In this document: positions 1-64,000 of the stretch, one piece after another
How the letters are laid out: each line of letters opens with the position of its first letter
Position numbering within the stretch: the stretch's first letter is position 1
From: Vishniacozyma victoriae
Taxonomy: Eukaryota; Basidiomycota; Tremellomycetes; Tremellales; Bulleribasidiaceae
Reading direction: 5' to 3'
DNA: 64,000 nt
NCBI GenBank assembly: GCA_017654735.1
Contig: JADPYG010000088.1
Coordinates: forward strand, 1,302,001 to 1,366,000
Notes under the pieces: model-generated
Told to the model about the DNA's origin: nothing
Databases searched by the model: none
The model's input: only the letters and a program-made list of their open reading frames with translations
Translations under genes and position numbers: made by a program

Positions 1-2
1 TT

Positions 3-71
3 ATGGTGGATGCGATTTTCGAGTATGTTGATAATTTAGCATCTAATGCCGTTTCTAATGCTCTTGCATGA
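3..71 (+). CDS. possible 3' end of a gene cut by the left edge
   Basis: The third forward frame is open from the window edge to a TGA at 69-71 and would encode about 22 C-terminal residues rich in Ala, Asn, Val and Asp (ending SNALA). The composition looks like an amphipathic helix. Nothing identifies a family and the open stretch is short, so this could be chance; if real, it is the tail of a gene starting to the left. Confidence 0.3.
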   Translation: MVDAIFEYVDNLASNAVSNALA

Positions 72-196
72 CGCCTTGCGTTATCCCATGAAGTTGACAT
101 TATAAGTGTATGTATATATATCTAGTACGCAGCATAGTTCGTCACTTGACAAGTCACTTGATCGTTATCTAAAGGGAGGATTAAATAAAGGAATGG

Positions 197-1238
197 GTGA
201 CAATGGATCAACCTTCCTTGTCTGTGAGTAGTGACTTGTATACTATGACAATGACGATCTTACGCTCACTACGCTATACACTTATAGCTACACTCCTCAC
301 ATCCCATCTGGTATTGGGGACAGCTTTGACAGCTATCTTGAATGCCCATGAGAGATCATGTTATTACGCGGACGTAGATGGAGTAGGCGAGAAGATAGGT
401 ACGTCCCCACCCTTGTCACTCGCCAGGCCTGAGTAGGGGAAGAGCTGATGGCAGGCTTCTACTTTGCCGTTCAATCAGGAGGTGATTTCGAAGTAGATTA
501 TACAGTCATGGATCCAGATGATAAAGTGCTATTAGAGGGTGTGAATGAGAGACAGGGGGATTATATCTTTACAGCCAACAAGGTAAGTTCTCGCGCCAGC
601 GGGTCAGCTATTCCAGGGTGGAGCAAAGTGTAGGGTGAAGAGAGGGTTGCTGATGTAAGATTGGAGAATACAGTTTCTGCTTCGAGAATGAAGCTTCCAT
701 TTCCGATAAATTATTAGATTTCGAGTAAGTCCCCCACTCTCACATATCTCCATTATATCGCTCCTCACATTGATCATCATTGATCATCATTAGAACACAA
801 TAAACTGACAGATTAGCATCATGGTAGAATCTGAACCACGTCGAATATTATCAGGAACCCAACAACCTCTTAAAGAACATACATCAGCTCTTGAGGAGAG
901 TACATATAAAATCAGCGGGTTGTTGAGTAGTATCACCAGGACTCAGAAATAGTATGTGTATTTTCCATATTCTTCGTGCTCTCTCTCCCTTTTTTGCTTT
1001 CATCCGATGTCCTTTCAAAGAAAACCAAGAGCTGATATCAGTTTCCATACTCGACATCATAGGAATTACTCTACCGTCTTATCTACCCAAAGTAGGATCT
1101 TCTGGTTTACAGTCTTGGAAGCTGTCGTCGTCGTTGGCATGTCCTTGTAAGCTTCCCATCGCTTGCAGAATAGTGAAGCTGACGGGTAGATTACAAATCT
1201 GGATTCTCAAGACTTTCTTCTCCAAGGGCGGAAGGTGA
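197..1238 (+). CDS. p24 family cargo receptor (emp24/gp25L/p24, gamma-like)
   Basis: Type I membrane protein of the early secretory pathway; p24 proteins help load cargo, including GPI-anchored proteins, into COPII vesicles and cycle between ER and Golgi. Six exons (197-398, 455-582, 660-724, 817-951, 1042-1146, 1190-1238) give 684 nt, 227 residues. Seen: a signal peptide around residues 22-45, a GOLD domain with the paired cysteines (HERSCYYADVD near the start of the mature protein and GEYSFCFEN), a short coiled segment, one membrane span (residues FWFTVLEAVVVVGMSL) and a cytosolic tail with an FF pair and a basic end (LKTFFSKGGR). The FF pair is the usual COPII-binding signal of the family. 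A start at the second Met (203) is equally possible. Closest subgroup seems p24-gamma (yeast Erp2/3/4), by resemblance only. Confidence 0.9.
771..790 (+). repeat. two perfect copies of TGATCATCAT
   Basis: A 10-bp unit occurs twice in tandem inside the third intron of the p24 gene, upstream of its 3' splice site. The unit contains the palindrome TGATCA. Probably neutral intron sequence. Confidence 0.8.
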
Positions 1239-1470
1239 GTCCCTCATGTCTTCGAGGCGAGTATAGCTGATAATACAGTCGGCGGTTCAAGGTCTAGAGT
1301 TGAGCAACTGGGGACAATTACGAACATGATGCATTACGCTTTACCGATCTGTACTCTACAAACAGTCTCCAGCTCTATAGCTGAGCCAGATCCACTGACG
1401 ATGTCTTTCACCGACGCGCGCTCGCTGATCCCAGATATCCCTAGTATGACAGCGCACTCGCGTGCGCGCG

Positions 1471-3140
1471 CTAGCGCTGGTGCAACCCCTTCCTCTCGGC
1501 CTCCATCCTAGCAGCCTCATGAATCACCACAGCCTCATCAACCCAAGGAAGATTGAACAAATCACTCCTCCTCAAATCCTCTTCACGAACACTACCGCCA
1601 TTCGTACCGATTGTACCGACTTGGTAACCTAGCATTTGATCCAGATCCCTAGCTTGGGCAGCTAACCAATTTTGGATAAACACCTGCGGGCTTGCACTAT
1701 TTATATCAGCTCTGTGTCTGCGACCGAGATGAGAAATGGGCATACGCGAACGATTCCAAGAAATCCCTCTTCTGCTTGAGTTCCCTTGCGAAATATGCCA
1801 ATTCCGCAACTTTCTCTTCCATCTGTACCACCTGACTCCCCTCTACCCCTTCGAACGAGCTGACGATTTGCGACATTTTAGACTTTTGAGGATCCTCCAT
1901 TTCAATTGGGATATCAAAACATTTCGAATGGAAGTTGTAATCCTGATCTACTCGTATTGTGTATGGGATAATGATTGGGTCGGGGTGACCTAGGAATCGA
2001 GTGACGATCTCGGGTAATTGATGGAATGGGATAGTATCTGATCCAGGGGGTGCGAGCTACTTGTCAGCCTCCTTTCCCTTTGAGTGTACTAAATAACCTT
2101 TTCGAGTCCGCCTGTTGGTCTCAAAATGGATCCATCATCTTTATCCTGTGATCCGGTGAATTTCACGAGTTTCCAGATGGAAGCCATGACTTCAGCCCTG
2201 GTCCCTTCCTTCATTCCAACCAGACTCGAAAGGGGTTCTAGGACCTTGAACCTCTGTGGGAAATGATCGATATGAAGGACTATACGGCATTCAACATTCT
2301 TGTCCCCTCTGCGTAAGATCTCGAATCCGTCTAGGTGATTTGTCAGGTTCTGGGGATGCCACTGTCTATCAGTCCCCGTGACTAGTGACTAAAGAGGTGA
2401 CGTACCTCGACGATATTTCCCTCTGGATAAGTTGGTGCTTCCCTATCCCCAAAATCGACAACAGCAGATTTGATGAATGAAGTGAATTTCCGTTTCACCT
2501 TGTCCAGTCTCGCGTTCCCAGACTAATATCAGTATCCAAACAATGAGAGACTCGCCGGCGCGTGGCTTACATCAATCAAACGCCCTTCTACCCTCAATAC
2601 CCAGCCAGGGATTCCTTTTCCTTGATTGATATCCACAGGTTTCTCTTCTGGTTTCACGCCTGTTTCCGCCTCTTGTGCTTCTGCAGCAGCCGCTTTCTCC
2701 TTGAGATCATGTTCTTTCTGCCATGATTGATCGTGTGCTGTGTTAGATAAGAAGACTCGCAATGTCCTTTTGACCTAGTCGTCAGTATACAGCTCAGTCA
2801 ATCTGTTTGATGGCGGAAGTAGCGTACCCTAACAGGACGACCCAGTGTATCATTAATCTCTGCTTTCTTCCTCAATAATGTCCAATCCAATTTCTGTTCC
2901 GCTTTAATCAGATCAACAAAAGCAGGCGAGTCGGGTACTAGAGTCTGAAGAACATGGGGGGGTGGCAGAGGGGGTTTAGCGTATTTACTAGTCATCAGCT
3001 TCCAGACATCATGATATTTTAATAACCCACGCTCTTCTGGTATCATCAGATTCTTGACGACGTTTTTGATCGTATGGTGCTTGACCTGGAGCAGGTGATG
3101 GATGTGGTAGATGTGATGGACCTGCTATTGGTGTTGACAT
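1471..3140 (-). CDS. SWI/SNF-RSC complex subunit with SWIB domain (BAF60/SMARCD, Rsc6/Snf12 type)
   Basis: Subunit of an ATP-dependent chromatin remodeller, expected in the nucleus. The N-terminus is proline-rich and leads into the family block QTLVPDSPAFVDLIKAEQKLD, the counterpart of the LVPESQAYMDLLAFERKLD-type segment in SMARCD proteins. A SWIB/MDM2-like domain follows in the middle (RFKVLEPLSSLVGMKEG, then RAEVMASIWKLVKFTG), and the C-terminal third is helical. Start chosen at MSTPIAG (3140): an intron with donor GTGGGT and branch GCTGATG joins this exon in frame to AKYAKPPLPPP, so the Met inside that intron (3046) is not the start. The last intron ends at TAAATAG just before ASPQVFIQ. 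It shares a 157-bp gap with the divergent RRP36 gene. Which of the fungal paralogues (SWI/SNF or RSC) it belongs to cannot be decided here. Confidence 0.85.
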
Positions 3141-3297
3141 TGTGTATACTAGAGAATAGAGTACATTGACAGTCGCGTTGATAGTCAACATAGGTTAATT
3201 CCTTATTTTCCGGTATTTATTTCAATTTATCCGATGACTGGAATTAAGTTGATCTGTCCTCCTATATGATAGTATAGACACTCAAATCGCAAGGGCA

Positions 3298-4714
3298 ATG
3301 GGCAGGAACGCAAAGGCAAGTAGCTCAAAGCTACCCACGAGACCATCCAAGGAGGGAAGGGCAATTCAAAAAGCCCCTGTACCTCGAGAACCCGAATCCG
3401 AAGCCGAATCAGCAGGTGACGACGAAGAAGTCGATGAGGATGATTTACTTGAAGAAGTGGAGGAAGAAGAGGGGATAGCGCAGTACGCGCCTGATGAGTG
3501 GGATGGGGAAGATGATGGAGCTAGTGGAAGTGAGAGTGGATCTGGAAGTGAGGAAGAAGACGCTTCAGCCGAAAGCGAGGATGATGGCAAGGAGGATCTG
3601 GTATGTCCCTTGTCACCCCTCATAGTTAAATATTGACAAATAGCGTAAACTACAAGAGAACCTTCGCTCCATGCCCCTCCAGACCTTGATGAAAGCTCAA
3701 CGCTCTCTCCAAACCCCACCCGAGGGGGACGCAGGACCAAGTTCAGTGAAGGCAAAACGATTAGCAGAAGCCAAGAAACAATTAGCAGAAATGCAGAGGC
3801 GTAAAGGGAAAGCTACTGCTATTGTGGATGATTTAGAAGATGAAGATGGATCGGAGGATGAGTTTGAAGATCTTCGTCGGTCCAAGGGCCGAGGTGGAGA
3901 TGGGGAGGGGAGAAAGGAGAAGGTAAAGAGGGATAATAAGCATGCGTAAGTTACCCTCCATGCCCATTATTGTATCCTGTGCTTATATCAGACCTACGGC
4001 AATAAGCTCCAAGAAACAGGTATCCAGGAACCGGGTAGTCGTAGAGGGTATGCCCAAGAATGTAAGTCCCCTTCGCCCTCTTGACCGAGTGTGCTAATCG
4101 GCAGGACCGCCGCGACCCTCGATTCGACACAATGTCCTCAACCGCAATAGACCCATCCAAACAATCACAATCATATTCCTTCCTCCCCAAAATCCTCAAA
4201 GACGACTTAGCAGCTCTCCGCACAGCAGTTCAACTCGCATCCAAAGCTGAGAAAACATGTCCACTCGCTCAGAAACCCGCTAGAGTAGCCGAGAGGGAGA
4301 TGTTGGAATTGGAATTAGGAAAACTGAGGACCAAGATTGAACGTGGAGAAAGGGAAGCTAAAGAGAGGGAAGTGATGGCTGGGCATAAGAAGGAGGAGAA
4401 TGCGAAAAGGAAGGAAGGAAAGGGGGCTTGGTATCTCAAAAAGAGTGAGTTGTTGACTTCGTCTCGAATGGGGACAATACTGACTGTCAGACGACCAGAA
4501 AGAGTTGCTGCTCAAAGCTCGATTCGAGCATCTCAACGAACAAGGTGGTCAGCGAGCTGTCAAGAAAGCAATCGAAAAGAAGAGGAAGAAGACTGCGAGC
4601 AAGGAGAAGAAGTCGAGGCCTTTTGCAAGGGGTCAAGGGGGACCGGGAGCTCCTGCTGGAGGAGGTGGTGGTGGTGGAGGGGGCGAGGGGTTCAAGAGAC
4701 GTCGTGTTGCTTGA
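3298..4714 (+). CDS. RRP36: rRNA processing protein RRP36
   Basis: Nucleolar factor of the 90S pre-ribosome needed for early cleavage of the 18S rRNA precursor. Five exons (3298-3600, 3644-3945, 3992-4061, 4105-4444, 4491-4714) give 412 residues. Seen: a long acidic N-terminal half (runs of Glu/Asp, residues about 30-100), then the family signature SKKQVSRNRVVV followed by RRDPRFD, a helical charged middle, and the typical C-terminal block YLKKNDQKELLLKARFEHL. The end is a lysine-rich stretch and a polyglycine run before KRRRVA, which looks like a nuclear localisation signal. It is longer than yeast RRP36, mainly from the acidic region. Its divergent neighbour is the BAF60-type gene. Confidence 0.92.
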
Positions 4715-5041
4715 TCTGCACTCTGATATTTGTTCTGCAGCCTCTTTGTTCATATGCACACTTGCACGCGTAACATGTCTGTACTGGTGTGGTGGTTTCC
4801 AAGTCGCGGCCCCGTCCACCGCCCGCGGGTCTGGAGCAAATTGATAGCTCTCAATGTGTCAGTAAATCTTTCCCGACTGGACCAGTCTAGCCTCCTATCA
4901 CCAGCAACAGCGACTCCACACTAAGCTGAGATAAGAACATAGATCCCTCGAACCGAAAGCATTCCGCTCCATCGTGCCGGCAGTGATACATGCAGTCCCA
5001 AACTACCACAAGCGAATCGGTCCATTTCTGTCCGTTTCCAC
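4715..5041. other. convergent intergenic region, no gene seen
   Basis: Space between the ends of RRP36 and RPL24. It should hold both 3' untranslated regions. The short open frames here have no family resemblance. Confidence 0.6.
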
Positions 5042-5981
5042 TTATCGTCCACCCTTTCCAGCTCCGGCACCAGCACCACCCTTCATGGCCTGCTTGGAGA
5101 CCTTGGGGGCAGTAGATCCACCCTGAGCCTTTGCGGTTGACTTCTTGGTCTCCTTGTCCCTCTTTTCAGTCTTGGCTTTGGTGATGGCGGCAGCTCGAGC
5201 GGCGGCTCGGACTTCAGGCTTGGCAGTTCGCTTGGCCATGATGGTGGCTAGATCGGCACCCTGGATTCCTCGCTGTATGTTAGTTGGTTCTATGTCGGGG
5301 AGAGGAGATGGCAGCGGAGTGGAACCATGGCGTGTTGACGATGGTGAGGCCAAGGTTGCACCTAGTGGTCCACCATCATCGCAATCCACCGTTCCAATTC
5401 CACCACCATTCCTCCAGCAGAATAACCCACCTGAACCTTAACGTTCTTCCTGCTCCTCTTCTTGGCGACCTCCTCAGTGATACCCTTCTTGTGCATCCTA
5501 TTGATTCAATCCGAGCGAGACGAGTACAAGTGCGAGTAGGTAAAAGGTAGAGAGATAGATGTCGATATCGAGAGAAAAGGCATAAGTCAGCTATAATCCT
5601 TTCCCCTTGATCCGAATAACGCACCTCCTGTAAACCTGAGTCCATGCGATCTTTCGGGGGTTCTTCCTCTGTAGGAAGAGGGATTCGGACTTGTGGTTGA
5701 CGAATCGGAAAGTCTGCGAGGTTAGTTCCCTTCTTGTTGATAAGTCTCCATTCTCGATCCTCGTCCTTCCCGTCGTCCTGGCTTTTCACATCCGTTACTA
5801 TCCTCCACTACATCCCACCATCCTCGAATAACCATCATTCCATATTCGTGTCCTCGATCCATGTCGACCTCAGACTCCGAGATGTTGGACCGAAACACAC
5901 CTTTGAGTCACCTCGGACATAGGTCCTTCCCTTGGAGGGGTAGATCCTGTATCCGGAAAAGTCACACCTTTCAACACGCAT
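5042..5981 (-). CDS. RPL24: 60S ribosomal protein L24 (eL24)
   Basis: Component of the large ribosomal subunit. Four coding exons. The first encodes [18 protein letters not shown] and ends at GDSK; the second [20 protein letters not shown]; the third [17 protein letters not shown]; the last a basic Ala/Lys-rich tail ending GAGKGGR. The first two blocks match the L24e zinc-finger-like fold, but only Cys6 of the four archaeal cysteines is present, as usual in fungal eL24. Total about 150 residues, normal for the family. The intron between exons 1 and 2 is long for this window (about 170 nt). A further intron appears to lie in the 5' untranslated region, ending directly at the start codon. Confidence 0.95.
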
Positions 5982-6033
5982 CTATACAGTCAGTCTCTCT
6001 GTCGTTGTCGTTATAGGTGTCGTTGCTACGTAC
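5982..6033 (-). other. predicted 5' UTR intron of RPL24
   Basis: Reading the minus strand, a consensus donor GTACGT begins at 6033. A branch-like CTGAC is followed by TGTATAG ending at 5982, immediately before the RPL24 ATG at 5981. The 52-nt length and motifs match the coding introns around it. Leader introns are common in fungal ribosomal protein genes. Confidence 0.6.
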
Positions 6034-6332
6034 ATTGGCTGAGTTTGTCGATTGATGGATAAGCTCAAGAGGGTCCTGGTCTACTTAGTAGGATTCAATC
6101 ACTCGCGCCGGTGAGAGTTGTAAAGTGCCACATCGAGTGAAATGAGTATTTCCGACAAGGGTATGAGTGGTCGGGGTTAAGGTAAAAGCTTATATCCGAC
6201 AGACGCGGCTGTGGTTCTGGATGTGCCTTGTTTTGCACTATGCATCATTCATGCTTGATGCTTCCATACTGTACAACAACGCTGATACAACTATGACAAT
6301 GATACTATGGACAAGACAATATCTCTCTCCAC
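6034..6332. other. intergenic region between RPL24 and the CCDC174-like gene
   Basis: Holds the RPL24 promoter and the 3' end of the CCDC174-like transcript, both reading left. I see no further gene. Confidence 0.5.
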
Positions 6333-7720
6333 TCAGTGGCCCAGCTCATTTTCAATACCCTTCAAGAAATCCTCAGCTTCCCTCCCGTTCCTATCCTCCT
6401 CCAATCTACTCAGTTCCACTTGTCTCTCCCGATCCAATCTCTCAACCTCCTCCCTACCCATCACTTGAATCCTCTTGGCTTGTATCAACTCTCTCCTAGC
6501 ATCCAATTTCCTCTTTCGATCTTCCATAGCTTTATTGAACCCTTTACTTGTTTCCTCTCGTGCTTTCATCGTCTTCTCGCGTTCTGAAGCCAATGCAGCC
6601 ATTTGTTCCGCACGTTTATCTTCATCTAGGGAGAATTGATATTGACCTGCTCCTTTCACTCGGACTTAGGGTTAGCCTTGGTCCGTGTAGAATGTCGGGT
6701 CATTCATGCCCGGGGACCACACTCACCCTCCTTGGTGGAATCGTAATGATGTGCTCGAGCTTCTTCTTCGGCTTCACGCCATTTCTTCCTCAAAGCATCC
6801 GCATCAGGTTCATAGACAGGAAAGAAGTTCTGGTCACCATCTACCATTAGCCCATCTTCAATCATACCGCGCTATGAACCTACGGATGACTTTCGAGTTC
6901 CTAGGAGTCCGTCAGCTTAATCTAATTGAGACATGGAAGAGAGGACGCACATAACCTCAGCATATGATGATTGATCCTGCGCCTCTGTAGCTGGTACTTT
7001 CTCATCTTTCCGGCGTTGAGCCTCGGATTCCCTAGCTTCGCGCTTTGTACCCGTTCTCGTTCGGCCTAGTTCATCTTCATATTCAATAATATCGTGGTCG
7101 TCTTCACGCCATTCCTGATATCAGTCCTGCTCCCAGATCTAAACATTCGGAAAGCTCACATTATCCCGTTTACCACTACCACTAGCAATCGCCCTGGCAG
7201 GTCGCGCAGATTCATCTTCGTCCGAACTATGTTCCGACCATTCGTCACTGTCCGATTTCCTGTCAAACTATCATTAGCCCTTTCCCTAGATTGTCAGTAA
7301 GGGATAGACATACATCAATAACAGATTCCATCCTCTCCTTTTCCGTCATTCCTGAGAAATCACCCCTCTTCAACGCCTCATATTTCCTAGCTTTCATCTC
7401 CATTATGTCCCTCCTCTGTTCCGCACTTGGTCCTTCGCCTTCATCTTGGAATACGCGTCTCTTCGAATCATGTCGAGCTTCTGCTGCTAGTCTCTTGACT
7501 AAACCTGGTGATGGTTTGGCGAAAGGATCTTTGACCTACTTGTCAGTTCCGCTTCAGCGTCCAATGGAGGTCAGGTCGGAATCACCTTTGTTAATGGTTT
7601 ATTACGTTGTCCCCGGACCGCTGATCTACCTTCTTTCTCAAATCGATCAACATGTTCCGCAGCTATAGCTTTCAGATCCAGTAGAGAACCTGAAGATATG
7701 GACGATTGTCCAGCTGGCAT
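6333..7720 (-). CDS. CCDC174-like coiled-coil nuclear protein (DUF4078)
   Basis: Relative of animal CCDC174, a protein linked to the exon-junction/spliceosome environment. Starts MPAGQSSISSGSLLDLKA at 7720. Several exons encode a charged, largely helical protein. Family features are the block EYEDELGRTRTGTKREARE (human: ELGRSRR-type) and, further on, a segment around GAGQYQFSLDEDKRAEQMAAL. That segment corresponds to the GYFAFSRDEEKR-type signature of DUF4078. The C-terminal 100 residues are a long charged coiled coil rich in Lys, Arg and Glu. It is divergent from the Rab4-type gene (207 bp between start codons). The function in fungi is not established, so the name is by domain only. Confidence 0.8.
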
Positions 7721-7927
7721 CGTTGAATCGTTATCGATAAGAAATGGGTAGTTGATAGAGGATCGTCATTACGCGCCTAGGCGGCGATGGCCGCTTGCGT
7801 CAAGTTAACCCCTTGTGACGCCTTGGCAACGATCCGTGCGGAGAGTGTAATACGAGTGTATCCAATCCAAGCATACTATACATAGCGAGATTGTCATTGA
7901 TACTCGTCAATGTTAGCCTGAGTAAGG

Positions 7928-9003
7928 ATGGACGAAGGAACAGAGTTATTGGATGTATATGGTCAGCTCCCCTTTCTGAGTCCGAAAGTAAATGAAGCTA
8001 AACCGTCAGACTACCTATTCAAGTTTATCGTCATAGGTCAGTCCCCGTGAGGACCTCTATATGTCGTGAAGCTAATGAGCAGGCGAGGCAGGAACAGGGA
8101 AATCATGTTTACTCTACCACTGCATCAATGAGGCTTGTATGTCAATCTCCAGATGGCATAGGTATGACGCGCTAATCCGCAGTCAAGGAGAATTCGGCAC
8201 ATACGATAGGAGTAGAATTCTCAAGTCGCACATTGCGAATAGGAGATCGTAATATTAAATTACAGGTGAGCTCGCTTTATCCCTTCGTAATGCCAAGTGA
8301 AAGCTGAAGTGTAGTTATGGGATACAGCAGGACAGGAGAGGTTTAGATCAGTGACTAGGTCTTACTACCGTGAGCGACTCCCGACCTTTATGAGATTGGG
8401 CTGATGAAATAGGAGGAGCAGCTGGTGCTATCCTAGTATACGACATTACTTCGTGAGTCTTCAGCTCAGAAGGAGGTGTGTGTAATAGCTGAACAAAAGG
8501 CGACAATCATTCGCGGACCTATCACGCTGGTTAACCGATTGTCGGGCCCTCGCTTCTCCACATCTGGTCACGGTCCTGGTCGGTAACAAGCTGGATAAAG
8601 AGGAAGATAGAGAGGTGGAATACCTAGAAGGATCCCGGTGGGCTCAGGAGAATGGTCAGTCATCCTTACTGCCCATCGCCCCCAGGCCTCTGGACAGACT
8701 TGGAAGAGCAAGAGCTGACATACAGGCCTACTATTCGTAGAAGTCTCGTCATTAACAGGAGAAAACGTCTCGACACCTTTCCTACTCTGCGCCCGTACTA
8801 TCCTTTCCTCCCTCGATAGTGGAGCTATAGATCCAGATCAACCTGGTACGGGTGTATCATACGGTGAGAGGCAATTGAGGGCAGTAGGTAGTGTAGGGAG
8901 ATTATCTAATTGGGGCGGGGGGACTAGTAAGAAAAGAAGGAGTAGAGCGGATAGTGTAAGTCTAAGAGAAATGGTAGGTGGTGGAGGAAGGTGTAGTTGT
9001 TAG
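7928..9003 (+). CDS. Rab4-type small GTPase
   Basis: Membrane-traffic GTPase; Rab4 relatives act in early endosome recycling. Built from seven exons, about 240 residues. Seen: P-loop GEAGTGKS, switch I with the effector Thr in SAHTIGVEF, switch II WDTAGQERF, guanine motifs GNKLD and ETSA-like VSSLTGE, and the Rab family sequence RSVTRSYYRGAAGAILVYD. The choice of Rab4 rests on SRWAQENG, on DPDQPGTGVSYG in the C-terminal part (Rab4 has ERMGSGIQYG there) and on the overall pattern. It ends CSC, a double-geranylgeranylation signal of CXC type. The C-terminal linker is basic and glycine-rich and somewhat longer than in animal Rab4. The Gln of the DTAGQ motif is present, so GTP hydrolysis should be normal. 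Confidence 0.9.
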
Positions 9004-9455
9004 GATTCCCCTTACATTCTGTTCTGTTCTGTTCTGGTCTGGTACTATTATAATGCGGCGTTTGTATCTGTATGTAATCCCCTAATGATGATATCCTAAA
9101 TACAAAGGAGACCGATTAAAGCCGTGTTGGAATTACTTAATTAGGAAAGATTCTAGTGTAGATCACCGGTTATCAAGGTTGACCGGTGTTTCCACCTTGT
9201 CTCAAGGTAGATCTAGTGAACGGTCAACGTATATTTGACTCGGGAGTGTATATACATATGCATTAACTGATTGACATAGCTCAACGTAGTCCCACTTAGC
9301 ACTTTAATCAGACGCTTTCATCGTCGTCTCACAGAACTCGAGCCCATTCAACGAATTTGGGATACACCCTCATAGTCTAACGCCGCTAGTCATCTACTCC
9401 AGTACAACCCGTCGCCAATTCGTCTTTACCATAGCCTATCAGGCAATCAACTATC
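9004..9455. other. intergenic region upstream of SFC1
   Basis: Holds the 3' end of the Rab4-type gene and the SFC1 promoter. No coding sequence seen. It contains the inverted repeat listed at 9164-9188 and a second copy of the GTTGACCG motif in opposite orientation near 9218. Confidence 0.5.
9164..9188. repeat. inverted repeat CACCGGT / ACCGGTG
   Basis: Perfect 7-bp arms separated by 11 bases, about 270 bp upstream of the SFC1 start codon. It may be a binding site for a dimeric regulator or a small hairpin; there is no direct evidence for either. Confidence 0.6.
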
Positions 9456-10922
9456 ATGTCAATCAAATCAGCACTCGATGGCAAACCAGCCAGACCAAAT
9501 CCTACGACCCCAGCGCCAAAGGAGAAGATTCCACTAAGTACCCACCTGATAGCAGGGGGTGTAGCAGGTCTAGCAGAGGCTCTAGCATGGTATGTCTTCT
9601 CACCCTTCATCTTTGCTCTGGGTTAGGGCTAATGATAGTCATCCGCTCGATACTATCAAAGTCAGAATGCAATTATCCCGTTCACGTAAAATGCGAGGAG
9701 TGAGTCGCCATACCCATCTCTACTCACAGGTGAATGATGGGACTGACGATAGCTCAAACCATTAGGATTTTTCGCAACGGGAAAACAAATCGCCGCTAGA
9801 GAGACACCTCTTGGGTTATATAAAGGTCTAGGAGCAGTTGTATCAGGAATCGTCCCAAAGATGGCAATCAGATTTGCGAGTTTTGAACGTACGCTCTCAC
9901 CCATTACCTTGGATGTTTTGCTGATTTGGTAGAATACAAGGAGTTGATGACAGGGACCGATGGGAAGATTAGTTCAGGAGGAACGTTCATCGGTATGTCC
10001 TTACTATTGATGGTCATAGAGATTGCGCTGATAAGATAGCGGGTTTGGGAGCAGGAGCAACAGAAGCTGTTTTGGTTGTCAGCCCTATGGAAGTGATCAA
10101 GATCAGGCTACAAGCTCAACAACGTATGTCACTCTTCTTTCTGTTCTTTCTTTCCTAGCGCTCTAATCGGATGGGCTGACGATCAGACTCTCTGGCGGAT
10201 CCACTAGACGTCCCCAGATATAGAAATGCTGCTCATGCTGCGTTCACGATCATTCGGGAGGAGGGATTATCGACACTATACAGAGGAGTGACATTAACGG
10301 CACTACGTCAAGCAACCAATCAAGGTCAGTCGACTCCTCCATCTTGCTCTCGCCCCAAGTCAAAAACCTCTCGCTTTGCTAGGGTACTAACGATCAGGTG
10401 TAAATTTCACCGCGTACCAACAATTTAAGAAATGGGCAATGGACGCTCAACCTGCATACGCCGAGTCGGGGAATCTGCCAAGTTGGCAAACTTTGATTAT
10501 GGGTTTGATCTCCGGTGCAATGGGTCCGTTCTCGAATGCTCCCATCGATACTATCAAAACGTGAGTGCCTGGGGCCCAGTGATCTTCTAGCCAGTCAATG
10601 AAAAGACGAACGGAGGATCGTTGAAGAAGAAGAAGAAGAAGCTGACAAGCAGACGTATCCAGAAAGCATCGAAATTAGAAGGAGAAACCGCATTCTCCCG
10701 TCTTGTGACAGTGACGACCGACCTGTTCAAGAATGAAGGTCCAGCAGCGTTATATAAGGGTATTACACCCCGTGTACTGAGGGTAGCGCCAGGTCAGGCT
10801 ATTGTCTTCACTGTAAGTCCTCTTTCCGATGAGGGTCACAAGCTGACGGGCAGGTCTATGAGAGAGTGAAGAAATGGATTGATCATACCAAAGAACAGTA
10901 TCACGATGGGTACGATCAATAA
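9456..10922 (+). CDS. SFC1: mitochondrial succinate/fumarate carrier
   Basis: Inner-membrane carrier that exchanges cytosolic succinate for matrix fumarate, needed for growth on two-carbon compounds in yeast. About 315 residues in three repeats of roughly 100. The three carrier signatures are visible: HPLDTIKVRMQ, SPMEVIKIRLQAQ and APIDTIKTRIQK. Subfamily features match yeast Sfc1 closely: YKGLGAV followed by GIVPKMAIRF, then TEAVLVV, RQATNQGVNFTAY, SGAMGPFSNAP and YKGITPRVLRVAPGQA. At least seven short introns interrupt it; the one ending before RIQKASK contains a GAA repeat just upstream of its branch site. The start Met at 9456 precedes a short proline-rich leader and the first span. The stop lies only 69 bp from the end of the convergent FHA gene. 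Confidence 0.92.
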
Positions 10923-10991
10923 TCATCGGAATGAGAAGCAACCATGATCAATAGCAGTTGTCCTAATGATGCAATGCACGTGCATGTTGAA

Positions 10992-12373
10992 CTACCACTC
11001 ACGGACCTCCTCGAATCTCCTACTTTTCCCTTTCCTCCTCCAGTCTCCCTCCCCACTACCCTCTTCAACAGGTACTTCAGCCCCTTTAGCCCCTAGACCA
11101 CGTTTCTCAACTCTCATCTTCACTTCCACAGCCTCACTCCTGCCATCTCTATCTTTACCCAGTCCTGAACCTGGAGCCCAGCCCTGTGCAGCCATCATAT
11201 TTTGTGCGAAACTCGATACTGGCTCTGGTCTCGGAGCGGTTCTTGCAGGTTGTTCGACTGCGTGGGCTTTTGTGGCGCGTGGTGGGGATTTAGGATGTAG
11301 TCGACGCCTTATTGCTGATCTATCGAGATATTCTCTCTTTCCCTCATCCTTTTCAGTCGGATGTCGATTCAACAAAGAATCTTTCAGAGCGGCCATCTCC
11401 CTCTTTCGTTTAACTTCTTTATTCTCCCTCTTTTCTGAACTGTTCATGGCGTACCCGTTGCTTTCCTGTGCTGGTGCTTGAGTTGCGGTAACAGGGGGAT
11501 CACCGGTATCAATGGGAATCTCATTGGAGCGACCTAGTTGACATTCGTCACATGGCCATTGTTCGTGATTGTGGATTTCGAATGTCGTCTGGCCTAAGGA
11601 TAAAGTTGAGAGGTGTGTGAGTGGAAAAGGCAGGGATGAGGTCTTCGGAGTGGATAGGCGATGCCTTGATCCTGTTCTCGGTTCACCCGGTTTCCCTACG
11701 AATGTACCATGTGTCGATCCTTCTTGTCAGCATTCGAATTTTGTGTCGTAGGCTTGTACATACCGAGATCAACGACCCACCATCCCTCCTCCCCATCCCC
11801 ACCTGATCCCCAGTAAATGACAGCATGCGATTTACTAACTTCCATCTCCTTGACCCTCACCCGTGGGTGACCGCCCTTTTCACATCTATCCCTACCCAGC
11901 TGAATCCCTCCTTCGCGGGTATCGATAATCGCCACATGACCCTCCGTGAGGGATGGGGATGAAAGGACTACTAATCGTAGTAAATGATTTGGAGTTTCGG
12001 CTGGTGGAGAAGGTGACGCCGTAGGGTATGGGTTTGCGTATGCTGGATGTTTATCTGTGAATTCGGCTCTTGAACTTGGATTTGAACATGATGAAACCTT
12101 TCCCTTGGGTTTGGATTTCGACTTGAGAGCTCGATCCAATTCTTCAGGCTCCATCAACCCACCCCATCCTACATCATCTTCAATCTCTCCATCTTCCTTA
12201 TCCCCTCCCTCAGCTGCTGTGGGTGCGGTGGTGGTGCTAGAGCTAGCAAGAGACGAGGCGGGGAGGTAATGCCATCCACCCTCAGCGTCTGTGTAGGCAC
12301 AAGACCCGAGTTCGGGCGAATAGTATAGAGAATGGGTTGGATCCCACATCCATGTTGGTATTTGGGCTGACAT
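10992..12373 (-). CDS. FHA and G-patch domain protein (AGGF1-like)
   Basis: Probable nuclear RNA-processing protein; human AGGF1 has the same order of domains. The N-terminus has an aromatic motif typical of OCRE repeats (WMWDPTHSLYYSPELG). After an acidic, serine-rich linker comes an FHA domain with GIQLGRDRC, the conserved EVSKSHAVIYW and, across an intron, STHGTFVGKPGEP; the Arg and Ser/His residues that read phosphothreonine are present. A small CxxC-containing stretch follows (WPCDECQLGRS). The C-terminal G-patch is AQGWAPGSGLGKDRDG followed by KRGLGAKG. Start chosen at 12373 (MSAQIPTW); an upstream in-frame Met at 12463 is possible but adds a low-complexity extension. Confidence 0.85.
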
Positions 12374-13127
12374 TTCTGGTGGAAAGACTGTGGTGGTCAG
12401 ACATTGTTGCTGATGATGTGGGTACGAACGACGATTCGACTTGAGGCTGAGGGTGAAGTACAAAAGAGAGAGAAGGGACTTGATTTCAGCCGAGATGAGG
12501 CTGAGGCGCGATTACTCCATTCATGTCAGAAATATCAAGACACAGCGTTGACAACCGTCGGCAGGTTCATTGACAGCCCCAAGCTCTACACATTGATCAT
12601 AGAGCTATATGCATTATACCAGCTCTGCATAGAATGGACGCATGGTTCACTCTTGAATAGGCTCGCGAGTAGTGGTTACGTAGCTACGCGGGGTACCCTC
12701 AAATTACCCCGAACCCATATAAAGTTTAAGGGTAGACTCATGCTGCTCTCTCGCCCCCTTACTGATATTTGTGTATATTCAGGTCCGGTCGGATAAAGGG
12801 ACCATCAATCCCCCTTGACCCTGAACCCACACATTCAAGGTGGATGTTCAGTAGGTATCCACTGCTTACCATCTTGACTTACCCCACCATACTCGTACTC
12901 GTATTCCTGCTTGCTGCTCATATAAGTAGCAGCTAAATTCTGCGACTACCCGCACACGAATCATTGCAAGAAGCACTGGTTAGTCAGCATTGAAAGCAGC
13001 CATAAATACTCCGAAATTCAATCACCACATCGGCCCGGACGATCCGCGCGGCCTACTACCCCAACCTTCACCTTTCGATCGACCTTGCCTCTGTATCTGA
13101 TCTACCCCGCATCCATCCCCATTTAGG
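12374..13127. other. divergent promoter region of the FHA gene and the deubiquitinase gene
   Basis: No gene seen. It contains an AT-rich ATATAAAG element near 12718 and pyrimidine-rich stretches near 13060-13125 just before the deubiquitinase start, as expected for a transcript leader. An open frame at 12404-12796 has no family resemblance. Confidence 0.5.
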
Positions 13128-16003
13128 ATGTCACGACTACGCCGAGCATTCACTTCTGAAAAGAAACCAACAGTACCCGAAACGCCTTACAAACCGCCTC
13201 TTACTGCCGCGCAGCAAGCCAACGCATCATACTGGGACGCCGTTGAGGAGGAACATGCCATCGGCACCGATTCAGTGATCAAGGGGAAAGGACGTGAGAT
13301 TGAGAGATTATGGGGATTAGAGAATTTCGGAAATACATGTTATTGTAATTCGGTCCTACAGGCTTTATACGCTTGTGAACCGTTTAAGCATTTCATTCAG
13401 AGTTATCCGAGTATTCCACCACCCGTATCGCCTCTTGGACCGAATGCTGGATCGGAATTGTTCAAGCCTCTCCCGGCAGAGAAACAGGTTTCGATGACCA
13501 ATTTCAGTAATTCTTTGGGGAACGGTCCATCGAGTCCAGTCGCTGTCAAGGGGAACCCATTTGATAATCCTCAATTGACTTCACCATCCTCAAAACAACC
13601 CCCGACACCTGGAGGTAAAGAAAAGAGAGGATGGGGTGGATTGGGGAGAAGGCAATCGAACTCTCAAGGCCATGGAATGTCGAGCTCGCCTTCGCAGCTG
13701 GAAATCCCACCTACTCCATCGGTCTCCGCTCCTTCACCTAGTGCAGCTGCTAAACTCGATATACCCATCATCGTGCCCGACCCAAACCAGCCTGCTCCGA
13801 CCGTCTTCGAGACCATCCAAACCTTGTTCCATCACTTGACGACATCCCCTCCTCACCAACCTATTTCCGTCAAGAAACCGCAAGACGCAAACTCGGGGTC
13901 TGCCCAGACCGCATCATTGCTGCCAGTGGACGGCGCCAACGGAATTCCAACTCCATCACTAGGTCCCAGTCCAAATGGCGGTGCACCTCAGGGTCCACCA
14001 CTCTTAGCCTCGCTTCCACCTCCATCGGCCCCAAGGGCAGGAGGACCATATGCCGCTGGATCCCTTGGACGTGGTGTTGTCAGGCCCGAAGATCTGCTCA
14101 AGACAGTCAAGAAAGAGAATGAGATGTTTAGGGGTATGAGTCAGCAGGACGCCCACGAGTTCCTTGGTTGGTTGTTGAATAGGGTGGCTGAGGAGGTCGA
14201 GTTGCTTGATAAAGGTCTCAGGGCAAATGGAAAGGAAGTGACGGAAGCCAAGGGGAATGGAAAGACCTTTGTCCAGAACCTCTTCGAGGGTGTCTTGACC
14301 AACGAGACTCGATGCTTGAGTTGCGAAACTGTAAGTCTTTCACCGACTGACTCGGTCTGAGATGAGCTGACAGCAGACATCATCTCGAGACGAGCTTTTC
14401 TTGGATCTGTCGATCGATATCGAACAACATACATCAGTCACATCTTGTCTCCGACAATTCTCTGCGAGCGAAATGTTGTGCCAGAAGAACAAATTCTTCT
14501 GCGATTCATGCTGTGGTCTCCAAGAGGCCGAAAAGAGGTCAGTCCCTTTAGCCTGTCTGTAACGAAGCTGATGATCAGGATGAAAATCAAGCGACTACCC
14601 AACGTCCTCGCCCTTCACTTGAAGAGGTTCAAGTATCAGGAGAACCTTGGGAGGTATACTAAATTGTTCTACCGGGTTCCATTCCCTACTCAGCTCAAAC
14701 TTCCGAACACCAGCGACGACGTCGAGAACCCCGATAGGCTTTACGAGCTTTTCGCAGTAGTGGTTCATATTGGAAAGTACGTCATGATCCGCTCTATTCT
14801 ACATTCAAGCTGACAAGTAGTGGCCCTCATCACGGACATTACGTCGCTATGGTCCGATCAGCAGGTCGATGGGTCATGTGCGACGACGAGAACATTGAGC
14901 CGATCGACGAAAAAGACATTTTCAGATACTTCGGTGATTACCCCTCTGGAGCGGGTTATGTCTTGTTTTACCAAGCTGTTGATCTCGATCTGCGGGATTT
15001 GGGAATGAAGAATCCGCCAACCCCCACTTCGTCTGCTGCTCCAACGGCTACTGCCATGCCTGCGGCTGCTCCTACTACTACGACAGAGCCAGCTGTGGCG
15101 GCACCAATCGCCTTAGCACCTGTCGTTTCGAATGGTGTGCCGAATCTGATGGACGTGGAGGAAGAACACGAACACGAGGATACACCCATGCAATCCCCTA
15201 CGAGGCAGGTCGATAATCCAATCTCACCCACTACCAAGCCGATGTCGACTCCGATAGCAGCAGTCGCGCGACCAGATGTGATCACGCCTACCCCTGCGGT
15301 CAATGGCTCTGGATCAAGGTCCGCTTCTGTCGACCGGAGCGTGGATCGTCAAATCGGATTTGCACCTTCTACGCCATCTGCCCCTTCGCCAAAGATCGAG
15401 GTACCCAAATCCACCCCTATCGATGCTCAGAAACCTAAAAAGATCCCTCCACCCCCTCCTAGATCTCGTTCGGCATCGCAGAACTTCCTGACTTCGCCTA
15501 CTTCGCCTAAACCACCTCCTCCTGCTCCTTCGACTAATGCTGCCAGGGCAACTCCTCCCCCCGCCCCTGCACCCGCTCCAACCTCTGTCCCAACGATCAA
15601 TACCCCAGCACCGGCACCAGTTACTGCCAACGCGACTGCACCCACACCACCACGAGTGATTTCCAATTCCACCATCAATCCCTCACCGAACGTCATGGCC
15701 TCATCCATGATATCCAACTACTCTCAGTCGTCATCCAACTCGTCCGCCCCACCACCTTCCAACGCTAGCGCAGGCGCTCCTACCTCATACACCACCCAAT
15801 CATCTCTAGGTAGGAAACCATCTACCTCTGGTCGGGACCGAAATGTGTCTACCTCATCCAACACTTCTGGTAACGGTGGTAAATTGAGTAGGAGATTGAG
15901 TGGAATGAGTTTCAAGATGGGTTTCGGAAAGAAGAAGGATAAAGAGAATGGAATCGAGGAAGAGGATAATAAGAAGACAGAGAGGAAGGGTCTATTGGGT
16001 TAG
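13128..16003 (+). CDS. ubiquitin C-terminal hydrolase of the USP12/USP46 type (yeast Ubp9/Ubp13, Aspergillus CreB)
   Basis: Cysteine protease that removes ubiquitin. Four exons (13128-14330, 14377-14537, 14579-14776, 14821-16003) give 914 residues. Catalytic Cys71 lies in [23 protein letters not shown] follows near residue 339; the zinc-binding cysteines are in RCLSCET and FFCDSCC; the His box is [11 protein letters not shown] with the Asp/Asn partner in CDDENIEPI. An insertion of about 230 residues, rich in Pro and Ser, splits the domain between the Cys box and QDAHEFL. A C-terminal tail of about 300 residues is Pro/Ala/Ser/Thr-rich and ends in a basic and acidic stretch. Family members normally need WD40 partners (UAF1/CreC type), which are not in this window. 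CreB acts in carbon catabolite control in Aspergillus; whether this one does is unknown. Confidence 0.92.
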
Positions 16004-16455
16004 GTTCGTGTTGTGTTCTAAGTCTTGCTTTGTATTGTTTCAAGGAAAGTTGTCTTGGTTGTGATTTGACAAGGTCGGTGGTCATAAAAAAGTAATAGGA
16101 TATGATACGATATATGCACTAGTCATACTCTCTAAATGTCGACTGTACTACAATGCCAAGAAAAAGAAATCAACCGCCACTTCTACAGAACGCGTCCGAG
16201 CTCAGTTAGTTACATGACGTTGATCACTCCCTTCCTTGTACCTGTTTGAACACTCTACTCGGTACACTGCTTCTCTACCTCTTATACTCATTGTTACAGT
16301 AGTGGTAGGTCTAGTCAGTGGTTCGATAATCGCGACTACTGCTCCCCTTGTTACCCCATTATACGACGCAGAACGACACTTGACGACTCGACGACTTGAC
16401 GACTCGGTGTCAACGACACATCAACGACAGCACGGACACGGGAACGCTATTCATA
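16004..16455 (+). other. intergenic and leader region of the GCK-III kinase gene
   Basis: No gene seen. The part before the kinase start carries imperfect repeats of TTGACGACTCG (16380-16407). Confidence 0.5.
16380..16407 (+). repeat. short imperfect direct repeat TTGACGACTCG in the kinase leader
   Basis: The unit TTGACGACTCG appears twice with a GACGAC spacer, about 50-75 bp before the kinase start codon. It is probably part of the 5' untranslated region. Confidence 0.6.
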
Positions 16456-18805
<2,350 letters not shown>

Positions 18806-18982
18806 GGTAGGTGTGCATAGGTGATGGCATGTTGATAAGTATGTATGTCTGTATGTTCGGGTGTGACAGAGAGAGGCAAATCACGGTCCGAAGTTGGCTT
18901 GATATATCCGCGATGGAAAATAAGCGAGTCCTAACTGGTCGACTCGTATTGCTTCCTTTATCTTATCACACTACACCCAAAT

Positions 18983-19964
18983 ATGTCAAGTATAGCATCC
19001 TCCTCTCGATCGGTCCTCCGATCTCTACCTAGGAGTACGGGAATATGTGCTCGACAAGCATACCGGCCGGTCACACTACCGCTCCGCACTTCGATCCCTT
19101 TATCATTATCCCAAACCCGATCATTCTTCTCTTTAAATGATATCACCAAATTGGCTAGTAGTCTCACTGGATCCGATAATGGAGATGGAACGGAAAGTAG
19201 GGGTGTAGAATCAGATGGCGAATTCCAAAAGTTCCACGCAAGGAAGATCTTACCGTATGTCCCCCTCTTCATTTTATGAGTTAAGTGCTCATTAAATAGA
19301 TATTCCCAATCACAATTATATTCACTAGTATCCGACGTACCATCTTATTCATCTTTTATCCCATTCTGCCAATCATCAAGGGTATTAGCTGGAAAATCAG
19401 GTGATAAAGATAAAAATGGAGAGAGGAGAAGTATAGATTGGAGTCCGGATGATAAACCTTTTGATTTGGAGGCTGAGTTGATGGTTGGTTTTGGAGGGTT
19501 GGAGGAGGTTTATACTTCCAGAGTTATCGGCAAGCCTTTTGAGAGTGTTACCGTAAGCTTATACCTTGTATGACAAAAGGATGAGCCAGCTGATTACATA
19601 GGCTACGGCAGCTAAACAATCTCCTCTGTTCAAATCACTCAAAACTACTTGTATGTCATCCACCCCCTTGCCCTGCCCATAGGAGTGGAGCTGATAAACA
19701 GGGTCATTTTCCCCAGCGTCGCCCCTCTCTCCTCACGCCTCCGCTTCTCTACCTCCTTCAGAAGATACACCTCGCCAGCCAAATCTAGTAGACGAAGCCT
19801 CACCCAAAGAAGGTCCTACCCTCCTAACGATCGATTTAGCGTTTTCATTCGCAAACCCCCTACATCGGATTGCGTCGCAGGCGGTGTTGCCAAAGGTTGC
19901 CGATAAGATGGTCGAGGCTTTTGAACAGAGGTGTGTAGAGGTTTATGGACGTGGGAGTGCTTAG
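18983..19964 (+). CDS. COQ10: coenzyme Q-binding protein COQ10 (START-like domain)
   Basis: Mitochondrial lipid-binding protein that delivers or positions ubiquinone for respiration and for its own synthesis. The N-terminus is rich in Arg and Ser without acidic residues, a typical matrix-targeting leader (first 45 residues), followed by RSFFSL. The family signature is YSQSQLYSLVSDVPSYSSFIPFCQSS, here split across an intron after ARKILP. Next come LMVGFGGLEEVYTSRV, the typical substrate-cavity segment, and the C-terminal helix ASQAVLPKVADKMVEAFEQR. A Ser/Pro-rich insertion with acidic residues before LLTIDLAFSFANPLH is longer than in yeast. Stop at 19962-19964. Confidence 0.92.
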
Positions 19965-20294
19965 TCTGTCGGAGGCCGGGCCGAGGATGATGTGATGCTT
20001 CCTCTGGGGCGAAGTGGACCGGATGGCTGGTTTTGAATACCTATTCGGTTTCTGTCTGGATGCAACCATTCATGATGTACTGCTCCGGAGGATGCTCCCT
20101 CACTGCTATTGAACGTGAGGTGCAGGTCGTCACTTGCTAATTGGAGGCTGCGACAATGGTTCTGTCGTCTGACCTTTCATCGCTTTGGACACACGCTGCA
20201 TCACATCTGATTTGAACCACAGATGCATTCAGAGTAGGCGAGGTTTATGGAACAACATATATTCGAGCTAAAAGACCAAGAACATTGAATCCCA
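19965..20294. other. convergent intergenic region, no gene seen
   Basis: Lies between the ends of COQ10 and the aldolase gene. Only short open frames without resemblance. Confidence 0.5.
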
Positions 20295-21402
20295 CTAAAG
20301 CGACTTCTCAACCTTCATAAGCTTCAAAACCGCCTCATCCTTCTCCAAAGCAGCTCCCTTCTCCGCCGAGAAATCCAACAATGGCCTCCTGACTCGTCCA
20401 TTGGTATATCCCTCGTGTTTGTTCAACCACCATTTCGTGCCCGAAATACCGGCTTTAGCAAACGAGTCGTCTGCGCCAGCTACCAAGTCCTGTAGCTCGA
20501 TAGCCTTTCTTAGATCGGCGAATGATTCCGTCTCCTTTGCTCTCAAGCTCAATTCGAGTAGGTGGACTAGGGATTTAGGGTAAATGTTACCCAAACCCAT
20601 GATTGCTCCATGTGCCCTTCCGCCAGCTACGGTAGGAGCGAGGAAATCGGCGAAACCACCTAGAGTAACAAACTCGGGGGCGACCTTTGATTTTCGTGGG
20701 TATTGCTTGAATTCTTCGGTGGCTGTAGCAGCGGTAATCCGAGTGAGTTTACCAACAGCTCCACAAGTGAGTTTAACACCGCAGATGTTGTCTGATTCTC
20801 GTGCGAGCTCAGAGATGGTCTGGGAGTCGAGGTCGATACCACCTGATGCAGCTGGGAAGTTGTAGATCATGATAGGGATAGGGGAGGCGGAAGCGACATC
20901 GAGGAAGAATTGCTTGAGTGCTGGTTTGGGGAGACCGAAGGAATAGTATCCGGGGGCAATGACAATGGCAACGTCGGCTCCTGATTCGGCAGCTTTCTTG
21001 CAGAGAGTAATGGTATCTCGTGTGTTGTTTGCTCCGCTACCTGTCAGCTCTTCTCTGATCAGATGAGAAGGTAGACTTACGTTCCGGCAATGATGACAGT
21101 CTCGGAGAGACCAGCTTCATCAAGCGCTTCTCGAGCAGCTTTGAAAAGGACAACTCGTTCTTGATGGGTCAAGTGGAAAGCTTCTCCCATTGATCCACAG
21201 ACTACAGGCTGCATACCAATCTTGGCTAGCTTGACCACATGTTCCTGGAATGTCTTGACATCTTTACATCAGCGCGACTCATGACATAAGAGGAGAGCAA
21301 CATACCGAGTTCCTCGGAATCATCAAAGAAGGTAGGAATAGGAGCCCAGACCCCAGCTTTGAGGACTCTGCCAGAAGTACCGTTGGTGCCGTTTACAGTC
21401 AT
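20295..21402 (-). CDS. DHDPS-family aldolase (2-keto-3-deoxy-L-galactonate or 4-hydroxy-2-oxoglutarate aldolase type)
   Basis: Class I aldolase of the dihydrodipicolinate synthase / N-acetylneuraminate lyase family, about 320 residues in three exons. Seen: substrate carboxylate loop CGSMGEAFHLT (family GTTGE), catalytic Tyr in MIYNFPAASGG, Schiff-base Lys in CGVKLTCGAVGKLTRI and the later GGFADFLAPTVAGGRAHGAI. Fungi do not make lysine through DHDPS, so a catabolic aldolase is more likely. The resemblance to Aspergillus GaaC, the last-but-one step of D-galacturonate breakdown, and to HOGA1 suggests either a pectin-sugar or hydroxyproline role. No other pathway gene is nearby, so the substrate is open. 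Start at 21402 (MTVNGTNGTSG). Confidence 0.85.
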
Positions 21403-21700
21403 TTTGTTGAGATGGATTTGGGACGTAAGATAGAGTGTTGGGATATGCAAGAGAGGTGGATAGGGAGGATTACGAGGGAAATAGATATACTCGGGGGAAA
21501 AGACTAGGTTCGCGATTCTTCCGGGCCGGGCTCGGTCCGTCGGCCGGCCGGTCCTTTTACGCGGGGCCTTAGAAGCCACCGGCGCGTCGTGCGCCGTATG
21601 TATCGCATGGTCTGGTCTGGATCTTGGTGCAGAAGTCCAAGTCGGAGACTGAGTAGTATACATGTGAGAAATACAATCAAACGACTAATGGAATGAGAAC

Positions 21701-24700
21701 CTAGAAATACCTGACACCTGAACCATGCTCCATTCTCTTCCTAGTAATCACCTCTGCTAGCGCAGCTGATGCTCCACCGACATTAACCCGATTTGCACTA
21801 CCCACCACAGGTCCCGCTGCAAAGTACTCAACAGAGGAACTCGCAGGTGAAGCAATAGGCAATCGTCTTTCTTCGTTCCTATCGTCGTATGGATCCTCCT
21901 GGTCCCAATCAAGGTAATCGACTGAATCGCGTTCGTACACGTGTGACTTTGTAGGGAGCGGGGGATGGACGGTGGTCCGTGGTAATTGACCTCCTTCATT
22001 CAAAGTAGGTGCTCGAGATAATGGCCTTGGGTAGATCGGATGAGAAGCTGGATGAGGCGGATATTCGCGTGCTGAATGATTCTGATCATCGAATGGATTT
22101 GTGAATCGTCCTTGAGGTTGAGAGTAGTTCACTGTCCACTGCCCATTCTTTGGCCAGTCGCCTTGGGGAGTAGTAGCACTAGGAACTTGGCTAGCTCCGA
22201 ATGACTGGTCTGTCTTCTGACTTCCATTCCTGTCGAGGGCAGCACCGTGTTTCTGCCCTCTTGTCGGGAAGAGTGATTTCAAACCACCATAGAACCTGTT
22301 TACCCAGAATGGAGGTGGACTTTCGAGATTATCGTCAAGTTGTCGCTTTTCGTTGTGATTACTAAGATCGGTGTAATTCTCGGATGTCTCGCCCTTTTCG
22401 ACTAGGCGATCATGACCATCGTTTGAAGCGCCTCGACCTGTCATTTTGAGGAAAGCTTGACCGGGAGCTACTAAGGACGTGATACTTCCTCCAAAAGTAC
22501 CTTTACGGGGTCCGAATGGTCTCCTAGTATCGCCAGACGAGTTTCGGGCGTAATCGAAGAACGAGGTGGAAGTACGATTCCCTCGAGGTGATTTGCCGGG
22601 AGTATGTTCAGGTTCGATGATCTGAGGTACTTCGCCTGTTGGAGTGATACCTCTAAATTCTTTCTCGGCGTAATTGTCGTATATCGGATGTTCATCGTTT
22701 CCCCATGGCCATTTCCTTCCTTTCCCATCGTCGTCTTCAGGCGTGGTTCCTCTCCATGAATGATAGCGATCTTTTCCTCCCGAATGCCATAATACCACCA
22801 ACAGACCGATGAGGGCGACTCCCAACCAGACTCCCAACATGATGGCATAAAAGTTCCTCTCCCATACTAGTGCTTGTTCAAAGTGAGAGATGAGTTTGCC
22901 AACAACCCCTTGATCGTCATCTGTATCGGACGTTCCTACAGCGGCTGCAGCTATGGGTGTTGCCATTTCAGCCATTGATTCGTCTGATAGCATCAGGATA
23001 TTGGTCGGGACGGTGGGGAGGGTGACTCGGGCGTGGATTGATAGCCAGTTGAGAGCTGCTTGGAGATTATCGACTTTGGAACCGAGGATACAGTACAGGA
23101 AAGTATTCATTGGGTTGAAAAGGATGGTACCGCCGAAAGTCATGTTGAGTGCTATACATCAGCACCACCCAAGTGACAGGAAGGATATACGTACCACTTT
23201 CCACACCGTCATAGAATTCACCAACAGTCTCGTTCAGAGTAATTGCAGTAGTATTGATCCACTTGCCAAATAATTCATCGTCGATCCTCTGTTGATGCCT
23301 TGCAATAGCTGCGTTGAAATCTCGAGCGTAATCTGCACTAGTATCTGCAGCCATGGCGTTCATCTTGGCTGCCAAGCTGGAACTGGTTGCTGCGACTGTT
23401 GAATTTGCGTTGGCTCTGGCGTGGTCTTTGATAGCGTTAAGGGCGATTATTTGGAATTGTAACATCAAGAAACCGAGGAGGGCGACGAATAGTAAAGCCA
23501 GGCAAGTCGGGTGAGAAAGATAAGCCACTGGTCATCAGCTCTAGTGTATACAATTAAGAGGTAGTGACTCACTATACCACCTCAGATTCATCCTTGTTCT
23601 AGGCTTGGGTGCAACTCGCTGCAGGACCATACTTCCATACCTTTCGAGCACTGGGTTCTCGACGATCGCAACCATTTGATAAACATCTACATTCTTCTCC
23701 CTTTCCCATTCCCGTTCAATCTCCTCGGCAGCAAGTCTCATAGTCCTATATCGCCTCCACTCCCAAATACACAATACAGCCCAACAAATGAATAAAGCCA
23801 AAAACATCAATCCGATTGCTACGCTTGACATGTGATGGAGGGCTTTAGCAGTATCGTCGATAATACTAGTATCGAGGTCTGAGCAGAGTTCATTTGTCAT
23901 GTCGTCGGCATATTGTGCGGATAATGATGAGAGGGAGGGAGTGGGGAGGATGGAAGCGTTCAAGCTGGCTGCTAATTCGAGACGGGTTTCGTTAATTTCA
24001 AGCTTGAGTTTGTCAAAGGGGATAGCGAGGACTTGGGCCATTTTGTCCTTGAGCTCCGTGAGGGATGGGATGGTTTGATTCAGTCGGACTAGAGAGTCTT
24101 CGAAGTTTGTTGGGATTTGAACGTTTTCGAGGGCGGATAGGGAGAAGATTGTGATTTCGGGAATGGAGAAGTCGGAGTTGAATAGGTTCTGACTGTCAGT
24201 GATCGAGGCATGTGATAGTCGGGTGGGACTTACGTTGACTCGCTCCACGGTCGACCGGATGAATCGATTGCTGGATGCTATATCGGTTTGGATACTATCT
24301 CGAATAGCACTGAGTGAAGTAGTGACTCCATCAGTGATCTATACGTCAGCGAGATACAGCATACAAGGTTGGCCTGACATACCGTTCTAACAGCCTCAAT
24401 CACGACTTCCAACGTCCCCCTAACAGCAAGCTCGATCGTACAAAGCAGTAGACTTCTATAGGTATCAATCATAAACTCCACCACCACATTGATGATAGTG
24501 ATAATATCCATCAATCCAGCTCCAACAGCTAAAATCATAGCCTGACTAGTCCTCAACATTTGTTCATTCGTCTTGATAGCGATATATCTCGGCATCATCT
24601 GTAAACTTGCCGCACCTTTTGCTAAACCCGCACAAGCGGATATTAACGAGTCACGGAGTGTATCGGCCATTGAAGCTGTTGAAGATCTGTTTTGAAGCAG

Positions 24701-25000
24701 GTGAGCGATCGTCAAGATTAGAGGTAGTAATGCAGGGGATAGCGTGGCGAGGAGTAGTCGAGGGGCGAGAGTGAGGTATGGGCGGAGTGGTGTTGACGAG
24801 GCATGAGTCTTGGATCGCGTGGGTGATGCCAGCCCCGGGAGATTGTTTGGCGGTGGGAACGGAGTATGGGGTGTTGGAGGAAGAGTTGAGGTCGAGTGGT
24901 AGTGTTGAAAAGGTGGGCGAATAGCGGGTGATAGTGGGATCATATGATCTGGATTGACGGATCCGACCGGCGGAGGCGCCAGGTAATCTTGTCCTGGCAT
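21701..25000 (-). CDS. PRM1: plasma membrane fusion protein PRM1
   Basis: Multi-span membrane protein that acts at the contact zone of mating cells during plasma membrane fusion. Start at 25000 (MPGQDYLAPPPVG), cytosolic proline-rich leader, then hydrophobic segments in family order. These are near residue 85 (LLLATLSPALLPLILTIAHL), near residue 155 (MILAVGAGLMDIITIINVV), a large extracellular loop with several NxT/S sites, SVAIGLMFLALFICWAVLCI, CLALLFVALLGFLMLQFQII, a second extracellular loop with AANST, WINTT and TLNET sites, and finally FYAIMLGVWLGVALIGLLVV. The C-terminal tail of over 250 residues is hydrophilic and disordered. Four or more introns. The convergence of topology and loop lengths with known PRM1 proteins is the main evidence. 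Confidence 0.88.
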
Positions 25001-25363
25001 TGCAAGTAGTCTAGCGTATATGATCTGGGGTGAGTAGACGTGTTAATGAAAGATGTAGTATGTCAAGGAAGATACGCAGGTGGCTTGCCACTATATCATT
25101 GCAGCACAAAGAGCGCCTTGCCAACGTCTCTGCTCGTCTCATGTATTCCATAGCGTATTGTATACCCTCTGATGTTTTGAGATGTATGAACAATAGGCTA
25201 TACAGGTGAACAATGATAGAGTTGATCCCATCTGAAACGCTATACAAGGTGCCACACTGACGGATATTCGGAGATATCCGATACTCCGAGGGTGACGCGT
25301 TGAGTCTCCATGTCCACTCTATACACTTGAAGCTATAGCTATATATTATACACTATATACATC
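25001..25363. other. divergent promoter region between PRM1 and proteasome beta6
   Basis: No supported gene. A minus-strand open frame at 25011-25247 has no recognisable content and probably lies in the PRM1 leader. An AT-rich TATATATTATACACTATA-like stretch sits just before the proteasome gene start. Confidence 0.5.
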
Positions 25364-26401
25364 ATGGCAATGTTTGATAGACCACCAACAACCTTGGAGG
25401 AACCAACATCAGCTCCATTACAACAGTATGTTAGCTGTCACCCGCGTCTGAATGATCGCTTGAGCTGACAACACAGCCGATTCGACCCATATGATGATAA
25501 TGGAGGAACTATCTTAGCTATTGCTGGAAAGGATTTCACAGTTATTGCGGGAGACACGAGGCAGGCTCAGGGATATAGTATCCAAACGAGATATGCTAGG
25601 AAGGTGTTCCAGTTGTACGTCAGCTGATTGACATTCAGCCACGAGCTGACGTTAAGGACGGACAAAGCTGTCTTGGCCACGAATGGATTTGCGGCGGATG
25701 GAAATAACTTCGTCAAGCGTGTGCGACAGCGTCTAGAGGTATGTGCTACGAGGTACCGCTCCTTCCAAAGCTCATCTGTAGTGGTACGAGCACGCACATA
25801 ATAAGCCTATGGGATTGAAGGCTATCGCAAGGATGATCCAGACTATGCTTTACGCAAAGCGATTCTTCCCTTACTACGTTTACAATATCCTAGGTGGTAT
25901 TGAGGAGGATGGTGAGCTATCGCGAGCACATCGGATTCGAAAGCTGACGTGCAGGAACTGGAGCCGTGTACTCGTATGATCCCGTTGGAAGTTACGAGCG
26001 AGAAGCATGTAGAGCTGCCGGTGCCGCCCAATCCCTCCTCCAACCTTTCCTCGACAACCAGGTAGGTACTTCGGCCCTGAGTTGAGCCATGACCTGACAG
26101 ACAGATCTACTTCCGAAACCAGACCACCGCTCCTGGTGCCGAGAAGCCAATCCCAGGAAACCTACCCCTCGCAACTGTCCTTTCCATCGCTACAGACGCA
26201 TTCACATCCGCAACAGAACGAGAAATCCGAGTCGGAGATGAACTTGAAATGTTCATCGTCATGAACGCTGAAAGGACGACGGACGATTTATTGGGAGAAG
26301 GCAAATTACCTACTGGTATGACCGTTGATGAATTGACGCCGTTGGGTGAAGGTGGTGGAGAGAGGACCTTCCTCGTCAAGAGGGCTTTGAAGAGGGATTA
26401 A
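25364..26401 (+). CDS. PRE7: 20S proteasome subunit beta6 (PSMB1)
   Basis: Non-catalytic beta subunit of the 20S core. About 260 residues, six or more exons. The match to the beta6 family is strong: [20 protein letters not shown] at the start, [34 protein letters not shown], then [34 protein letters not shown] and [11 protein letters not shown]. The residue at the position of the catalytic Thr is not followed by the active-site pattern of beta1, beta2 or beta5, as expected for beta6. A segment near the C-terminus ([20 protein letters not shown]) is longer than in animals. Start at 25364; divergent from PRM1. Confidence 0.95.
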
Positions 26402-26507
26402 ACGATTTTATTGTAACGTGTGTAGTATCATGCATTCATGACTGTACTGCTGCTAGACTCATTGGACTGCTTGTCTCTTGACGAGACTGATGTCTGAGCA
26501 CTCAGGT

Positions 26508-27241
26508 CTATTGGATGTACTGCGGTAGGGCAGTGATGGCATCGACCTATTGTCAGCGAATATCTGCGAGAGAGCACATACAATAAGCTGATGATCCTCG
26601 AGTTGCGCTAGACCAGAAACGATGATAGCTCCAATAGGTCCAGCCTCAACTCCCTTGATCCAAATTGGGAATCCTACATCTTAGCCTCCCCTCAAAGCGA
26701 AAGGATAAGCAGGACGCACCACCACCATGACAAGCATACTCTGGGAAATTTAGACCTTGATCTTCTGGTTTCCCACCTTTCTCGGCGATTCTGATATCAG
26801 CATCTCCCTCACTCGGTTGGGGGGAACATACTCTCGTCCAACACGTAGACTTGACTTTGAGAATCTTTTTACTGTGTTAAATTTCCCTTGGACCCAGTAT
26901 CTATCTTCAGCAACCTATTCCCCCAAACAGTTGGAGAGGGGGACACACAAGTTGGCAGGAGCAGTAACAGGTCCATCCCCCACAACACATTCCAACAACC
27001 TCAATCCATTAAACAACTCCACCCTAATAACCAGACCGAGACCTTTACTCTGTCCATCAGGGTATCGTTCAGAAAACAACGATCGAATTTTAGATCCAAG
27101 ATCCCATGCTACTTGGGCATTAAATTGGTTGAACCGGATTGAAGATTCTTGAGTGGAGATGGTCTCGATCATGGATTTGAAAGATGTTTTGGGATCTTTC
27201 ATGGGTGTCGAGAGATCTACTGAGGGGATTTGGGAGGACAT
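26508..27241 (-). CDS. UPF0303 family protein (heme-degrading/HbpS-like fold, DUF336)
   Basis: Small cytosolic protein of unknown role. Start at 27241 (MSSQIPSVDLSTPMKD). Exon 1 ends at VTAPANL; the next exon continues YWVQGKFNTVKRFSKSSLRVGRE, a block typical of UPF0303; then IRIAEKGGKPEDQG and FPEYACHGGG, followed by FPIWIKGVEAGPIGAIIVSGLAQLEDHQL and finally VDAITALPQYIQ. The residues CHGGGFPI and SGLxxxEDH are the strongest family markers. The introns follow the local pattern. Upstream lies about 1 kb without a clear gene except the doubtful frame at 27859. Confidence 0.85.
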
Positions 27242-28294
27242 CTTGTGTTGGGAAGTGTGTAATTCAGTGGTATAGTGCAGAGGAAGATGTAGAAAGTGAG
27301 CAGGTGGTTTGATGACGGCAGTGAACGGTCTTTGGTGGTGCCTGACCGAATCTTCGGAAGTAGGTGAATCACGTACGAGCGAGTTGTGCAACCAAGTCAA
27401 ATGCTCATGCACGGCTCCTCAACACCTCCACGACATATGAATCCAACTTCATGGTTCATGTGTTGATTTAAGGCTTCGATTCAGGGGATTAAGGCAGTGG
27501 TATCTCCGAAGATGGCTCAAACGTTCAGAGAAGAGTTCATCTTACCTGTTGACAGAGGACAGAGTTGACAGCTCGCTCACGCCTCTGTCCGTCTGATGGC
27601 CGTGCATATCATGTAAATAAAAGGTGAATGGAATCATTTTGGAAACGTATGAATGTACATTTGTTGTTAGTTGAGTAAGTTGTCGCCCCGACGTCGATGT
27701 TGATGTTGACCAGGGGCGATATGGTTGTCGATGAGGAGGATGATACAGAGGGATCTAGTACCAGTCTAGCATATGACCACCTATAAGTGTATATAGCCCA
27801 CTCCCAGTTCTATACCACGTACTAACCCAGCTAATATAGCAAAGTCGTCTAATGTACACTAATCACTCGCAGATCCCCACTTCCCCCTCCATAGATTTGT
27901 AGTGCCCGCATGCATTTTTTGGCTGCCGGTAGTTCGATCCGGAATCACTGGTTGAGTGATGAGGCTGGCAAAAAGGGCCGAGGTAGGGTAAGAGGTTGAG
28001 TAGGCGTTGAGCAACGGGGACCAGAGTTCATTTTTCCAAGTGTCGGCTTTGATACTCATCAATCGCTGTGTTCCCGCAATGACAATCGACTCGTGCCTTG
28101 CAATCTTTCTGCTCTGCTGTGGGTCGAGCTGCTTGAAGATATGCATACAGAATTGATAGAGGTGGAATAGTGGTCGTAGTTGATCTTGAACAGTTGGTGA
28201 TCTACCTCCACTTAGATTTGATTCCGTTAACCACCCGCCAGAATTTTGCAATCATGTTCAGCAACCACCACCACCAACAATACACTCACCCAAA
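27242..28294. other. intergenic region with one unconfirmed open frame
   Basis: Promoter side of both the UPF0303 gene and RPF2. Apart from the open frame at 27859-28251 I see nothing coding and no repeat of note. Confidence 0.45.
27859..28251 (-). CDS. unconfirmed hypothetical protein, 130 residues
   Basis: An open frame without introns. The composition is balanced and protein-like (QLRPLFHLYQFCMHIFKQL, then SIKADTWKNELWSPLLNAYS), with no signal peptide, membrane span or known motif. Its start codon is only about 44 bp from the RPF2 start on the other strand, which is tight for two promoters. It could be a lineage-specific gene, a fragment of an older gene, or chance. I do not recognise it. 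Confidence 0.3.
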   Translation of the reverse strand: MQNSGGWLTESNLSGGRSPTVQDQLRPLFHLYQFCMHIFKQLDPQQSRKIARHESIVIAGTQRLMSIKADTWKNELWSPLLNAYSTSYPTSALFASLITQPVIPDRTTGSQKMHAGTTNLWRGKWGSASD

Positions 28295-29403
28295 ATGTCG
28301 ATGCTAAGAACGATGTACGTCCCGGCCACACCCTCAGGGAACGAGGAGATGTAAGTGCTGACAGTCAGAAAACCAAAGAACGCCCGAGTCAAGCGTGCCC
28401 TCGAAAAGCGTGAACCTCAGGTTATCGAGAATGAAAAGACTGCAATCTTTGTTAGGGGTCAAAATACCTCTGAAAAAGTTAGGATCGCAATGAAGGATCT
28501 AGTAAGTTTTCTTGACCTGCTGATATATAGTGAAAGTTGGCTGATGAGTAGTACGCATTGAAACGACCTGAAGCAATCAATTTCTCACGTAAAAATGCTA
28601 TTCATCCATTTGAAGATGCCTCTTCATTGGAATTTTTCGCTGGAAAGAACGATGCTTCATTATTCGTTACTGGATTACATTCTAAAAAGAGACCTGATGA
28701 TCTTGTTTTCACTAGGATCTTTGATGGGAGAGTATTGGATATGATTGAATTGGGGATTGATGAGATCAAGGATATGGCTTCTTTCAAGGTATGTCCCTCG
28801 TTGAAGCGAAGCATGATATCTACTGATGACCAGTCGGACAAAGCATCTCTAGGCGCACGGCCTATGATGGTCTTCCACTCTGATCTATTCGACACACACC
28901 CAACATACCAACTCCTGAAATCCCAACTCCTAGATTTCTACAATGGTCACCCCCTCCCCGAAATCCCATTAACAGCTCTCGAACACGTCATCTCTATCAC
29001 AGCCGGTCCAATCTCCCCAGACGCAGAAGCTCCCCTACCCAAAGTTCATTTCAGAGTATACACAATCTCCCTACTCGCTTCCGGATCAAAAGTCCCACGT
29101 ATATCCCTATCTGAAATGGGCCCTTCTATCGACTTTACAATTAGGCGAGTCCAAACGGCTGACGAGGATATGATGAAGATGGCATTGAAGAAACCAAAGA
29201 TTGCGAAGAAGGATGTCGAGAGTGGATTGGGGAAAAAGAGGAAGAATATCGAAACGGATGGAATGGGAGACAAGGTTGGAAGAATTCATTTGGGCAAGCA
29301 GGATCTCAACAAATTGCAGTCGAGAAAGGTCAAGGCGTTGGGAAGGAGCTTTGGAGAGAACAAGACCAAGGAGAAGAAGACTACAGAGACCACCGAGGAT
29401 TAG
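28295..29403 (+). CDS. RPF2: ribosome production factor RPF2 (Brix domain)
   Basis: Nucleolar protein that, with Rrs1, brings the 5S RNP into the pre-60S particle. Exon 1 (28295-28314) encodes only MSMLRT; the next begins after an acceptor at 28368 and gives IKPKNARVKRALEKREP. Brix features: ENEKTAIFVRGQNTSEKV, then YALKRPEAINFSRKN and HPFEDASSLEFFAGKNDASLF, which is diagnostic of RPF2; VFTRIFDGRVLDMIELGI and KPMMVF-like ARPMMVFHSDLFD follow. The C-terminal tail is lysine-rich. About 325 residues, four exons. Confidence 0.94.
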
Positions 29404-29698
29404 GTCTGATAAGTTGGTTGGTAGGAGGGGAATTGGGTTTTATTCTACTTCGTATTCTCATGTGTGTATATATGTATTTTCATTCACTCGGTTTCCTCTG
29501 AAGCTTCCATTTAACACGTTACTCCGCTTCCACACCACGCACTGTAGCAAGGTACACTGGTATATATGTCATCTCTCGAGTAATCGAAAAGGTCTCGCTC
29601 CATACTGGATCAAATAAAAGGAAATGTTCAAATCAAGCCTGCCTGCTTCTTATCCTACACCATCTTGCTCGAGCTCCTGCCGAGCTCCTGCCCAGCTC
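29404..29698. other. convergent 3' regions of RPF2 and ATG8
   Basis: No gene seen. At its right end lies the GAGCTCCTG repeat that runs into the ATG8 stop codon. Confidence 0.5.
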
Positions 29699-29702
29699 CT
29701 AC
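29670..29702 (-). repeat. three 11-bp units across the ATG8 stop codon
   Basis: The unit CGAGCTCCTGC occurs twice perfectly (29670-29680, 29681-29691) and a third time with changes (29692-29702). The third unit contains the stop codon of ATG8 on the minus strand; the others lie in the 3' untranslated region. Confidence 0.75.
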
Positions 29703-30459
29703 TCTGCAATCTCGAGTCCTCCGAACGTGTTCTCCGAGGCGTACAGAACGTATAGGAAGCCTGCGTGTCAGCTTGTTATCAGTTTTACGAGTCGAGTGAG
29801 CCGTACCATCCTCGTCCCTGTGATGTCAGCAGGTCGTCCAAGACACCCGAACGCAATAGCTCACTTGTGTTCGTCGTAGATTGAGCTCATGAGTGCAGCG
29901 GTGGGGGGAAGGATATCATCCACGAAAATAAAGATAGCCTTCTCGGGTGCGAGCTTGATACGTTTTCTGCCCATCAGCTCTTTTCCACCCTGTGACTCGA
30001 GAAGCTTACCTGATGACATAGACGAATTGTCCAACAGTCAAATCCTACTCGTCAGCCATGGATCGCAGTCATAGCTCAAGTGACATACAGCTGGAACGAG
30101 GTATTTCTTCTTATCGATAGTTGGGATATCACTCTTCTCGGCCTTCTCACAGATGACCTATTTGTTAGCTACACCACGAGTATCGGAGGGACGGAGCTTA
30201 CGGGGATCCTGTCGGGGTATTTCTGACGGATTCGCTCGGCTTCTGCCTTACGCTTGTCTGTTGATTGAAGGGCGGGGTGGAGGTAGATAAGGGTAATATT
30301 ATCCATACGGAGGGCAGATCGAGAAATGAGACGATGAGAGGAGAGCCGACATTGACGTGTAGTAGATGCGATGAAATGAAGAACTTGATCAGCTAAGCCC
30401 AACTGAAGAGTCGGGGACATACCAAAGGGATGCTCATCCTTGAACTTGGACCTTGTCAT
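29699..30459 (-). CDS. ATG8: autophagy ubiquitin-like protein ATG8
   Basis: Ubiquitin-like modifier that is joined to phosphatidylethanolamine on autophagosome membranes. Small exons separated by about seven introns give: [100 protein letters not shown] and [13 protein letters not shown]. The scissile Gly is present and is followed by the tail GLEIAE, so Atg4 cleavage is needed before lipidation; yeast Atg8 has a single Arg there. Position 2 is Thr rather than the usual Val/Lys. The body is near-identical to other fungal ATG8. Start at 30459, stop at 29699-29701. Confidence 0.96.
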
Positions 30460-30939
30460 TGTGGATGATGTAGATTGTATGAGGCCGCTGTACTATCAGT
30501 CAGCTCATTCCCTGCTAATACAAGGTGATAAGAGCGGACTCACGTCTAGTAGTAGACTCTGAGGTGTAATGACGCGTCGAACGATAGGATAGCGTAATGA
30601 TAGGTGGGTGGCAACGCGTTCAAGTCGTTTAGAGTCGAGGGTAGTAGTAGAAGAAATAAGGTCAGTAATAGTCCAAGCTTGGAGGTAGGCGGTGTAGACT
30701 TACTAGGGGTTACTCTTATGTGGATGATGTATAGTAAGATGAAACGGATCAACAACGCAGCAAGGGGGGTTAGGGAGGGGGAGGGGGGGAGAGTGGGAGC
30801 GTGGCAGATAACCGGGTTGGTATTTGATTCCGCTAAGATAATCTAGAAGGAGTGGGGAAATGTGGGGTCATGTATTACGTAAATACTCTCGCGGTTAATT
30901 GGATTTTCTGGACTGTATATCCACCACATATTGACAGCT
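30460..30939. other. shared promoter region of ATG8 and the FAF1-like gene
   Basis: No supported gene. It holds the G-rich tract at 30764-30789. The small open frames on either strand are not protein-like. Confidence 0.5.
30764..30789 (+). other. putative G-quadruplex motif
   Basis: Four G runs of 6, 3, 5 and 7 bases separated by loops TTA, A and A. Loops this short predict a very stable parallel quadruplex. It lies about 150 bp before the FAF1-like start and about 305 bp before the ATG8 start. Confidence 0.7.
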
Positions 30940-32277
30940 ATGGCTATCATGAAGAGTAAACCTAGGTGAGTGACTCGTGTCCTTACGGGATCATAAGCTG
31001 ATTCATCAGTGCTCTAAAGTCAAAGGGTAAAGCTCCGATGCCCAAAGTCACCAACAGAAATCCACCCAGTGATTCCGCATCCTCGTCCGGCTCTGAGGAA
31101 AGTGAAGATGACGATAAATCAGCAATGCTAGCAGCCCTCCAAGCCCACAGTAGAGCAATGTTCGGATTAAATGGACCAGATGAGGCTGAAAGTAGCTCCC
31201 AGGCTCAACGACGATTATCTCCTCAGTCAGGGGACGCGGACGAGGATGAAGAGGATGAATTCCAATCGGATGATGGATGGGGAGCTGAGGATGGTTTCGT
31301 GTCTGATAGCGAAGATGGATTAGAGTCTGAATCAGAGTCTCTTACTCAGCTGGAGATGAGCAAGAAGGTAGAACCACCACGCAAGGTCGTCGAGGTTGTT
31401 GACTCGTCGATTGGGAGGGGCGGGACGTCGGACGTGTTGTCCAAGGCTGAGAAGCGGGCTTTCTTGGTATATTCATCTTTCATCCTTTACAATGTATGAG
31501 TTCGAGGCTGATGGGATTATAGACTGGTAACTCGGCAAAGATGATGGGTATCAAGCGAGAAGCAGAGTACATCCCTGCCAGAGAGCAGAAACGTCTACGT
31601 ACCGAAGCAGGAGGCGAAGATGATGATGATCAGTATGTCCACTAGCATCGATTTGATCAGTACTGATTCCCAGCAACAAGCTTCAGCTAGACAAGACACT
31701 ACATGACATGCTCCTCAACAACCTTCTCCCCTCAGCAGAAGCCGACGCAGCCCAGCGACCGGTAGATAAACGGAACGCCCTCCAAGGTAGAATTATGGAA
31801 CTAGCTTCCTATGTAATCCCAGGTGAAGGATCAAAATCAGCACACGAATCAAATTCCCGCCTTTCCTCCCATCCAGCAAAGATCCGAACGGGGATCATCC
31901 ACGCTCAAGCGAAACGAGAAGCGGCAGCTAGGGAAGAAGCTAGAGCAGCTGGAAATAAGGGATTAGGCGAAAATAAAAAGAGGAGTGAGGGTAGGGGTGA
32001 TCGAGCTGTCATGGGGGCTGAGGTTGGAAAGAAGAAGGGAATGGATGGAAGAACTAAAGGTGATGCTGCTAGGGATCGGGGATTGACTATGGGTGTTGGG
32101 AGGTTTAGTAACGGTGCTTTGAGATTGAGTGAGGCTGAGGTCGCACGGGGTAGTGAGCCAAGGGATGGAGGTAGAGGTAGAGGTGGAAAGGGTGGACGAG
32201 GTGGACGTGGTGGTCGAGGCGGTGGTCGCGGTGGGGGCGGAAGGGGAGGGAGAGGGGGAAGTAGAGGTAAACGATAA
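30940..32277 (+). CDS. FAF1/C1orf131-like nucleolar protein (probable 40S biogenesis factor)
   Basis: Exon 1 (30940-30965) encodes MAIMKSKP; the next starts at 31010 and reads ALKSKGKAPMPK. The N-terminal half is very acidic and Ser-rich; the middle is helical and charged (AEKRAFLTGNSAKMMGIKREAEY); the end is an Arg-Gly-Gly repeat tail of about 35 residues closing with SRGKR. The only family hint is GVGRFSNGALRLSEAEVAR, which resembles the VGKFKNGTLILSPVDIKK-type segment at the end of human C1orf131 and yeast Faf1, needed for 18S rRNA production. RGG tails are typical of nucleolar RNA-binding proteins. The family call is moderate; nucleolar location is an inference. Confidence 0.65.
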
Positions 32278-32353
32278 TTGGCTTTGCCTTGCTTCCCTTG
32301 TACAACACTGCAGCCCTATATTTATGCACATACACATCTACCACGAGAACCAC

Positions 32354-34009
32354 CTATTGAGACTTCTTACTACCCCGACTCTTCTCAACGACCTCGGACT
32401 CAATAAAGACCTTCCCACTCTTCCTCAATCGCTCAATGAGAACCTGACCCATACCAGTGGCAGGCGTCAATACACCTCCAATACCAGCTAACGCAGGTAG
32501 TGAAGTACCCTCAGGTGGGGGTAGGACCAACGCAAGAGCCGATTCCGCCAACATGACTATCGGTTAGCTGAAGAAAATGTTGGATGAGTGAGGACTTACA
32601 GCACGTGTTGAGGTATCCTGGGTCACCTGTTCCTTTGACCTTTGTGATGACTTGGATGTTTGGGTTTGTGGTCTCAGAGACGTTTTCAATTCTGTACCAT
32701 CCTTTCTCGAGTTTCCTGACTTGTCAGCTTTCGTCATAATTGTTTTTGGCTCAGGTGCGACTTACTCTCTAGTAGCGCCCTCTCCTGGCTGGGGAATAAA
32801 GCTATTCAGTGCCCATCGGAACTGATCATCAGCCGAATACCATGTCTTCAGGAGATAGACTTACGAGCCTAGAAGTAAAGAAGAACGCAAAGAATGCGAA
32901 ACAAGAAAAACTGAACGCCCAAGCCGCTATCTTATTAGGCATAACGATAGCTTCTTCATATTTGAATCCATCACCGTGGACAGGTTCAAATCCTGAACTC
33001 TGCCCTTGTGTGGAGCTTCGACCTTTACCCTTGTTCCGTAATGGGTATCGTTCATCATCCGAGTGTTTGTAGAGAGACGAATCGATTGTTGAGAGGTACC
33101 ATGATCGACGAACGATCAAGCGGTTGTAAGGGTACATGAAGAAGAATCCTCCATATCGGGTCGTTCCGTCTATGATCATGCTATAGACGGTCTTGGGTCG
33201 AGGAGATGGTTGAGCTGCTCGTCAGCTACATCCAAAGACACACGATCTACGCACGATAAGCGGAAACCATTGCCCATTCATCAGTCCTTCGTTCTGACCG
33301 CGGGATCTCGCGCAGGGTGTGCATGGTAGCGATTGTCCCACCGGAGATGGTCCCTGCCATTTCGAAGAACGATTGCGATTTGGTGATGGTAAGGTCGGGG
33401 TGGGATTGCTGGAGAGTTCGCAGTGCTGAATATACCGTCAAGTCGCTGAATATCAGTGATCATTGCCCAAGACAGTGAGTGGACGTACGAGGGGACAGAG
33501 TCGAAGCCGCAACTTGGCACTATACATGCTCCAGTCGTTGAACCGAGGTAGTCGTATCCCGGTATAATTGTCTGGCCGACCCAGTGTCCTTCTCCAGTCA
33601 AGTCGACATAGTGTTTACCGGTCTCTGCGCATACTCTTCCCATAAGCTCTTGGTGTCAAGTATGAAGTAATGTCCTCACCGAATGATAGCTTCGGCATTG
33701 TGCTTGGCGTAAGGTCCTTTTCATTAGCTCATCTTCTTAACTCCGGTTGACTTGTGCTAGCTTACCAGCAACGTTGATTATCACATCCGACTTATCGACC
33801 AAAGCCCTCAATCCCTCCTCATCACTCAAGTGCAAAGCGACAATCTCGACTTTCTTGCTCAACTTCGCTTGAATCCTATCCAATTTCTCCAAGTTCCTTC
33901 CCGATAGAATCAACTTGAACTGCCCAGAGTCCGGATGATTGTCGAGGTACTCGATTACTGGACCTGCTGTGAAGGCTGTAGCTCCGTATACTGTTACTGT
34001 CTTGCTCAT
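32354..34009 (-). CDS. saccharopine dehydrogenase-like oxidoreductase (SCCPDH type)
   Basis: NAD(P)-binding Rossmann protein resembling animal SCCPDH and mycobacterial trans-acting enoyl reductase; not the lysine-pathway enzyme. Start at 34009: MSKTVTVYGATAFTAGPVIE with the nucleotide motif GATAFTA, then KLILSGRNLEKLD and SDVIINVAGPYAKHN (across an intron), the typical GKHYVDLTGEGHWV, CGFDSVPSD and SGGTIATMH. A hydrophobic stretch (WAFSFSCFAFFAFFFTS) before the next intron may be read-through or a membrane anchor; SCCPDH proteins do have a C-terminal hydrophobic segment and are found on lipid droplets. The C-terminal exon contains GDPGYLNTCYMLAESALAL. Six or more introns. Confidence 0.85.
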
Positions 34010-35003
34010 TGTCGTAGATATGCTGAACAAAGGATACTCGTAGGAACAATGCTGACTTTGAGAGACGACTGAAAATGATACGTCATTTCCGGTTATTTCA
34101 GGAACATAACCAAGAGATAGACACCTCACTGATACTCATTACCATATACATTATTTAACGGATAGCAGGATCGAATGAGACTATCCTTTCGATCTAATGA
34201 GCTCCTCGATCTACGCTCCTCGATCTACGGGGATGGTAATTGACTCGAAACGTCCCAGGCCCTACTCCTGTCCTGGACAACGTTAAACCGAAACAAGTCA
34301 TGATCCCCGTGACATCCTTTCGACTCCTAGACGGCCACGCACTGACCATCCTTTGACACGTTGAGAGGTAAGAGTGGGTCATGTTCACACAGCATGACAC
34401 AGCCAAGACTGCTGCCGAGACGACGCTTCCGATATGACCAAGAAGCACTGCACAAAAGCGTGGTCGGAAGAAAGTAGAAGGCTAAGAACCCCGACATACC
34501 ACTCAAGTCGACAGATATACTTCTTAAGGTCGAGGTCTGTGCGAACGGAGATGGTAACCTGCAATCACCGCTAAAACATCAAAGGAGGGCACAGATCCCT
34601 AGAATATATTCGGGACGGGGATACGTACGGTTCAAAGGAGGGTATGTTGAGTTTCAATTTATCGGACACGAATAACCTCGCGATTGTCAATTTGATGGGC
34701 ACGGACTTGCTGTGTGACATGTTATCGGGGACTGATTAATCGGTCTAGACTTTGACGTATGAAAGGTATCATGATCGGGCTGTGTGTAGATTTCAACATT
34801 GATTAATTACTCTATCTCTAAAAGGTATAAATTTACTTCTTACCCTCACCCGCCTTGTGACCATCAACTATCTTTTCATCATTCCCACATTTCATCACAA
34901 ACAAAACACGTAATACTCGCCCCCACTCTTACTCGCTCCCAATATACCAAGTACTACGCCCTTCATCGCCCCGATCACTTGCCGACTCTAGTAATCAATC
35001 AAC
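34010..35003. other. long intergenic region, no gene seen
   Basis: Nearly 1 kb between two divergent genes. It holds the direct repeat at 34201-34228 and a TATA-like GGTATAAATT near 34824, followed by a C/T-rich leader before the next gene. Open frames here show no protein-like content. Confidence 0.5.
34201..34228 (+). repeat. direct repeat GCTCCTCGATCTAC, two copies
   Basis: Two perfect adjacent 14-bp copies about 190-220 bp before the start of the oxidoreductase gene. Confidence 0.75.
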
Positions 35004-38000
35004 ATGATCCGCGGGTTTGCAACTTCGAGCGATACCCTAAATTCACCTTCAACCCCAACTTCATCCAACATGTTTACATTTGGTCATTCATTCTCTTCTT
35101 TTCCATATACAATGTCATTATTCTCGGAAGCGTTATTGGCTTTCCTCAATACTGGGACCGTCAGTGATGAGGATGCGACTAGTGTTCTTGAGGAGTATGC
35201 TTGGTCTAGTATCGTTTCTGGGAAAAGGGTTAGGGAGTACTGCGAAGACTTGACTGAGATTATTTCAAAAGTGAGCAATCCCCTTCCAAAAGATAATTAG
35301 CTAATGATCAGCTCAACAAGCCAAGTGCTGTGCAGAGGCTACTTTATACTGGTGTCCTCGCTACCCTCTTTCCCTTTATTCGAGTCACATCAACTTACCT
35401 CCCATCACCACCTCCACTACCCGCTCCCATCGTTACTCCCAGCCACCTACCCAGCATTACCCGAAAACAGTTGATCGACGCCCTATCAAAATTTTCAACA
35501 TCATCACTTCAATCACTCTATACCGAAGGCTTAATCTTCGAGGTCATCGTCGAGTACATTGGCAAGAGATGGAGGTCTGGAGAGTCTGACATAGTGGAAA
35601 ATATCGCTAGGAAGTTGACAGAGGTCGAGTTCGAGGTACGTCCCCTTTTCAAGAATGGAGCTGATGATAGATCCAAGTCCAGGGTGACCTGTCGACCGTC
35701 AAGACTACTATCCAACCCGCACTTCAGAAAGCTCGATACCTACTCGGTTTTCTATCCGTTACTCAGCTCGTCGTCCGACTCAACGCCATGTCGGGTACTT
35801 CCCTTCCCAAATCCGATCGAGTTCGACCCCATCCAGACCGTCTCATCAGGTCATACATCATTCGAAGATTGGCGGCTGGTAATGATCCCACTCTTGTCAT
35901 CTACGATTTAGTAGCAGCTCAAGACAAGATCAATTCGGCAAGTCATAAAGACATCCTCATCTCCACTATCGCTTCATTCGGTCTCAAAGCCGAATCACCA
36001 ACCCCCAACGATTTCGGTCGTGGATCTACCGATACTCTCATAGCTCCTACTTCACCTACCACCTCATTCGGTCCTACCATCTCTCCTCGCCGAGCTACCT
36101 TCTCGAAGCTAGCGAGTAAACTTACTACAAAACGACATATCCCACCAGCTCCAAAATGGTTATCCCACCGAAAAGCCAGTATGTCGGTCTCGAGGCTTCA
36201 CCTACCCGACTTCAATACCGATCGAAGACCATCACTACCCACTTTACCCTGCGTTCAAGCTAGCCCGACATTCAAACCTGTAAAATCACCTCTCGCCATG
36301 GCATCCATGTCGTCGGTCCATACCATTCGACGAATCATTCCAGAAGAAAGTCCAGAGTGGCAGGGACCAGATGACTTGACCGTCCGGATCTTATCAATGC
36401 GATACAGGGTGACAAGGGATGGAGGATGGTTCCTTGGTCCAGGGAAAGAATCAGCTCGAAGATTGTTGAGATCTTCTCTGCACTACTCCGAGGATGTCCA
36501 GGCTGTACACGACATTTCCGCTCTATTCGACATCATCCTTTTCCCTACACCTCCGCCTGTTCCTCGACCCGTCACTTCACCCGGCGAAGGCGTCATTGGT
36601 GGTCGAAGGGGATCAAGTCCAGTCAATTGGCTACCTCTCGCACCATGCTTGGTCCCTCTATCACTTGGACACGACCCCGATCCAATGTCACCACTATCCA
36701 TCGCTTCCTTTGATCTCGACGAGTATTACGCTCGAATGAGTTCTGGTCGATCATCTCATGCGGCCAAGTTGTCAATGGGTACCATGACTACGGATCTTGA
36801 TTTCATGTCGTCCGATCCGCATGCTCAAGATACTTCGCCTGATGCTAAAAGTCGAAAGAGGCGTAGTGCGGGTCTGGAATCGCTCATGACCATGAACACT
36901 GGGTTCACTGGTTATACATATGGACGAGCATCTCGACTAAGCAACTACTCGATCCGGGAAGCTACCACAGAATGGACATCCACCGCTATGGCTACTACGA
37001 TCAGTATGCCTCATCTACCTAAATCCACCTTGGGCGAGGGCGAGATCGACCTAGACCCACCATCAGATGATGATGATAAGGATCCGAGACCGACTCATCG
37101 ACACTCCCGCTCCCGATCCGAGACGGATTTGCTGGCGATGATCAGGCCTGACCCATCGTCCCCACCTCTCACGAATCGATTCATATCACTTCGAAGGACG
37201 AGGCGAATTGATTCTCGAGCCGTACTTCCTCTATCCGCTTGGGACCTGGGTCTAGGTCACCTCGTGCCCACCTCCCCTACCCCTCTTCCACGATTCAATC
37301 ATCAACCTCCATCCGATGACATGCATTATAGTATGACTGATCGATCGCTCCTTGTCGGCATGCCCCCGCCCTCGCCTCCAGTCTCGCCAACCTCCTTGAA
37401 TTTCAACACTCCTCGAGCTGGCGCTTTCCCGCTACCTCCCGATGATCTACCATATAGCCCAGGCCGCGATGAGGATGGAACGTACATACCCAAACCACAC
37501 GCTCATCGACAATATACTATTATCAACGGAGAAGTTTCGCCATCGAGGTGTAGTGAGGATAGTCAGGATTACTTTGGCATTCCTCCCATCGTACCCGATG
37601 GAAACTCCTTACGGCCTGTCTCAACCGGTCGTCCAGATTTCACCCGCCCAATGTCATCGATACACCCACACCGAGAAAAGGCACTCCCGATCCCGCCCCG
37701 CACTTCTTCCTTACATAGGGGTAGAACATCTCACTCCGCTCGCCCTCTGTCTTCCGGTCCGGAATCACCACTCTCCCTAGCGTTCTCACTTTTCACTTTT
37801 GGCCGAGCCCCTCCACCGCCCGAAGCTCCTGCTGGGCACCCGGGGTATGAAATTGTGGCTGCTCGGGCTGATTTGACGGTCGATGAGATCAATGTGGTAC
37901 TGGATGGTATAGTTGTTTCTGAGAAGGCGAGGATCAAATCGAGGGGTAAGAACTGGGACGATGCTGCGAGGTGTAGGATTGGGTGGTTGATGGATCAAGT

Positions 38001-38505
38001 TGGGGACATGGTGAGCTAGCGTCTTCTGTTCAGGGCGGTCGTAGCTGATGTTTAGTTGAACGACTCCCGCTTCGCTCCCATTATCGATGTTCGCCTTGAT
38101 CGCCTCGCCCCACCCTCACTCAGGACTGGAATGCTCAACCCACCCAGTCCGATGGGCTCGTCGCCGGGTTCCATGAGATCGTCCAGTTCCACCCAATCTA
38201 GAGATCACCTGTACCCCTCATCGCCTCTAACGAATCTCCACGGTCATTCCACTCTTTCTCTGCCTTCCGACGAACCACCTGTTAAAGCTCAAACAAGCTC
38301 GAGGCCGCCACTTAGGAAACTTGCCCCTCCTATGCCGATTTCGGAGGAGTCGAGAGTGAACGAAGCGAAGGTGATACCGCTTACACCTACCCGGGAAGCA
38401 CCTCAACGACCATTGCCCAGGGCGCCTAGGAGGGATATGGGGAGTCAGGATAGTACCGATTCTATGTTGACGGCCAAGTTGTCTATTGGGACTTTTGGGC
38501 ATTGA
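35004..38505 (+). CDS. large Ser/Pro-rich protein of unknown function
   Basis: I do not recognise this protein. Four exons join in frame to about 1,120 residues. The first 250 residues are hydrophobic-helical and look folded (LFSEALLAFLNTGTVSDEDA, then LLGFLSVTQLVVRLNAM), possibly a helical repeat domain. The rest is largely disordered, rich in Pro, Ser, Arg and Thr, with many SP/TP sites and short acidic runs, so it could be a phosphorylated scaffold. A conserved-looking helical segment lies near the end (ADLTVDEINVVLDGIVVSEK). The final intron joins GDM to LNDSRFAPIIDV. The start could instead be a later Met such as MFTFGHSF or MSLFSEAL. Confidence 0.7.
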
Positions 38506-39099
38506 ACTTGGAGTGGATGGGCGTACGATGCTGGGATATACGATATACGATACGATACACGATACACAATATACGATACACGATACCTCAATACAAGATA
38601 GATTCACGACGGAGACTGGACACGGTACACGGCCATAGGACATTGTATACAGCTTTAATAAATCGTTGACAGGCAGGATTCGCCACGTACATACATTTAC
38701 ATACATCAAACCTTCATTATCATGCATCGACTTGTACGCCCAATCTGATGGGAGGTTTGCAAGAGGGTATGCAGCTGAAACACTAAGCTAACAACTCGAT
38801 ACCTGTGAGTCATGGTGAGCAATATGCGCCTTTTTTACCGAGCCTCACACATATACCGAGGATCTAAGTTGTCGAAACCACCGCAAGACAAGCTAAGCCC
38901 GAATACAGACATCCTTAGAAGGCTCGATATCGTACTCACACACAGCTATTTGTGATTATCATAAGGTCGGGACATGCCCAGAGTCACCAGTGCAGCCGAA
39001 ATCTCCCACTTATATGACGCACACGACACTGCCATTCATCTCAATCACGACAATCAAGCTAATACAGTACCTACCTTCTGATCTACATCAAGACACCAC
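38506..39099. other. intergenic region before the secreted-protein array
   Basis: Holds the ATACGATAC microsatellite at 38535-38586. From about 38985 the sequence matches the 3' flank of array gene 2, so the duplicated unit begins here. Confidence 0.5.
38535..38586 (+). repeat. imperfect (ATACGATAC)n microsatellite
   Basis: About 50 bp of ATACGATAC/ATACACGAT units just behind the stop of the Ser/Pro-rich protein gene. Confidence 0.8.
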
Positions 39100-39598
39100 T
39101 TACTCCTTGCCCGCAAAGTTTTCCTGTGCCATTGCCAAATTCACGCCAGGGATTTGCTCGGGCTTCTGCTTAAAGCCAAACTCATTCTCTGATCCTTCTT
39201 TCTTGCCGACAACGACATCCTGGTGCATGACCGTGGGATCATCACCAGCGCCAGTGAGGAGCATATAGATCTAGTAATCAGCAGATATACAGTATCTATG
39301 GAAATCAAAAGGTGAGATGACTCACGTCAACAGACCATTTGTCATTGTCAATGTGGAAACTCTGATTCATATTCAAGTCGGTGTAGACAAAGCTTCCAAT
39401 GACACTGTGGATGGTGTTGTCGTAGACGTGTCTGATGGCTGCGTCATTGAATGAGATGGGGGCTTGATCGGGGATGTCACGCTTGACCACGGACATTGAT
39501 GGATCTTGGGTAACAAGATTGATTGTGAAGTTCTTGTTGAGGCTCTGGGCCGAAACAAAGCTTGCGGAGAAGAGGGCTAGAAGGGAGAGGTACTTCAT
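39100..39598 (-). CDS. array gene 1: small secreted protein of an unrecognised family
   Basis: Two exons (39326-39598 and 39100-39270, 55-nt phase-0 intron), 147 residues. Signal peptide MKYLSLLALFSASFVSAQ, then LNKNFTINLVTQDPSMSVV, SVIGSFVYTDLNMNQSFHID and NDKWSVD at the splice site. Exon 2 reads IYMLLTGAGDDPTVMHQDVV, GKKEG, then QIPGVNLAMAQ. N-glycosylation sites at NFT and NQS, a possible Kex2 site (KR) before DIPDQ, no cysteine, no GPI signal. The alternating pattern suggests a small beta-sandwich, an inference. Function unknown. It is closest to array gene 2, with which it also shares flanks. Confidence 0.85.
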
Positions 39599-40319
39599 GT
39601 TGATAGTCTTGGTTGTATATTGCTAGAAGGCAACTTTTTTGGTGTTCTTCCTTGTTGGCTGATCTTGTTTATATTCGGGATAAGAGTAACAGACGTGCAT
39701 CCTTATATATGCTAGACCCAGCCATGGGAGATCGCCAAGAGTATCAGTGGAGTGTGTCTACCGTTCATTAGATCAGCATTGTTAACGGAGTGATTACAGT
39801 AATGGCAATGATTTGCACAGGATCAGCCAGTGTAGGCAACCAGATTGTGAAGGATATCAAGCGCCAATCCGTCTTCCTTTGGGGCGATATGCACGCCCAG
39901 CCGGTGATCATTGGGAACAAAGTATCTGGTGGCGATCATGAATTAGTTAACTCGGTATTGGGCACAGATTGAACAAGGGGAAAATAGCATGATTTAGAGG
40001 ATCGACGCTGAGGTGCGTGGATAGCGTCTTGTTTCCTGTTGAATTCGCAGATTGGCGTAGATCAAACAGGGACAGACTGACGAAAGCCGGAAATGACGGA
40101 TAATCTATAACGATGAATGGACGTACAAGGGGAGTGTGCTTTCTGGATTAGCTGTATAAATGACGAAGTGTTGCGTTTGGAGATTCCAAGAGCAACTTCA
40201 GATCTACATGACACGCACCATACCGTCATTCATTTCAATCAACCCACTCAAGCTAATACTGCACTCTATCTATCTCCTAATCGTCCTATAGCTAATACTA
40301 CTGTACAATAAGAACGCAT
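39599..40319. other. array spacer 1-2, duplicated flank sequence
   Basis: Contains the gene 1 promoter, with TATA box at 39702-39711 and the GATCAGCATTG block at 39771, and the 3' flank of gene 2. Both halves match the equivalent flanks of the neighbouring units. No other gene seen. Confidence 0.6.
39702..39711 (-). promoter_or_regulatory. TATA box of array gene 1
   Basis: Reads CATATATAAG on the minus strand, 104-113 bp before the start codon. The same element sits at nearly the same distance in array genes 2 and 3. Confidence 0.65.
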
Positions 40320-40823
40320 TTACTTAGGCGTCTTATCTACTCTGTTATCCTGGGGCATGACTAAGTTCACGCCAGGGATCTGCGACGGCATCTGACCAAA
40401 GGCGAACTCAGTTGGTGTCTTTTTGTCCTTTCCAACAACAACATCCTGTGACATCACAGTATTGTCGTCACCAGCTTTGGCAAGGGACATGTTGATCTGA
40501 TGGTCAGTAGGTGCTACGTCCACAGCAGCAGTCTTGGGAGGACTCACATCAACAGACCATAGATCATTGTCGATGTGGAAAGTCTGACCGATGTTCAACT
40601 CGGTAAAGTTGAAGGATCCAACGATGCTGTAGGTGACACCATCGTAGTCGGTTCTACCAATTGGGTCATTGTAACTGATAGGGGCTTGGTCTTCCGACGG
40701 AGGGAGTTTTGCGATTGACGTGTACTGGTCGTCGGTGAGGAGATTGATGGTGAAGTTCTTGTTGAGGCTCTGGGCCAAAGCAACAGATGCCAAGGCGAGG
40801 GCTAGAACGGAGAAGTACTTCAT
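40320..40823 (-). CDS. array gene 2: small secreted protein
   Basis: Exons 40548-40823 and 40320-40496 with a 51-nt phase-0 intron that happens to be open in frame; 150 residues after splicing. Signal peptide MKYFSVLALALASVALAQ, then LNKNFTINLLTDDQYTSIAK, YSIVGSFNFTELNIGQTFHI, NDLWSVD, and exon 2 INMSLAKAGDDNTVMSQDVV, GKDKK, QIPGVNLVMPQDN. No cysteine. N-glycosylation sites at NFT (twice) and NMS. The most similar relative in the window is array gene 1. If the intron were retained, the product would be 17 residues longer with the same frame, so both forms are possible. Confidence 0.87.
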   Translation of the reverse strand: MKYFSVLALALASVALAQSLNKNFTINLLTDDQYTSIAKLPPSEDQAPISYNDPIGRTDYDGVTYSIVGSFNFTELNIGQTFHIDNDLWSVDVSPPKTAAVDVAPTDHQINMSLAKAGDDNTVMSQDVVVGKDKKTPTEFAFGQMPSQIPGVNLVMPQDNRVDKTPK

Positions 40824-41597
40824 ATTGGCGGTTTTGGGTAGTTTGTTTTAGAGCAGTAAGCTGGTAACTTGGCTGGTATGCTTTCTTGTAGGCTGGATTT
40901 GTTTGATTGGAATAAGAGTGAGCAATGTGCTTGCTTATATATGCCAATACGGGGATGGGCTATCGGCAACAGCATCAGTGAAGCGTGACTACCCTCAATC
41001 AGATCAGCATTGTCAATATATTGATTGCGGTAGATGGAGCCACTTGCATTGAATCGGCGGTTATATCTGACCAGATTGTGATTGATTTTAGGCGTCGATC
41101 CCATCGACTGGCAACAGCCGATGGCCTTCCTTTGTGCTTGACTCAGATTGAACAAAGGGAAATGGCAGGATCTTCAAGATCGACGGCAATGACTGTGGAT
41201 CATCCCCATCGGTTTCGGTGTCGAGTTTTGTGCTTTTGATCAGACTTGCGGATTGATGTATATCAAATAGAGATGGAGTCATGAACGACAAAAATGACTG
41301 ATGAATGCCGAAATGATGGGCTCAGATTGGAATCGTGAACATCATAGGGTGTCTCAGAACTACTTCCGTATACAGGAAGTGCCATCCATCTAGCGAGCCG
41401 GGACAGGAGGATATCTGTGCAAGGCTTGAGATTCGCATGGCCTAACACGTTACAAGTGGCCAATGACCCGGGCGTTCAGTGTACACATGCTCCTTCCAAT
41501 CGCGAAACGCTTCTTGCCCGTTACATCATCAAGGTAGCTCACATAGTCGATACATCTGCACTCGCAACTTGTACATCTGATCTGACTTTAAGATCTG
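40824..41597. other. array spacer 2-3
   Basis: Contains the gene 2 promoter, homologous to that of gene 1 over several hundred bases (for example the AGATTGAACAA block near 41149 and its match near 39968), and the 3' flank of gene 3. No other gene supported. Confidence 0.6.
40934..40943 (-). promoter_or_regulatory. TATA box of array gene 2
   Basis: CATATATAAG on the minus strand, 111-120 bp before the start codon, followed upstream by the AGATCAGCATTG block at 41001. Confidence 0.65.
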
Positions 41598-42121
41598 CTA
41601 CTCCACATAGGCCGCTCCCTCGACTTTCTTGCTCATCGGGTTCCCCGCGGTACTAGTGACATTGACCCCAACAAGGTCTGCGCTCACCATATCAAATCTC
41701 AAAAACCCTCCGTCGGTGTGGTTGGCGGCAATGGTCAAATCAAGATGTTTCACGTCCCCAATGCTCTGGACGCTACAAGTGACCTGCCTGTAAGCATTTT
41801 GACTGGACACTTCCACTATCAGGGAGCCGAACTTACTTCGGAAGCCCATCGATCGGAATCGAGATGGTAAGTCTGGTTCTTGTCGGTCTCGGTGAAAGTC
41901 AAGCTTCCAATGACACTATAGAGAGAATTGTCGTTTCCATAAACATGTTTGATAGCGGCGTTGTTGAAATGAATGGGCATCTGGTAGGGGAGGACATCAG
42001 GGAATGAGATGGAATAGTCTTCAACTTTGGTGAGGAGGTTGACTGTGAAGTTTCGACCGAGGTCTGCGGCTGATACAGCCGAAGCAAAGATTACTGCGAG
42101 GAAGGATGCTGAGTACTTCAT
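41598..42121 (-). CDS. array gene 3: small secreted protein
   Basis: Exons 41837-42121 and 41598-41783; 156 residues. The splice uses donor GTAAGT and the second of two close acceptors (ACAGGCAG); the first would bring an early stop. Signal peptide MKYSASFLAVIFASAVSAAD, then LGRNFTVNLLTKVEDYSISF, SVIGSLTFTETDKNQTYHLD, SDRWASE, exon 2 VTCSVQSIGDVKHLDLTIAA, FLRFDMVSADLVGVNVT and end GAAYVE. One cysteine. Several N-glycosylation sites (NFT, NQT, NHT). Its promoter keeps the TATA box and GATCAGCA block of genes 1 and 2. Confidence 0.85.
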
Positions 42122-42878
42122 CTTGTTGGATATTGTAATGAACGTGGGTAACTTATAGTAAAGTGGCAAATTGATTGATATTGTTTGTTGTATTCTTATT
42201 GGGGATAGAGGCCCGGATTGTGCATGCTTATATACCCTTACCATGTCACCAGATACTGGTCGGATCAGCACTGCTGTGTAACTACCTTTCTACAGACAGC
42301 CGTTACAATCACTGACCTGGCGGGGAGATTGATCAATCTGCAATGGATCTGCGGTTACCACCTTTGACCAGATCCGAGATCACCTCACCAGCAGATCGTG
42401 ACTCCATTAAACGAAGACTCCTGATGCGGGCATGCCAGTTAGGGTCAGACCAATCCTTAACAGTTTGTAACAGCATCCCTTGATACTGGGCACAGATTGA
42501 TGAGGGGGGATAGGGAGATTGCCCTTGGGACTGGCCACATCCATTTGGTGCGATTCGCCGGGATCTTATCCTCCTTTTGATCCAGTCTCCTGTTTCGCCA
42601 ATATCAGTGAGGGGTAGACCAATGATTGCGACAGACGAATGTCGGATACTAGGATGGCGGCAATCATCTTAATCTCCCCTGTCTCCTGTCAGGGGTCTCT
42701 GAGTCACGACAGATATTGTCGATTTGCAGAAACTGTCCGAAATGATGGTCGATGGAAAGGGTCGCAAATGCTGAGGTATTCGTCCCTTCTCAAGCCTCCA
42801 TAGAGTTCACACCTGGCTCAAAACGCTACAATACATACGTCAAGACTATCAATCTACGAAATCATTAGGCTATAACTA
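42122..42878. other. array spacer 3-4
   Basis: Contains the gene 3 promoter and the 3' flank of gene 4. A GGGCACAGATTGA block near 42488 matches the flank of gene 1 near 39960. No further gene seen. Confidence 0.55.
42227..42236 (-). promoter_or_regulatory. TATA box of array gene 3
   Basis: GTATATAAG on the minus strand, about 106-115 bp before the start codon. The GGATCAGCACTG block lies upstream at 42262. Confidence 0.6.
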
Positions 42879-43374
42879 TCAAGGCTTGGGAGTGATCTCT
42901 GTTGGGACATTGGACACATCCACACCGTCAAAGTTTGGGGTGAGGTAATCGAACCTCATGCCTGCTCCATGGGGTTCCTCCTTGGAGACAGCAATGTCAA
43001 CATGTGATAGCTGCCCCCGTTCACGGAGCTCCATCGAGATCTTTTTGTCAGCGGAAGTTCAGACACCATGTTAAGGTGAGAGGGAAACTCACATTAGCGC
43101 TCCATTGGTTGTTGTCAATGAGGTACCATTGAGGTACTCGCTCTTCCTGAAAGGTTGCACTTCCAATGACACTCCAAGTCACGTTTGTCTCGTAGATTTG
43201 GTGCTCGGTAGCATTTGTGCAGGAAATTGGGATTGTGCCGCCGGGGGAGATAATGGACATATCTTCTACTTTGGTGAGGAGATTGACGGTGAACGGAGGA
43301 GCAGGTTCAGGAGCTTGTGGTGACATGGCTCGGCTGACCGACAAGAGGGTGAGTATTGCGGCGAAGTAGTTCAT
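42879..43374 (-). CDS. array gene 4: small secreted protein
   Basis: Exons 43093-43374 and 42879-43040; 147 residues. Signal peptide MNYFAAILTLLSVSRAMS, a short Pro-rich spacer, then PPFTVNLLTKVEDMSIISPG, TWSVIGSATFQEERVPQWYL, IDNNQWSAN at the splice site, exon 2 ISMELRERGQLSHVDIAVSK, GMRFDYLTPNFDGVDVS, end TPKP. One cysteine. NVT and NAT sites. The TVNLLTKVED block matches gene 3 exactly; exon 2 also resembles gene 3 (LRFD/MRFD). No TATATAAG element at the position seen in genes 1-3. Confidence 0.83.
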
Positions 43375-43889
43375 CTTATGTATATCTTCCCTGAGAGCGG
43401 AATTACGAGGCAGTAGTCAATGTAAAACAAGGTTGCTTGTTGGAAAAGAGTCGAGACGCATTGGTCTGTGATATGGTACGGGCGGATCCATTCTTGTACT
43501 TCGGTCGGATTCGCGTTGATCATCGATCTTCCTTTCATGGATCATCGTGTACAATGGATCACCTTACCAAGCAGGGGTTCTGACGCAGGGGTGAAAAGTG
43601 ATCGCCGTGGCTTGGCGATCATTCTGATATTCCGGTGGCGATGTAGGCTTTCCTTTGTGCTCAGATGGAGGCAGGCGATGCATAGTCCCTTCTGTTCCTC
43701 AATTTGCAGTCCAGAGCATTACGGGGCAGAAGAGACTGAGGATAGTCATGATGATGGTGTGCTCGCTGTACTACGGTACTGCATGAAGCATTCCCAGAAG
43801 CTGCGGCCAATGGCTGCAGTGTTGGACTCATTCGATTGGCGGTTGTGTATTCAGCTACTGCACGAGGTACATGCCGGGTCACATTAACA
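43375..43889. other. array spacer 4-5
   Basis: Contains the gene 4 promoter. A CTTTCCTTTGTGCTCAGAT block near 43651 resembles the flank of gene 2 near 41127. A plus-strand open frame at 43468-43887 has no recognisable content. Confidence 0.5.
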
Positions 43890-44075
43890 TTACTGAACCT
43901 GCACATCCACCATATTGACCTCCAAGGCAAAATCATTCGGTAGCCCGACTTTTGTCCAACCCATGATCAACTCCAAATCGTTCAATTTAGCCGCCGGCTC
44001 CTTGTATGTGATCCCCACGTCTGCCTCCCTTACCCAATCGCTCAAAATAAACCCACTCCCTGCACTCCTGACCAT
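43890..44075 (-). pseudogene. orphan copy of an array second exon
   Basis: Just 15 bp beyond the stop of array gene 5, the same strand encodes VREADVGITYKEPAAKLNDL, ELIMGWTKVGLPNDFALEV and the end NMVDVQVQ with its own stop. This aligns with exon 2 of gene 5 (VREADAEIVF, then QWATEVPAEFDAPVTVV) and gene 6 (LKEADAAIQY, GWATDVPPNFLVPIDL). No signal peptide exon belongs to it. I found no acceptor that would keep the phase-0 frame, so it looks like a relic of a lost gene copy or a duplicated exon, rather than a working alternative exon. Confidence 0.6.
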
Positions 44076-44090
44076 TACCGCGTTACTGAA

Positions 44091-44588
44091 TTATCCCTCG
44101 TGATACGCTGGATCTGACCAGGGACGAAACACCACTGTGACCGGCGCGTCGAACTCAGCCGGGACCTCGGTCGCCCATTGAGCGAGGATATAGGTCTGAT
44201 CATTCGGCTGATTCTCCGCCAAGAAAACAATCTCTGCGTCCGCTTCCCTAACTCCAGCAGGATCTTTGACTTCGATGATCATCTGTATCCCATCAGCGTA
44301 TGTCTCACTATTATGTATAGTACGTACATCACTGAAGATACCCCCGAACCTGACCTTTCGACTTTGAGGAATATCGGTCTCGCTGAAAGTCATTTGGGCG
44401 ACCACACTAAGCGTTTCATTGTGATGGTCGTGCTTCTCAAAAGCGGTACTGTAACTGATGTTTGTGCCGTCAGGGGGGGTCATCGACAGGTCTTTGATGG
44501 AAGTGATGAGATTGACCTTGAAGTCGTAGCCAATAGGCTCCGCTACAATAGCTGGAAAGAGAGCAGCGAGTAGGGTAAGGTAAATCAT
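44091..44588 (-). CDS. array gene 5: small secreted protein
   Basis: Exons 44328-44588 (261 nt) and 44091-44282, with a 45-nt phase-0 intron open in frame; 150 residues. Signal peptide MIYLTLLAALFPAIVAEP, then IGYDFKVNLITSIKDLSMTP, TLSVVAQMTFSETDIPQSRK, FGGIFSD at the splice, exon 2 MIIEVKDPAGVREADAEIVF, LAQWATEVPAEFDAPVTVVF. No cysteine. It forms a subgroup with gene 6 (GYxF start and EAD...WATxVP in exon 2). The open frame continues upstream to 44720, but the Met at 44588 begins the signal peptide and aligns with the paralogues. A TATA-like GTATAAAG lies about 55 bp upstream. Confidence 0.85.
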   Translation of the reverse strand: MIYLTLLAALFPAIVAEPIGYDFKVNLITSIKDLSMTPPDGTNISYSTAFEKHDHHNETLSVVAQMTFSETDIPQSRKVRFGGIFSDVRTIHNSETYADGIQMIIEVKDPAGVREADAEIVFLAENQPNDQTYILAQWATEVPAEFDAPVTVVFRPWSDPAYHEG

Positions 44589-45125
44589 GGTAGATGATGC
44601 TTGTGGAGTATATTGACGTTGACTGATGATGTGAGAGCTCTTTATACCTCCAGTACATTGCTCAAAGCTGTGCAAAGGGATCTGAGGCCGAAGGGGCCAA
44701 AGGAGAGCTAAGTTGCACACTCAACGATTGGCCCCACCTTGTTTCATCTTTGTCTCGTTTCACACTAGTAAGCAAAGGCCATCCCTGCGCGAAGATGTGT
44801 ACCGGAGCTCGTAAAGAAGGGGTAATTCCCATACTCTGCTCTGCCTTGGCAGTCCCGGTGACCGTTCACAAGCCAAAGCCAAAGTCGGAGTGACATCATC
44901 ATGTCGAGAACTGCGATGTCTAGATCCCTTTCACGTTTCAAAGGAGGCCATTGAAGGTCTAGTAACTCAACATTGACCACGATGATCCATAAGAGCATCG
45001 TCAATAACGGCAGATCAGAGGATAGCTACGTTCATGACTCTGCTGACTATGGATACCGTGGCGAGAACGAGTCGACTTCATAGTACACGCTAGACAGCTT
45101 CCACCATTTCCCTTCCATCTGGTCC
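44589..45125. other. array spacer 5-6
   Basis: Promoter of gene 5 and 3' flank of gene 6. An open frame at 44765-45004 on the minus strand shows no family resemblance. Confidence 0.5.
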
Positions 45126-45592
45126 TTATAGGATGCGGGGTGTCAAGTCGATCGGTACCAAGAAGTTGGGCGGAACATCAGTGGCCCAGCCGAACTGTAC
45201 CGTCGTGTTGCCGACGTTTATGTATTGGATCGCGGCGTCCGCCTCCTTTAATCCTGCGGTATCTATGACCTCCAGATTGACCTACAGCTCATCAGCAAGC
45301 TTTCTTCCGCTCCAGACAGGAATCACGTACATCATAGGTATTCTTGCCAAATTCGACTTTGTATGTTTGCGGAACACCGGTTTCGGTGAATATCATGAAT
45401 CCCACGACGTTGAGGGTTTCTGTCTCGTGCTCATGAATGTCCAATGGGAAGTCATGGGTGATGGTCGTGCCGCTGGGGGTAGTCATGGCCAAAACGGAGA
45501 TTGAGGTTATAAGGTTGACTCCGGAAGTTGTAACCTATGGGTGTGGCGAGGACTGTGGGTAGAAGAGCCACGAGGAGGGTGAGGTACTTCAT
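45126..45592 (-). pseudogene. array gene 6: small secreted protein with a frameshift in exon 1
   Basis: Exon 1 would be 45331-45592 (262 nt, one more than the 261 of gene 5) and exon 2 45126-45281. Signal peptide MKYLTLLVALLPTVLATP and IGYNFR are in one frame; the rest of exon 1 (VNLITSISVLAMTTPSGTTI, TLNVVGFMIFTETGVPQTYK, FGKNTYD) is in the next frame, after one extra base near 45526-45530. Exon 2 is intact: VNLEVIDTAGLKEADAAIQY, FGWATDVPPNFLVPIDLTPR. As read, translation from the signal peptide stops about 50 residues in. No ordinary intron repairs it. It is either a recent pseudogene or a one-base sequence error. Confidence 0.75.
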
Positions 45593-46117
45593 TTGGTCAA
45601 ACTTTTCGAGAGTAGGGTGTCGATGACCGGTTCTGACTTGTGGAAAATTGCTTTTGACCTTGTTTCCTGGTAGAGCTTATGTACTTTAAGGACAAGCGTT
45701 CGAAAGGGAAAGTTTGGGGAGATGCCACTTTCAATGATCGTCTCTATCTAATTCCATGTCCAGCTGTAAGCAGCGATCTCTTGATCCCTCCTGTAAGGTA
45801 TACCGTACAGTTAGGATGATCAAAGGAGTAAAGTCTTGGCACCTCACCTTGGGACCTTTGCCCCGTGAATCTTCCCTGTCTCCGCTCCGGGCGTCCTTGC
45901 ATTGTTTCCCACAGAGATTGGTAGCCTTTCGCAATTGGAAGGAGGCCGTTGATCGGCGTCCTCCTGAGCTCGGTGTCTGAGTATCTTTGTCTACATCAGA
46001 GGACCAATGTGGGGCGAGGCGATAAAGTTTTGCATGACGAAATCCCCACTTCGCCCGAGATATCCACCATCACACCCCCTAGTACATTCCCCGTCCCTAC
46101 CATTCCCAGCCACCAAT
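45593..46117. other. array spacer 6-7
   Basis: Promoter of gene 6 and 3' flank of gene 7; no further gene seen. Confidence 0.5.
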
Positions 46118-46565
46118 TTAACCGAATCGACAATCGATAGTGACAGCCTTCGAGTCAACTTGAGCGTTCTTGTTGACAGCCCTCAGCTCGCCGACGATAG
46201 ACTTGGGGGTAGGTCCATCTCGAAGAACGAGATTTGCGGCGTCGACTTTGGCGTCCTTGACAAGGTTGACGGTACACTAGTAATCAGTCTTTCCTTCTGG
46301 TGTACTCAAGTGAAGAGTTCAAACTTACCCAGGCGGTCGCTTGACCATTGTTCAACGCAATCATAGTCTCCCCAGGCTGAGCGAGAGTCAATGATCCATA
46401 CACTTTCAAATCCCCCTTATCGTCGGACAACTTGACTCCTGCGACGCTGTTGTCGTCGGCAAAGTTGATGAAGTAACCAGTCTCATGCGATGATACGTAG
46501 AGAGTCAAGGTCTTGGCGAGGGTGAGGGGAGCGAGGGCGAGAGCTAGCAAGGAAGGGGTCTTCAT
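46118..46565 (-). CDS. array gene 7: small secreted protein, most divergent member
   Basis: Exons 46329-46565 and 46118-46276; 131 residues. Signal peptide MKTPSLLALALAPLTLAK, then TLTLYVSSHETGYFINFADD, LKVYGSLTLAQPGETMIALN, NGQATAW at the splice, exon 2 CTVNLVKDAKVDAANLVLRD, VDSKAVTIDCRFG. Only the layout and the block YGSLTL...ALNNGQATAW (compare IGSFVYT...IDNDKWSVD in gene 1) link it to the others, so common origin is likely but not certain. It is the only member with two cysteines and it lacks the NFTINL motif. A TATATAG-like element lies about 55 bp upstream. Confidence 0.8.
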
Positions 46566-47478
46566 TCTGAGTGATGTTTGTTGGAAGTCGATGTTTCGAG
46601 ATGATCGATTCGACAGGATATATAGATTACCAGATCGAACGTTCCATCATTGAACCACCCCTTGATGAGTGGGTTAGTACTCCTTCAAGGGACAACTAGT
46701 CAAGTGAAACATTCCTTCGGTGCCTATGACCGAGCTGTTTGAAGGGATTTTGATATCGCTAATTCGGTGTCCTCGGCGGTCACTCCATGATCATATCCCT
46801 GAGCTTCAGCGATCCGCGTCCCTTCGGACATCGTCTCTCGCCTCTCGGCCGGAAGTCTCAAAGGTAGTTTGGCTGTAAAGGCAGCAGGGAGGGCCGTGTG
46901 GAGGATAGAAGTGAATGTGGGTGAAGCAGGAGTACCTTCTGTAAGCCTGAGGCCTCATCGAACAAACCATCCGCTAATTCTCATCTACACGACTCCCGAG
47001 TCTGCTAAGCCGATAGGTCGAATCAGTTCCAGGTCGGCTTCAATGTCTTCATCACTGATAACTTGGACAAGCAGACAAGCATGCATCCTCACCCACCTGT
47101 TTGCGCCAAATACCCACTCCCTAAAAAACCACGTGACCTATTTTCCTTATCAGGTTCCGCCCGCTTTTAACCGATTAAATGAGTCAAGATCCCATCTTTG
47201 ATCTTTTAACTCGACGTGATCATCGCTCATATCTACTCATATACCTCATATCACTTGTTCACAGCGCCCCCTGTCGATCAACTTATATCCTATATTCGCC
47301 ATCTCAAACAAATTTGGTGCGACAAACACACAAACGCATCCATAAAGCCACGGTCACTAGTGAAATCTGGAATTGATCGTCGCCGTGTCAACTGGATAGC
47401 TCAAGTCCCGACCGCCGCCTTCATTCTACATATTCGACTCTTCAAATCTCAGATCTATCCCTCGCGTCGATAGGAACA
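46566..47478. other. intergenic region between the array and the aminotransferase gene
   Basis: More than 900 bp with several unlikely open frames (for example 46869-47201). The last 300 bp are C/T-rich, as for a leader and promoter. Nothing else supported. Confidence 0.5.
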
Positions 47479-49335
47479 ATGACTGTCACCAACGGAAACG
47501 GAAATGGAAACGGGGAAAGCTATGTCAGACCCAACTTTTTGAGTGACGCCGTTCGAGGTCGTGAGATCGATGGTAGTGAGTCCTCCTCCAACCTGTAGGG
47601 AGGTATGGCTGATGCTAGTTCGTGGATTAATGAAGTTCGAAGGACCGGGAATGATCTCCTTCGTGAGTACACCTTACAAGCCGATTTGGCAGGTCACTGA
47701 TGTACCAGCTGTGAGCTACGTCTTGCTTGAGCGCCAAGTGAAAGCTCATGACCAGCGCCGGAAAACCTAACCCAGATACATTCCCCTTTGAATCCATAAC
47801 CCTAAACCTCAAGCCCCCTCTCGACCCCCACTCGAAAATGACGAACCGACAATTAACGATCGAAGGAAAAGATCTATCCGATGCACTCCAATACGGCCCA
47901 ACACCCGGTCTGACCAACTTTAGGGAATTCTTAACAGAGCTGCAGGAGACTGTTCATAAGCGTCCTAGAGGTGCGGACTGGAGTGTGGCTGTCGGAACTG
48001 GGAGTCAGGATTGTATGGTCCGAGTAAGTAACTTCTCATGGAGATGCACAGAAGGGGGCTGACAGGTAGTGCTTCCGATCGGTGTTGAACCCTGGAGATC
48101 CTGTTCTACTTGAGGCTCCACTCTATGCGGGTGTCCTGCCTTATTTGCAGGTCATCAATGCCGAGATGGTCGGTACGTGACTTGCTAGGTGGTCAGGCAG
48201 TCGAGCTGACGAGCAGAGGTGGGAGTCGATAGTCTTGGAATGTCGTCCAAGCTCCTTGAGCAGGTATTGGAGAACTGGCCAGCAGACAAGCAACGGCCAA
48301 GAGTCATGTAGTATGTCCAACTCCCGCCCACAGATTCAAAGCTAATGATTTAGCTGTAACCCTGTCGGATGCAATCCCTCCGGATGCTCCGCCACTAGGG
48401 AACGAAAGTTGGAGATTTTGAAGATTGCTAAGAAGTATGGAATTTTGATCCTGGAAGGTGAGCCCATTCCACCGAGGTTGGTTGTATTCAAGCTGATTTC
48501 CAGATGATCCTTATTGTAAGCTAATGATACCGGTTTACATCAGAGCTAATCATAGACTACCTTGCTACTGAGCGAATCCCATCCTACTTCGAGCTTGAGA
48601 CTGAGGTCTTCCCCGAAGGAGGTCATGTCTGCCGATTCGATTCGGTGTCAAAGCTCCTCTCAGCTGGAATCCGACTGGTATGCCCATCACTCTTTTTGCG
48701 TTGATTGTATCTGACCAGCAGGGTTTCGTAACTGGACCTGCCGATATTCTCAACTCCATGGACGTCACCACAGCCAGTAAGCTCGCTCGTCCCGATCAGA
48801 ATCGGAAGCTGACAATAAGTGAACTCCCTCCACCCAAGTTCCATCTCTCAGGTAGTAGCGTACAAGCTCCTCAAGAACTGGGGAGTAGATGGCTTCCTAT
48901 CCCACTCGGACGCCGTAGCTGCCTTCTACGCCGAGCGTCGCGAAAAGTTCGAGTTCTTCGCTAGGAAGCATTTGGATGGATTGGCAGATTGGGTTAGCCC
49001 CGTTGCTGGGATGTTCCTCTGGATCGACTTGTCAAGGTCAGGTATCGAGGATAGTTTCGAGTTGATTCGAGAGAAAGCTATGGCTAAAGGTGTACTGGCA
49101 GTTCCCGGCAAGGCGTAAGTAATCTTGACACGACAGAGGGATTGAGCTGATGGACAGATTCTACCCCAACCCCAGGATCAGTCCTCACGTGAGAGCTTCG
49201 TTCTCTATTGTCGACCTGGAGGAGGATGCGGATATTGGGTTCCAGAAGCTAGCAGAAGCTATTAGGGAGAAGAGGGCAGAGTTGGGCTTGGAGGATTCGG
49301 CAATTGAGAAGGAGAAAGCTCAAGCGGGCCAGTGA
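47479..49335 (+). CDS. aromatic/2-aminoadipate aminotransferase (ARO8 type)
   Basis: PLP-dependent class I aminotransferase that acts on aromatic amino acids and 2-aminoadipate, so it may serve tyrosine/phenylalanine synthesis, tryptophan use and lysine synthesis. Start MTVTNGNGNGNGESYVRP. Family blocks: GPGMISF joined by an intron to LMTSAGKPNPDTFPFESITL, LQYGPTPGLTNFREFL, VGTGSQDCM, NPVGCNPSGCSATRERKLEI, YGILILEDDPYY, and the PLP lysine in SVSKLLSAGIRLGFV. The last block normally reads SFSK, here SVSK. The C-terminus has FLWIDLSRSG and PNPRISPHVRASFSIVD. About 10 exons, nearly 490 residues. In the first linker the acceptor is GTGAAAG; a nearby alternative would break the frame. Confidence 0.9.
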
Positions 49336-49623
49336 GCCTCCTATCATTTGACTCACCCTATGTGTCATCGTCACCGGGGTTGTGCCTGCATATGCATACC
49401 ATCGTACCACCATATTGATTTGCACAGCAGGATCTACTGAAACGCCAGGTCCGTCTTGTATAGCATATATACATCAATACGTCACTCCCGTGTGTGTGTC
49501 TCAGTGTCTCGGATGATTAACTTTGTCCGTTTTGCGGAATTTGCTTCTTTCCTTTTCCTTCATCTAATCATTGTATTGAGTATCATTGTACGGCACATAT
49601 ATCAATAACAAGAGAAGGTGGGG

Positions 49624-50690
49624 ATGTATCACCTCGATAAACCAGGTGGTCCTTCTCGACCTCGTCACCTTCAACCAGATATCAGTCGAGCAGACTGGGG
49701 TCAGCCAAGTGACGCGTCAAGTTCAAGTCGCGTCGAGGGATGTTCATGTTCGGGTAGGTCCTTTTGGCGAGTCTTCAATGTCCACTACTGACGAGTAGGT
49801 GATGGCAGTGAAGGAGGACGGTCGTGGGGCTTGCAGACTATGTATGATGTAGGGCTTTATGGGTCTGCACTTGGGATGTAGGTCATTCCGTCTTTTGTCT
49901 CCGGGTCCGAGGCTGATCAACCAGTGCATATCGCCTCTTGCGTACGCCACCCCAAACTACAAAGGCAGATCCAATACTCAAGGCTCCGGACCGACCTCGT
50001 CCCAGTCGAAATGGCACAGCAAGAGGACGACGCCCAATACTACAAGCGGGAGAAGAGGAATTACAAGCTGCCCTCGGCGAGGTGAGTCAGATCCACTCAA
50101 AGGACGTGATCGACTCTGACGAATAGGCTCTCACATCTTCAATAACACCGTCGCTTGATCATGAAGAAGAAGAAGAAAACATAGAAGCTCTCGAACCTGA
50201 AACACCCATACGTCCATTGGCACAATGGTCGCAGAACAACCCAAATTCACGGCGTCGGCGGAATGACCCCTCCCGCCTTTCTAGGGTGTCTTATGTCTCG
50301 ACCATGTCGACTCAATCTTCGACCTTTTCAAGTATCGATTCTGAATGGGATGGACATATGGATAGGGGTTGTGAGAGTACGCCAGAGAGTCTGTACATCC
50401 TTACGCCACCTGCGCCATACGTCGGTCTCCCTCTCCACGGACGCAATACGAAATTCCCTGAGCCGAAGACACCATCGAGGATGATCGGGCTTGGGCTTAG
50501 TCTGGGGGAAGAGGATGAGGAAGAAGAGGGGAACGAGACGGTGGAGAGGCTGGATGCCCTGTTGGCGAAGGTGCAAGAACTTACGAAAGATGGAATGAAG
50601 GCATTGGAATTGGGACCTACGCGTATACATGCTGGGCTGCCTGGGAAAGTGTCGGCATCGAGGAGGAAGTTACATACCTCTCTGGACTGA
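49624..50690 (+). CDS. hypothetical protein, unrecognised
   Basis: Four exons can be joined in one frame: MYHLDKPGGPSRPRHLQPD, then DGSEGGRSWGLQTMYDVGL, AYRLLRTPPQTTKADPILKA and ALTSSITPSLDHEEEEE, to the stop at 50688-50690. About 300 residues. No known domain. Rich in Ser, Arg and Pro, one acidic run, and a helical end with GNETVERLDALLAKVQELTK that could be a short coiled coil. The introns have local consensus donors and CTGA-type branch sites, which supports a real gene. The start at 49624 is the first Met in the frame and is uncertain. It is convergent with TAF10, with about 170 bp between stops. Confidence 0.6.
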
Positions 50691-50859
50691 AGGTCGAGTT
50701 GTACATGTCGGCGGACCATGGGAGATGTTGTTGTATCTGGGATCACGTTGTTATAGGTTTTTATGTAACGAGTAATGTCATTCATGCGGTATATGCGATG
50801 CGGGCTCTTGATACATGGTACAACGTAATACAATGAGACTGTGGATATGGAAGCTGAAT

Positions 50860-51584
50860 CTATAGGTCTGACGATTAGCTTCATCTCCTCGCAGGCATGG
50901 GGAGACTGACAGTAATCTGGTTTTCTAACATTCACACCATGTTCCCCGAGAGCCAGACTTAGGTCATCCATCGTCAAAGTCACCTTATTGCGGTCCTGCA
51001 CCGTTAGCTAGGGCTGACGACATGTTTGGAATAGCTCACGGCAGCAGCAGGCCGACCACGGGCGGATGTGCCGTTCACCCGTAACTTGGCGAAATGGAAG
51101 GCATCTCTCGAGAGGTCAGAGACGAACTTTTGGGCAGAGAGAGATAGTAATCGTTTCCTGATAATCAGCTTTGATCTACAGCGGTCTAAGAGTCTCAGAT
51201 TACAGCCGAGGATCGGAACAATCGAATCCTGAGCGTTGTAGATAGTACTCAGTCACCTCCTCGGGAATCTGAGAGTTAGCGAATCCGCTCCGGCAAGTAA
51301 AGGCATACCAAAGGCTTGTATCCATCCAACATGACCAGAAACTCTGCCAGAGTCCTATCTCTCCGAGCCATGTCTTCCTCCCGCTTAGCGGTGAATAGCT
51401 TGGTCAACTCGATGTCGGATTGATCCTGAGCTTCTTTGTTCTCGTCGTTTGTCGCGTTGTTATTACCATTCTGTGCTGGGGCTGTACCGTTGACTTTCGT
51501 GGCATCCGATGCTGTCGATGAAGATGCCAATGGCTGCTCTTTTGGCGCGATAGCAGGTGGTTGAGTTGATGATTCCCCCGACAT
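50860..51584 (-). CDS. TAF10: TFIID/SAGA subunit TAF10
   Basis: Histone-fold subunit shared by TFIID and SAGA. The N-terminus is a Ser/Thr/Ala- and Asn-rich leader with QTAPAQNGNN-like sequence. The conserved core is DRTLAEFLVMLDGYKPL, then after an intron IPEEVTEYYLQRSGFDCSDP, RLKRLLSLSAQKFVSDLSRD, and finally RNKVTLTMDDLSLALGEHGV. A last intron near 50890 joins RKPDY to YL and a stop at 50860-50862, which gives the usual TAF10 ending; without it the frame would run on into the neighbour. About 180 residues, five exons. Confidence 0.92.
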
Positions 51585-51844
51585 GATTATGAGTATAGTT
51601 GAGTGTGAATGAGCACCTAGATGGGTTGGCTTGGCTTAGTGGGTTGAATATACCGTGAGAGAGTAAGGTCAAATTACGGAATCAAAAGTGTAACTACGTC
51701 AGGATTCAAATGGGGGTTACTCTGATGGGTCAATCAGTCAGTCAGATGGTACATATATCATACACCGTATATATTTAATCAATCAAACAACAACAATCAC
51801 ACATGCCAGACTGGCCATAACATATCACTACCATCACTACGACA

Positions 51845-54800
51845 ATGAGCGTCACCCCACCAAAAAGTAAAATGTCACCGACCAATCCAACAGAGCCTGA
51901 ATCAGCGACATCCTCGCGCACCAATTCAGCTCCCGATACGCGTTCTTCCTCCCCCTCCAAGCGCCAAACCACAAACGTCCTTGGTCTCGGTCTACCTGAA
52001 TTGGCCACTCCCTCCAAGCCCATGACCATCTTGACCGAATACCCACATCTTGGTCATTACGTATATGGCCTCATAGCCAATGCCCATAATAGTCCGCCAC
52101 GAACCAACGGGCTCGGTGCGAATGGATCGGGATTACAACATCCTTTGAGTGTCTCTTCTTCCGGCGAGAGTGATGATGAGGACGAAGATGATGATGGTCA
52201 AGCCAAGAAGGATTTAACAAAGAAGAAAGAAGATTCTGGAGATCAGGTCGACAGGGATTTTGTAGTCAAGCGAATCGTTGAATTGTTGGATAATGATGAG
52301 GAAGAGGAGATTAAGGAATTGCTCAAGCCATACATGGGCGATCTCGCCAAGGTAAGTCACTTGACCCATTCGTCCTGCACAAAAACTGATCGATAGGACG
52401 ATGTCTTGATGGACCAAGTATGCTTGGACTGTATGCACAAACGACGAGGTATGTCGACCCCTTCCATCTCACCAGCACATCCAATACCCTGGTCTCATCA
52501 CATTCCGCATTGACTAATCCTCAGACGATATCGAGGGTGCACCTTACGCTCCCCACCTCACCCCTGCACGTGCCCGGGCATCTCCGTCGCTCAATGCTGG
52601 TTTCCCACTACGACCATATACCCCGACCAGAGTCCCCTCTTTCCGAGCTAGAACCCCTCTCGGACGACCTCAGTCCCCCATCATGCCACCTCCCGGATCT
52701 GGAGCTACTACGCCCATCATGCAGCGTACGATGTCTAGCTTGGGCAGGGAAGCTCTATCGATGCCTTTGTCGTCTACCGATACTGGTGCTTCCACTGCTA
52801 CTTCGCCCCCCAAGAGTCTCAGTGCGAAAGCAAATACGTTCAATCCTGCTGCCATGAGCAAAACCGCTTCGATAGCGTCTTCTGCAGCTAGCGATCCTTG
52901 GAAGGATGTTCCGTCCGACCCGATCTCACGTTCCGCTTCACCTTTCGGCGCCATCGGAGCGCATGGCATGATCAGGACGAGCTCTAATCTTGCCATTTCC
53001 AGCATCATCGATAAATCAAGTCCGTTCCATTCACCTCTTGGTACCCCTAATCGAGTCCCTATCAAGATGCCCGATGTCTTCAATTCGCCAAGCGAAGGGT
53101 CAACGTTCCATCGCAAAAGTATCGTACCCGACGACGATGACGATGATGACTTTTCACCATTTGCAAGTGGACTTCCCAAGCTACATCATCATGAACAGAC
53201 TGGGATGAACTCCGGCGCGAAACCATTCGAGCCGTCACTTGGATCTGCAGAGTCTGCCACTTCATATGGATCACACTCTCAAGACTCTGACGCTGATGGG
53301 GCCGACGAGATCGATTTCGGTAGCGGTATGACTCCACTTGATGTTCTCTCGTCAGTCTTCTCAACCGTACCACGTCCCGAGCTTGAAGATGCGCTTCATC
53401 GTGCCAACTACGACTTCGAATCCGCAATGGCAATTCTCGTATCATCGTTCAACCTCCCTCGATCAGGCGCCTCCACCCCTGGTCGGATCAGTTCTCCAAG
53501 ACCCACATTACTTGGTGTTGGGACGCGAGGTGGAGTCTCTAGTGGGCACTTTGCGCCTAGTCAGGGGTACTTTAACCAAGGCGGAAGGTCTTTCAGTGGA
53601 CACCACAGTCCTGGTCTAGGTACTAGGAGTCCGGGTGGACAGGGAACCAGGATGTGTCGGTACTTCCTGGCTGGCGAGTGTAGGCGAGCGGATTGTCGCT
53701 TTAGGTAAGCTCATCTCAATTCTCCAGTGTAGTACAATCTGACATGCAGTCACGATCTAGACCGAGCATTGTGTCGATTCTGGCTAAGAGGACATTGTGC
53801 TAAGGGACCGAACTGCGAGTGAGTAAATGGTCATCTTCAGTTGAACGGAACACTGATGCTAGATTCATGCACCACTTCCCCAACAATGTCGATCCGCATG
53901 CTTTGTCCAACGCGATGGCTCGAGTCGAGCTCTCCTCTGACGGTCGAGCTACCTCATCTGGCTTTCCAAGTCCCGCCGAAGAGTTCCCTGATCTCATGGG
54001 CAACCGTCTCGGTCGAGTCTCTCGCTTCGATCCGTCCCGTAACAGGTTCGCCAATGCTCTCAAGCGACCCACGCCAATGGTCAATCCTTCACTCCAGATT
54101 ACTGGAGCTCGTCTTGGTGCTCTACCGCAAAGCATACCTGCATCAGCTACAGAGCCAAGGGGACCCGTCTCGGCTGTACCCCGACCATCTACGCGTATCA
54201 AGCTGCGACCTCCTACTCTACTCCCAACACTTCAAACCGGTTCTTCGGCAAATGAGCAGTACATGACGACAAGAGCTACTGCGATTCGACTCGGTCATGC
54301 TCGAAACGCCTGTCTTGCTCGTGCGTCCGACGCCTGGCGTCGTGGAGATGGTGCTGCTGCCAAGCGATTCTCTCGAGAAGCGCGTTCGCTCAATGAGCGG
54401 ATGTTGACCGATAACCTCGAGGCTGCTCAGCTACTGGTCCGAGAGAGGCGAAAGGCAGCTCAACAAGCGGTTCGAGAACGTGATCCGAACTGGTCGGATG
54501 ATACTCGAGATAGAGCGGAGAGGGGTAAAGAATGTGCAGGGGGTTTCGGAGTCGTCATGGGTGTTGCTTCCGCCAGAGCCGTTCCCGGTGGAGATCGCTT
54601 GTCAGCGGACGAACGAACCGAAATCTTGTTGGATCTACATACTTTACACGGCACTGAAGGATCCGAGATCGTCAGCCAGTTCTTGACTGAATTGGAGAGG
54701 GAACGATTCAGGGGTCTAGCGTTTGTTGTGGTTGGAGAAGAGAAACATGTTGGCACGCAGGATGCGGGTCGGGGAGCGAGTAAAGTCAGATTGGGTTCGA

Positions 54801-54880
54801 GTGTCAAGCAGTGGTTGGCTGAATGGGGATATGCTTGGAGTGAGACTGGAGGTGTTATCTGTGTGGATCCTGCTAGATAG
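51845..54880 (+). CDS. CUE, CCCH zinc finger, DUF1771 and Smr domain protein (Cue2/N4BP2-like)
   Basis: Predicted RNA-binding nuclease-type protein, about 870 residues. Order: disordered Ser-rich N-terminus; an acidic region before DFVVKRIVELLDNDEEEEIK; CUE-like helix bundle TPLDVLSSVFSTVPRPELED followed by ALHRANYDFESAMAIL near the middle; two CCCH fingers, CRYFLAGECRRADCRFSH (C-x7-C-x4-C-x3-H) and CRFWLRGHCAKGPNCEFMH (C-x7-C-x5-C-x3-H), split by an intron; DUF1771 (RATAIRLGHARNACLARASD and AAAKRFSREARSLNERM); and a C-terminal Smr domain with ILLDLHTLHGTEG. Yeast Cue2 of the same Smr class cuts mRNA at stalled ribosomes. The second Smr motif (usually TGxGxHS) reads VVGEEKHVG here, so nuclease activity is uncertain. 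It is divergent from TAF10 (260 bp). Confidence 0.88.
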
Positions 54881-55207
54881 GTATGTCCACTCATCAAGGT
54901 ACGAGGATGAAGCTGATTTACAGGATGGTCGTCTTTCTTCATTGTCTCAAGAGTGTATTCTACAAATCCTACATATCCATCATCATCATCTTATTGCCAT
55001 CGACCTACCACCTTTACCATCATTCTAGAGCATACCATGTCATACGATTTCATTCATATACGAGTTTTCAAAAGTAGTTAACAAAGGGGAATGCAGAGTT
55101 TAGCAGTCATTTGCACGTTCTGCATATCATACATACTACGGGTACTATTTACATTCGTTATATCATTATCATTTGAGCATCAGTATCTACATCAGGTGCA
55201 CCTCGCC
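54881..55207. other. convergent intergenic region, no gene seen
   Basis: 3' regions of the Smr gene and of the long hypothetical gene. AT-rich, with CATCATCATC-type runs. Confidence 0.5.
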
Positions 55208-58200
55208 TCAGTAACGATCCCTCCAGATTTCAAAGCCTTTATTTCCCCCGTCCCCGAAGAACCCCTCTTCCACCCACCTCACATTCCCCTTCTCTCCAAT
55301 ATCCCCTACTGGCCCCATATCCTCCTCCTCCTCCTCCTCCTCCTCTTGATCTTCAACAATGGTCGATAACGCTTTCCCACCCCTCACATTCCTCTCCGGT
55401 AAATCACTAAGGATCTGTGACCACGATTCCTCAATATCCTCATTCATCCAATTTTCCATCTCATCATCAGGATTTTCGATTTGCGAAATCTGACTCTGAG
55501 TCTGGCTCGACTTGATGTTATCATCGTTAACTTCGTTCCTTGAGTGCCTTTGCTTTTGATCCTTGTTCTTGTTGTGATGTGAGAATCGAGATTTATTATA
55601 AGCTTGTAAGAATGGTACGTGAGTTTGTTTGGAAATTGGGAGTTTATCTTGCGGAATATCATATTTCGCCCAAGCGCCTTCAGTGACTTTGATCCTCTTT
55701 GCTTCGGGTCCTTCAGGACTGATAGATCGGGACTGGGAGTAATTGTATTCGAGTTCTTCTTCTTCTTCGGGTCGGGATGGGCGATAAAATTCGTCAGAGA
55801 GATCATCGTCGTGAGGGATTTGGAGGTCTGTCAGACGGTGTCGATGATGAGGGGTTCTAGGGGCAGGAGCTGGAGATGAGCGAGGTTTATTTCCTTGGGA
55901 TCCTCGGACTTGATGATGTTCTTGCTGAATTTGACTACCGGAGAATTCGAACGATCGAGCTTGAGAGGAGTTACGATTCGCATGAGGATCTTGCGAATCT
56001 TGATCAGGTGAGTTAGGATATTGATCAACTTCTTGGTCCTGATCCTCAACTTCTTGAGATCGGGTCCCTCTTTCCTTTAGATCTTGCCCTCCTTCGAACT
56101 CTTCCTCATCTTCATCATCCCTCCATTCCTGACGTCCTCTCTTCTTCCCACCAAACACCGAAGGGCGATCTTGACTGACCTCCCTGTTTGATGATTGACT
56201 ACCCATATCTTGGGATGCCATTGATTCATTCTGTGAGAAAGCCATTTGTGGTCTTTGACTCTCTCGCCAGTTTTGGGATGGGGGAGGTAATCGACCATTG
56301 ATTGAGATGTTCCGGGATTGGGATTGGGCTCGAGGGGTTTGATAGTAATGTTGCGATTGGATCTATCTCATCAGCCAGCGGCTAGTGACCGAATCATCTG
56401 CTTACTTGTTTATCCCCTTCGGCTGGACTGGGCGTCCTAGTCCGCCTAGTTGGCAGTGATGGTATCGGTATCTGGACCTCTATCCTATGCAGAGATCGAG
56501 GTGTCGGTCGACTAAGACCGGGGTCTTGTAGACGTGGCGTATCGAATTCGAAGCACTGGGGAGGTGGCTGGCGATTCTCAGGGATCTCAGTCTGGACATC
56601 AGCTGGTCCAAGGAGCTGATAGTTTACCTCATCGTGTTTCCTCCTTCGATCACCGATCCTACGCTGTCGAATAATTCTACCAGCCGAGACCGGCTGCTCC
56701 CTCGCCATCCCACCGTGGTCGGGAAAAGGTGACCTGACTTCGGTCGAGACCTGTCGCCGAGGGGTCGTAGCGTGATGAAGAAGGGTATTTTGCGCCGGTG
56801 AATCATACTGAGGCTGCTTGTCAGCTCAAGCTCAAATATCATCGAGCTCACCTGTTCGTTCATCTCCACCTGTATCTCGGCCAGACTTTCAAGGTTCCTC
56901 ACTAAATCCCTTCCTGACCTCTTACCACTAGCTTTAGCTCCCGCTGGTGCACCATGACCGGAGAGCAACTGTTGATGAATCGAAGCTAACATTGCTGGAA
57001 TTTCATCAATGTTCTGTCCTCGCCCGCGAATTGGGGATGTATGATCTTCTGGAATGTCCCAATCCGGTACATCGTGGGTATCGTTCTCATTCCCTTCCTC
57101 GGGATAGTATCCCATTTGAGATGTCCAACCTCCTTCCTCCTCCTGGGGAGCAAAATGTGGGATCGCCTTGGTCTTGCGTAGCTTCCATTGTGGCGGTGAA
57201 CAGAAACCTTGTTCTCGAATCTCTTCAGCTTCATGCGCGAACTTCTCGGGATAGGCGTAATCGGGTGTTTCTCGGAATTTGACAAACCGACCGTGACCTG
57301 AAGCTTCGGAGCTACTGTCGCGGAGTATCCCTTTGGGGTAGGACTGTGTTTGCGCTGGTGTCTGGTAGGTCGGAACACTACGACTGTCATCAAAGTACTC
57401 CGGTGCGCCGGGATGCGACTTAGGTTGCTGTCGAGGGCTGATGTACCGATTGCCAGTCGATGGGACATGAGAAGGATACCTTCTTTGTGCGTGAGGATGG
57501 TAATCGTCGTGGACTACTCTTCTGTCGTAAGGCTGTGGCTCTCTGGGATCCAAGCCTTCCGGTCCAGCGGGATGCGAGTGATCGTGTTGTCGGGGGATCA
57601 TGATATGGGCCGGACGATCATTCCTACGTTGCCTGAGCGGACTTGAACTGCCCTCTGAGCACGAGGGGTCATCGGAGTAAGGCGACGGATAAGCCAGGTG
57701 AGCTTGATAGCTTGGTGCGTTGGGGGGCGGAGGTGGTACGGGGAAATATCCATGATGCGGAGTAGGATATGATTGAGTGGGAGGAATGAAAATCCAGCCA
57801 TTCGCTAGGGTGTATACCCAGCCTGGGGGAATAGGTCCACCTACATGAAAAGGAGGAGGAGGAGGAAGAGGAAGGGGATAAGATTGTGTCTGTGGTGGGG
57901 CTTCGTATCGATTGTCGATTTGGGGTGTTTGAGGATGGACCGCTTGCATTCTCTGACCTACGCGAGATCCTGTTGGGTAGTAGTGCTGCTCGCTGTAGAG
58001 TTGGATTGGTGGTGGCGTAGGAGGCAGAGGGGCAGGAGGTAGAGGGGAGGGGTATAGGATCTTTCGGAGCTTCTCATCTAATTCGACCGGAGGAGTATTC
58101 TGTTATATCAGCTCAAATACAGATTCACCGATGAAGTGACGAACACCATGGGGAGGAGGGATGTTTCCCAACCTATACCTCTCCAATCTATCCATCACAC

Positions 58201-58551
58201 CCATCCCCGTATCCATCTCCCTACTTCCCTTAGCTGGCATTTTAATCCCCAACTTCCTATATATCTCTGCATTATCCCTCTGGACCTTCTCTTTCTTTTC
58301 CTCACCACTTAATCTGAATTGGGATCCTACTTCCGCTAGGATCTTTCTTGATCCTTTACCTGTCCTGATTGATTGGGTGCTTCCTAGCATTCGATCGTAT
58401 TTAGCATTGAGGGATTGTGTTCGGGTCAATGATTTTGGTAGACCCATGGTCCCGGTAGATGTCCTGCTCTTATAAGCCCCATGCTTCTCGCGGAAGAAGG
58501 AGGTACATACCTTCTCTGAAGACCATCATTGAAGGCCAGTAGACCTGTCAT
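55208..58551 (-). CDS. long low-complexity protein of unknown function
   Basis: I do not recognise this protein. Exon 1 starts at 58551 (MTGLLAFNDGLQRR) and joins through a typical intron to TSTGTMGLPKSLTRTQSLNA, so the Met at 58447 is internal. The following part is charged and helical (KKEKVQRDNAEIYRKLGIKM), then come a long Pro/Tyr/Ser/Gln-rich region, basic patches such as RRIGDRRRKHDE and SVFGGKKRGRQEW, and a C-terminal end with a Glu run and the conserved-looking DIEESWSQILSDLPER. Roughly 1,000 residues, about five exons. Mostly disordered. Nuclear or scaffold roles are possible but not shown. Confidence 0.65.
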
Positions 58552-58847
58552 CCTGAATGAATGGAAAAGAATAGGTAAAGAGAAAGATGAAGAGGAAGGA
58601 AGAGAAAGTGAATCCAGTCTACACAATGATTACGATTGATATTCAGGCACGTACCAAATTACCTTTGTCTTGGCATTTATTTCAGATTCAATCATCACTC
58701 TACTTAGTCTACATCTTGAAAGGGTGAAACAATCCCCTTATCCTATATTTTGTAAATCTAGTCCTTTGACCCTTTTCCTAATCCCTCAAACTAGATATAT
58801 AATGACACCATGTCACCCTCCTCACTCTCACTTGATCACTCACAATC

Positions 58848-60578
58848 ATGTCTTTTACGCCAAAAACACCTAAAGACGATCATTTCGTATCGAATCCAGA
58901 CCTCGATATACTCAGTCATCGACCTCATAAAGCCGCTGCTTTGTTGTACAATGCAATGACTGCTACTGCTGTTTTCACCATCTGGCCTCATTTGCTGTTC
59001 TTTGCTGGATGGTCTGCTATGGTCTGTTGTGTGAATCGGTTTACAGCCGCGGAGCTCGTGGTGCCGAATACGCTGCTTACTGCGCTCGGTGAGCTTTCTT
59101 GAAGATCAACAAAGGGACGTGCTAATCTTTCAGGTGTGTTGCTGGGTTTGACACTTAGCTACAGGTGACTTTGAAATCATCTCACGCGAACCACGGCTAA
59201 TCGATAGAACCTCATCCGCGTACGATCGATATTGGGAGGGAAGGAGGATGTGGTCTCAAATCATCCAAACCTCCAGGAATTGGGCACGATTAGTCCGGAC
59301 ACATTGTAGGCTTAATTATATCGTTCTCTCGACCACACAAGCTGATGGGCAGGTCCCGACTCGCTATCTGCTACTCCCCCCGAAGACCCCGAGGAGAGAG
59401 CGCTTGATAGAGTCAAAGCTGAGGTTGAGAAAGCTACGATCGTTCGAATGGCTGCTGCTTTTGCTATTGCTGTCAAGCACTATTTGAGAGGGGAAGAGTG
59501 CATGTACGTATACTCTCAATTGGGATGAGGAGGCTTCACTGACTCCTAGCCTTTATGACGATCTGTACGATCTCGTCAGGTTCATCCCTTCCCTCAACCT
59601 CCCTTCTGGGATCCCCGAGGCGTCCGACGCGAATAACGCCTCAGGCATCCCTCATTCCATGTACCACCGACGTAATCATAGCCACAGTCACAGTCACCCT
59701 GATAATTCACAAGACTCACTCGGCAGCAAATCCCCAGCACCCCCTGGCGATCGTCGACCACACCTCCATCCCGCTCGTGATCCACCTCGATTCCGATGGT
59801 CTGAATGTTTCCCCATTTCCCACCTTGTTAGTAGGCATCAGAGACTTAAAGCGGAAAGTAGAAAACCTAGAAAAGAGAGGATCAGGGCGGACAAGCAGGG
59901 TGGTGGAGTGGGTGCGAATGTTCCGCTGGAAATTACTATGTTCATGTCCTCTTGGCTTGCTGCTGTTCAGAGGAGAAAGACTATTGATGTACCTACCACC
60001 AACTCCCTTTTGTTATCAGTTCAACAAATGGGAGAGGCGTTGAGTGCTTTGGAAAGGATCTTGACTACCCCTATTCCCTGGAGCTACAATGCTCATATAT
60101 GGGCTGTGAGTCCCTCTTGATCCCGAGAGTGAAGCTGATGGTGAGGTAACATTGATCTACTGCTTATTCCTCCCGTTCCAGCTCTATAGCGGATTCGGAT
60201 GGCTCACTATCCCTGCCGTCGTCGTACGTTGTTTACCCTCTCAGCGCTGATGGGTAGATAACATCATTCATTGTAATCGGTTTCGCAGCTATAGGAGCCG
60301 AAATCGAGAATCCATTCGGATACGACAAGAACGACCTCAATCTCGATTTCTTCTGTAACGAAATTATCTGCCAGGAATTAGCAGCTATCACAGCTAGACC
60401 TTTCCCACCTCCCGAAGAATGGGTATTTAGTGCTCAAAATCAGACGTTGGGTGTTTCTGGTGTAGGGGCGGATAGGGTTGTTGCGGAGGGTATGCAGATG
60501 TTGAGGATGGGGTTGAAGGGTCTTGGAGGGGGCGCACAGGCTGTGGGTAAGAGTAGGGCTAGTAGTGGAGTTGCTTGA
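58848..60578 (+). CDS. bestrophin-family (UPF0187) chloride channel protein
   Basis: Membrane protein of the bestrophin/RFP-TM family, anion channels in animals and bacteria. The N-terminal span covers LLFFAGWSAMVCCVNRF; then TLLTALGVLLGLTLSYRTSS, AYDRYWEGRRMWSQIIQTSR and NWARLVRTHCPDS (across an intron) match the family core, as do VRMAAAFAIAVKHYLRGEE and LYDDLYDLVRF. A hydrophilic loop of about 100 residues follows, with a His-rich stretch (RRNHSHSHSHPDNSQ) that is not part of the usual fold. The C-terminal half has PWSYNAHIWA, hydrophobic helices (LPFQLYSGFGWLTIPAVV, then SFIVIGFAAIGAEIENPFGY) and DKNDLNLDFFCNEI. Seven or so exons. Substrate and location are unknown. Confidence 0.85.
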
Positions 60579-60911
60579 GCCTAATGTTACGATCCATTCT
60601 GTACCTAATGTTCATCGTGTGATATTTTTCAAAGTCGGACTGATCAGACCAGTCGGAGCCCGACTGGCATAATGGTCGACATATCGAAATCATGACATGA
60701 ACAAGTAATCTACATCCTTGCTGCTATATTAAGTACCGACTATCGATTTTCCACTCATCTTATCTTATGCGATTCTATGTGGATAAGTGCACACTCTCAA
60801 TATGATACACCTGAAGCGTAGGAAGCATGATGCATATTCACATTGTCTGACGTTATAATCGTAATCGTAATAATCATATATACACTAAATTGTGTAAAGT
60901 ACCAGAGGGGT
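60579..60911. other. convergent intergenic region, no gene seen
   Basis: AT-rich 3' regions of the bestrophin and CDH1 genes. Confidence 0.5.
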
Positions 60912-63191
60912 CTATCTGATATTCATGATAGACCCCACGGTATCATTCTTTGGCGTCCCAATCTTCTTGCCTCTCTCCAATTCAAACGCATTCCAGAACC
61001 TCAACGTCTCATCCCCAGCACCAGTGACGATAGTCTGACCATCGGGACTCATGGCGAGGTAGAGGACCCGGAAAGTGTGTCCTGCGAGTGTGGCTACTTG
61101 GGTCATGGAAGGGTATTTCCATACGTGGATTTGATTCTGGACGGGTCCGGCAGAGAATCCATGTGTTGATACGATCTCGTTGGAATTTCGGGCCCACATT
61201 AGGTTACACACCTGATATTAGTTTTACTCTCCAAGTGGAAGAAGAGCTTACTTGAGAACCAGTATCGTATTCACTAACTAGACCTCCGGTCAAACTATTC
61301 CAGAATCGAATCTTCTTATCGGCAGTACCACCTCCACTAGCAAGTAGACCCCTCTGGTGCGGACTCCAAGCAATAGCTTTAACAGCAGCTCGATGTTCGC
61401 CAAACCTCCAAGTAGGTCTGGAATCGGTTCCACCCCAAATGAAGAGCTTGTTATCGTTACCCCCACTCGCAAGTTGGAAAGTATCGGCATTCCATTTCAG
61501 ACCACAGACTTCTTGTTTATGGTGACCTGATAGTTTCCTGAAGTAATGTTCTGGAACTCGGGTATCGCGATGGAGGATGGTTCGATCTCGTGAACCGGAA
61601 GAGAGGATGTGGTTGTTCCAGGCTAAGGTACCGACTCGGCCGGTATGGCCAGACATGGTTCGGATCTTGCGACAATATTCTGCGTCCCAGATCTCGACTG
61701 ATCCACGATTTGTACCTAGTGCGATGGTCGAGCCCTATAAGTCAGTCCTCCTCTCACACATCACATAGATGGGTGTAACTCACCTTGTTGGTCCACTCGA
61801 GACCAGTGACCTCGCCTTCGTCCGGTCCCATGTCACACAGCTTGTCGACTCTGGAAGTCTGTGCACTCCAGAGGTAGACGCTATTGCTAAGTCCGACACC
61901 GAGGACGTTTGAGGATGACCAGGAAACTAAATTGAGGTAGAAATCATCCTGTCTGTCAGCTGGCGCGACCCATAGGGGCACAAAAGCTTACCGCCAATTC
62001 CGGAGCATCCAGAACCTTGAAAGGTGATCTTGCAATCTGCCTAATCCCCTTCCTCGGACTCAAAAGAACCCTCTGACTCTCATTGCCAACCGGACTAAGA
62101 TTATATTTCTCATGTCTCATATCGTCCAGATCCCCAACTCCCATAGCTCCATTCAGACCATTTGACAATGCTGATATGCGAACAGCTGAAGGTGAAGTGA
62201 AATTCAATATCCGTTTCTTGGATGGTGTAGATGGTGAAGGAACTCCGTCCGATGGAGGTGGTGAGAAAGCCGATTTCCTCCCTGCGGAATTAGGTGGTGT
62301 GATCCGCCTACTCTGACCTGACGTCAAGGCGACTTGTGATTGATGCGCTCGATAATGCGATGACGAGGGTCCAGCACCTGGAGCTCGACCATGTCCGGAT
62401 ATAGGTGTTGTGGGTGCATGCATAGGTAAAAGGGGTAAGCTGGCGGCAGGTGATAGTTGGGCATCTTCCCTTCCTCGTTCGGCGGAACTGGCCATGGCTG
62501 GAGGTGGGTAGTGATGGAGTGGTGTATGGCCTGCGGATGATACTGGGTGATTACCGGCTGGGAGGGGGATGTTGGTAGTATGAAATGTCATTGGCTTGCG
62601 GAGCTGCGCGTGGCGAGATGGGGATGGCTGAGGTCGATGAGCCGAGGTAGGTGGGCGCGGACTTGTTCTTGCTGTGGGGAACATCTCTTCTCGAAGGACA
62701 GATGTGAAGATCTGGTTCACTTCCTCTGTGACTGTTTAGCGTAGATCTACAGTACTAGACGGTCACTCACCTCGCCTGACGTCGACATCGGTGCCCTGGC
62801 CATGATTGATCTTCCGTCCAGGAGTCATGCCTCCATTCCGCTCACCCTGCTCAGGCATCAGCTGGAACGCTGCATGTGCCGAGTTCCCGCGCGTGGGTAT
62901 GAATCTACCTGTCAGCTACAGCGCAACGAGGGACATCCAGCTGACTGACCTATCGCCATAATCCCTTGCCTTCTTGCTCCGGGTCGTTGGACTGGCTGTA
63001 CGCGTAGGCATACTGATATCTCCAAATACGTCTTCCCCTTGCTTCGGAGTAGTCGGATGGCGTGGTGTGGATGTCGATGTCGAAGTAGAAGCACCCGGTG
63101 TCGTAGGATACAATAGTGTCGATGTATTGTTGTGTTGTTGTGAAGTAGAAGACTTGGCACGACGACTGAATTCAGTCTCGTATAATGCCAT
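60912..63191 (-). CDS. CDH1: APC/C activator CDH1 (Fizzy-related, WD40)
   Basis: Substrate-recruiting activator of the anaphase-promoting complex, active from late mitosis through G1. Start at 63191 (MALYETEFSRRAKSST). The C-box reads DRFIPTRGNSAHAAF and is split by an intron inside DR|F. Long Pro/Ser-rich linker with many SP/TP sites, then SPRKGIRQIARSPFKVLDAP followed by ELA, joined to DDFYLNLVSWSSSNVLGVGL. Seven WD40 blades follow (GTNRGSVEIWDAEYCRKIRT, LSSGSRDRTILHRDTR, LASGGNDNKLFIWGG and GTADKKIRFWNS among them). It ends SIMNIR, the IR tail that docks on the APC/C. FPI-style and LDAPEL motifs favour Cdh1 over Cdc20. About 640 residues. Confidence 0.93.
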
Positions 63192-63660
63192 CTTGAACTA
63201 AGCCACTAGGGGTAGAACGGGATTCGGGAAGGGAGGGTCGTGTTGTGACCGGATAAGGACAGTACTTGTGAAACAGGCGAGATTGATTGATCGAGCTTAT
63301 TGTCCCGTTCGTCTCGTGTGTAATTCCTTTCGTTTCGGGTATAATGTTGTTTTGTTTGATTTGATTCTGATATTGATTGAAAGAGACTGAAATTTGATTA
63401 TACGGGGAGAATGTACATGGATTTACAAGGCAAATAGATAGAGAGAGTGTGGGGGGTAAATGGATGGTGGTATACAATGAAATGAATAAGGGAAGGGAAG
63501 TGTGCGACATAGTCTTTAGGATGACTGTTGACTCTTGACAGATGACGGAATCAAATTCAATTCCAGCTCACGGAAGGGCCAGCTCCTCCTTTACTCTCTC
63601 TCACCATCTATCTACCGTAACTTGTTTTCTACTATACTCATTCAAGCAAATTACTTCAAT
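63192..63660. other. divergent promoter region of CDH1 and the YRA1-like gene
   Basis: No gene seen. Contains C/T-rich leader sequence before 63661 and a minus-strand open frame (63172-63510) that overlaps the CDH1 start without resemblance to a protein family. Confidence 0.5.
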
Positions 63661-64000
63661 ATGGATCTCGATAAACCCCTAGACGAAATGATCTCTTCCA
63701 AGAAGACTCAGAGACCCAACAATGGCGGCAACAACAACGCTGGCTCCAAACCACGTCAATCCAGGGAAAGACGCGATGCTCCATACGCTGTATGTCCATC
63801 TTACCTCTCATCCGGAAGCATTCTCATATGCAGCGCCCTTCACCAAAATCAACAGAAGATAAGTGGGTACATGATGCTTTCCCAGGACAGGGTAGGAGGG
63901 GAGGTGCCGCTCCAACTGGTCCTGCAAGACATATCGCAGATGTCGCTGGGACTGGTGCTGCTTTTACTGGTGTCTCGCCAAGGATCGAAGTTGTCGGATT
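63661..64000 (+). CDS. mRNA export adaptor of the YRA1/ALYREF family, 5' part
   Basis: Cut by the right edge. Exon 1 (63661-63789) begins MDLDKPLDEMISSKKTQRPN, the N-terminal UAP56/Sub2-binding motif of ALY proteins (LDxxLDDII-type), followed by an Asn/Gly/Arg-rich stretch. Exon 2 (from 63834) reads RPSPKSTEDKWVHDAFPGQG, RRGGAAPTGPARHIAD, then SPRIEVVG, which is the first strand of the expected RRM. The rest lies beyond the window. The identification rests on the N-terminal motif and domain order. Confidence 0.75.
   Translation, partial: MDLDKPLDEMISSKKTQRPNNGGNNNAGSKPRQSRERRDAPYAVCPSYLSSGSILICSALHQNQQKISGYMMLSQDRVGGEVPLQLVLQDISQMSLGLVLLLLVSRQGSKLSD

What the first reader, a model, noticed from the sequence alone, without database searches (positions are those of the whole stretch)
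39100..46565. Tandem array of seven small secreted proteins from an unrecognised family
Seven genes in a row, all on the minus strand, with start codons at 39598, 40823, 42121, 43374, 44588, 45592 and 46565, i.e. every 1.0-1.3 kb. Each encodes a signal peptide, a body with a shared (N/K)-F-T/K-(I/V)-N-L-(V/L/I)-T block (absent in gene 7), a SVIGS-type strand, a W-containing block at the exon end, and a second exon of about 52-63 residues. The proteins have zero to two cysteines, unlike typical fungal effector-like proteins. I recognise no domain. Local tandem growth with sequence drift suggests selection on a secreted or surface function such as host contact, mating-type or competitor interaction, or glycan binding; that part is inference.
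Basis: partly seen in the sequence, partly recalled or inferred. Interest (0 to 1): 0.9.

Follow-up and report, generated by a model that had tools for sequence, protein, structure and literature searches.

The report
Tandem secreted-protein family in a fungus
A fungal chromosome carries a row of seven small genes for exported proteins; six are clearly one undescribed family with counterparts in related organisms (one copy has a broken reading frame), the seventh is a distant cousin, and what they do outside the cell is still unknown.

Summary
The array is real. Seven two-exon genes lie head to tail on the minus strand at the stated starts, each with a signal-peptide-like N-terminus and one short intron at the same place. 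Corrections: genes 1-6 are homologous, but gene 6 has signal peptide and body in different frames; genes 5-6 lack the W block; gene 7 is at best a distant relative. No Pfam or NCBIfam model matches at its cut-off. Sixty relatives from jgi/ena/lgn sources best-match gene 1, 2, 3, 4, 5 or 7, never 6; shared contig lengths suggest they lie together there too. So this is an old, maintained set rather than recent drift. The same gene plan recurs at two other places in the held genome: four genes and two; gene 7's exon-2 start matches theirs, but wider sequence tests are marginal or negative. Two low-confidence models are all-beta without fold assignment. Best guess: soluble, non-catalytic extracellular binding proteins. 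An unclassified small-secreted-protein family: worthwhile, but of a common kind.

The parts
39100..39598 (-). g1: secreted protein, 147 aa; exon 1 39598-39326, intron 39325-39271, exon 2 39270-39100
   Evidence: profile E 3.7e-35; relatives P0012, P0021, P0023
39702..39709 (-). TATATAAG box, its first base 111 nt before the g1 ATG
40320..40823 (-). g2: secreted protein, 150 aa; exon 1 40823-40548, intron 40547-40497 (in frame, open), exon 2 40496-40320
   Evidence: in relatives such as P0003 the read-through is out of frame after the same point (by eye), which supports a real intron
40934..40941 (-). TATATAAG box, its first base 118 nt before the g2 ATG
41598..42121 (-). g3: secreted protein, 156 aa; exon 1 42121-41837, intron 41836-41784, exon 2 41783-41598
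   Evidence: relatives P0014, P0015, P0018-P0020
42227..42234 (-). TATATAAG box, its first base 113 nt before the g3 ATG
42879..43374 (-). g4: secreted protein, 147 aa; exon 1 43374-43093, intron 43092-43041, exon 2 43040-42879
   Evidence: 11 relatives
44091..44588 (-). g5: secreted protein, 150 aa; exon 1 44588-44328, intron 44327-44283 (in frame, open), exon 2 44282-44091; no W block
   Evidence: 10 relatives
45126..45592 (-). g6: broken copy most like g5; signal peptide and body in different frames; exon 1 45592-45331, intron 45330-45282, exon 2 45281-45126 (open)
   Evidence: (g5 query hits its body at 3.1e-13)
46118..46565 (-). g7: secreted protein, 131 aa, 2 cysteines in exon 2; possible distant relative; exon 1 46565-46329, intron 46328-46277, exon 2 46276-46118
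   Evidence: 20 relatives; exon-2 start matches array B in intron register, p 0.0001, but no exon-1 signal to B

Best explanation
This is one locus of an undescribed family of small exported proteins in a fungus (basidiomycete, probably tremellomycete; that placement is inferred and untested). SHOWN: six homologous two-exon genes plus a possible distant relative in tandem, one copy with a broken frame; database relatives of each intact gene; further gene sets of the same plan elsewhere in the held genome. INFERRED: each intact gene makes a soluble, all-beta domain of about 12-15 kDa (acidic and probably N-glycosylated in g1-g5) that is cleaved from its signal peptide, is not anchored, is not an enzyme, and works by binding one extracellular partner, most likely a polysaccharide or glycoprotein of the cell's own wall or capsule or of its growth surface. 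Duplication let paralogs take on different partners, and each has since been kept by purifying selection, with occasional loss (g6).
For: Signal-peptide-like N-termini, C-termini without an anchor-like tail, pI 4.3-4.9 and 2-4 N-glycosylation sequons in each of g1-g5. Near-invariant positions across 43 sequences of five paralog lineages (F24, S36, Q80 43/43; N27, T30, F73, E75 42/43). The g2-g5 lineages are older than the sampled relatives. g1/g2 dN 0.34, dS 0.95. TATATAAG boxes 111-118 nt before the ATG of g1-g3; share of C-ending codons 0.53-0.65 in the six intact genes against 0.38-0.50 in five other long ORFs. Two models are all-beta; their weak structural neighbours include starch-binding modules CBM25/26/41 among many other sandwiches.
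Confidence: 0.38

Rival explanations
1. Secreted effector-like or competitor-directed proteins that act on a host, a prey fungus or neighbouring microbes, and diversify by tandem duplication.
Against: Each intact paralog has conserved relatives; few or no cysteines; no Pfam or NCBIfam family matched at its cut-off.
Confidence: 0.25
2. Self-recognition or communication ligands (mating, colony or kin signalling), by analogy with plant SPH proteins: small secreted families with many members.
Confidence: 0.12
3. Secreted enzyme inhibitors or partners of the fungus's own extracellular enzymes.
For: Small non-catalytic beta proteins fit by size and chemistry; no direct evidence.
Against: No linkage to a hydrolase gene was established and no inhibitor family matched.
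Confidence: 0.1
4. Decaying array with little function: old duplicates drifting.
For: g6 frame broken; paralogs only 20-59% identical.
Against: Five of six family genes and g7 are open with usable splice sites; relatives 57-95% identical; g1/g2 dN/dS about 0.36; shared promoter boxes before g1-g3.
Confidence: 0.05

Closest known systems
Fungal small secreted proteins (SSPs), orphan class
   Same: Under 300 aa, signal peptide, no known domain; PMC7105643 says SSPs are 40-60% of fungal secretomes and mostly coded by orphan genes (abstract and section 5 read)
   Different: Here a defined family, with paralogs individually conserved in relatives; zero to two cysteines; same gene plan at three loci
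MAX effectors (PMC4624222, abstract and outline seen)
   Same: Small secreted proteins with very diverged sequences; beta-sandwich (only suspected here)
   Different: The MAX proteins described there share two cysteines forming a disulphide; mature g1, g2 and g5 have no cysteine; no fold match found
Plant self-incompatibility protein homologues (SPH)
   Same: Large families of small secreted proteins (PMC6439154, start of abstract in the search listing)
Starch-binding modules CBM25/26/41
   Different: No sequence match; tied with many unrelated sandwiches

Membership tests
Fungal small secreted protein (SSP) | Under 300 aa with an N-terminal signal peptide | tested here: met
   131-156 aa; hydrophobic N-terminus with A-x-A-like cut sites; no dedicated signal-peptide predictor was run
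Fungal small secreted protein (SSP) | No known domain | tested here: met
   No Pfam or NCBIfam match at the curated cut-off
MAX effectors | Two conserved cysteines forming a disulphide | tested here: not met
   Mature cysteines: g1 0, g2 0, g3 1, g4 1, g5 0; g7 has 2
MAX effectors | Six-stranded MAX beta-sandwich fold | tested here: inconclusive
   Models of pLDDT 48.7 and 56.5; no MAX structure recognised among the rows listed
Plant SPH (self-incompatibility homologues) | Sequence family match | tested here: not met
   No such family listed at E<=10 for the six intact proteins against Pfam-A; that Pfam holds an SPH family is recalled, and weak distant matches could be missed
Plant SPH (self-incompatibility homologues) | SPH fold | tested here: inconclusive
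CBM25/26/41 carbohydrate-binding modules | Sandwich fold and starch binding | tested here: inconclusive
One superfamily: array A (g1-g6), g7, array B, C2 pair | Same gene plan: signal peptide, one phase-0 intron after 79-109 codons, second exon 40-70 codons | tested here: met
   11 frame-intact models (6 here, 5 elsewhere; g6 and b2 left out as broken); GT-AG except GC-AG in b3. Caveat: splice sites outside the window were chosen by eye to fit this plan (alternatives exist), so part of the agreement is by construction
One superfamily: array A (g1-g6), g7, array B, C2 pair | Sequence homology outside the signal peptide | tested here: inconclusive
   For: g7 to B exon 2 p 0.0001; g3 (two residues out of register), g5, g6 p 0.015-0.023; B profile against g1 4 and g3 6 of 2000 shuffles. 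Against: g1, g2, g4 exon 2 p 0.11-0.26; A profile against c2b, b1, b3 no better than 10-30% of shuffles and b4 unscored; A against full B 60 of 300, g7 against B exon 1 185 of 300 shuffles as good

The most novel reading that the evidence does not exclude
The array is one locus of a fungus-restricted superfamily with its own fold: at least 13 genes at three loci in this genome, held together by an intron fixed at one point of the beta-domain rather than by cysteines or by recognisable sequence, whose paralogs are fixed, non-interchangeable recognition modules for surface glycans or partners, that is, a fungal extracellular 'binding alphabet'.
Probability: 0.18. Interest if true: 0.65.

Novelty: new member of a known kind. 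Interest (0 to 1): 0.4.

Why it matters
Most fungal small secreted proteins have no known family. Here is a family that can be defined: paralogs with individual relatives in other organisms' data, a constant intron, and possible sister arrays in the same genome. That gives a profile to find it elsewhere, gene sets to delete as blocks, and a low-cysteine secreted domain suited to expression and structure work. If the fold or ligand proved new, part of the 'dark' fungal secretome would become assignable.

Tried and rejected

hhalign of A8 against A9 gave probability 87%, E 4.3e-6, but those profiles include the signal peptides; without them it falls to E 0.0088, 4 of 300 column shuffles as good. 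I do not count as proof. The array B profile finds no window gene convincingly: best g1 at E 0.54, next a plus-strand segment at 0.93. A C11:4710152 hit (E 0.012) reads like a glycogenin-type glycosyltransferase by eye, which suggests that E about 0.01 is chance level in these genome searches.

No relatives confirmed in viral contigs (A8, A9) or genome contigs (A9). Paper searches in which I recognised no paper describing this family: (listings only, except the papers named).
Full report
WHAT IS THERE. The window is C11:1302001-1366000 of a held genome of 11.58 Mb in 17 contigs. Six of the seven are open from start to stop. The other, g6, is not: from its ATG the frame closes after 46 codons, while the part homologous to g5 is in another frame; its second exon is open.

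SIX PLUS ONE, NOT SEVEN. Protein searches of the own genome with g2, g3, g4 and g5 recover one another and g1, and g5 and g4 also g6 (3.1e-13 and 0.014), never g7 (g1 was not a query). A profile from the mature exon 1 of g1-g5 and 38 relatives, run over 1328 six-frame segments of the window, finds only the six at E<=1 (8.5e-37 to 1.5e-14). g7 finds only itself.

RELATIVES. Three protein searches gave 60 different proteins, listed from jgi, ena or lgn sources, apparently metagenomic, named 'hypothetical protein' or unnamed. By best BLASTP match they fall to g1 (4), g2 (10), g3 (5), g4 (11), g5 (10) and g7 (20), with 57-95% identity over the matched part; none to g6. A tree of 43 rows (g1-g5 plus 38 of the 40 A-type proteins; P0039 and the exon-2-only P0040 left out) puts g5, g3 and g2 in clades with their relatives (100/100, 95/92, 100/98) and g4 at 91/98. 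g1 does not group with its three relatives but sits beside the g2 clade (94/87), and P0011, best matched to g1 by BLASTP, joins the g2 side, so g1's orthology is open. Four pairs of proteins of different paralog types have contigs of identical length (3414: g2 and g1; 11202: g2 and g3; 5151: g5 and g4; 20670: g1 and g7), while 5000 simulations of 60 lengths never gave four coincidences. Contig names are not shown, so linkage in relatives is strongly suggested, not read directly. In several relatives the translation leaves the frame just after the exon-1 end (for example P0003, by eye), as expected if the intron is real and not a multiple of three there.

CONSTRAINT AND EXPRESSION HINTS. g1 against g2: dN 0.34, dS 0.95; the other pairs have dS of 1.5 or more, or none computable, and are not used. 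Kept in at least 85% of 43 sequences: F24, N27, L28, T30, S36, I49, S66, F73, E75, Q80 in g2 numbering. g1-g5 carry 2-4 sequons each, and of the ten in exon 1 eight are present in most relatives; but taken together they are kept in 64 of 78 cells (82%), no better than all exon-1 asparagines (192 of 229, 84%). Three of the window's four TATATAAG boxes (1.0 expected; 2 of 100 shuffles reach 4) lie 111-118 nt before g1, g2 and g3; g5 and g7 have TATA-like boxes nearer the ATG, g4 and g6 none by the pattern used. C-ending codon share is 0.53-0.65 in the six intact genes and 0.38-0.50 in five long ORFs of the window. These are hints, not expression data.

OTHER LOCI. From a weak match (E 0.18) I found two genes at C2:39693-40171 and 40985-41457, and from them four at about C11:4156279-4160939. 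One of these, b2, also has its signal peptide and body in different frames. The five others can be modelled with the same plan as the window genes, though I chose their splice sites by eye to fit it and alternatives exist. Their exon 2 begins with C-x-V in b1-b4 and c2b, as does g7's. Anchored at the intron, g7 scores against them with p 0.0001 by permutation; g5 and g6 give p 0.023 and 0.022, g3 p 0.015 but two residues out of register; g1, g2 and g4 do not stand out (p 0.24, 0.11, 0.26). The permutation does not preserve beta-strand patterning. Whole-profile tests are mixed: the B profile scores g1 and g3 above all but 4 and 6 of 2000 shuffles and g7 above all but 21, but g2, g4, g5 only above all but 67-97; the A profile scores c2a above all but 21, yet c2b, b1, b2 and b3 are beaten by 131-600 of 2000, b4 is not scored, and g7 is beaten by 373. 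In column-shuffle tests A against g7 is matched by 4 of 300, A against B exon 1 by 11, A against full B by 60, and g7 against B exon 1 by 185. I regard g7 with array B as likely relatives on exon 2 alone, and A with B as possible ones.

MECHANISM. Shown: export-signal-like N-termini, acidic g1-g5, no anchor-like tail, near-invariant residues, old paralogs. Inferred: soluble extracellular binding proteins without catalysis, paralogs specialised for different partners. Glycan or wall binding is my first choice because of the sandwich-like models and steady conservation, but it is a guess at about 0.38 (lowered from 0.40 after the asparagine control showed no special keeping of sequons); effector/competitor roles are next (0.25).

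NOVELTY. No family model covers it at its cut-off, and in seven paper searches I recognised nothing that describes this family (listings only, plus abstract and section 5 of PMC7105643 and abstract and outline of PMC4624222). The library lacks most subscription papers, and the protein database seems built from gene calls that ignore introns, so absence there says little about named fungi. Orphan secreted families are common in fungi, hence 'new member of a known kind' and interest 0.4.

Noticed in passing
G000 C2, L026:2660-3550 (minus strand) and L027:3668-4051 (plus): Near the C2 pair lie ORFs with dehydroquinate-synthase domains (PF01761 1.2e-15, PF24621 5e-9) and a short-chain dehydrogenase (PF00106 3e-10); possibly part of a metabolite cluster (inference).
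   Followed up: partly
L039/L040, C11:4158035-4157569: Gene b2 of the second array has its signal peptide and body in different frames, as g6 does; two of 13 genes broken between signal peptide and body is curious.
   Followed up: partly
35788-38019 (+): 743-aa ORF left of the array with no Pfam match at E<=0.01.
   Followed up: no
53819-54880 (+): ORF with a DUF1771 domain (PF08590 3.8e-16), probably of the Smr type (recalled).
   Followed up: no
61204-61656 (-): CDC20/Fizzy WD40 stretch (PF24807 1.6e-55).
   Followed up: no
46478-46437 (g7 exon 1): The stretch around GYFINFADDNSVAG resembles a beta-trefoil repeat of a designed protein; judged chance.
   Followed up: yes
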